Shown here: positions 1 through 34,344 of the stretch, one piece after another | Numbering within the stretch: position 1 is the stretch's first letter | Layout: every line of letters begins with the position of its first letter | Source of the DNA: Chitinophaga pinensis | GTDB taxonomy: Bacteria > Bacteroidota > Bacteroidia > CAMBQF01 | DNA: 34,344 bases | Direction: 5' to 3' | Assembly (NCBI GenBank): GCA_945869825.1 | Contig: CAMBQF010000016.1 | Location: 1 to 34,344 of the forward strand | Translations under genes and position numbers: made by a program | The notes under the pieces: generated by a model | Database searches by the model: none | Seen by the model: the letters and a program-made list of their open reading frames with translations, nothing else | What the model was told of the DNA's origin: nothing

Positions 1-60
1 ACCTGCACCTGTTATCTCTCTACCCTTGCAATGAGCTTTGTAACAACAACTGAAACCTGA
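1..60 (+). other. possible 3' tail of an upstream plus-strand gene
   Basis: Frame 1 is open from the left edge to a TGA at 58-60, and a terminator-like hairpin follows at 91-123, as expected after the end of a gene. Only 19 codons are visible and they match no family I know. The other two plus frames also close within this stretch, so the assignment is weak. Confidence 0.25.
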
Positions 61-90
61 ATATTGAGTAAAGCAACTATGGCAGAAATA

Positions 91-123
91 AAAAAGCCCC
101 TGCAATGTGCAGAGGCCCTTTTA
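91..123. terminator. intrinsic terminator, probably bidirectional
   Basis: GCCcCTGCA and TGCAGaGGC pair around a short loop, with an A run before the hairpin and a CTTTT tail after it. It should end transcription of a gene beyond the left edge. Its position argues against the long upstream start of the next gene at 64, because that start would place a terminator inside the coding sequence. Confidence 0.65.
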
Positions 124-249
124 CTATATAAAACATGCAGCTGTTTTTATAGTGCAAATATCCCCCATGCACAAGAGCAATACAAAAACATATTTGGGCA
201 TTTATCGGATATAGGCATTGATTTTTACACTTTTAGTTACTTTAGTACC

Positions 250-1227
250 ATGTTAGCTGAAGAAATAAATACGTTGCCTAAGGCTCCTGCAAGCCTTGCC
301 CTATTTGCCAACAAACAAATGCCATTGGGTTTGTTTACCGGTATGGTAAATGATGTTACCACCGCGCCGTGGCAAAACCTGCGCCGCACGGGCCGCAAAG
401 CATGGATTTACGCAGGTGCCTTTAACCAGCGCTACTACACGGGCTTTGCCATTGCCGATGCAGGTTTGGTTGCTACGGCATTTGCTTACGTTTTTGATGC
501 GGAGACTAAGAAATATGTAGAAGAGAAAGTTACTGTACCCTTTGGTTTTGCTTCGGGCTTCGACCCATCACTGCAAACGGATTGGAAACTGAAAACTTTC
601 AGCATAACATCTAAAGGCAATACCATGCTGCTTAGCTATAAGGGCAAGCGCATAAACCTGGAGTTGGAGCTGGAGAATGATTTTACCCACGGATTAACAA
701 CCATTGCACCATCGTATGCAAGGCCATTTAACCACACGTATAAAGACATTATTATGCCCGCCAAGGTAACTGCCACCATTGATGGCGAAAGCATTGCCTA
801 CGGCGGCAAAATAGGCTCTGTTGATTTTAGCAAAGGCTACCCGCCCCGCACCACCTTTTGGAACTGGGCCAGCATGGTAGGCCAAACAGCCGGCGGGCAG
901 GCTGTGGGCTTAAACCTGGTGGCGCACCATAACAACAGCCTGGAGAATAGCTTGTGGACAGAAGACAGCGCCATAGCAGTATCGCAGGCTATGTTTGAAT
1001 ACCAACAACCAGTGGATAAAAACACCTGGCGCATACATAGTGTAGATGGGATAGTTGACCTAACCTTTACCCCACTGGGCAAGCGTGCCGAAAACATTAA
1101 TGCCTTTATAATGAAGAGTATGTTTGTGCAGCCTTTTGGGGTGTTTGAGGGCACTATCCGTATAAACGGAACGCCGCAACCTGTAAAAGGCTACGGCGTT
1201 GTTGAAGAGCATTTTGCCAAGTGGTAG
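250..1227 (+). CDS. DUF2804 domain-containing protein
   Basis: This protein of about 325 residues resembles the DUF2804 family, whose biochemical role I do not know. Family-like features are the N-terminal LPKAPASL stretch, the central Gly-Phe-Ala-rich beta segments, the FWNWAS motif, the VGLNLV motif, and the C-terminal GVVEEHFAKW ending. The frame is open from 64, but I chose the ATG at 250 because the extra 62 residues are not family-like and would be encoded across the terminator at 91-123. No signal peptide or membrane segment is visible, so it is probably cytoplasmic. The next gene starts 3 bases after the stop, so the two are likely co-transcribed. The last part of the gene carries one copy of a 31-base repeat (1170-1200). 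Confidence 0.8.
   Translation: MLAEEINTLPKAPASLALFANKQMPLGLFTGMVNDVTTAPWQNLRRTGRKAWIYAGAFNQRYYTGFAIADAGLVATAFAYVFDAETKKYVEEKVTVPFGFASGFDPSLQTDWKLKTFSITSKGNTMLLSYKGKRINLELELENDFTHGLTTIAPSYARPFNHTYKDIIMPAKVTATIDGESIAYGGKIGSVDFSKGYPPRTTFWNWASMVGQTAGGQAVGLNLVAHHNNSLENSLWTEDSAIAVSQAMFEYQQPVDKNTWRIHSVDGIVDLTFTPLGKRAENINAFIMKSMFVQPFGVFEGTIRINGTPQPVKGYGVVEEHFAKW
1170..1200 (+). repeat. 31-base direct repeat, copy 1 (inside DUF2804 gene)
   Basis: This stretch matches 1707-1737 at 30 of 31 positions. Here it is coding (residues TPQPVKGYGV) and its potential hairpin has one mismatch in the stem. In the second copy the stem is perfect and serves as a terminator. Confidence 0.9.
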
Positions 1228-1230
1228 AGT

Positions 1231-1701
1231 ATGTTTACAAATAAAACAGAGGGAAATACTCTTTATATTATCAGAAAGCAGAAAGACCTGATGTACCAAC
1301 CATTTTGGCCACGCCTGTTTGTTGGTTTTATTACAATTTCGTTGCTGGTATTTTACAAGTGGCAGGCATTGGTTTACTCCGTATTAGCCTTCGGAATTCC
1401 TGCAGTAGCATCTTATTTTATTGAAGAGTGGTATTTAAAAAACCATAGGTTGGTTAAAGTAACCAAGCTACCCCAACCCTATACAGTTGCATTTAACAAC
1501 AAGATTATTGTAAACCCCAGATTTGTATTTAACCGCGCCGGCTATGGCTTAGGTTCAAGGTATGGATATACTATTTACCTCCAAAAATACGACGGGGATG
1601 TTACTAAGGTGGTAGATTATATTTATTCGAAAACCGAGATGTATACTATAATGGAACTTATTGCAGGGCACTTGGATATTGGTATAAGAAAAGACAATTA
1701 A
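1231..1701 (+). CDS. small membrane protein of unknown function
   Basis: This 156-residue protein has two predicted transmembrane segments near residues 28-47 and 48-65 (FVGFITISLLVFY and ALVYSVLAFGIPAVASYF). A soluble C-terminal part of about 90 residues follows, rich in Tyr, Lys and beta-prone stretches (YTIYLQKYDGDVTKVVDYIY). I recognise no family. The gene lies 3 bases after the DUF2804 stop and is closed by the hairpin at 1707-1737, so it is probably the second gene of a two-gene transcript. The two flanking copies of the 31-base repeat suggest that it may have been added behind the DUF2804 gene, but this is inference. Confidence 0.7.
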   Translation: MFTNKTEGNTLYIIRKQKDLMYQPFWPRLFVGFITISLLVFYKWQALVYSVLAFGIPAVASYFIEEWYLKNHRLVKVTKLPQPYTVAFNNKIIVNPRFVFNRAGYGLGSRYGYTIYLQKYDGDVTKVVDYIYSKTEMYTIMELIAGHLDIGIRKDN

Positions 1702-1706
1702 AAAAC

Positions 1707-1737
1707 AACGCCGCAACCTGTAAAAGGCTGCGGCGTT
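1707..1737. terminator. terminator hairpin between convergent genes; repeat copy 2
   Basis: AACGCCGCA (1707-1715) and TGCGGCGTT (1729-1737) form a perfect 9-bp stem. Read on the minus strand, the hairpin is followed by a T run (the complement of 1701-1705), so it fits best as the terminator of the leftward operon that ends at 1759. Read on the plus strand it has a weaker TTT tail behind the gene ending at 1701. It differs from the coding copy at 1170-1200 by one base, which makes the stem perfect. Confidence 0.85.
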
Positions 1738-1758
1738 TGCTCAATTATTATATTCTAA

Positions 1759-2136
1759 TTAAAATGGTAAATCGTCGGTAGGGGCACCATTAAATTTTTC
1801 CCAGCCCGCTTCTTGTTGCGGTTGGTATGGTGGCTGGTCGGCAGCTTGCGGGCCAGCACCTGCAGTAGCACGCTCTATGCGCCATGCACGGATATCGGTA
1901 TACCAACGCTCATTATACTCGCGCGATTCGATATTAAATTGTACACGTATCTCGTCGCCAATTTTAACATTGCGTAAGCCATCGGCTTTATCGCCCCAGG
2001 CTGATATGCACACCTTTTTAGGGTATTGGTCGGCGGTTTCTATTACAAATTCGCGCTTGGTCCATGTGCCGTTTTTACCTTGTCCTGTTGTTTCGGGCAG
2101 AAGGGTAATCAGTTTTCCTGTAATCTCTAAGTTCAT
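1759..2136 (-). CDS. DUF3127 protein, OB-fold-like, with SSB-type C-terminal tip
   Basis: This 125-residue protein matches the DUF3127 family, typical of Bacteroidota. The domain spans about residues 1-90 (start MNLEITGKLI, then GTWTKREFVIET, then FNIESREYNERWYTDIRAWRIE). It resembles a single OB fold related to single-strand DNA-binding proteins. A Pro/Gln-rich linker (about 91-115) leads to a C-terminal tip TDDLPF, very like the DDDIPF tip by which SSB recruits repair and replication proteins. A role in nucleic-acid binding is therefore plausible but not shown. The gene begins 5 bases after the upstream lipoprotein stop and is the last gene of the leftward dsbD operon. Confidence 0.85.
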   Translation of the reverse strand: MNLEITGKLITLLPETTGQGKNGTWTKREFVIETADQYPKKVCISAWGDKADGLRNVKIGDEIRVQFNIESREYNERWYTDIRAWRIERATAGAGPQAADQPPYQPQQEAGWEKFNGAPTDDLPF

Positions 2137-2141
2137 CGTTT

Positions 2142-2897
2142 CTAATTGTTAATTGTTTGTACTGTATCTATGTTATCTGTATTTCTCTCAGTTACGTTTA
2201 CCAGTTTGGCCTGGTACTCTTTTGTGTTATATGTAATACCTATCGTTCCTCCTAAATGCTCGGCCTGTGTTAAGGGCGTCCCTTTTGTTTTTTGAAAGCG
2301 GATGTTTACCGTTCCGTTTCCAAGTTCATTCAAATCACCACCGTTTATGGTTACCGTATTGCCTTCTATCAGGGGTTCTTCAATATAAACCCACTCATTT
2401 TTGCTGTTGGTAACCTCTACCCTTAAATGCTCGCCATTGGCAACGGGGGGTAATTTAAATGCAAATATATTTGTTTTTGCTGCATCTAACACCTCGGGTA
2501 TATCTTCTACCACACATTTTGTTATACCTATACTGTTAGTGAATGTTTTACCGTCGTTATTTGTGTACTTAAAAGTGTATTCGGGCTTATAACCTTTCCC
2601 CTCGTACACATAGTGGGTGCCACCAATTACCCCTTTTATCAGCACACCCGATGATGACGACATTTCATTACCATCAAACATAACATTGGCAGGCGCGGTA
2701 AGCAACAGGGTGGTGCCTGTGCTGCCGCCGAACCTAAACGTTGCGCCAGCTTTAAGTTCACTATCGGCCTCGTTATACTCTACCCAATAGTTTTGCCAAA
2801 CCTCTGTTTGCTTAACATTATCAGAGTTTGATGAGTCGGTTGATGCGCAGGCTGCCAATAGCAGGGCAGCCGCGATTATACCAAGCAGGCTTTTCAT
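2142..2897 (-). CDS. lipoprotein of unknown function in the dsbD operon
   Basis: This 251-residue protein starts with a lipoprotein signal: a charged start, a hydrophobic stretch and the lipobox LAAC with the lipidated Cys at residue 17, followed by a Ser/Asp/Asn-rich tether. The mature part is predicted to be mostly beta, with repeated short beta segments (ATFRFGG, TLLLTAPANVMF, HYVYEGKGY, VNIRFQKTKG). It probably sits in the outer or inner membrane facing the periplasm. I recognise no named family. The gene starts 2 bases downstream of the dsbD stop and ends 5 bases before the DUF3127 gene, so translation is probably coupled. This position suggests, without proving, a periplasmic role. Confidence 0.75.
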   Translation of the reverse strand: MKSLLGIIAAALLLAACASTDSSNSDNVKQTEVWQNYWVEYNEADSELKAGATFRFGGSTGTTLLLTAPANVMFDGNEMSSSSGVLIKGVIGGTHYVYEGKGYKPEYTFKYTNNDGKTFTNSIGITKCVVEDIPEVLDAAKTNIFAFKLPPVANGEHLRVEVTNSKNEWVYIEEPLIEGNTVTINGGDLNELGNGTVNIRFQKTKGTPLTQAEHLGGTIGITYNTKEYQAKLVNVTERNTDNIDTVQTINN

Positions 2898-2899
2898 AG

Positions 2900-4966
2900 T
2901 TATTTCTTAGTACGCGTTTCGTAACGGCAAAGGCCGTCCTGCAAAAATTTCTTATAGGCCTCAATATCCAAATTAAACGCCCGTGGCACATTCAGCATCT
3001 TGCCTTCATTATCAACCAACACGTAAAGCGGCTGTGCATTTTTGTTATATGTTTTCTTCTGCAAATCACTCCACTTACCCCCTACGGTAGTAATCTCTTC
3101 GTTAGAGAAAGCAGATGTATATACCTGATTGGCAGGCAAAGCAGCTTTATCATCACAGTAAAGCGATATAAATATGTACTCGTCTTTAATAAGGTTTTTC
3201 ACCTCAGGGTCAACAAAAACATTGTCTTCCATTTTACGGCAGTTAGCACAGTTGTAGCCGGTAAAATCTATCATTACGGGTTTGCCTACCTGCTTAGCGT
3301 AGTTCATACCTTCATTCAAATCGTGGAAAACCTGCTTTTTCTCTACGCTGCGTTCTGTATAGTCGGCCGGGGGAATGAAACCTGCCAGCATAGTTAGTGG
3401 CCCGCCAAACAACCCTGTGGTAAGGTAAAGTGTAAACGATAGGGTTACCAATGACGACATCATACGGAAAGTCCCTATCCCATCAACTGCCTTTTCTTTG
3501 GCTGTGCGTATTACACCAAAAAGGTATAAGGCCATACCGGCAAATATTGCAATCCATATTGATATGAAAAGCTCGCGCTTTAAAAATTCCCAATGGTAAG
3601 CAAGGTCAATGTTTGATATAAACTTCATGGCCAGTGCAAGTTCTATAAAGCCAAAGCATACTTTAATGGTATTCAGCCACTCGCCCGATTTTGGCAGGGT
3701 ATTTAACCAACCAGGGAATATAGCCAGTAACATAAACGGCAACGCCAAACCAATGCCAAAACCCAGCAAGGCTATCACCAGAGCCAAATCGCCTCCTTTG
3801 TAAACGGCTTCTACCATTAGGGTTCCCAATAATGGCCCCGTGCACGAGAATGAGACCAACACCAGTGTAAACGCCATAAAGAAGATACCGATAATACCTC
3901 CGCGGTCTGATTGTTTATCAACCGAATTTACAAAGCGGCTGGGCAGGGCAATATCAAACGCACCAAAAAACGATATGGCAAAAAGCATAAATACAATAAA
4001 GAACAACCAATTGAAAAACGCGCTTGTTGAAATTGCATTTAAGGCATCGGAGCCAAATATTTTAGTTATCAGATAGCCAGGTACAACAAATATGAAAATA
4101 ATTGAAAAACCATAAATAATAGCATTAAAAATGCCTTTGGCACGTGTGGGGCTGTGCTTGGTAAAAAAGCTTACATTAAGTGGAATTAATGGGAATAAGC
4201 ATGGCATTAACAATGCCAGCAAACCGGCGCCAAATGCTAAAAAGAAAATAGACCATAAAGAGTCTAAATCAAGCTTTTCTGATGATATATCGCCGCACGA
4301 TTTTTCTAATCCTGCATACTTCCCGTCGTCCTTCTCCATAATATCAAAGAAGTTTGTTTGCGGGGCACTGGGGTCGAACGCCACATTGCTTTTATCTGCT
4401 GTTCCTTCGCATGGGCATGGAGGGCAAGGTGCGCCATTTGCGCTACCCGGCAATGCTTTAAGCGTATCAACTACCGTAGCGGTTTTGCCTTTATTTTCAG
4501 TATTAATTTCAAATTTAAAAGGGCCACCAACATCAACGCACAAATCCTTGCACGACTGACCGTCTACCTTACCTGTAACGGTAAAATAATCGGTAGTTTT
4601 AATTTTTACTTTTTGGATAAATACAGCCTTATCATTAAAAAACAATTCGTCGCTCTCCCAAACATCGCTATACTCCTTTTTATACTTAGGCTCTATAACC
4701 TTACCAACCGTTTCAAAATTGCTGTTTTTTTTGATTGTAAAAACCAGCGGGCGGGCGCCACCAAAACCGTCTTTACTTGGTGGGTTGTATTGCGAATAAA
4801 GGTGCCAGCCTTTTTCTATAGTGGCTTTAAATAATAATTCACCTTCTGTATCGCTTATTTTTCTGTACTCATACTCCCATTTAACGGGGTTTATAATCTG
4901 ACCCGTTGCCGCAATAGCAGTCAGGGAAAATAAAAAAACAAGTAACCTCGAAAAAATTTTATTCAT
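2900..4966 (-). CDS. dsbD: DsbD-family thiol:disulfide interchange protein
   Basis: This protein of about 688 residues carries electrons from cytoplasmic thioredoxin across the inner membrane to periplasmic thiol partners. It has a signal peptide (MNKIFSRLLVFLFSLTAIAATGQ), an N-terminal DsbC/DsbD-alpha-like beta domain (about 25-160, with a Cys pair in QSCKDLC), a multi-pass core (about 240-540), and a C-terminal thioredoxin-like domain. The core has the two family cysteines, in LMPCLFPLIPL and SFSCTGPLLG. The thioredoxin-like domain has the active site CANC at 573-576. The start was set at the ATG at 4966, seven codons inside the longest frame, because it begins the signal peptide directly. 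A free copy of the N-terminal domain lies just upstream (5033-5503), and the lipoprotein gene follows after 2 bases. Confidence 0.93.
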   Translation of the reverse strand: MNKIFSRLLVFLFSLTAIAATGQIINPVKWEYEYRKISDTEGELLFKATIEKGWHLYSQYNPPSKDGFGGARPLVFTIKKNSNFETVGKVIEPKYKKEYSDVWESDELFFNDKAVFIQKVKIKTTDYFTVTGKVDGQSCKDLCVDVGGPFKFEINTENKGKTATVVDTLKALPGSANGAPCPPCPCEGTADKSNVAFDPSAPQTNFFDIMEKDDGKYAGLEKSCGDISSEKLDLDSLWSIFFLAFGAGLLALLMPCLFPLIPLNVSFFTKHSPTRAKGIFNAIIYGFSIIFIFVVPGYLITKIFGSDALNAISTSAFFNWLFFIVFMLFAISFFGAFDIALPSRFVNSVDKQSDRGGIIGIFFMAFTLVLVSFSCTGPLLGTLMVEAVYKGGDLALVIALLGFGIGLALPFMLLAIFPGWLNTLPKSGEWLNTIKVCFGFIELALAMKFISNIDLAYHWEFLKRELFISIWIAIFAGMALYLFGVIRTAKEKAVDGIGTFRMMSSLVTLSFTLYLTTGLFGGPLTMLAGFIPPADYTERSVEKKQVFHDLNEGMNYAKQVGKPVMIDFTGYNCANCRKMEDNVFVDPEVKNLIKDEYIFISLYCDDKAALPANQVYTSAFSNEEITTVGGKWSDLQKKTYNKNAQPLYVLVDNEGKMLNVPRAFNLDIEAYKKFLQDGLCRYETRTKK

Positions 4967-5032
4967 TGGAAGATTTGTAAACATCAAAAATACGGTTTTA
5001 AATTCAAAAAACTGTGTAACCGCCGTTACTGT

Positions 5033-5503
5033 TTATTCTGGGTTGATTTGAATGGTAAAATCTTTACCTGTTTTAACGCATGCCTCTTTACAGGCCTGCC
5101 CGTCTACATTACCACTTATAACAAATTTGCTTTGCGCGTTAAATTTTATTGTCTGCTTAAAAACTACCGTGCCAGTATAGAAATGCTCATTGCTTTCCCA
5201 AATATCACTATACTGCTTTTTATATACTGGTTCTTCTACCTTGTCAACCAGTTCGTAGTTACTATTGGGCTTAAATGTAAACAGCAACGGGGTTGCACCT
5301 CCCAGCCCGTCTTTGCTCGGTGGGTTATCCTGCGAATAAAGGTGCCACTCATCTTCTATGGTGGCTTTAATAAGTAACTCCCCCTCGGTAGCACTGATTT
5401 TTTTATACTCAAAAGCCCATTTCACTGGGTCGTGCATCTGGGCATTTGCAGCGCCAAAAAACAGCACTAAAACTAACGTTATATATACGGGTATTTTCTT
5501 CAT
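5033..5503 (-). CDS. secreted free-standing DsbD N-terminal domain paralogue
   Basis: This 156-residue protein has a signal peptide (MKKIPVYITLVLVLFFGAANAQ) followed by one domain that is clearly a duplicate of the N-terminal domain of the adjacent DsbD. Both share EGELL-KATIE, WHLYSQ-NPPSKDG-GGA, YSD-WES and the DGQ-CK--C cysteine pair. It has no membrane core and no thioredoxin domain. It should be a soluble periplasmic protein able to exchange disulfides through its two cysteines, perhaps as an electron acceptor of DsbD. It lies 66 bases upstream of dsbD in the same direction and probably begins the operon. The tandem arrangement points to a local duplication. Confidence 0.88.
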   Translation of the reverse strand: MKKIPVYITLVLVLFFGAANAQMHDPVKWAFEYKKISATEGELLIKATIEDEWHLYSQDNPPSKDGLGGATPLLFTFKPNSNYELVDKVEEPVYKKQYSDIWESNEHFYTGTVVFKQTIKFNAQSKFVISGNVDGQACKEACVKTGKDFTIQINPE

Positions 5504-5562
5504 TCCAGTTGTTTTTAATTAGTCGCCATTAAACCGCATACCTTACAAAAGGTTGCAAATTA

Positions 5563-6303
5563 TTACTCCTCTACCTTATGGTTCAGGGTTTGCTCTGCAG
5601 TTCGTTTTATCAGATTTTGGGCTTCGTCTTTGCCAAGGTAACGGTCTATTACCCCATGCACCGCATATATAGCCGGAGTAAGCCCCACCGCTATTATCAG
5701 CTTAAACAGATAGCCCGTAAAGCCAATGGCTATAAATTGGTTAAAGGTCATCAGTTTATCGGCAGGTTTGTCGTAAAAATTAAACACATCGGGCAGGTAA
5801 AAAGCTATGCCCAATACAATAAAAGAATCTACCAGCTGCGATATTACTGTAGAACCTGTAGCCCGCAACCATAGCATTTTTCCACCCGTACGCTCTCTTA
5901 AAAACCAAAACACAAAAACATCAACCAACTGCCCTACTAAAAAGGCAGTAATACTACCCACAATTATCAATTGCGATTGCCCAAGTACCTTATTGTATTC
6001 ATAATCCTGCACGTTTGAGAATGGCGATGCAGGAACCTTCATAGAGAAAAATATTACCACAAAGGCATACGCAATTAACGCTGCCGTAAGTAACGACAGT
6101 TTACGTACCCCTGTTTTACCAAAGTACTCGTTTATTAAATCGGTAGTAATAAAAACTATAGGCCATGGTAATATGCCCATACTTAAGGTAAACGGCCCAA
6201 TGGTAATCAGCTTACTGCCAATAACCTCGGCCACCAGAGCGTTGGTAATAAATATCCCCGCCAGTATTATAAAAATAGAGTCCTTTCTTGAATTGGTAAT
6301 CAT
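5563..6303 (-). CDS. yhhQ: queuosine precursor transporter, YhhQ family
   Basis: This 246-residue inner-membrane protein belongs to the YhhQ/VUT family, which imports queuosine precursors (preQ0/preQ1) for tRNA wobble modification. Family signatures are the early VAEVIGSKL segment, the WPIVFITTDLINEYFGK loop, and the later GSTVISQLVDSFIVLGIAFYLP helix. About six hydrophobic helices are visible, and the length is usual for the family. The C-terminal tail (YLGKDEAQNLIKRTAEQTLNHKVEE) is a short cytoplasmic helix. The gene is 59 bases downstream of the DsbD-domain gene region boundary and 100 bases from the TPM gene, with no perfect promoter box seen, so its transcript boundaries are unclear. Confidence 0.9.
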   Translation of the reverse strand: MITNSRKDSIFIILAGIFITNALVAEVIGSKLITIGPFTLSMGILPWPIVFITTDLINEYFGKTGVRKLSLLTAALIAYAFVVIFFSMKVPASPFSNVQDYEYNKVLGQSQLIIVGSITAFLVGQLVDVFVFWFLRERTGGKMLWLRATGSTVISQLVDSFIVLGIAFYLPDVFNFYDKPADKLMTFNQFIAIGFTGYLFKLIIAVGLTPAIYAVHGVIDRYLGKDEAQNLIKRTAEQTLNHKVEE

Positions 6304-6403
6304 ACTACTAAACTAAAAGTGAGAAATCTAAAAACTAAAAGTGGGCAATATTCTAATACCAACAATGCTATTTTTCACTTTTCGTTTTTCGTTGTTAGCT
6401 ACA
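6304..6403. other. 100-base intergenic stretch with an imperfect inverted repeat
   Basis: AAAAGTGAGAAAT near 6316 and ATTTTTCACTTTT near 6370 are complementary except at one position and could form a stem about 55 bases apart. Similar TTTTTC/CACTTTTC wording occurs near 24150. No gene or promoter box was found here. Confidence 0.4.
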
Positions 6404-7231
6404 CTACCAGCTACCGCTGGCGCCACCGCCACCAAAGCTACCGCCACCAAAGCCGCCAAAACTGCTGCCGCCACCGCCGCCGCCCCATGAACCACCACCG
6501 CCGCCACCCCAAAATACAGGGCCCATGCCGCCGCTACGTAGGCCACCACCACCGCCACGGCCAAAAACAGATATCAATACTATTACACCTATAATTATCA
6601 ATATTATTACCCCAATGCCTGGCCCTTTGTTGCTGTCTTTAGCATCAGCCTGGTAGCGGCCGGCAACCATGTCTATTAATGAGTTTGTGGCTTTATCAAG
6701 CCCTTCGTAATAGTTTTTTTGTTTAAATGCAGGCTTTATGTCATTCTCTATAACACGTTTGGCAAGGCCATCGGTAACACGGTCTTCAAGGCCATAGCCT
6801 ACTTCAATATCAATTTTACGGTCATCTAACGCTACGAGAATAAGTATGCCGTTATTCTTATCTTTTTTGCCTATGCCCCACTGGCGCCCAATTTTCAGGG
6901 CATAATCCTCAATATCATAATTGCCGGTGGTTTTAATAGCTATTATGGCAAACTCTATAGAATTACTATCGTTAACAGCACGAAGCTTTTGTTCCAACTG
7001 GCTGTTTTCGTTAGTGCTAAGCATACCTGCAAAGTCGTTAACCATACGCGGCGGCGACAAAGGCTTAGGTATTTCGTTAGCGCCGATGGCATCTGCCTGA
7101 GAATCAACATCTGTGTTTACCCCGGCATTACCAGTACGTGTTTCTGCATGTGGCATAGAATCATTACGTCCACAGGCGTTAACAAACACCAGTAACAAAA
7201 ACGGAATAAAAAAGAGTAAATACCTGCGCAT
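6404..7231 (-). CDS. TPM-domain lipoprotein with Gly-rich C-terminus
   Basis: This 275-residue protein is of the YgcG type. It begins with a lipoprotein signal (FVNAC, Cys at 20), then has a TPM domain (TLP18.3/Psb32/MOLO-1 fold, about residues 55-180: MVNDFAGMLS, the WGIGKKDKNNGILILVA strand, GYGLED). A single transmembrane helix follows (GVIILIIIGVIVLISVFG, about 205-225), then an extremely Gly-rich tail ending GGGASGSW. Members of this family sit in the envelope, and their role is poorly known. Its ATG overlaps the stop of the upstream TPM gene (TAATG), so translation is coupled. It is the third gene of a lemA-TPM-TPM operon. Confidence 0.88.
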   Translation of the reverse strand: MRRYLLFFIPFLLLVFVNACGRNDSMPHAETRTGNAGVNTDVDSQADAIGANEIPKPLSPPRMVNDFAGMLSTNENSQLEQKLRAVNDSNSIEFAIIAIKTTGNYDIEDYALKIGRQWGIGKKDKNNGILILVALDDRKIDIEVGYGLEDRVTDGLAKRVIENDIKPAFKQKNYYEGLDKATNSLIDMVAGRYQADAKDSNKGPGIGVIILIIIGVIVLISVFGRGGGGGLRSGGMGPVFWGGGGGGSWGGGGGGSSFGGFGGGSFGGGGASGSW

Positions 7232-7671
7232 TAATTTCCTATTGAAATATCATCAGATAATTCGTTCGAATCATCTTCCAGGCGCGGAAAATAGACAGAA
7301 AGTTTTTCTCCGGCCATTTCTATGCCTTTTACAAGGCCCGGTACAAAGTTACCTTCCCTGAAATTGCTTTGTATCGCATCGCGAACCGCAATCCAAAAAT
7401 CGTCTTTTACCATAGCGTGTATGCCCTCATCGCCCACAACAGAAAACTTTCTGTCTGTAATAGCAAAGTAGAACAAAACGGCATTACGCTCTTTTGTTTT
7501 GTGCATACCAAGGCTGCCAAAAACTTCCAGCGCACGTGCATAAGCGTTGCCTTTGCAGGCTGACTCAACATGCAAACGTATCTCGCCCGATGTTTTTAAC
7601 TCAGCCTGCTTAATGGCGGCTATTACTTCTTGCTCAGAAGCTATAGAAAGTAATGGCTCTTGTTGCTGCAT
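7231..7671 (-). CDS. TPM-domain protein
   Basis: This protein of about 146 residues carries a second, shorter TPM domain (EVIAAIKQAELKTSGEIRLHVE, then KTKERNAVLFYFAITDRKFSVVGDEGIHAMV, then NFREGNFVPGLVKGIEMAGEKLSVYFP). It lacks a signal peptide or transmembrane helix and is probably cytoplasmic or bound to membrane partners. The frame is open further upstream, but I chose the ATG at 7671, because upstream starts would overlap lemA deeply and this one lies 7 bases after the lemA stop with AAGG just before it. Its stop overlaps the next ATG. Confidence 0.88.
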   Translation of the reverse strand: MQQQEPLLSIASEQEVIAAIKQAELKTSGEIRLHVESACKGNAYARALEVFGSLGMHKTKERNAVLFYFAITDRKFSVVGDEGIHAMVKDDFWIAVRDAIQSNFREGNFVPGLVKGIEMAGEKLSVYFPRLEDDSNELSDDISIGN

Positions 7672-7678
7672 CCTTATA

Positions 7679-8269
7679 TTAGAATTTAACTGTCGGGGCT
7701 TTTTCAGCACCTGCATCAGCAGTAAACATAGCACGGGGTTCAAAACCGGTTATGCCTGCTATAATCTTACCTGGAAAGCGCATAACGGCACTGTTATATA
7801 GCTTTACAGCAGCGTTATAGTCGTTTCTCGATACATTTATCCTGTTCTCGGTCCTCGATAGCTCTGTCTGCAACTCTAAAAAGTTTGTATTAGCCTTTAA
7901 GTCAGGGTAGTTTTCTGACACTGCCAACAGGCTCTTTAATGCACCTGCCAAACCATTTTGTGCCGACTGGAATTTTTTCATGTTTTCTTCCGTCATATCG
8001 GCTGCATTAATATTAATGCTGGTTGCTTTAGCACGCGCCTCTGTTACAGCCGTTAAAGTGCTTTTTTCAAAGTCGGCATAGCCTTTTACAGTAGACACTA
8101 AATTAGGAATAAGGTCTAACCTGCGTTGATAAGCACTTTGCACATCAGCCCATTTCTGGTCAACAACCAACTGCTTATCAACCATGCCGTTGTATGACGA
8201 ACAGCCCCACAGGCCAAATATTAGAAAGAAGCCCACCAGGGCTGCTAAAATAATTACGTTTCTACTCAT
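7679..8269 (-). CDS. lemA: LemA family protein
   Basis: This 196-residue protein has an N-terminal hydrophobic anchor (NVIILAALVGFFLIFGLWGC) and the characteristic LemA coiled-coil body: WADVQSAYQRRLDLIPNLVSTVKGYADFE, ALKSLLAVSENYPDLKAN, and TENRINVSRNDYNAAVKLYN. The family is an envelope helical bundle of unclear function, and it is very often followed by TPM-domain genes, as here. The GCSSY after the hydrophobic stretch could be a lipobox, but most LemA proteins keep the helix as an anchor. It is the first gene of the lemA-TPM-TPM operon. No perfect promoter box was found in the 93 bases upstream. Confidence 0.93.
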   Translation of the reverse strand: MSRNVIILAALVGFFLIFGLWGCSSYNGMVDKQLVVDQKWADVQSAYQRRLDLIPNLVSTVKGYADFEKSTLTAVTEARAKATSININAADMTEENMKKFQSAQNGLAGALKSLLAVSENYPDLKANTNFLELQTELSRTENRINVSRNDYNAAVKLYNSAVMRFPGKIIAGITGFEPRAMFTADAGAEKAPTVKF

Positions 8270-8362
8270 TTCTTATGTATTTAATATAAATATATCAAAA
8301 AGCATGCTATTGAAAATATGTGCCAATTAGTCATTTGTAGTTATTGCAGGCAGACGGATAAC

Positions 8363-9691
8363 TCAGGCATTTATTGTAATTACCACCTTTGTTTTATCAG
8401 TTACCCTAAAGCGGTTATCCGTTCTATAGCCAACCACCCAGGCTATTTTGCCGCCACTTTCCATCAGCCAAACCTCATCTTTCTCGTCCTGGCTTAGTTT
8501 GCTGTCTTTAAAAAAGTCGCTAAGCAGTTTGCTTTGGTTCATACCAAAGGGCTGAAAACGGTCGCCTACCCGCCAGCGGCGAAGCGTTAAGGGGAATTTC
8601 AGCTTATCAAAATCGAGCAACGCCACATTGGCGGGTTGCTTCAGGTTTATCTTATCAATAAAGGTATTAACGCTAAATGACAGTTTTACAGGTTTTGCAA
8701 CAGCCTTTGTGCCTTTTTCAATAGTGTATTCTTTTACCTCGCGCTGCTTTTTAGGGCGGACGATGAGGAAACCCCTGTCGTGCAACAACTCAAACTCATC
8801 AGCAATAAAATGCTGCCCTGTTTGGCGTTGCAAGGCCTGTTCAATATCTTCTATCTGCTCAGCATTAAACCCACAGGGGTGCAATATTTCAAACAAATAC
8901 AAACCCAAAGGCTTCAGCTTTTTCAACTGCGCTATTTCTATATAAATTTTATCGCCTTTTGCGGTAATAACATCTTCCAGCGCACCATCAATAAACTGCT
9001 TAAGCACTTTGTTGCTCTGTTCTAACCTTGCAATGGTTTTTACAATGCTTTGGCTGAATGATGGGTTTATCTTCTCAAAAACTGGTACCACCTTATGGCG
9101 TATCAGGTTGCGGCGGTACTTTACACTTTGGTTGCTCTTATCCTCGCGCCATTTTATCTTGTTGACCTTGGCATAGGCTTCAATATCGACACGCGTGGCA
9201 AAAAGCAAGGGCCTTACCAGATTGCCTATTTTAGGTTTGATTCCCGTTAAGCCACTTAAGCCTGTGCCGCGGCTAAGGTTTACAAAAAACGTTTCGGCAA
9301 CATCGTTGGCATTATGCGCGGTAGCTATATAATCGTAAGTATGTATATGAGTAAGGGCCTCAAACCATTCATACCGCAACCTCCTCGCTGCCATTTGTAT
9401 CGACTCGCCATTTTGCTTCGCCACCTCTTTGGTTTTAAAGCTTTCAGCATGCAGGGCAAGTTTGTGTTTTTTGCAATAGGTTTTTACAAACGCCTCATCA
9501 GCATCGGCCTCTGCCCCACGCAGTTTAAAGTTGCAATGGGCCACGCTTATCTTATGGCCTGTGTTTTGCAATATATGCAGCAGTACCATAGAGTCTATGC
9601 CACCGCTAATTGCCACCAGCAGGTGGTTGTCCGCCGAGAATAAATCCTCGGCAGCAACAAAATCCTGTAAACGGGCGGCTAATGGGTGCAT
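8363..9691 (-). CDS. tilS: tRNA(Ile)-lysidine synthase
   Basis: This 442-residue enzyme attaches lysine to C34 of the tRNA(Ile2) with anticodon CAU, changing both its codon reading and its charging. The N-type ATP pyrophosphatase P-loop SGGIDS is at 29-34, followed by the family motifs VAHCNFKLRGAEADADE, the TAHNANDVAETFFVNLSRG block, and GLSGI. The C-terminal TilS substrate-binding domain is present (KLKFPLTLRRWRVGDRFQPFGM and KLLSDFFKD). The length is normal. A promoter with both elements lies directly upstream (9708-9741), so the gene is probably transcribed alone. Confidence 0.96.
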   Translation of the reverse strand: MHPLAARLQDFVAAEDLFSADNHLLVAISGGIDSMVLLHILQNTGHKISVAHCNFKLRGAEADADEAFVKTYCKKHKLALHAESFKTKEVAKQNGESIQMAARRLRYEWFEALTHIHTYDYIATAHNANDVAETFFVNLSRGTGLSGLTGIKPKIGNLVRPLLFATRVDIEAYAKVNKIKWREDKSNQSVKYRRNLIRHKVVPVFEKINPSFSQSIVKTIARLEQSNKVLKQFIDGALEDVITAKGDKIYIEIAQLKKLKPLGLYLFEILHPCGFNAEQIEDIEQALQRQTGQHFIADEFELLHDRGFLIVRPKKQREVKEYTIEKGTKAVAKPVKLSFSVNTFIDKINLKQPANVALLDFDKLKFPLTLRRWRVGDRFQPFGMNQSKLLSDFFKDSKLSQDEKDEVWLMESGGKIAWVVGYRTDNRFRVTDKTKVVITINA

Positions 9692-9707
9692 AAAATATTT
9701 TGTAGTA

Positions 9708-9741
9708 CAAATGTAGATAATACGCAGATATGCGCCAGCAA
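9708..9741 (-). promoter_or_regulatory. tilS promoter
   Basis: On the minus strand, TTG (complement of 9739-9741) is followed after 23 bases by TACATTTG (complement of 9708-9715), a perfect TAnnTTTG -7 box of the Bacteroidota sigma factor. The box ends 16 bases before the tilS ATG, predicting a leader of roughly 10 bases. Confidence 0.7.
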
Positions 9742-9772
9742 AACCATGGAGCCCTCTGTTTACTTTCAGTTT

Positions 9773-10966
9773 TTAAGCCAGTTTGGTAACTAAACTTCCA
9801 CCAAAAATCTCCCCCCGCTCATCAACCGTAATATGGTTTATGCCGGGTGTTTTGCCTTTGTCTAACGTGCCTAATTGTTGCTTAAAGCCCAGGGCTTCGG
9901 CACCGTTCAGGGTAGCCCATTGTATCAGTTCAGCGGTAGGTATTCCGGGGAAGTTGGCTACTATCGTTTTCATCTCATCCAGAATAGAAAGGCTATCGTT
10001 AGATGCATAGCTATCCGTGCCCACCACAATTTTAGCGCCCATTTGGCGTAGCATAGGCACATCGGGCAGCTTATTTTCTATATACAAATTGGCATTGGGG
10101 CATAGTGCCCAATACATCAGCTTACCATAGTCGGTAGCCCATTGCACATCTTCTTTAGTGCTTACGGTATTATGCACCAATAGTATGCGGTTGCAATTGG
10201 GTAAATGCACTACGGTTGATGGCAGCGAGTTGAACCCCGTTGGCTTATAGGTACTTAAATCTAACCCAAACTTAGCCATTTGCTCGGCCACAGGGCCTGT
10301 GCCCGTGCGGAACAGTTCATTCTCGCCCTCGGTTTCCTGGTTATGGATAGAGATAACCCCATCGCGCAGGTAGTTATGCTCGGCTATCAGCTTTAATAGT
10401 TTGGTAGACAACGAGTAGGTTGCATGTGGGGTGATATTAGCCGGAGCACTGGGTAGCAATTCTTCCAGTTGGCGCAGCAGCGTTTCGCCATTGGCAAATA
10501 CTTCTTCGGCTTTGTCGGCATTCAACCCAAAAAGTTCTATAAACGTATGGTAGAGCATGTTGCGCTTAGCCTTTTGGGCAAAGGTAAAATCGCTATTGCT
10601 AATGTCGCCTACGGCTATTATGCCATTACGTAGCATTTCGTTTTCGGCATCTTCAATAGCGCCCAAAACCTCCTCATCGGCCTGCCATTTGCGCACCGCC
10701 ATCATCTCTTTAACAAAACCCGAAAGGCCTGTGTGCTTGGCTAGCTTCCCCTTTAGGTACGATAGCTCTAAATGGCAATGGGCATTAACGAACCCGGGGG
10801 TTAAAATACCCTCAAAGTGCTGCGCATTGGGGGCTGTAGCGGCATAGCCAACATCGCCCGGCCTAAGCAGGCTTACTATCCGTCCGTTATCTTCTGTTAT
10901 CAATACCCCCTTTTTAACAGGGGCTGTTGACACGGGATAAACATAATTGGCTGTTAAAAAGCGCAT
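9773..10966 (-). CDS. metal-dependent amidohydrolase (Atz/Trz-like deaminase family)
   Basis: This protein of 397 residues is a metal-dependent amidohydrolase. Visible candidate metal ligands are H63 and H65 (NAHCHLE), H208 with E211 (IHNQE), H265 (LVHNT) and D318 (GTDSYASND), the pattern of the Atz/Trz/cytosine-deaminase-like branch. The substrate cannot be read. An aminated purine derivative such as aminodeoxyfutalosine, or a guanine-like base, is possible. I chose the ATG at 10966 because the 44 extra residues of the longest frame would overlap rnpA on the other strand and are unlike the family. The start region overlaps the rnpA promoter. Confidence 0.85.
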   Translation of the reverse strand: MRFLTANYVYPVSTAPVKKGVLITEDNGRIVSLLRPGDVGYAATAPNAQHFEGILTPGFVNAHCHLELSYLKGKLAKHTGLSGFVKEMMAVRKWQADEEVLGAIEDAENEMLRNGIIAVGDISNSDFTFAQKAKRNMLYHTFIELFGLNADKAEEVFANGETLLRQLEELLPSAPANITPHATYSLSTKLLKLIAEHNYLRDGVISIHNQETEGENELFRTGTGPVAEQMAKFGLDLSTYKPTGFNSLPSTVVHLPNCNRILLVHNTVSTKEDVQWATDYGKLMYWALCPNANLYIENKLPDVPMLRQMGAKIVVGTDSYASNDSLSILDEMKTIVANFPGIPTAELIQWATLNGAEALGFKQQLGTLDKGKTPGINHITVDERGEIFGGSLVTKLA

Positions 10967-10979
10967 ATAGTTACCTTTG
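10947..10979 (+). promoter_or_regulatory. rnpA promoter, overlapping the divergent amidohydrolase start
   Basis: TTG at 10947-10949 and TACCTTTG at 10972-10979 are separated by 22 bases and match the Bacteroidota consensus. The -33 element lies within the first codons of the amidohydrolase gene on the other strand (ATG at 10966). The predicted start of transcription near 10986 lies downstream of the TTG codon at 10977, which rules that codon out as the start of rnpA. Confidence 0.75.
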
Positions 10980-11021
10980 TACATTACCCGCTTTAAAAAT
11001 ACGGGTGAGTGCAAAGCTACA

Positions 11022-11417
11022 TTGAAACAGTTTACCCTAAATAAAGAAGAGCGTTTAAAAAGCCGTAAGTTGATGGACGAACTGTTTGTGTCGGGCAAAA
11101 CGCTTACGGTATTCCCCTTTAGGCTGGTGTGGATTGAAACAAAGCTGCTGGTAGATTACCCCGCCCAAATGGCGGTAAGTGTAAGCAAGCGCAACTTTAA
11201 GCATGCGGTAGACCGTAACCGGCTTAAACGCCTGATGCGCGAGGCGTACCGTAAAAACAAACCGGGGGTATACGATACCGCAAAGCAGCTGAACAAACAA
11301 TACGCTTTGATGCTTATTTATACCGGCCGCAAAATGGTTGATTATGCCGAGGTTGAAAGCAAAATAATAATAACTTTGAAAAAATTTACCGAAAGGTGTA
11401 ATGAAACGCCTGCTTAA
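11022..11417 (+). CDS. rnpA: ribonuclease P protein component
   Basis: This protein of 131 residues is the protein subunit of RNase P, which removes 5' leaders from tRNA precursors. The conserved RNR block is present in [27 protein letters not shown] (shown split here as [12 protein letters not shown] and [11 protein letters not shown]), together with the N-terminal [19 protein letters not shown]. The start is most likely the TTG at 11022 ([10 protein letters not shown]), since no in-frame ATG is near and the earlier TTG at 10977 lies inside the promoter. The gene overlaps yidD by 17 bases, the usual arrangement. rpmH, the common upstream neighbour, is absent here. Confidence 0.92.
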
Positions 11418-11622
11418 TACACTAATATTAGGAATATTTAGGTTTTACCAGTTGGCCATATCGCCTATGTTTAGCCCTGTGTGCCGTTATACGCCTACAT
11501 GCTCGGCCTACGGTGTGGAAGCAGTAAAAAAATATGGCCCGTTTAAAGGAACTTTTTTGGCCGTTAAACGTATTGTACGCTGCAACCCATGGGGCGGCAG
11601 CGGGTACGACCCGGTTCCTTAA
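11401..11622 (+). CDS. yidD: membrane protein insertion efficiency factor YidD
   Basis: This 73-residue protein is a full-length YidD, a peripheral inner-membrane protein that assists YidC-dependent insertion. The family hallmark cysteines and motifs are present: [27 protein letters not shown], split as [19 protein letters not shown] and the C-terminal [14 protein letters not shown]. An amphipathic N-terminal helix precedes them. The ATG at 11401 lies within the end of rnpA, which implies translational coupling, and ctpA follows after 25 bases. Confidence 0.96.
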
Positions 11623-11647
11623 CCATCTAACTGAATTGTAATTAAAT

Positions 11648-13450
11648 ATGAATATGGATTTTGTGAAGAGAATTCCTAAAAAAGTAAAAGTAGCGGTATT
11701 TGCCCTGTTTGTTGGCGCGGGCTCTATGAGCCTGTTAGCGTTTGACAAAGGCGATGACAACTACTTCGAAATATCGAAAAACCTGGACATTTTTGCCACG
11801 CTTTACCGCGAGGTGAATATGTATTATGTGGACGAGACCGACCCCGGCGATATGGTTAAAACAGCCATTGATGCTATGTTGGAAAAACTTGACCCGTATA
11901 CCAACTACATCCCTGAGTCGGATATAGAAGACCACCGCTTTATGACTACCGGCCAGTACGGCGGCATTGGTGCCTTGGTACGTCAAAAAGGTGACTATAT
12001 CTACATATCAGAGCCTTATGAAGATAAGCCCGCTCAAAAAGCAGGTTTACTGGCAGGCGATGCGTTGCTTGAGGTTGATGGAAAATCAGTAAAAGGTAAA
12101 CAAACCGCCGATGTGGTTAAAATGCTGAAAGGCGTGCCTAACACCAAGGTAAGCATTAAGGTAAAACGCGAAGGCAATTCGGACCCACTTACCTTCTCGG
12201 TAATGCGTGAAGAAATTAAGATTAACAACGTACCGTATTTTGGTATGATTGACGATAAAATTGGCTACATAAAGCTTACAGGCTTTACTGAAGATGCCGG
12301 CAAAGAGGTGAAAGATGCCTTGGTATCGTTAAAAGCTACTAACCCCGGTATAGAAGGTGTTATTCTTGACTTGCGCGATAATCCGGGTGGGTTGCTTCGC
12401 GAAGCCATCAACATATCTAACGTGTTTGTAAACAAAGGCCAGGATATTGTAAGCACCAAAGGCAAGGTTAAAGAGTGGGACAAAACCTACAAAGCCCTTA
12501 ACACCCCTGTTGATACTGATATTCCACTGGTAGTATTGGTTAGCCGCGGTTCGGCTTCGGCATCAGAAATTGTGTCGGGTACTATACAAGACTTAGACCG
12601 TGGTGTTGTTATTGGCCAACGTTCTTACGGCAAAGGCCTGGTGCAAACCACCCGCCCGCTTAGCTACAATGCGCAGGTAAAAATTACCACTTCAAAATAC
12701 TACATTCCGAGCGGACGTTGTATACAAGCACTTGATTACACCCACCGTAATGATGATGGAAGTGTTGGCAAGGTGCCAGATTCGCTTATCACCGCCTTTA
12801 AAACCAAAAACGGCCGTATTGTGTACGATGGAGGTGGTGTAAACCCCGACTTTAAAACCCCTATCAAAAAATACAGCCAGATATTACAAAGCCTGGTTAT
12901 CAAATCGTTGATTTTTGACTATGCTACCCAATACAAGCTTGGCCACCCAAGCATTCCGTTAGCTAAAACATTTAGACTTAGCGATGCTGATTATGATGAG
13001 TTTGTAAAATGGCTTGATGGAAAAGAATACGACTATACCACCAAAAGCGAGGAATTGCTTGATAAGCTAAAAACCACCGCTGAAGGGGAGAAGTATTTTG
13101 ATGGTGTATCAAAAGAATTCCAAGCCCTGAAAGACAGGATGATGCACGACAAAAAATCGGACCTGTATAAGTTTAAAGGCGAGATAAAAGAGTTTTTAGA
13201 GGGCGAAATTGTAAGCCGATACTACTACCAAAAAGGTAAAATTGAGGCATCGTTTAAATACGATACCGAAATTACCGAGGGTGTGAAAATACTATACGAT
13301 AAGCCAACTTATAACAGCATTTTAACAGGCAAATACAAACAACCAAACCCACCAAAAGAAGATGGTGATAAGGATGATGAAAGCGTTGGCGACGACGACG
13401 GCATTGCCACCCCGAAGCAGAAGAAAAAAGACATGAAGAATAACAATTAA
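11648..13450 (+). CDS. ctpA: S41-family C-terminal processing peptidase with PDZ domain
   Basis: This 600-residue protein is a carboxy-terminal processing serine protease of the envelope. An N-terminal hydrophobic signal/anchor (KVAVFALFVGAGSMSLLAF, about 14-32) is followed by a helical part, a PDZ domain (about 100-175, with GGIGALV and AGLLAGDALLEVDG), and the S41 catalytic domain. The probable catalytic Ser is S304 in GSASASE and the Lys is K329 in SYGKGLVQ, spaced 25 apart as in the family. A C-terminal helical extension ends in an acidic then basic tail (DGDKDDESVGDDDG, KQKKKDMKNNN). It lies 25 bases after yidD, probably in one transcript, and a strong terminator follows. Confidence 0.94.
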   Translation: MNMDFVKRIPKKVKVAVFALFVGAGSMSLLAFDKGDDNYFEISKNLDIFATLYREVNMYYVDETDPGDMVKTAIDAMLEKLDPYTNYIPESDIEDHRFMTTGQYGGIGALVRQKGDYIYISEPYEDKPAQKAGLLAGDALLEVDGKSVKGKQTADVVKMLKGVPNTKVSIKVKREGNSDPLTFSVMREEIKINNVPYFGMIDDKIGYIKLTGFTEDAGKEVKDALVSLKATNPGIEGVILDLRDNPGGLLREAINISNVFVNKGQDIVSTKGKVKEWDKTYKALNTPVDTDIPLVVLVSRGSASASEIVSGTIQDLDRGVVIGQRSYGKGLVQTTRPLSYNAQVKITTSKYYIPSGRCIQALDYTHRNDDGSVGKVPDSLITAFKTKNGRIVYDGGGVNPDFKTPIKKYSQILQSLVIKSLIFDYATQYKLGHPSIPLAKTFRLSDADYDEFVKWLDGKEYDYTTKSEELLDKLKTTAEGEKYFDGVSKEFQALKDRMMHDKKSDLYKFKGEIKEFLEGEIVSRYYYQKGKIEASFKYDTEITEGVKILYDKPTYNSILTGKYKQPNPPKEDGDKDDESVGDDDGIATPKQKKKDMKNNN

Positions 13451-13472
13451 TACAGGCAATATTTAATTTTGC

Positions 13473-13500
13473 AAGGGCGGTACTAATTACCGCCCTTTTT
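13473..13500 (+). terminator. terminator after ctpA
   Basis: AAGGGCGGTA (13473-13482) and TACCGCCCTT (13488-13497) form a perfect 10-bp stem with loop CTAAT, followed by a T run. It ends the rnpA-yidD-ctpA transcript. Confidence 0.93.
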
Positions 13501-13522
13501 CGTTTCTTTAACCATCAGGCGC

Positions 13523-15157
13523 ATGGTAAAACTGTTACAACTTATACCCTATCGTTTTTTCTATTTATTAGGACTGGCCGTATTTATACTGGGCATGCCC
13601 TTTAGTAACCTGATGATGAGCCAGGGCCTGTTTTACATATCGGGTGCGTGGCTTTTAAGCAGCATAGCTTACAACAATACCCTGGCCCGCATAAAGCTGT
13701 ATTTTGCCAATAAACAGGCATTGGCGCTGGCCTCTATATTTTTTGCCCTACTTATTGGCCTGGCCTACACCGCCAATTTTGAATATGGCCTTAAAGACAT
13801 CCGCGTTAAACTGCCCTTGTTTTTGCTCCCTTTTGTTATTGTAGGTTTAGGCTCTTTAACAGACAAAGAATACCGGGCCTTTTTACTCTTTTTTATACTG
13901 GTGGTGCTTAGCTCTACCATAGCAGGCTATGTTAGTGCATGGAGCCATTTTGGCAATATGTACGATGCACGGCAGCTATCGCCCTATATATCTAATATCC
14001 GCCTTAGTTTGCTTATAATAATTGCCTTGTTTGTGGCTGGCTGGCTGGCTGTAAAACAGCGCAAAGCATGGTTTACGGCGCTAATGGTAGTAACCTGCCT
14101 TTGGTTTCTCTTCTTTTTATATAAGCTGGAAAGCCTAACGGCCTTAGGCACTATTTTTATTGTTTGGCTCGTGCTTTTGGTCTTCAACCTGAAAAAGGTT
14201 AAACCCAAAGCCTTGCGCATTGCATTGCCGTTGTTACTTATTTGCTTTGCGGCATGGCTGGCTATATATACCACAACCACCTATACCGAATATTTTACCC
14301 CAAAAGAGGTGGCAAACCCAACAGCCAAAACCAAATACGGCAATGGTTACGACGATTTACAAATGCCATATATGATAGAAAACGGCAACCGGTTGTGGGA
14401 ATATGTGTCGTATAAAGAACTGAAAGAAGAATGGCCCAACCGCAGCCAAATTAATATTGACAGTACCGATGCCACGGGGCATACACTGTTTTATACCATA
14501 TTACGCTATATGGCATCTAAGGGGTTAAAGAAAGACCGCGAGGGCCTGCAGGCGCTAACAGATGAGGATATTGATAATATTGAAAGTGGTATTGCCAACG
14601 CAAACTATACTGCCCAACGCGGGCTTAAAGCCCGGCTGCATAAGGTGTTTTGGGAGTACCAGGTATATAAAGCCTACCGCAACCCCAGCGGCCACTCGGT
14701 ATTTATGCGGTTAGCGTTTTGGCAAAACTCGTGGAACATAATAAAAGCCCACCCTTTGGTGGGTGTAGGCACAGGCGATGTTATTGACGCTGTTGGCCTG
14801 CAATACACTAAAGATAACTCTCCGCTGGAAGCTAAGTGGCGTTTACGGTCGCACAACCAGTTTTTGGCTATTGGCATAGCGCTGGGCTTTATAGGAATAC
14901 TCATTTTCGTATTCTCTATGCTCTACCCCTACCTAAGCACCAAGGGCTATAAAAGTGTATTGTTTACCGCCTTTTTTGTAACGGCATTCCTGTCTATGTT
15001 TACTGAAGATACGTTGGAAAGCCAGGCAGGCGTATCGTTCTATATCTTCTTCTTTTGCGTGTTCCTGTTTTTAAAACCGGGCAGTCTCGCCACTCCACAG
15101 GTAGGTTGGGGGTGGTGGGATAAATCCCAATTAGATAATCAGACAATTAGAAAATGA
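13523..15157 (+). CDS. O-antigen ligase family (Wzy/WaaL-like) membrane protein
   Basis: This 544-residue multi-pass protein has about ten hydrophobic helices. One large extracytoplasmic loop (about 255-400), rich in Asn, Tyr and charged residues, carries the SHNQFLAIGIALGF motif (H444) shortly after it. This is the architecture of the Wzy_C superfamily, which transfers or polymerises O-antigen, lipid-linked glycans or, in some cases, protein glycans. The acceptor cannot be told from sequence. It has no neighbouring glycosyltransferases. The last 20-odd residues (after FLFLKPG) are low in hydrophobicity and look as though the frame runs into intergenic-type sequence. Confidence 0.82.
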   Translation: MVKLLQLIPYRFFYLLGLAVFILGMPFSNLMMSQGLFYISGAWLLSSIAYNNTLARIKLYFANKQALALASIFFALLIGLAYTANFEYGLKDIRVKLPLFLLPFVIVGLGSLTDKEYRAFLLFFILVVLSSTIAGYVSAWSHFGNMYDARQLSPYISNIRLSLLIIIALFVAGWLAVKQRKAWFTALMVVTCLWFLFFLYKLESLTALGTIFIVWLVLLVFNLKKVKPKALRIALPLLLICFAAWLAIYTTTTYTEYFTPKEVANPTAKTKYGNGYDDLQMPYMIENGNRLWEYVSYKELKEEWPNRSQINIDSTDATGHTLFYTILRYMASKGLKKDREGLQALTDEDIDNIESGIANANYTAQRGLKARLHKVFWEYQVYKAYRNPSGHSVFMRLAFWQNSWNIIKAHPLVGVGTGDVIDAVGLQYTKDNSPLEAKWRLRSHNQFLAIGIALGFIGILIFVFSMLYPYLSTKGYKSVLFTAFFVTAFLSMFTEDTLESQAGVSFYIFFFCVFLFLKPGSLATPQVGWGWWDKSQLDNQTIRK

Positions 15158-15224
15158 GATAATGGGAACCAACCCAGTCTAAAGGCAACCACTCCTTAAA
15201 AAGGAAGGGTGTTTACTCACCACT

Positions 15225-15698
15225 TTAAACTTTAATACTCCGCTTAATACTTTCTTCCAGCGATATAAGGGTTTCTGTACGTTCTATGCCCTCTATAGCC
15301 TGTATCTTCTCGTTTAGTACCTGGCGCAGGTGGTTGGTGTTTTTACATACTATTTTTAGGAATATGCTGTATTGGCCTGTGGTGTAGTAGGCTTCTACCA
15401 CCTCGGGTATCTGCTCCAGCTCTGTAATTACCTGGTTATATACCGAGCCTTTAAAAAGGTAAACGCCCAAAAAAGCGGTAAGGTCGTAGCCCAGTTTGGT
15501 ATGGTCTACCATTAAAACAGAGCATTTAACTATGCCTGCATCCTCCAGTTTTTTCATCCGCACATGGATAGTACCTGCCGAAACAATCAGTTTTTTGGCA
15601 ATTTCGGTGTAGGGCACCAGCGCATCGTCCATTAGTATGGCTAAAATCTGTCTGTCGAGGTTATCAATTTCTAAAATTTCATGCTTTTCAGGATGCAT
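15225..15698 (-). CDS. Lrp/AsnC family transcriptional regulator
   Basis: This 157-residue protein has the N-terminal helix-turn-helix of the Lrp/AsnC family (about 10-55: LDRQILAILMDDALVPYTEIAKKL, then VSAGTIHVRMKKLEDAGIV; each part is family-like) and a C-terminal RAM effector domain (about 70-150). Such proteins form octameric DNA-binding regulators that often respond to amino acids. A perfect TAnnTTTG box lies 18 bases upstream of the ATG. It is divergent from the small RNA gene, so the shared 100-base region could contain its binding sites. This is inference. Confidence 0.92.
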   Translation of the reverse strand: MHPEKHEILEIDNLDRQILAILMDDALVPYTEIAKKLIVSAGTIHVRMKKLEDAGIVKCSVLMVDHTKLGYDLTAFLGVYLFKGSVYNQVITELEQIPEVVEAYYTTGQYSIFLKIVCKNTNHLRQVLNEKIQAIEGIERTETLISLEESIKRSIKV

Positions 15699-15716
15699 AA
15701 TTTTACATTATAACAA

Positions 15717-15724
15717 CAAATATA
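15717..15724 (-). promoter_or_regulatory. -7 box of the Lrp/AsnC gene
   Basis: TATATTTG on the minus strand is a perfect TAnnTTTG box, 18 bases before the ATG at 15698. No TTG is seen at the expected upstream distance, so the -33 element is weak or activator-dependent. Confidence 0.55.
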
Positions 15725-15772
15725 CACTTTAAATATTTTATTCGTAATAATAACTTTATAACGTTAACTAAT

Positions 15773-15803
15773 TTGCATTTCATATGTTCTTATTATACAT
15801 TTG
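15773..15803 (+). promoter_or_regulatory. promoter of the small RNA gene
   Basis: TTG (15773-15775, within ATTTGC) is followed after 20 bases by TACATTTG (15796-15803), one of the best promoter matches in the window. Transcription should begin near 15810, about 20 bases before the folded RNA. Confidence 0.8.
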
Positions 15804-15830
15804 TAACAAGAAACAAACGTTCTTATATAC

Positions 15831-15977
15831 TGTGGGGTGATGAAACTATGGCAGACATGCCCTCCTGTCTCGGGGGTAGGGAGCTACGGGATAAACACAC
15901 GATAATGGGTTGACCACAAAATAATTCTATGTCGTGCGGCTAACCTCCCTGTGAAGGTTCGAACCCTTCCCCTACAG
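15831..15977 (+). ncRNA. tRNA-like small RNA with an oversized variable arm
   Basis: This 147-nt stretch has its own promoter and terminator and can be folded by eye into a tRNA plan. The acceptor stem is TGTGGGG (15831-15837) with CCCTACA (15970-15976), 7 bp including one G-U. The D stem is ATG/CAT (15840-15842, 15856-15858), around a Leu/Ser-like loop with GG and GCAGA. The anticodon stem is CCCTC/GGGGG (15860-15864, 15872-15876), with loop CTGTCTC and triplet GTC at 34-36. The T arm is GAAGG-TTCGAAC-CCTTC (15953-15969). The variable region (15877-15952) is 76 nt with stems AGGGAG/CTCCCT (15878-15883, 15945-15950) and CACGATA/TATGTCGTG-type pairing (15898-15904, 15930-15936). CTA, not CCA, follows the discriminator G. 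No normal tRNA has such an arm. A function in translation, decoy binding or regulation is open. Confidence 0.6.
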
Positions 15978-15991
15978 CTAACATTCGGAAA

Positions 15992-16023
15992 GCCCTTTAA
16001 GCACCTGCTTAAAGGGCCTTTTT
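15992..16023 (+). terminator. terminator of the small RNA gene
   Basis: GCCCTTTAAGCA (15992-16003) and TGCTTAAAGGGC (16006-16017) form a near-perfect long stem followed by CTTTTT. With the promoter at 15773-15803 it defines a primary transcript of about 210 nt. Confidence 0.93.
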
Positions 16024-16262
16024 ATACCCGCAAAGAATAATTGGGCAAAGACTTAGTAACCATGGTATTTAAAAAATGGCATATGTAGCTATGAAGCATC
16101 TTTGGCAAAACTCACGTTGAATCTGGTTACGGTAGGTTTTTATTTAATGAAACTCTGTTTTACAAATCAAATTGCTTCGCAATTTCTTAACATTAGATAA
16201 CTTTACAAGTCTACACAATTGCTTAATATTACTGTGCTTAATTTTTATTTACCGGTAGTATT
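16024..16262 (+). promoter_or_regulatory. upstream region of the Panacea gene with AATTGCTT boxes
   Basis: AAATTGC-TTC-GCAATTT (16169-16185) is a perfect 7-bp inverted repeat, and its AATTGCTT half recurs at 16217-16224. Each box contains a TTG that could act as a -33 element: 16172-16174 with TAACTTTA at 16198-16205, and 16219-16221 with TAATTTTT at 16239-16246. Both -7 boxes have a mismatch at the last base. Boxes over -33 elements would suit an autorepressor. The rest of this stretch shows no gene. Confidence 0.45.
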
Positions 16263-16721
16263 ATGGCTTACAAAGCGATTGAGATTGCCGCAGGGTTTAT
16301 CAGAAAAGGAAAAGCTGATAAAAAAGCATTTAGCCAAATGAAGTTGCAGTGCATGGTATATTATGCGCATGGCTATTATATGGCACTTACTAAAGAACCT
16401 CTTATTACTGATACCATTGAGGCATGGGAGGTTGGCCCATGTGTACAAAGTGTATATGGTTTGTATAGGCTTATAGACAGGCTGCCTACTGATGAGTGGC
16501 CCGAAGACAACCTTGATATAGAGTTTGAGCCCAAAGTAATGCAGGCTATTGAAGCAGCCTGGGAGGCATCTTTCCGATTAACGTCTGACCAGTTTATCAA
16601 ATGGGCTACTGCCAAAGGAACACCATGGGCAAAGGCTTATTCGCCTATCCAATGGACACTGAATATTGGCAATGAAAGCATTAAAGAATATTTTGAAAAA
16701 GAGGTGCTGAAACTGGCCTGA
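16263..16721 (+). CDS. Panacea (SocA-like/DUF4065) antitoxin-domain protein, no toxin beside it
   Basis: This 152-residue protein matches the Panacea domain: an N-terminal helix with the KLQCMVYYAHGYYMAL segment, then PLITDTIEAWEVGPCVQSVYGLY, a near-complete family signature. Known members (SocA, GepA, PanA) neutralise many unrelated toxins, including tRNA-modifying ToxSAS enzymes, or act as proteolytic adaptors. Such genes normally sit within bases of their toxin. Here the upstream neighbour is the small RNA gene, and downstream is the convergent AI-2E transporter gene ending 8 bases away, so no protein toxin is encoded in the operon. It may be a domesticated antitoxin or pair with a partner elsewhere. 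No signal peptide is seen. Confidence 0.88.
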   Translation: MAYKAIEIAAGFIRKGKADKKAFSQMKLQCMVYYAHGYYMALTKEPLITDTIEAWEVGPCVQSVYGLYRLIDRLPTDEWPEDNLDIEFEPKVMQAIEAAWEASFRLTSDQFIKWATAKGTPWAKAYSPIQWTLNIGNESIKEYFEKEVLKLA

Positions 16722-16729
16722 TATATTAG

Positions 16730-17821
16730 TTACTCTACCTCAATTTGTATTTTCTTCATATTGAGCCAAAACGCACGCCCTACAATGCGTAAAACAGAGT
16801 AAACAGGTATAGCTACCATCATACCCACTACCCCGCCTAATGTGGCAGACACCAGTATCACAATAAATATTTCCAGCGGGTGGGCCTGCATACTTTTAGA
16901 AAAAATGTAATTTGAAAGAAACCAATTATCTATAAACTGCACTGTGCCATACACTGCCAACACCTTTACTACCATAGGAAGCAGCGCACTATAAACATCG
17001 AGGTACAGGTTGGTTGATACCGCTATAACAACCCCAATAGCTGCTGCTATAATAGGCCCTACATAAGGCACCACGTTTAAAAAACCAAACAAAAGGCCCA
17101 TTAGTAAGGGATAATCAACTCCTACTATCCACATACCTAAAGATGCCAGCGTTGAGACTGATAAAAACTGAATAAGCAGGCCCGAAAAATAATTAATAAG
17201 CTGTTTTTTACTCTCGTTAAATATAAGGCGTGTTTCATTCTCGTACCTATTAGGAATAACCTTTACAATAGTTTCTACCAGCAGTTTTTCATCTTTTAAA
17301 AAGAAGAATGTTATAAACAGGATAGAGAATAACGCTGCTACAAAATCGCCAATAGAGTTAAATGCAGAGGTGGTTAGGTCTGTCAAAAATTTAGCATCAA
17401 CAATGTTTTTAATCTTCTCACTTATAAACGTTGTGAGTGATTTTCCGTTGCCAATATTAATACTGTTATATAGGTTTTGTATTTGATTTATAGGCTGCTC
17501 AAAATTATTCATTAGCCTTTGTTGGTCAAGACTTGTGAGGGCATTAACCTCGCTAACCAGTACGGGAATAAATATGGCAAATATGCCTAAAAATATTATA
17601 AAAACAATAAGGAGGGTAATAATAGCGCTTGCCGATGACGAAAGAGATTTTTCCTTATATATCTTAAAATTATCTATTTGCCTGCACAGTGGGTTTGCTA
17701 CTAATGATAGGACGCCTGAAATGAGGATATAAGAAATAATGGTGCTAAAATACCAGCATACAAATATTACAGAGGCGGCAATAAGCAGGAAAAACAATAT
17801 TTTAGCTACTGTTATCTTCAT
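16730..17821 (-). CDS. AI-2E family transporter (PerM/UPF0118)
   Basis: This 363-residue inner-membrane protein has seven or eight hydrophobic helices and the family signature GLLFGFLNVVPYVGPIIAAAIG (split: GLLFGFLNVV, PYVGPIIAA). The family includes AI-2 exporters and Na+/H+ antiporters, so the substrate is open. The central soluble part (about 95-150) is the usual cytoplasmic or periplasmic insert. Its ATG follows directly after the dnaG stop (TAAATG), so it is probably translated from the dnaG transcript. It converges with the Panacea gene. Confidence 0.9.
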   Translation of the reverse strand: MKITVAKILFFLLIAASVIFVCWYFSTIISYILISGVLSLVANPLCRQIDNFKIYKEKSLSSSASAIITLLIVFIIFLGIFAIFIPVLVSEVNALTSLDQQRLMNNFEQPINQIQNLYNSINIGNGKSLTTFISEKIKNIVDAKFLTDLTTSAFNSIGDFVAALFSILFITFFFLKDEKLLVETIVKVIPNRYENETRLIFNESKKQLINYFSGLLIQFLSVSTLASLGMWIVGVDYPLLMGLLFGFLNVVPYVGPIIAAAIGVVIAVSTNLYLDVYSALLPMVVKVLAVYGTVQFIDNWFLSNYIFSKSMQAHPLEIFIVILVSATLGGVVGMMVAIPVYSVLRIVGRAFWLNMKKIQIEVE

Positions 17822-19930
17822 TTAGTGTAGTATTACACGGCCCAATATACCTGATAATTCGGTTTTAATACTAATCAACGTCAGCTGTTTTTCTAACAAC
17901 GCCATTAAACCAATCTGGTCTTCTTCTTTTTCGGCAATAATTAACTCCTCATTCACTTCGCGTATCATCTTTAGTATAAACTTCATTTTTAGAGAGTGCA
18001 AAGCCTTTTCTATACTCTCCTTTAGCACCACGTGCGATGTATCTTCTATTGCCACCTCTACTCTGTGTTTACTATACCAGCGGTCGCTAAGGGCGCTGCT
18101 ATCCATTACCAAATCAGTAGCAATGGTTCGCACTTTTTCATCGGGGTGCGTAGTGGGGTGCGGTATATCAGGCTTAGGCTCCGGCTCTACAAAGCCGTTA
18201 TCATCAACCAGGTTTTCGGGTGTTATAATGGGCAGGGGCAAATCTTCCTCGTCAAACTCAGGCTCGTGATGGTATTCTTCGGGTTTGCTTTGCAACGCCA
18301 GGTAGCCCATATAAATAGCTTGGTAAACAGGGTTTTGCATCAAAACCTCATCGCGCGAAAGTTCAAAAATTATAAAATCGCCGGCTAATACGGTGTGTAC
18401 CTCTTCGTGGCGGCCATCTTCGGTTTTATGGGTAAAATACAGTTCACGGTCGGAGTGGCGCAATAGCAAACGGATAATATCACGCTCCTGCCATTCAGGG
18501 TCGCTAAAGTCTATGTTTAAAAATTCCTGCGTTTTGGCTTCGCTTTGGCCCTCGTAACCCCCGCTTTCATACTCTACAAATGCTTCTTTCAGCTGGTCGG
18601 CTTCGCGCTCTTTGCGCGTTTTATCGTTACGCAACTTATTAACCTCGCGCAGCAGGGTTTCTTCATCAATACCCGTAATGCGGCTGCACTCTTTTATATA
18701 AAACTGGCGCTGTATACCATCGGGGACAATAGAAATAGTTTGCGCAATATCTTTAACCAGTGCAGAGCGTTTTATCGGGTCGTTGCCAACCTCATCAATA
18801 AGCAAACTGGTTTTAAACGATACAAAGTCTTTGGCCTGCTTGCCTATGTAGTCTTTCAGCTCATCAATGCTAACTTTTTTAGCGTATGAGTCGGGATCGT
18901 CGCCATCAGGAAAAAGCACAACGCGCACGTTCATGCCTTCTTCCAAAATCATATCTATACCGCGGAACGAGGCTTTGATACCAGCAGGGTCGCCATCGTA
19001 TAGTATGGTAATGTTTTTGGTATAGCGGCCAATCAGCTTTATCTGGTCGTGCGTTAAGGATGTGCCCGACGATGCCACTACGTTTTCTACGCCCGCCTGG
19101 TGCATAGATATTACGTCGGTATACCCTTCAACCAGGTAGCAAACATCAAACTGGGTAATGGCTTTTTTGGCAAAGAAAGCGCCATACAACACCCTGCTTT
19201 TGTTGTAAATCTCACTCTCGGGCGAGTTTACATACTTGGCCTGCGTTTTATCGGCTGAGTTTAATACCCTGCCACCAAAGCCCAGCACCCTGCCCGTAAG
19301 GCTATGTATGGGGAACATTACACGCCCCTTAAAGCGGTCGAATTTTTTAGCCCCATCATCTTTTACAATGCTAAGGCCCGTTTTTTCAAGGTATTCTAAC
19401 TTATAGCCAGCTTTAACAGCACTATCAGTAAAGGCAGACCACTCGTTATGGCTATAGCCCAACTGGAATTTCTCAATAATATCATCCCTAAAGCCCCGCT
19501 CGCGGAAGTACGAAAGGCCAATGGCTTTGCCATCTTCCGTTTCCCACAGCTGCTCGGTAAAATACTTTTGGGCATAGGTGTTTACAACAAAAAGGCTTTC
19601 TTTCTCGTTTTGGTGTTCAATATCCTCAGCCGTAAGCTCCTTTTCTTCAATTTCAATATTATACTTTTTTGCCAGGTAGCGCAGCGCCTCGGGGTAGGTA
19701 GAGCTCTCGTGCTCCATGATAAAGTTTACCGAGTTGCCCGCCTTGCCGCAGCCAAAACACTTGTAAATACCTTTTGCAGGAGATACAGTAAACGATGGGG
19801 TACGCTCGTTATGAAAAGGGCAATTGCCCAGCATATTAACCCCACGGCGCTTAAGAGCCACAAAGTCGCCAACCACCTCTTCTATGCGGGCGGTTTCAAT
19901 AATGCGGTCTACGGTATCCTTAGGTATCAT
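17822..19930 (-). CDS. dnaG: DNA primase
   Basis: This 702-residue protein synthesises RNA primers at replication forks. It has the N-terminal CHC2-type zinc finger (C37, H40, C58, C61), the RNA polymerase core, and the TOPRIM domain (VEGYTDVISMHQAG with the catalytic Glu, then SSGTSLT and LYDGDPAG, about 258-340). A long C-terminal part follows, with a Pro/Glu/Asp-rich linker (about 555-605, HHEPEFDEEDLPLP and EPEPKPDIPHP) before the helicase-interacting helical end. It is longer than E. coli DnaG (581 aa), mainly through this linker and end. A -7 box ends only 10 bases before its ATG, so the mRNA may be nearly leaderless. The AI-2E gene follows without a gap. Confidence 0.97.
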   Translation of the reverse strand: MIPKDTVDRIIETARIEEVVGDFVALKRRGVNMLGNCPFHNERTPSFTVSPAKGIYKCFGCGKAGNSVNFIMEHESSTYPEALRYLAKKYNIEIEEKELTAEDIEHQNEKESLFVVNTYAQKYFTEQLWETEDGKAIGLSYFRERGFRDDIIEKFQLGYSHNEWSAFTDSAVKAGYKLEYLEKTGLSIVKDDGAKKFDRFKGRVMFPIHSLTGRVLGFGGRVLNSADKTQAKYVNSPESEIYNKSRVLYGAFFAKKAITQFDVCYLVEGYTDVISMHQAGVENVVASSGTSLTHDQIKLIGRYTKNITILYDGDPAGIKASFRGIDMILEEGMNVRVVLFPDGDDPDSYAKKVSIDELKDYIGKQAKDFVSFKTSLLIDEVGNDPIKRSALVKDIAQTISIVPDGIQRQFYIKECSRITGIDEETLLREVNKLRNDKTRKEREADQLKEAFVEYESGGYEGQSEAKTQEFLNIDFSDPEWQERDIIRLLLRHSDRELYFTHKTEDGRHEEVHTVLAGDFIIFELSRDEVLMQNPVYQAIYMGYLALQSKPEEYHHEPEFDEEDLPLPIITPENLVDDNGFVEPEPKPDIPHPTTHPDEKVRTIATDLVMDSSALSDRWYSKHRVEVAIEDTSHVVLKESIEKALHSLKMKFILKMIREVNEELIIAEKEEDQIGLMALLEKQLTLISIKTELSGILGRVILH

Positions 19931-19940
19931 AATAAGTAAA

Positions 19941-19948
19941 CAAAGTTA
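19941..19948 (-). promoter_or_regulatory. -7 box of dnaG
   Basis: TAACTTTG on the minus strand is a perfect TAnnTTTG box 10 bases before the dnaG ATG at 19930. A TTG occurs upstream but at about 12 bases, shorter than the usual spacing. The predicted leader is only a few bases. Confidence 0.5.
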
Positions 19949-20040
19949 CACAATTGGCAACAAACGGGCTTAAACCCATGTTACTAACAAGGTAGTTTGA
20001 GTAAAAAAATAAAAGCGTGGTTATAAAACATAGGTTTTTA

Positions 20041-20048
20041 TACCTTTG
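20041..20048 (+). promoter_or_regulatory. -7 box of gdhA
   Basis: TACCTTTG lies 25 bases before the gdhA ATG. The -33 position holds GTG (about 20016-20018), a weak match, with 22-base spacing. It is divergent from the dnaG promoter about 100 bases away. Confidence 0.6.
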
Positions 20049-20073
20049 CCGCGTCAACCCTAAATAAATTATA

Positions 20074-21504
20074 ATGGCAAATTCGCTTAGAGCAAACCGC
20101 GAGGAGAAATTCTTTAGTGATGTTATCAAGTATTTCGATAAAGCGGCTCAATTTCTAAACCACCCAAAAGGTATTTTAGAGCAGATTAAATACTGCAACG
20201 CAGTATACAGAATCAAATTCCCGGTAAAAATCGGCGATGATTTTCAGGTAATAGAGGCGTACCGTGCAGAGCACAGCCACCACAAGCTACCAACCAAAGG
20301 CGGTATCCGTTACAGCGAGCATGTTAGCCAGGACGAAGTTATGGCCCTTTCGGCGCTTATGACTTACAAATGTGCTATTGTGGATGTACCTTTTGGCGGT
20401 GCCAAAGGCGGTATCAAAATCAACCCGAAAGACTACACTGTAGACCAACTGGAGCGCATTACCCGCCGCTACACTACTGAGTTGATTAAAAAGAACTTTA
20501 TTGGCCCGGGCATAGACGTTCCTGCACCTGACTACGGTAGCGGCGAACGCGAAATGAGCTGGATTGCTGATACGTACACTACGTTTTTCCCTAACGAGAT
20601 TAACGGCCTTGGCTGTGTTACCGGAAAACCCGTAGGGCAAGGTGGCATACACGGCCGCCGCGAGGCTACCGGCCTTGGTGTTTACTATGGCCTACGCAGT
20701 GCCATGGAAAACACTGCCGACCTTAAACGCCTTAAAATGACCCACGGCATAGAGGGCAAACGCATTGTGATACAAGGCTTGGGCAACGTGGGTTACCATG
20801 CTGCCATGTTTTTACACAAAGCAGGAGCAAAAATTATTGCAATTGCTGAGTTTGAGGGCGCTATTTACGATGCTAAAGGCATAGACCCGACAGCATTGCT
20901 TGAGCACCGCAAAAACACAGGTTCTATTTTGAACTTTGGCAAAGCCAAGAACATTAAAAACAGCGCAGAAGCATTAGAGCTTGATTGCGATATATTGGTT
21001 CCTGCAGCGCTGGAAAACCAAATACACAAAGGCAATGCGGCAAACATTAAAGCTAAGGTTATTGCCGAGGCTGCCAATGGCCCTGTAACGCCCGAAGCTG
21101 AGATTATACTTAACAAGAAAAACGTATTAATCATTCCTGACATTTACATGAATGCAGGTGGTGTTACAGTTTCTTACTTCGAGTGGTTGAAAAACCTATC
21201 GCACGTACGTTTTAACCGTATGGAGAAAAAGTACGAGGAGACAATGAACAAGAACCTGCTTAGCCTTATTGAGGAAAGCACTGGTACCAAGCTTAGCAAA
21301 GCCCAACGCGATTACTTAGGTCGTGGTGCTAACGAGATTGACCTTGTTTACTCTGGATTAGACGAGACTATGACAGTGGCTTACAACGAGATTTACGAGA
21401 TGTTTGCCTCTAACAAAAAAGTGCCTGATATGCGTACCGCAGCGTTTATGGTTGCCATAAACAAGGTAGCCGTATCGTACCAATCATTGGGTGTGTGGCC
21501 TTAG
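20074..21504 (+). CDS. gdhA: glutamate dehydrogenase (Glu/Leu/Phe/Val dehydrogenase family)
   Basis: This 476-residue enzyme interconverts glutamate and 2-oxoglutarate plus ammonia. The active-site lysine motif is in PFGGAKGGIKINP, with the conserved GPGIDVPAPDYGSGEREMSW segment (split here as GPGIDVPAPD, YGSGEREMSW) and the Rossmann motif in IQGLGNVGYHAAMFLHKAGAK (GLGNVG). The EAANGPVTPEA motif near residue 330 is also typical. The choice of NAD or NADP cannot be made with certainty. The ATG at 20074 gives the expected N-terminus. A terminator follows at 21559-21592. Confidence 0.94.
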   Translation: MANSLRANREEKFFSDVIKYFDKAAQFLNHPKGILEQIKYCNAVYRIKFPVKIGDDFQVIEAYRAEHSHHKLPTKGGIRYSEHVSQDEVMALSALMTYKCAIVDVPFGGAKGGIKINPKDYTVDQLERITRRYTTELIKKNFIGPGIDVPAPDYGSGEREMSWIADTYTTFFPNEINGLGCVTGKPVGQGGIHGRREATGLGVYYGLRSAMENTADLKRLKMTHGIEGKRIVIQGLGNVGYHAAMFLHKAGAKIIAIAEFEGAIYDAKGIDPTALLEHRKNTGSILNFGKAKNIKNSAEALELDCDILVPAALENQIHKGNAANIKAKVIAEAANGPVTPEAEIILNKKNVLIIPDIYMNAGGVTVSYFEWLKNLSHVRFNRMEKKYEETMNKNLLSLIEESTGTKLSKAQRDYLGRGANEIDLVYSGLDETMTVAYNEIYEMFASNKKVPDMRTAAFMVAINKVAVSYQSLGVWP

Positions 21505-21511
21505 TAGGTTA

Positions 21512-21553
21512 CCCCTCCCTAAATCCCTCCCCCAAGGTGGAGGGACTTTAATA
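21512..21553. repeat. C-rich/G-rich intergenic hairpin element
   Basis: CCCTCCC and GGAGGG blocks around CCCAAGGTGG can form a hairpin. The wording AAATCCC...AAGGTGG-GGG recurs at 24235-24260, with a looser relative at 15188-15215, suggesting a dispersed intergenic element. Confidence 0.5.
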
Positions 21554-21558
21554 ATATT

Positions 21559-21592
21559 AAAAATCCCTACCGTATGGTGGGGATTTTTGTTT
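21559..21592 (+). terminator. terminator after gdhA
   Basis: AAAAATCCCTACC (21559-21571) pairs with GGTGGGGATTTTT (21576-21588) through 13 bp with one G-U, and a T-rich tail follows. The A and T runs on the two sides would also let it act on leftward transcription. Confidence 0.9.
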
Positions 21593-21641
21593 TATCTACC
21601 TGCACCTAAATGGCACGGCTAAACCAATAGCAGTAAGCCAG

Positions 21642-22583
21642 TTACTTATTTTTAAAGATGATAAATTGATTTATAAAATCATCCAGTTTATCTACAAATA
21701 CATTGTGCGATGCGCCTTTTACAACAACAATATTTTCAGCACCTAATGTATTCTTTATCAAGTCAAGCTGCTTAGTATCAAACAACCCATCCTCATCGCC
21801 ATACATGCCAAATAGTTTTACCCCTTTCTTTTTAAGGGTTGCCCAGTCTTTACTCATGCTAAGTGTGGTATATTTTTCGGTTGCATAAACCCCCTTCACT
21901 GGCGCATACTCTGATTGCCTGAGCAACGCCACCTTCTCCACATTATTATTTACGCTATTCCAAAACTTAGTGTACGTTATGGTGGGCGACTTTGTAGCAT
22001 ACAACCCGCACCACATAGCCTGCATAAAGCAACTGCTGCTATATTCCAGGGTGGTGCTATCCATTTGGGTTTCCATAATGTTAACGTAGCTAAAGCTGGC
22101 GCTATCGCCGCGGTCGCTATATATCTTTTGGCAACGGGTTATGATGTTGTCAAATGTCATTTGGTATGATAGAGGCGAACCTACCAGCACAACCCTTTCT
22201 ACCAGCTTGGGCTTAGCCAGTGCAAACTTGGTAGCTAACGTTCCGCCCCAGCTATGGCCTATAATGGTAGCCTTTTTAATGCCATACTTTTTGTAAAGGC
22301 TTTCCGCATCCTTTATCTGCGCCTTAAAAGAATAATCGCCATTTGGGGCAAAGTTTTTAGAGCGCCCGCAGCCGCGCTGGTCGTACACAATAACGTAATA
22401 GCCTTTACCTGCAAGCTCTTCTGCTGTAGAGTATTCAAAATTACCCGCATTGTAGCCTGGGCCGCCGTGCATAAATATAACCGCCGGGTTGGCATGGTTA
22501 CCATAGGCGGTGCTAAACAGGGTGGTTTGGGCTGATGCTGTAAGCGACAGTAGCGTAAGTAATAAGCACAGGTACTTTTTCAT
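21642..22583 (-). CDS. secreted alpha/beta hydrolase (proline iminopeptidase-like)
   Basis: This 313-residue protein has a signal peptide (MKKYLCLLLTLLSLTASAQ) and an alpha/beta hydrolase fold. It shows the oxyanion motif HGGPG (39-43), the DQRGCGRS segment (68-75) typical of S33 prolyl iminopeptidases, and the nucleophile S111 in GHSWGG. The probable acid is D265 (or D263) in GDEDG, and the His is H293 in GASHN. It is likely exported and may cleave peptides or esters, but the substrate cannot be fixed. It has its own TAnnTTTG box upstream (22598-22605), next to the icd terminator. Confidence 0.9.
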   Translation of the reverse strand: MKKYLCLLLTLLSLTASAQTTLFSTAYGNHANPAVIFMHGGPGYNAGNFEYSTAEELAGKGYYVIVYDQRGCGRSKNFAPNGDYSFKAQIKDAESLYKKYGIKKATIIGHSWGGTLATKFALAKPKLVERVVLVGSPLSYQMTFDNIITRCQKIYSDRGDSASFSYVNIMETQMDSTTLEYSSSCFMQAMWCGLYATKSPTITYTKFWNSVNNNVEKVALLRQSEYAPVKGVYATEKYTTLSMSKDWATLKKKGVKLFGMYGDEDGLFDTKQLDLIKNTLGAENIVVVKGASHNVFVDKLDDFINQFIIFKNK

Positions 22584-22597
22584 AAACTAAATATATA

Positions 22598-22605
22598 CAA
22601 ACCTA
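22598..22605 (-). promoter_or_regulatory. -7 box of the alpha/beta hydrolase gene
   Basis: TAGGTTTG on the minus strand lies 14 bases before the ATG at 22583. The -33 position falls within the icd terminator hairpin (CTG near 22626-22628 on the minus strand). Confidence 0.55.
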
Positions 22606-22616
22606 TAAAAAGATAA

Positions 22617-22645
22617 AGGGACGTACAGTAATACCGTACATCCCT
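22617..22645 (-). terminator. terminator after icd
   Basis: GGGACGTAC (22618-22626) and GTACATCCC (22636-22644) pair with one mismatch. On the minus strand the hairpin is followed by a T-rich run, as expected after icd. Confidence 0.75.
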
Positions 22646-22668
22646 CCATCCATAAAAATCATGCTAAA

Positions 22669-24108
22669 TTATTTACCCCTCCCTAAAGAGAAAGCGTCTT
22701 TGCCATCAAAAGAGCAAAGGTTTTCAATTTTAATAAAGTCGAGGCCGGTATTGCTAACACGGTCTAAAAGACCAACAATATCCTTGTGGTTAAGCGGGCT
22801 GTTACCTATGTAGCGCACCACATAGTGGTCGGTACAAAAGGTTTCTACATTACCGCCCGGCCATACCTCGGTACCGCGGTTGGTAATTACTTTAAAGCTT
22901 AAATCATCAGTATTAGCAGGCGTTAGCGCAGCAACCAGTTCGGCTGTTGTGCCTTTGTGTTGAAAGAACACATCAACACCCACAATTTCTTTTTTACCAA
23001 GGCTTTTGCGTACAACCGGTTTAAGGTTCATAGGCTCTTTAGCGGTAGCGTAGCTTATGGCTTTAAACTTGGTAGGCTTTTGGCCTACACGGGCAATAAC
23101 GGCATCGGCAAACTCGCGTGTGCCTACTTTCTCGGTAGATAAGCCTTCTTTGTAAATATCGTACGTGTGTACCCCGTCTTCTAAGGTTTTCAACCAGGCG
23201 TTGTGTACGTTCTCAGCCGCATCGGTCTGGCCAATGTGTACAAGCATTTGCACAGCACCTAACAAAAGGCCCGATGGGTTAGCCATATTCTGACCGGCAC
23301 GGCGTGGGGCCGAACCGTGGATAGCCTCAAACATTGCACAGTTAGGGCCAATGTTGGCCGAGCCCGCCAAACCTACAGAACCTGCAATTTGCGCGGCAAT
23401 GTCAGATATAATGTCACCGTAAAGGTTTAGCGTAACAATTACGTCAAACGCCTCAGGGGTGTCGCTCATTTTAGCCGAGCCTATATCAATAATCCAGTGT
23501 TCGTTTTCTATTTCAGGGTATTCTTTGGCAATCTCATCAAACACCTGGTGGAACATACCATCCGTTTGTTTCATAATGTTGTCTTTAGAAAAGCACGTTA
23601 CCTTTTTGCGGCCAAACTGTTTGGCATATTCAAAAGCATAACGAACGATTTTCTCACAACCCGGGCGAGAAATCAGCTTTAAACACTGCACCACCTCATC
23701 GGTTTGCTGGTGCTCAATACCGGCATAGGTATCTTCCTCATTTTCGCGGATGATAACCAAATCCATGTTAGGGTATTTGGTATCAACATACGGTGCGTAA
23801 GCAATACATGGGCGAATGTTAGCGTACAGGCTAAGCATTTTGCGTGTAGTTACGTTAAGGCTTTTGTAACCTCCACCCTGTGGGGTAGTAATAGGCGCTT
23901 TTAAAAACACCTTGGTACGGCGCAGACTGTCCCAGGCTTCGGGGGCAATACCGGCAGCGTTACCGCTAAGGTATACCTGCTCACCAATTTGTATTTCTTC
24001 AATTTCAAGTTGTGCACCCGCTGCTTCCATAATGCGCAGGGTGGCGTCCATAATTTCAGGACCAATACCGTCGCCTTTGGCAACAGTAATGGGAGTTTTA
24101 GTTGACAT
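22669..24108 (-). CDS. icd: NADP-dependent isocitrate dehydrogenase
   Basis: This protein of 479 residues oxidises isocitrate to 2-oxoglutarate in the TCA cycle. It shows the N-terminal VAKGDGIGPEIMD, the ENEEDTYAGIEH loop, the TLNLYGDIISDIAAQIAGSVG metal site region (split TLNLYGDII, SDIAAQIAG) and the cofactor motif AIHGSAPRRAGQNMANP (split AIHGSAPRRAG, QNMANP). A C-terminal domain of about 130 residues follows the usual 340-residue core, as in the Thermus-type long enzymes. The ATG at 24108 is preferred to an upstream TTG two codons away. It could supply 2-oxoglutarate to the glutamate dehydrogenase encoded 1.2 kb away. Confidence 0.93.
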   Translation of the reverse strand: MSTKTPITVAKGDGIGPEIMDATLRIMEAAGAQLEIEEIQIGEQVYLSGNAAGIAPEAWDSLRRTKVFLKAPITTPQGGGYKSLNVTTRKMLSLYANIRPCIAYAPYVDTKYPNMDLVIIRENEEDTYAGIEHQQTDEVVQCLKLISRPGCEKIVRYAFEYAKQFGRKKVTCFSKDNIMKQTDGMFHQVFDEIAKEYPEIENEHWIIDIGSAKMSDTPEAFDVIVTLNLYGDIISDIAAQIAGSVGLAGSANIGPNCAMFEAIHGSAPRRAGQNMANPSGLLLGAVQMLVHIGQTDAAENVHNAWLKTLEDGVHTYDIYKEGLSTEKVGTREFADAVIARVGQKPTKFKAISYATAKEPMNLKPVVRKSLGKKEIVGVDVFFQHKGTTAELVAALTPANTDDLSFKVITNRGTEVWPGGNVETFCTDHYVVRYIGNSPLNHKDIVGLLDRVSNTGLDFIKIENLCSFDGKDAFSLGRGK

Positions 24109-24131
24109 ATCCAATTCTTTTAAAATGCGCG

Positions 24132-24139
24132 CAAATATA
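24132..24139 (-). promoter_or_regulatory. -7 box of icd
   Basis: TATATTTG on the minus strand lies 23 bases before the icd ATG. GTG (complement of 24161-24163) at 21-base spacing could be a weak -33 element. Confidence 0.6.
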
Positions 24140-24229
24140 GCGGTTTTATTTTTCGTTTGTCACTTTTCATTTCTAATTGCCTTGTAAGGCCTATGGCTGT
24201 AAATAAAAGCGCACGTTTTGAACCTTCCT

Positions 24230-24304
24230 TTTTCAAATCCCCTACTTTTTAAGGTGGGGTGCCTGCCTAAGGCAGGCGGGGTGGTTACACTCCCCAAACC
24301 CCGC
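24230..24304. repeat. multi-hairpin intergenic repeat with a 17-base palindrome
   Basis: CCCCTAC...GGTGGGG (24238-24259), GCCTGCC-TAA-GGCAGGC (24261-24277) and CGGGG...CCCCG (24277-24303) are nested or consecutive hairpins. The first shares wording with the element at 21512-21553. It looks like a small non-coding dispersed element and lies next to the truncated T9SS gene. Confidence 0.6.
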
Positions 24305-24349
24305 ATGGCAGCGTCTACAAGCCCTGTAGCTGTGCATACTTCAAGGGCT

Positions 24350-24673
24350 ATGCTGGGTATAGAGGTAGAAGATGGTATTGGCGATGCTAAAATGACAGCC
24401 AATAACTACATAAACCCTACAGGCGGCGGCAGCTATTTATACCCCAACCCCGCAAATGGCAACGTATGGTTAAATATAGAATCCGCTACTACCGATAAGT
24501 ATGTGGTTGAGTTGTACGATTTACAAGGCCGCAAGCTCTACAGCGCAACACAATACGGCAACGGAGGCAGGCTACAGTTTGACCTGCCTGCAAATGTAAG
24601 TGGCATTATGTTGGCAACCATAACCCAAAACAATACGCTGCTTAGCAAAGAAAAACTGGTTATAATAAAATAA
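24350..24673 (+). pseudogene. orphan T9SS type A C-terminal sorting domain (gene remnant)
   Basis: The last 80 residues are a type A T9SS C-terminal sorting domain: YLYPNPANGNVWLNIE, then VVELYDLQGRKLYS, and the ending KEKLVIIK. This signal normally ends a large secreted protein. Here only about 107 residues can be read from the ATG at 24350, with no signal peptide. Upstream lies the hairpin repeat and the divergent icd gene, leaving no room for the missing N-terminus. It is most simply the 3' remnant of a lost secreted-protein gene. The frame is open further to 24218 but only through TTG and repeat sequence. Confidence 0.7.
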
Positions 24674-24685
24674 TATAGTATATTT

Positions 24686-24718
24686 AAGGGTATTACCTTT
24701 GCGGGTAATACCCTTTTT
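24686..24718 (+). terminator. terminator whose loop holds a promoter box
   Basis: AAGGGTATTACC (24686-24697) and GGTAATACCCTT (24704-24715) form a perfect 12-bp stem followed by TTTTT, closing the remnant gene. The -7 box TACCTTTG (24694-24701) of the next gene overlaps the stem and loop. Confidence 0.92.
24694..24701 (+). promoter_or_regulatory. -7 box of the type B secreted protein gene
   Basis: TACCTTTG, identical to the boxes of rnpA, gdhA and ubiE, lies 21 bases before the ATG at 24723, inside the terminator hairpin. No TTG is found at 17-23 bases upstream. Confidence 0.5.
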
Positions 24719-24722
24719 ATTA

Positions 24723-25661
24723 ATGAAGAAATTCATATCCATATTTTTTATTCTATTGCCGTTTTTTCTTCCGGCTCAAAACCTTATACCCAACGGCGGG
24801 TTTGAACAATACGACACCTGCCCCGATAATACGGCCCAAATAGCAAGGGCATTGCCTTGGTTTAGCGCACAAGGCACGTGCGATTTTTTCAACACATGCA
24901 GCTCTTCTATTTATGTAACACCCCCTAATAATGCTTACGGTTTTCAATACCCTCATACAGGCAATGGCTTTACCGGCTTTAGCCCCATTTCATGTTACCA
25001 ATTCACTAATATTCCAATATTATTTGGCAGAGAGTGTTTGTCAATAAAATTAATAGAACCTTTAATACTAAACAAAGAATATTGCCTTGACTTTTACCTC
25101 GCAATGGGTGGATATAGTGGAATAATTACTAAAAATATTGGTATTTACTTTTCTGACACATTGATAATAACAACACAGCATTTAAATAACTATTCTCCAC
25201 AGATAGAATTTAACCAACAATTTTATGGTGATACCATTAATTGGTTAAAAATGAGTGCTGAGTACACTGCCCATGGTGGTGAAGAATATATATTAGTAGG
25301 TAATTTCAGAGATTCATTAACAGCCGAGTTGCAAGTGATTGATCAACTTAATACAAATGCCTATTACTTTTTTGATGATTTTTCATTAATAGAATGTGAT
25401 AGTGTTATACCGCCTGCACCATTTTTAATACCCAATACTTTTACCCCAAATAACGATGGCGTAAACGATATTTTTAAAATTGAAAGTCTTGTCTCAAACA
25501 GCAGTTTAACTATATACAACCGCTGGGGCAGTGCCGTTTACAAATCTATCAACTACCAAAACAATTGGGATGGAGGCAATTGCAGCGATGGGGTGTATTA
25601 CTACATACTTTATACTGCTGATAGCAAGCAGTATAAAGGTACTGTTACCATTCTTAGGTAG
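24723..25661 (+). CDS. secreted protein with type B (gliding-motility-type) T9SS C-terminal domain
   Basis: This protein of 312 residues has a signal peptide (MKKFISIFFILLPFFLPAQ) and an N-terminal beta-sandwich-like part (NLIPNGGFEQYDTCP and YYFFDDFSLIEC; the NGGFE...DDFSL frame resembles carbohydrate-binding or galactose-binding-like modules). It ends with the type B sorting domain (IPNTFTPNNDGVNDIFKI, LTIYNRWGSAVYKS, WDGGNCSDGVYYYILYT, GTVTILR). It should be exported by T9SS and released or attached outside. The ATG at 24723 starts the signal peptide directly; the upstream frame lies across the terminator. The many cysteines suggest disulfides. Its exact substrate is unknown. Confidence 0.88.
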   Translation: MKKFISIFFILLPFFLPAQNLIPNGGFEQYDTCPDNTAQIARALPWFSAQGTCDFFNTCSSSIYVTPPNNAYGFQYPHTGNGFTGFSPISCYQFTNIPILFGRECLSIKLIEPLILNKEYCLDFYLAMGGYSGIITKNIGIYFSDTLIITTQHLNNYSPQIEFNQQFYGDTINWLKMSAEYTAHGGEEYILVGNFRDSLTAELQVIDQLNTNAYYFFDDFSLIECDSVIPPAPFLIPNTFTPNNDGVNDIFKIESLVSNSSLTIYNRWGSAVYKSINYQNNWDGGNCSDGVYYYILYTADSKQYKGTVTILR

Positions 25662-25748
25662 TGGCATACATATCAACAAAAACTAAACCCTTTACCCCCC
25701 TATCTGTTTTGGGTACATAACCCCTGGCTGTTGCTTAGCGCAAATGCC

Positions 25749-25756
25749 TACCTTTG
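25749..25756 (+). promoter_or_regulatory. -7 box of ubiE-porT
   Basis: TACCTTTG ends 10 bases before the ubiE ATG at 25767, predicting a leader of only about 5 bases. TTG at 25731-25733 is 15 bases upstream, slightly short for a -33 element. Confidence 0.55.
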
Positions 25757-25766
25757 TACCCTATAT

Positions 25767-26498
25767 ATGGCAGATAACCACACAGTAAAACCGTACGACA
25801 ACCCTAACCTTACTAAAAAAGAGGAAGTAGCCCTTATGTTTGATACCATATCGGGCCGGTACGACTTTATGAACCGATTTTTATCCTTAGGCATTGATAA
25901 GCTTTGGCGCCGCAGGCTTATTAAAAAGCTGCGTGCCCAAAAACCCGAACGCGTGTTAGACATTGCCACCGGCACTGCCGACCTTGCCATTATGGCCAGC
26001 AAACACGCCAAACAGGTTATCGGGGCCGATATATCGGAAGGGATGATGGCCATGGGCCGCGAAAAAATTGCCAAAAAGGGCATCACCAACATTACCCTGC
26101 AATATGGCGATAGCGAAAACCTGCCCTTTGCCGATAATACCTTTGATGCCATTACCGTAGCCTTTGGCGTGCGCAACTATGAGAACCTGGAGAAGGGGCT
26201 TGCCGATATGCTCCGCGTTTTAAAGCCGGGCGGTATGGTTTATGTACTAGAATTTTCGCGCCCGCGCAGGTTTCCTGTTAAGCAGGCATACTTTTTTTAC
26301 TTTAACAACGTTTTACCCCGGTGGGGCAAGGTGCTGTCTAAAGATACATCGGCATACAGCTACTTACCCGAGTCGGTAAAGGCCTTTCCTGACGGCGAAG
26401 ACTTTACGGCTATACTTAAAAAATGTGGCTATACCGAAACAAAATTTGAGTTTTTGAGTAATGGCATTGCCGCATTGTATACCGCGGCAAAGAAATAA
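25767..26498 (+). CDS. ubiE: demethylmenaquinone/ubiquinone methyltransferase
   Basis: This protein of 243 residues is the SAM-dependent C-methyltransferase of quinone synthesis, here most likely MenG making menaquinone, the usual Bacteroidota quinone. It shows VALMFDTISGRYDFMNRFLSLGID (split VALMFDTISGRYDFMN, RFLSLGID), the SAM motif VLDIATGTADLA, the FGVRNYENLEKGL signature and VLKPGGMVYVLEFSRP. The ATG at 25767 (MADNHTV) is preferred because the promoter box lies within the 12 extra codons of the longest frame. porT follows after 8 bases, an order I know from other Bacteroidota. Confidence 0.95.
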   Translation: MADNHTVKPYDNPNLTKKEEVALMFDTISGRYDFMNRFLSLGIDKLWRRRLIKKLRAQKPERVLDIATGTADLAIMASKHAKQVIGADISEGMMAMGREKIAKKGITNITLQYGDSENLPFADNTFDAITVAFGVRNYENLEKGLADMLRVLKPGGMVYVLEFSRPRRFPVKQAYFFYFNNVLPRWGKVLSKDTSAYSYLPESVKAFPDGEDFTAILKKCGYTETKFEFLSNGIAALYTAAKK

Positions 26499-26506
26499 AT
26501 ACCTGA

Positions 26507-27223
26507 TTGAAACGGATAACAGCCATAATTATATGCATTTTACTTGCGCTAGGTACAGCAAATGCCCAGCGACGGGAGATTATAAAGAACCTGCCTAAAT
26601 ACGACAGGCAGATTGTGCATTTTGGCTTTATACTGGGGATGAACACCATGAATTTTGTGGTAAAGCAAAACCCCAACATCAAATCGTACGACTCTGTATA
26701 CGTTGTAGAAAGTAAGGGCGAGTCGGGCTTTACACTGGGCATTGTATCTAACCTCCACCTTGGCAACAACTTCGACCTCCGCTTTTTACCGGGCCTGTCG
26801 TTTGGTACCCGTAATATTGAGTATACCCTACGGACGAATTTTAATGGCATTGCTACCAGCACGCCTTTTATAAAAAAGGTAGAGTCTACCTGTTTAGAGT
26901 TTCCGCTGTTAATGAAGTTTAAATCTAACCGTTACGGTAACTTTAGGACGTATATCATCGGCGGTGGGCGCTACTCGTTAGACCTTGCATCGCAAGCCAA
27001 GGTAGCTGATGAGGGCAAGCAAACCATAAAGCTATACCGCAGCGATTATATGTGGGAACTGGGCTTTGGGTTTGATCTTTACCTGGAGTACTTTAAACTA
27101 TCGCCCGAAATAAAGGTGGCTTATGGCTTCCGCGACTTGCTTAAGCGCGAAGACCACCTGTTTAGCCAAAGCGTAGATGCCTTACGGTCTAAGTGTATCT
27201 ACTTCTCGTTAACGTTTGAATAG
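26507..27223 (+). CDS. porT: T9SS outer-membrane protein PorT
   Basis: This 238-residue protein has a signal peptide (KRITAIIICILLALGTANAQ) and an eight-stranded beta-barrel pattern, with alternating segments such as HFGFILGMNTMNF, GFTLGIVSNLHLG, FDLRFLPGLSFG and YFSLTFE, ending in a terminal aromatic strand. It resembles PorT/SprT, needed for secretion by the type IX system. It starts with TTG at 26507, since no ATG precedes the signal peptide in frame. It is translated from the ubiE transcript (8-base gap), the typical gene pair. It converges with the LamG protein gene, 3 bases away. Confidence 0.88.
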   Translation: MKRITAIIICILLALGTANAQRREIIKNLPKYDRQIVHFGFILGMNTMNFVVKQNPNIKSYDSVYVVESKGESGFTLGIVSNLHLGNNFDLRFLPGLSFGTRNIEYTLRTNFNGIATSTPFIKKVESTCLEFPLLMKFKSNRYGNFRTYIIGGGRYSLDLASQAKVADEGKQTIKLYRSDYMWELGFGFDLYLEYFKLSPEIKVAYGFRDLLKREDHLFSQSVDALRSKCIYFSLTFE

Positions 27224-27226
27224 GCT

Positions 27227-28921
27227 TTAGCGCACCAACACCACTTTGCCGTAGTATTCTTTGCCTGTGTTCAGTATCAGCCTATAGGCAAATACAGAAT
27301 TTGTAGCCATTTTTGATTTATAACTACCATTCCAAAATGTGGTAAAGGCTTTATCGGTATAAAACACCTCTTCGCCCCAGTTATCAAAAATATACAACTC
27401 GCCCTCCAGGCAGTTTTGGTCGGTAAATACCCTAAAGTAATCGTTTATGCCATCGCCATTGGGGGTAAAAGAGTTGGGCATGTATACCAGTTCCTTTTCT
27501 CCCGCAGCGGTAGTTATTACCTGGCGCAGGGTATCGGCACAGGCCGTGCCGGGGTTGCTAATAAGAAATACGTCATGCTGCCCGGCGCTCATAAAGCTTA
27601 TTTGCGGGCTATAGGTGGTAGATGTATCCCCATTATCCCACACCCATAAATAATCGCCTGTAAGGGACCCTAAATTAGCTGTAGTGGTAAGTCCTGAACA
27701 TTCATCAACAGCATAACTAAATGCCGGCTGAAACTGCGTTAGCGCATTGATGGTAACGGTGGCTGTATCGTCGCCACAGGCATTGGTACCTATAACGGTG
27801 TAAGTAACCGTATCAACAATAGAAGCTGTAACCACAGGCCCTGTAGTAGTATTTAACCCCGTAGCGGGAGACCATGTGTAGTTTGCCGCACCTGCCGCTG
27901 TTATGGTGGTAGCACTGCCCACGCAGCCATTGGGCGGTGCGGTAATGGTAAGGGTGGGCCCATCCTGGTTATATGTTACCACAAGGGTATCATAGCCGGT
28001 AAAGCAACCATCGCTAACAGTAAGTATATAAGTACCGGCTGTAGTAAAGGTTTTGGTAGCTCCGCTGGTATTATCATCCCAATTGTATGATATAATGCCC
28101 TGGGCGGTACCATCAATATTAACCGTACTGCCGCATTGTATAGTTAAGCTATCGGTTGGCAACTGGTAAATTAATGCCGGTGGATAAACAGGCCAATAGT
28201 AAAGTGCGCCAATCTCCTGGTCGCTAAGGGCACGGTCATAAAAACGTACCTCATCAACATATCCGCTTAAAAAATTCTCCCCAACACCCGCATTTCCACG
28301 CCCTATGCTACCACCCACAGAGTTACTGTAGGTAAGCCCGGTGCCCGTGCCTGAAAATGTACCCAATACCTCTTCGCAATCAATAAACAAACGCATACTG
28401 GCTGCTGAATATACAATAGCGGCCACATGGTGCCAACTTCCTAAAGGTACTGTAGGTATTGCGGCTTTAGTATTGCGGCTGGTTACCCCAACAGGTCCTC
28501 CGTCGCCCACATTAGATTGTAATGTGCCATTGGGTATGTTCAGTATTATACCGTAATAGTCTGTTCCCGGGGTTGTATAATCGTTACTGAATAAAAAATT
28601 GGCTATTCCCGGCTGGGCACTGATTAGGTTTACCCAACAGGAAATGGAGTACGGATAGCCTCGTTTCATCCCCGGGCCATTCACAAATGATATGTAATCG
28701 TTTATACCGTCAAACAAATAGGCGGAGTTTGCTGTGCCAAACCTATCATTAGCAAGCACAGGTCCATTTACTGTGGCCACATTGCCATTGCCGCTAACGT
28801 CGGTTGCGTTGCCTGTAAATGGGTAATACATTATAAGGCCGTTGGTTAGGTTTATCTGCGCTTGTATCATTACGGTAAAGCAAATAAACAATACAATCAG
28901 GCCCGGTTGTAGTTTCTTCAT
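27227..28921 (-). CDS. LamG-domain secreted protein with type B T9SS C-terminal domain
   Basis: This 564-residue protein has a signal peptide (MKKLQPGLIVLFICFTVMIQAQ) and a LamG/concanavalin-like domain (about 25-245: LIMYYPFTGNATDVSGNG, AYLFDGINDYISF, SCWVNL, YVDEVRFYDRALSDQEI). Two or three Ig/PKD-like beta repeats follow (about 250-470: TIQCGSTVNIDG, GPTLTITAPPNGC, TATVTINAL). The type B sorting domain comes last (MPNSFTPNGDGINDYFRV, LYIFDNWGEEVFY, GKVVLVR). It is probably an extracellular adhesin or sugar-binding protein exported by T9SS. A complete promoter lies upstream, directly beside the pepO terminator. Confidence 0.9.
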   Translation of the reverse strand: MKKLQPGLIVLFICFTVMIQAQINLTNGLIMYYPFTGNATDVSGNGNVATVNGPVLANDRFGTANSAYLFDGINDYISFVNGPGMKRGYPYSISCWVNLISAQPGIANFLFSNDYTTPGTDYYGIILNIPNGTLQSNVGDGGPVGVTSRNTKAAIPTVPLGSWHHVAAIVYSAASMRLFIDCEEVLGTFSGTGTGLTYSNSVGGSIGRGNAGVGENFLSGYVDEVRFYDRALSDQEIGALYYWPVYPPALIYQLPTDSLTIQCGSTVNIDGTAQGIISYNWDDNTSGATKTFTTAGTYILTVSDGCFTGYDTLVVTYNQDGPTLTITAPPNGCVGSATTITAAGAANYTWSPATGLNTTTGPVVTASIVDTVTYTVIGTNACGDDTATVTINALTQFQPAFSYAVDECSGLTTTANLGSLTGDYLWVWDNGDTSTTYSPQISFMSAGQHDVFLISNPGTACADTLRQVITTAAGEKELVYMPNSFTPNGDGINDYFRVFTDQNCLEGELYIFDNWGEEVFYTDKAFTTFWNGSYKSKMATNSVFAYRLILNTGKEYYGKVVLVR

Positions 28922-28939
28922 AAATCGAATAAGCTACTA

Positions 28940-28969
28940 CAAATATATAAATTACTGATTAATATACAA
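28940..28969 (-). promoter_or_regulatory. promoter of the LamG protein gene
   Basis: On the minus strand TTG (complement of 28967-28969) and TATATTTG (complement of 28940-28947) are 19 bases apart, an excellent match. The box ends 18 bases before the ATG at 28921. Confidence 0.75.
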
Positions 28970-28973
28970 ATAG

Positions 28974-29006
28974 AAAGCCCCCCGACACTTATCGTCGGGG
29001 GGCTTT
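28974..29006 (-). terminator. terminator after pepO
   Basis: AAAGCCCCCCGAC (28974-28986) and GTCGGGGGGCTTT (28994-29006) form a perfect 13-bp stem around ACTTATC. On the minus strand it ends in CTTTCTATTT, behind the peptidase gene. Confidence 0.9.
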
Positions 29007-29030
29007 CAGCAATACTATATCAACAGCGGC

Positions 29031-31073
29031 TTACCACATTTTGGCCCTTTGGTCGGGGGCGCGGTACAGCTTATCGCCGGGCTTTATGCCAAAGGCATCA
29101 TAAAACTCATTCATATTGGTAACCACACCGTTTACACGGAACTTGCCGGGCGAGTGTGGGTCGGTAAACAACTGCTCGCGCAGGGCTTGTGGGCGGGCAT
29201 GGCCTCTCCATATTTGCGCCAGCGACAGGAAGAAGCGTTGGTCAGGCGTAAACCCGTCTATCTTATCCTTGTTTTTGTTGTTCATCCTAAAGGCTTCAAA
29301 AGCAATAGTACAGCCACCAAGGTCGGCAATGTTCTCGCCCAATGTAAGCTCACCGTTAATGTGTACACTGTCTAACGGGAAGTATGCATTGTATTGGTCT
29401 ACAAACACTTTGGTAAGCGCTTTGTATTTAACGGCATCTTCCGGCGTCCACCAGTCGGTTAGGTTACCGTTGGCATCAAACTGACGGCCCTGGTCGTCAA
29501 AACCATGGGTAAGCTCGTGACCTATAACCATGCCTATACCACCGTAGTTAATGGCATCATCGGCAAACTCGTTAAAGAATGGGGGTTGCAAAATAGCCGC
29601 AGGGAATACAATCTCGTTAATGGTTGGGTTGTAGTATGCGTTAACTTCCTGAGGGCCCATTAGCCATTCGGTTTTGTCTACTGTTTTGCCCAGTTTGCTA
29701 AGGTTACGTTTTTGCTCGTTAGCAAAGCCTGCTTGTAGGTTAAACCACCAGTGGCCATCTGTCATAGCAAGGCTTTTGTAATCTAACCACTTATCAGGGT
29801 ACCCAATTTTGGTGATGATTTTAGACAGTTTCTCTTGAGCCTTTTTCTTAGTCTCAGGACTCATCCACGCAAGGGCATCAATACGCTTAGCAAGGGCAGC
29901 ACGCAGGTTTTTCACCAAATCGTCGGCGCGTTTTTTAGCGTTTTCCGAGAATTTAAGCTTAACATACTCCTGGCCAACAATATCGCGCAGAATATAGCCG
30001 GTATTGTCTACCACAAACTTCCAGCGTGGCTCCATCTTTTCGCGGCCATTCATAAACTTACCGTAAAAATCAAAACGGGCCTCAGCGTAGTTTTTGCTTA
30101 GGTATTTAGCATTGTCGTTTACAATGTGGAAGCGCAGGTAGGTTTTCCAATCAGCTGCCGGTATCGTTTTTAAGAACCCATCAAGCGCCGAGAAAAACTT
30201 AGGCTGGCCAACAACCACCTGTGGGTTATTATCGGGTATGCCCGATAGTTTAAAGAACAAAGCCCAGTCAAAGTTTTTGTTTTGCTTGTTCCAGTCGGCA
30301 GTAGCAATAGGGTTGTATACCGCGTAAGGGTCGCGTTGCTCTACAAGGGTCATTTGGGCGTTAGCCAGTTTCTCGTCTATACTGTAAACAGTTGCGGCGT
30401 TTTTAGCGGCATCGGCAGGAGTTTGGCCTTGCAGTTCAAATATTTTCTGAATGTACTCTTTGTATTTTTTGCGGGTTTCTTCAGACTTACCGTCTTTGCG
30501 GAAGTAGTAATCCCTATCTGGCAAACCAATACCGCCCTGGCCTAAGTATAGGGTGTAGGTGTCCGATTTTTTCAAATCCTGGTCTACATACATACCAAAA
30601 AAGCCCGAGTTGGTAAGCTTAGCCAACAGGCGTGCGTTAGCCTGTGGGTTGCCAAAGCTGTCAACAGCAGCCAACCAGCCTTTTAGGGGGTTTATACCCT
30701 CTTTTTCAATCAGGTTAGTATCCATTGCCGACCGGTAATAAGCACCCAACAGCTGAGTGTTGCTGCCCTTTTCGGCATCTTTATTTTTACCGGCATCTTC
30801 TAAAACGGTAAGCGTAGCCTTTTGGCTTTGCTCGTCCAGTTCGTAAAAAGCGCCCCATTTACTTTTGTCGCCCGGTATAGGGTTGGCTTTAATCCATTTA
30901 GAGTTTACAAACTCAAAAAAGTCATCGCCCGGTTTGTGGGTCGAGTCTAAAAGCGAAACATCAAACGGTTTTACCTTCTCGGTTTCGGCACCGGCCTTAG
31001 GCCCGCACGATGTAATTAATGCCCCTGTAGATAAAAAGCCGACAGCGGCTAACAGGTATACTGTTTTTTTCAT
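29031..31073 (-). CDS. pepO: M13-family zinc metallopeptidase (neprilysin/PepO type), lipoprotein
   Basis: This protein of 680 residues is a neprilysin-family endopeptidase. It has a lipoprotein signal (YLLAAVGFLSTGALITSC, Cys about residue 23), the N-terminal M13 domain (FFEFVNSKWIKANPIP), and the zinc site HELTH (519-523). The third ligand is E580 with D584 in ENIAD, and NAYYNP appears earlier as the substrate-binding motif. The ending DKLYRAPDQRAKMW is the M13 C-terminus. The gene is complete, and the likely role is periplasmic or surface peptide cleavage. The ATG at 31073 opens the signal peptide directly. It has its own promoter box and terminator, so it is monocistronic. Confidence 0.95.
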   Translation of the reverse strand: MKKTVYLLAAVGFLSTGALITSCGPKAGAETEKVKPFDVSLLDSTHKPGDDFFEFVNSKWIKANPIPGDKSKWGAFYELDEQSQKATLTVLEDAGKNKDAEKGSNTQLLGAYYRSAMDTNLIEKEGINPLKGWLAAVDSFGNPQANARLLAKLTNSGFFGMYVDQDLKKSDTYTLYLGQGGIGLPDRDYYFRKDGKSEETRKKYKEYIQKIFELQGQTPADAAKNAATVYSIDEKLANAQMTLVEQRDPYAVYNPIATADWNKQNKNFDWALFFKLSGIPDNNPQVVVGQPKFFSALDGFLKTIPAADWKTYLRFHIVNDNAKYLSKNYAEARFDFYGKFMNGREKMEPRWKFVVDNTGYILRDIVGQEYVKLKFSENAKKRADDLVKNLRAALAKRIDALAWMSPETKKKAQEKLSKIITKIGYPDKWLDYKSLAMTDGHWWFNLQAGFANEQKRNLSKLGKTVDKTEWLMGPQEVNAYYNPTINEIVFPAAILQPPFFNEFADDAINYGGIGMVIGHELTHGFDDQGRQFDANGNLTDWWTPEDAVKYKALTKVFVDQYNAYFPLDSVHINGELTLGENIADLGGCTIAFEAFRMNNKNKDKIDGFTPDQRFFLSLAQIWRGHARPQALREQLFTDPHSPGKFRVNGVVTNMNEFYDAFGIKPGDKLYRAPDQRAKMW

Positions 31074-31091
31074 GTGTAAAAATTTGTTGAA

Positions 31092-31099
31092 CAAAAGTA
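31092..31099 (-). promoter_or_regulatory. -7 box of pepO
   Basis: TACTTTTG on the minus strand is a perfect TAnnTTTG box 18 bases before the ATG at 31073. No clear -33 TTG is visible. Confidence 0.5.
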
Positions 31100-31167
31100 A
31101 CAAGGTTTCCTAAGTAATACTTGCGTTAGTATAATAAACCCGAAAATAATTACAAGCGAGTAATTCT

Positions 31168-32340
31168 TTACATCCCGCCCGTGTTTTTCACCACCACTAG
31201 GGCTACAAAAAAGCAAACTGCCATAATTAAGCCCGCAGCCAGGTACGGGAAGGTGTAATCAATATCGTACAACGTACCGGCTATTACCGGCCCTATACCC
31301 CTTGACAGCGACCCAAACGATTGGTTAGCCCCCATTATTTGTCCCAGCTTAGTAGGGTCGGCGTTTTTAGATATGAGTGAGTTTATGGCAGGCCCTATCA
31401 TTCCGTTAGTTACCGCTATCAACGCAAAGTATACAAACTGCAACCAAAAAGGTCCAAAGGGTATAAGCACTAAGCCCAGCCCCATACCAATACTGCCTAT
31501 AATAAGCATTTTAGCTTCGCCCAGGCGCTTGCTGAAAAAGCCTATTAAAAAGCCCTGCACAATAGCCATTAAAAAGCCAACGTAGGCAAACATATAAGAA
31601 CCTTCGGCAGCGGTTAGCGAATAGCGTGCTTTAAACAGCAACGTAACGGTACTCTGCATCATAGAGAAGGCGATGATGACAATAAAAAACAGCAAAAAGA
31701 ATTTATTCACCTTGGGGTTTGTGCCTGCCTCTATCAAACCCCGCAGTATATTCGTAAAATTAAACTTATTTTGGGTGTTCCTTTCTTTTATCGACTCGGG
31801 CAAATAAACCCATGCCAGCACAAAGTTTATAAGGCATAGCAAGGCTGTTAAATAGCCTATATATTCAAACGATAAATGCTCGTAAATATAGCCCCCAACA
31901 GGTGGGCCAAACACAAAACCCAAGCCAAATGCTGCGCCAATAAGCCCCATGGCCTTGGCCCTCCCCTCGGGCGGGGTAACGTCTGATATATAAGCATTGG
32001 CCACCGATATATTGGCCGAGCCTATACCGGCTATCATCCGGGCAATAAAAAGTAATAATAGCGATGAGGAAAACGAAAACAACAAGTGCCCAACCATGGC
32101 TATTACAATAGTAATAAGCAGTACAGGGCGGCGGCCTACCCTATCGCTAAGGGTGCCCAGTACAGGGGCAAACACAAAGTTCATAAAAGAGTACACCCCG
32201 AAAATAAGGCCATAAACCCACCCATCGGCATGCAGCACGTCTTTAGCATAAGGCCCCAATATGGGTATTATTATACCAAAGCCTAATAAATCAATAAATA
32301 TGGTAAAAAAGAGTACAAACAGAGGCGACGACCGTTTCAT
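31168..32340 (-). CDS. MFS transporter, TetA/DHA1-like
   Basis: This 390-residue transporter has twelve predicted helices. The major-facilitator loop motif is GTLSDRVGRRPVLL (about 62-75), and the antiporter motif C is GAAFGLGFVFGPPVGG (about 134-149), which marks the drug:H+ antiporter branch (DHA1, TetA-like). The substrate cannot be inferred. The gene lies 23 bases downstream of the 484-aa helical protein gene in the same direction and may share its transcript. pepO lies downstream after about 95 bases. Confidence 0.92.
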   Translation of the reverse strand: MKRSSPLFVLFFTIFIDLLGFGIIIPILGPYAKDVLHADGWVYGLIFGVYSFMNFVFAPVLGTLSDRVGRRPVLLITIVIAMVGHLLFSFSSSLLLLFIARMIAGIGSANISVANAYISDVTPPEGRAKAMGLIGAAFGLGFVFGPPVGGYIYEHLSFEYIGYLTALLCLINFVLAWVYLPESIKERNTQNKFNFTNILRGLIEAGTNPKVNKFFLLFFIVIIAFSMMQSTVTLLFKARYSLTAAEGSYMFAYVGFLMAIVQGFLIGFFSKRLGEAKMLIIGSIGMGLGLVLIPFGPFWLQFVYFALIAVTNGMIGPAINSLISKNADPTKLGQIMGANQSFGSLSRGIGPVIAGTLYDIDYTFPYLAAGLIMAVCFFVALVVVKNTGGM

Positions 32341-32363
32341 ATACTAACCAACGGTGGCGCGTT

Positions 32364-33818
32364 TTAGTTTGTTTTAACGCCTTGCGAAAGGTGTTTAATA
32401 AAGGCATCGTCAAACTTCAAAAACTCGAGCATACGGTTGCTGCCGTTGTTCAACATTTCGAAGCGCTGAAACTGTTGCTTAATTTTTTGCTCTACATCTT
32501 TAGCAGACGAGCTCATTTGCAGCGACAGTATCTTGTTGAATATACCAGCATTTTCGTAGCCAATTTCGTCTTCACTCTCACGCACCTTACGGGCCACACT
32601 GCGCATTAAGCTGTTTGCAGGGTCGTACTTGTTAATCATAGAATAGAACAAGGCCAGCAGCAGCTTAATTTCAATCTCGGCGTGTGGGTAGTTTTTAAAG
32701 CTTACATCGTTTACCAAACGGCTTAGCAAGCCTACCGCTTCCTGGTATTTTTTAGCGTAAAACGAAGATACCGACAAGTACTTCATGTAATTGATGTAGT
32801 TGGGTATGTCGTGCTTCTCGGGCTCGTAATTATCCTGCAGGGCAGCATTCTCTTCATACAGGCTTTTCTCCATGTCGTTCATAATATAACGCTCCATTTT
32901 TGATACAAGGAAACGCGATGTATAAGCGCAATGGTTAAACAACAGGAATGATTGTAAATTTTCATTTACCACATCAAAATACTTAGCCTCTTTTTTGTAA
33001 AGCTTAAGCTGGTGGTAATATTCAAACGCAAGGAAATTGTATGCCAGGTTAAGGTGCTGGTAGTTGGTATCTTTAGGGTAAGCCAAAAATATTTTCTCCA
33101 TTTTGGCCAGCAAATCTTCTACCGGCTCATCATCTTTAACCGCCGCGGCATTGGGCACAAACAGCGCGAATGAAATATCAATAATGCATTTATATACCTG
33201 TAAGTGGTGGCTCTCGTACAAGCGGGCGGTGTGGCCTACCTGCTCTTTTATCATAGCCAGCAGCTCTATTGTTTCTTTGTTTTTTGATGCGTGGTACTCG
33301 CTAAGGGCTTTGCTAAAGTTGGCCAGTAAATCCTCGGCCTTATCAAGCGCTAAGGTATAGGCTACGTGGCGGTTATAGGCCTGGGTATACTCGTAGTATT
33401 TTGGCGAGTGCAACGACAGTTTTTTAAGCGCGTTGTAAACCGATGATAGCTCGTAAGGCATATCATAGTCTTTTAGCTCGGCCTCCAGCTTTAACAAAAT
33501 GGCTATGGCAGTATCGCGGTGGGTATTGTAAACAAGGTTGGGTATGTTGGCTACCTTGCGTAAAAGGTCTATAACAGGGCTGTCCAGGTTGTTAGAAAGA
33601 AACTCCTGGATTTTATCAAACAGGCGCGATTTTAGGGTGTAATAAGCATTGGTATTTACATCCAGCAGCGTCTGTATCTCCTCATCACTCAACTTGTTAT
33701 CGCGGTAGTGCGAAAAAAGTGTGAGGTATTTTTCAGCTTTGCTTTCTCTAAATTGCTGGATAAGGTCTGATGCCTCCTTTTCCTTAAGCTGCTGAATAAT
33801 ACTCTTTAATTTAATCAT
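32364..33818 (-). CDS. helical-repeat protein of unknown function
   Basis: This 484-residue protein has no signal peptide or membrane segment, so it is probably cytoplasmic. It is almost all helix, with repeated Leu/Tyr-rich helix pairs of TPR-like spacing (for example YLTLFSHYRDNKLSDEEIQ, YELSSVYNALKKLSLHSP, YKKEAKYFDVVNENLQSF, YAKKYQEAVGLLSRL). This suggests a scaffold that binds other proteins. I recognise no named family. A -7 box (33847-33854) lies upstream, and the MFS exporter gene follows closely. The N-terminal part of about 75 residues is charged and could be a separate helix bundle. Confidence 0.75.
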   Translation of the reverse strand: MIKLKSIIQQLKEKEASDLIQQFRESKAEKYLTLFSHYRDNKLSDEEIQTLLDVNTNAYYTLKSRLFDKIQEFLSNNLDSPVIDLLRKVANIPNLVYNTHRDTAIAILLKLEAELKDYDMPYELSSVYNALKKLSLHSPKYYEYTQAYNRHVAYTLALDKAEDLLANFSKALSEYHASKNKETIELLAMIKEQVGHTARLYESHHLQVYKCIIDISFALFVPNAAAVKDDEPVEDLLAKMEKIFLAYPKDTNYQHLNLAYNFLAFEYYHQLKLYKKEAKYFDVVNENLQSFLLFNHCAYTSRFLVSKMERYIMNDMEKSLYEENAALQDNYEPEKHDIPNYINYMKYLSVSSFYAKKYQEAVGLLSRLVNDVSFKNYPHAEIEIKLLLALFYSMINKYDPANSLMRSVARKVRESEDEIGYENAGIFNKILSLQMSSSAKDVEQKIKQQFQRFEMLNNGSNRMLEFLKFDDAFIKHLSQGVKTN

Positions 33819-33846
33819 GTCTCCCTGATTTTAAACCGCAATATAA

Positions 33847-33854
33847 CAAATATA
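33847..33854 (-). promoter_or_regulatory. -7 box of the helical-repeat protein gene
   Basis: TATATTTG on the minus strand is a perfect TAnnTTTG box 28 bases before the ATG at 33818. No -33 TTG is seen at the right spacing. Confidence 0.45.
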
Positions 33855-33904
33855 TACCTAAAGATTCACCCCGTTTTATAAGGTTAATAACATACCGTTT
33901 TTAA

Positions 33905-34344
33905 TTATTTTAACTCTCCGTTAACGTATTTCTCCGTCTTAACAGTCTTGCCATTTTCGTCGGTTTCCTTCCACATACCATTCTTCTTTCCCATTACGTA
34001 AACACCCGTTTGCTTAATTTTTCCACTCTCAAAATATTCAGTAGATGGGCCATCCAATTCGTTGTTTTTATAGTTTTCTTCAAGGCTAAGTGTGCCGCTG
34101 CTGTAGTAGGTTTTTTGCACACCCTCTAAGACGCCGTTTTTGTAATTATACTCAATAGATAATTTACCATCGGCATAAAACCATTTGGTTAGCCCATCGC
34201 GGTTGCCGTTTACCCAATTGCCCTCTTCCTGGGGCTTTCCATCGGTATAATACGTTCTTTTAAACCCGTTTAACATGCCGCCTTTGTATGTTGCTGTTAT
34301 GTTTATGCGTCCCAGGTTGCTGTAGTATTTGCATTCGCCCTCCA
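33905..34344 (-). CDS. MORN-repeat (MORN_2/YwqK-like) protein, cut by the right edge
   Basis: The visible part holds about six tandem repeats of 22-24 residues of the MORN variant type: GFKRTYYTDGKPQEEGNWVNG, RDGLTKWFYADGKLSIEYNYKNG, LEGVQKTYYSSGTLSLEENYKNN, LDGPSTEYFESGKIKQTGVYVMG (each one repeat; first residues G and Y-x-x-G). The frame stays open to the edge, so the real start and N-terminus lie outside. Proteins of this kind are common in Bacteroidota, are often secreted, and are sometimes annotated as YwqK-type antitoxins, though that role is not shown here. No toxin neighbour is visible. Confidence 0.8.
   Translation of the reverse strand, partial: EGECKYYSNLGRINITATYKGGMLNGFKRTYYTDGKPQEEGNWVNGNRDGLTKWFYADGKLSIEYNYKNGVLEGVQKTYYSSGTLSLEENYKNNELDGPSTEYFESGKIKQTGVYVMGKKNGMWKETDENGKTVKTEKYVNGELK

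Follow-up and report, generated by a model that had tools for sequence, protein, structure and literature searches.

A tRNA-like RNA family of Bacteroidota as a probable non-decoding carrier for asparagine synthesis

Where AsnA and AsnB are lacking, asparagine can be synthesized on tRNA-Asn by AspRS and then GatCAB, with U1-A72 as the signal (PMC4206432). Aspartate identity is defined by G73, G34, U35, C36 and C38 (PMC9976931); amidation of Asp-tRNA requires U1-A72, whereas G1-C72 and U20a prevent it (PMC9976931, PMC4206432), and G1-C72 is reported to help tRNA-Asp sit in AspRS (PMC9976931). In E. coli, asnA is activated by AsnC, the product of the gene divergent from it, an effect that asparagine abolishes (PMC8707732, PMC4482635).

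Here we describe a tRNA-like RNA encoded in a 34,344-nt stretch of Chitinophaga pinensis DNA (contig CAMBQF010000016.1), the whole of which we call the window. With the indirect pathway on tRNA-Asn (non-discriminating AspRS plus GatCAB, as in Bdellovibrio, Staphylococcus and Deinococcus/Thermus), the RNA would have the succession of AspRS and GatCAB in common, and hence the chemistry, together with U1-A72 and occurrence where AsnA and AsnB are lacking. That pathway, however, uses the decoding tRNA-Asn (GUU) as its carrier and a non-discriminating AspRS, whereas here the putative carrier is a separate, non-decoding RNA with GUC, the AspRS is seemingly discriminating, and asparagine would have to leave the RNA. 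The RNA resembles tRNA-Asp (GUC) in G73, G2-C71, G34 U35 C36 and C38, but U1-A72 replaces G1-C72, U20a is missing, A37 never occurs, the 3-bp D stem is Leu-like and the variable arm is long. The tRNA-Leu-type D arm and the long variable arm are shared with type II tRNAs (tRNA-Leu, tRNA-Ser), which differ in discriminator and anticodon and have a smaller variable arm without the second domain seen here. As in tRNA-Sec, N-1 can pair with G73 as an eighth acceptor pair (C-G or U-G in 89/102, A-G in 12), but the anticodon is GUC and not UCA, and the RNA lacks the tRNA-Sec combination of a UCA anticodon with 8+5 stems. The acceptor, T arm and stand-alone gene recall tmRNA, from which the RNA is distinguished by intact D and anticodon arms and by having neither a tag frame nor pseudoknots.

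Staphylococci use a non-translating tRNA-Gly in cell-wall synthesis, likewise a tRNA-like RNA with a biosynthetic job outside translation; its amino acid, enzyme partners and fold are different, and it involves no amidation step. To our knowledge, no RNA is known whose dedicated function, apart from translation, is the production of a free amino acid. A literature search covering openly licensed papers, and thus weak as evidence, found no description of the present RNA. The staphylococcal cell-wall tRNA-Gly is nevertheless a precedent for a non-decoding tRNA in biosynthesis, so that on a stricter view the present class would belong to a known kind.

The RNA gene and its fold

The locus comprises the following features.

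15225–15698, minus strand: AsnC-type regulator gene, divergent, 131 bp from the tRNA-like RNA
15772–15803, plus strand: Bacteroidota-type promoter (TTTG at 15772–15775, a 20-nt spacer, TACATTTG at 15796–15803)
15830–15977, plus strand: tRNA-like RNA core from N-1 to G73, 148 nt; covariance-model match of 158 bits, about 200 distinct homologues
15831–15837, plus strand: acceptor stem 5' strand (U1 G2 U3...), partner of 15970–15976
15840–15858, plus strand: D arm; 3-bp stem ATG/CAT, loop with G18 G19 (GGCAG, without U20a)
15860–15876, plus strand: anticodon arm, CCCTC-CTGTCTC-GGGGG, supported by loop tallies and stem covariation
15877–15951, plus strand: variable region, 75 nt; basal 5-bp stem TAGGG/CCCTG, covarying
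within 15877–15951, plus strand: inner parts of the variable region; internal loop GGATAAA / GCTAAC and a distal hairpin variable in sequence and length
15953–15969, plus strand: T arm, GAAGG-TTCGAAC-CCTTC
15970–15978, plus strand: acceptor 3' strand CCCTACA, then G73 (15977) and C74 (15978)
15992–16027, plus strand: intrinsic terminator; in most relatives the last copy is likewise followed by one

The initial annotation had described a free-standing transcript with a tRNA fold outside any listed class, bounded by a near-consensus promoter and a strong terminator. The promoter, the terminator at 15992–16017 and the misses of ARAGORN and Rfam all agree with this description, except that the promoter type was re-read as Bacteroidota TTTG-N20-TAnnTTTG, which we take to be the consensus of that phylum and which was applied to 15772–15803. 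The ARAGORN and Rfam runs that it had proposed found nothing at the locus: ARAGORN made 0 calls at the tRNA-like RNA in the window, Rfam (RF00005 and RF00023 included) gave no match to it, and RF00005 likewise gave none for the family copies in L018, L022, L071 and L244. The acceptor, D, anticodon and T arms lie where they had been drawn, and the anticodon GTC with U37 was read correctly. The variable region is as large as claimed but measures 75 nt rather than 76 nt, and the arm that had received the emphasis is the most variable part of the RNA, not its defining feature. CTA does replace CCA, but this is no anomaly, since ordinary tRNA genes here encode C74 and few encode more. Across the tRNA genes of the source genome (G000, L275–L298), C74 is encoded and C75 A76 mostly are not; single-C templating seems to be the rule there.

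Analysis of pairing in 106 distinct sequences revealed 97.4% of cells paired over five helices and two-sided changes in 15 of the 26 pairs; none of the 500 shuffles reached the observed pairing and slid registers were only 53–67% paired, the score being somewhat favoured because the alignment had been fitted to the tested structure. Compensatory changes are present among homologues in the acceptor, D and T arms, whose lack of them the initial annotation had named as the finding that would speak against its fold, and covariation backs all five helices. The D stem occurs as ATG/CAT, GTG/CAC, TTG/CAA and ACG/CGT, and the anticodon stem as CCCTC/GGGGG, CCTCC/GGTGG, CCCGC/GCGGG and CCGCC/GGCGG. The distal variable stem differs in sequence by lineage, with 3.98 of 5 pairs formed versus 2.20 when partners were exchanged. 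Single-sequence folding gave a perfect cloverleaf for the short phage form described below; for the window RNA it was not significant (z -0.68) and missed the D arm, so the proof of the fold is comparative.

Two other structural ideas were considered. A group I or other intron in tRNA-Leu was rejected because the insert is not long enough and covariation extends to the anticodon arm. A possible pairing between GUCUC in the anticodon loop and the conserved GGGAY in the variable arm can be drawn by eye for some members, but fails in others, namely the G37 members, and has no counterpart in the short phage forms.

Distribution of the family in genomes and phages

In a DNA search of 40 genomes, the RNA turned up in the source genome and in six more, of which two belong to its genus and four to different families. 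Seven sequences were used to build a covariance model, which was then run on 396 Bacteroidia genomes and detected the family in 73 of those sampled, with a clear gap in score between family members (74–158 bits) and ordinary type II tRNAs, which reach about 61 bits at most. After named genomes were added, the distinct members numbered 198, and the hosts comprised Mucilaginibacter, Pedobacter, Chitinophaga, Niabella, Algoriphagus, Cyclobacterium, Echinicola, Fulvivirga, Neolewinella, Portibacter and others. One member lies in an Ignavibacteriales MAG contig (L118:3130–3240), outside the class Bacteroidia, where a binning error is possible. Many loci contain two or three tandem copies, and several of these sets have one promoter on the 5' side and one terminator on the 3' side, in the manner of a tRNA operon. 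The whole RNA measures between about 93 and 211 nt, and the distal variable arm accounts for almost all of the difference.

Members were also found by pattern search on 38 IMG/VR viral contigs, many of them within tRNA arrays of up to 24 tRNAs; blastn of phage and plasmid record collections gave no match to the RNA. Several of the phage arrays also hold a normal tRNA-Asp, indicating that the RNA is no stand-in for it, and a true tmRNA stands beside the RNA in some phage contigs (L233, L245, L256). Short members of 93–95 nt occur in phages (L244:10608–10701, L251:2181–2274, L254:2630–2723, L235:7106–7198 and similar ones); these have a variable arm of tRNA-Ser size with a GAAA loop, and their commonest form has A1-U72, not U1-A72. 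ARAGORN names them tRNA-Asp, the sole exception to its misses; thus tRNA-Asp annotations of phages in databases may hide further family members.

A second class of odd RNAs was noticed in the phages, in which near-constant tRNA ends, TAGTCAGG-TG-GCG-AAATTGGTAGA-CGC ... TACAGGTTCGAATCCTGTCCTGACTA, surround differing inserts. The insert varies in length, an anticodon arm is not evident, and there are several per phage, on the minus strand (L237:5130–5277, 6143–6263, 6478–6617 and 7683–7831; L257:5065–5186 and 5270–5413; L239:4588–4707 and 9980–10113) and on the plus strand (L240:4906–5049 and 5865–5973; L256:3169–3298). They resemble tRNA-capped small RNAs, and one weakly reaches the Rfam tRNA threshold.

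Identity elements, regulator neighbour and co-occurring enzymes

Comparison of the bacterial members revealed that U1-A72 and G2-C71 (102/102 each), C74 (107/107) and U35 with C36 (101/101) never vary, and that G73 (101/102), G34 (96/101) and C38 (99/101) seldom do. Position 37 is U in 81, G in 10, C in 10 and A in 0, and position 33 is U in 86, G in 11 and C in 4; the family does not follow the rule of U33 and purine 37 of decoding tRNAs. The AspRS identity set is present throughout the family apart from 5/101 members without G34, and the GatCAB carrier features, U1-A72 and no U20a, are likewise present, with the A1-U72 short phage forms as the exception. In the source genome, whose own tRNAs were taken from the RF00005 search, tRNA-Asp has G1-C72, U20a and A37, the opposite of the RNA at each point, and tRNA-Asn has U1-A72, yet with U20a. 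On its sequence, the RNA is a chimera that joins an Asp anticodon loop to an Asn-type acceptor end and leaves the decoding-critical positions free. G34 is lost (loop CTCTCTC or CTTTCTC) in G171 and G319 (L082, L085) and in G285 and G353 (L063, L077).

Upstream of the RNA, TAnnTTTG occurred within 90 nt in 104/153 distinct loci versus 6% of shuffles. A further motif, GTTCTT (15819–15824 in the window), was found within 90 nt upstream in 59/153 distinct loci, where 2% were expected from shuffles; it lies mostly just 5' of the RNA and may belong to an AsnC site or to the 5' leader.

The sole neighbour that recurs across many families is a divergent Lrp/AsnC gene. It adjoins the RNA in 53/79 and 49/72 loci with enough upstream sequence, at a median gap of 162 bp in the testable loci, and about one-third of RNA loci have no adjacent AsnC. 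All adjacent AsnC-type proteins (102/102) score higher against E. coli AsnC than against Lrp; the protein in the window reached 185 bits with NCBIfam PRK11179 'transcriptional regulator AsnC' (cut-off 227) and 49 bits with Lrp. The divergent placement beside a gene for an AsnC-type activator is common to E. coli asnA/asnC, although the target here is an RNA gene and not an enzyme gene; the RNA gene holds the place beside AsnC that asnA holds beside asnC. Downstream, window positions 16263–16721 encode a SocA/Panacea-domain antitoxin-like protein, which is not among the conserved neighbours.

To relate the RNA to asparagine and amidation enzymes, we compared genomes with and without it, taking GatB as a stand-in for the GatCAB complex; only genomes with GlnRS are informative, since GatCAB could otherwise serve tRNA-Gln. 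Among these, GatB was present in 33/33 genomes with the RNA versus 0/16 without it (Fisher p 3e-13, in which kinship is ignored and independence therefore overstated by related genomes). In genomes without GlnRS, GatB was present in 14/14 with the RNA and 15/16 without it; taken together, the tallies split by GlnRS indicate that GatB is retained in genomes that lack GlnRS or have the RNA. Overall, GatB was detected in 73/74 genomes with the RNA, with no match in the fragmented genome G332.

Canonical AsnB, searched with that of G041 (560 aa), was found in 0/74 genomes with the RNA versus 12/68 without it. TIGR01536 was dropped as a test for asparagine synthetase because it also draws several paralogues of 590–700 aa per genome; these AsnB-like proteins may include a working synthetase. 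In one family (f40), 14 genomes with the RNA have GatB and no AsnB, and 3 without the RNA have AsnB and no GatB; in another (f2), GatB was found in 7/8 genomes with the RNA and AsnB in none, and the RNA-less G380 has AsnB and no GatB. These contrasts recur in separate families, kinship being ignored. AsnA was found in 1/33 genomes with the RNA (G171, whose RNA has C34 instead of G34) and also in 2 without it; the loss of G34 and the presence of AsnA suggest that the RNA in G171 may be decaying or re-purposed. AsnRS was present in 60/60 genomes tested. Many genomes with neither the RNA nor GlnRS are also without canonical AsnB; G016, G028, G074 and G142, which have no RNA, have no canonical AsnB, and AsnA was tested in them only in part.

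Among 70 AspRS compared, from genomes with or without the RNA, the position of E. coli L30 is non-His and the second site is nearly always Lys; the residues at the two sites resemble those of E. coli and are never His/Gly. They are the sites of a residue rule for discriminating AspRS reportedly given by Bernard et al. in 2006. The anticodon domain is alike in genomes with and without GatB in the same 70. The AspRS of GatB-less genomes must discriminate, because without GatB a non-discriminating enzyme would be harmful, and the AspRS of genomes with the RNA looks discriminating as well. Such an enzyme would not put Asp on tRNA-Asn, hence the need for a GUC-bearing carrier.

Proposed role and alternatives

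The identity elements and the associations with GatB, AsnB and AsnC point to a carrier for asparagine synthesis, and we hold it likely, judging from comparative sequence data, that the RNA is a dedicated non-decoding tRNA with this role. We infer a course in which a precursor would be transcribed from its own promoter, probably switched on by the AsnC of the divergent gene when asparagine is scarce, and would be processed in the fashion of a tRNA, with CCA added. The discriminating AspRS, unable to charge tRNA-Asn, would load the RNA with aspartate by virtue of its Asp anticodon loop and G73; GatCAB would turn the RNA-borne Asp into Asn, as U1-A72 is present and the tRNA-Asp antideterminants G1-C72 and U20a are absent. 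The Asn-RNA would have to stay off the ribosome, as otherwise Asn would enter at Asp codons, and positions 33 and 37, which are unsuited to decoding, together with the large variable arm, suggest that it does. Asparagine would then be freed as the free amino acid and put on tRNA-Asn by AsnRS. Release is the weakest point of the proposal; it may occur by spontaneous or assisted hydrolysis, and we know of no enzyme that releases Asn from such an RNA. U1-A72 may also slow charging, because G1-C72 reportedly favours the seating of tRNA-Asp in AspRS, and AspRS, being a class II enzyme, may be impeded by so long a variable arm. The members without G34, the A1-U72 phage form, AsnA in G171 and the fragmented G332 with no GatB match count against the carrier role, as do the one-third or so of loci with no AsnC alongside and the many genomes with neither the RNA nor GlnRS in which canonical AsnB is missing too.

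Amidation of Asp to Asn on the RNA could instead be followed by transfer of the amino acid to a non-ribosomal acceptor such as a lipid, a peptide or the cell wall. This would use the same identity elements and entail the same link to GatB, and the non-translating cell-wall tRNAs of staphylococci are a precedent; we nevertheless regard it as unlikely, because no conserved transferase gene lies alongside, AsnC being the only recurrent neighbour over many families, because mutual exclusion with asparagine synthetases fits a supply of free Asn better, and because phages carry the RNA among tRNAs.

A working decoding tRNA for GAC/GAU, inserting Asp or, once amidated, Asn as programmed mistranslation, would account for the full tRNA fold, the D and T loops, the GUC anticodon, the place in phage tRNA arrays and the naming of the short phage forms as tRNA-Asp by ARAGORN. 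However, A never occurs at position 37 and U33 is not conserved, which makes an ordinary decoder improbable, as the statement that this is not a normal tRNA had anticipated; normal tRNA-Asp is present in the source genome and in several phage arrays, the variable arm is large, and amidation would give Asp-to-Asn errors. We give this reading very little credence.

Scarcely more can be said for an uncharged regulator or scaffold, acting as decoy or sensor for AspRS or GatCAB or in a transamidosome-like assembly. The conserved internal loop GGATAAA/GCTAAC could bind a protein, and the AsnC neighbour would suit a regulator, but GatCAB would be left without work in GlnRS-containing genomes, where it has no other evident substrate because tRNA-Gln and tRNA-Asn have their own synthetases, and the RNA retains the G73-C74 3' end of functional tRNA genes. 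The initial annotation, while rightly excluding tmRNA itself, had offered a relative of tmRNA, a decoy for RNase P or a regulator of charging; this reading can draw on the acceptor and T arm that the RNA has in common with tmRNA but has next to no probability, given that RF00023 found no match in the window, no tag-coding region was found, the full D stem and anticodon arm covary, the RNA co-resides with true tmRNA in phage contigs, and GUC, C38 and G73 form the aspartate set and U1-A72 the amidotransferase pair.

Returning to the carrier for asparagine synthesis, we consider a broader statement to be fairly probable, if held a little less firmly than the role itself: that many Bacteroidota would rely on this widespread class of non-decoding tRNA, driven by AsnC, as their only means of making asparagine, and that phages would have borrowed it. 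If so, a non-coding RNA would replace a metabolic enzyme gene, with AspRS, GatCAB, AsnRS and one special tRNA together yielding free asparagine. This would explain why GatCAB is retained in Bacteroidota that have both GlnRS and AsnRS, and how asparagine is supplied without AsnA or AsnB. The RNA would also provide a natural chimera, of Asp anticodon and Asn acceptor end, for the study of tRNA identity rules, and would bring to light an RNA regulated by AsnC and a new RNA carried by phages; it would represent a tRNA-based metabolism uncoupled from translation.
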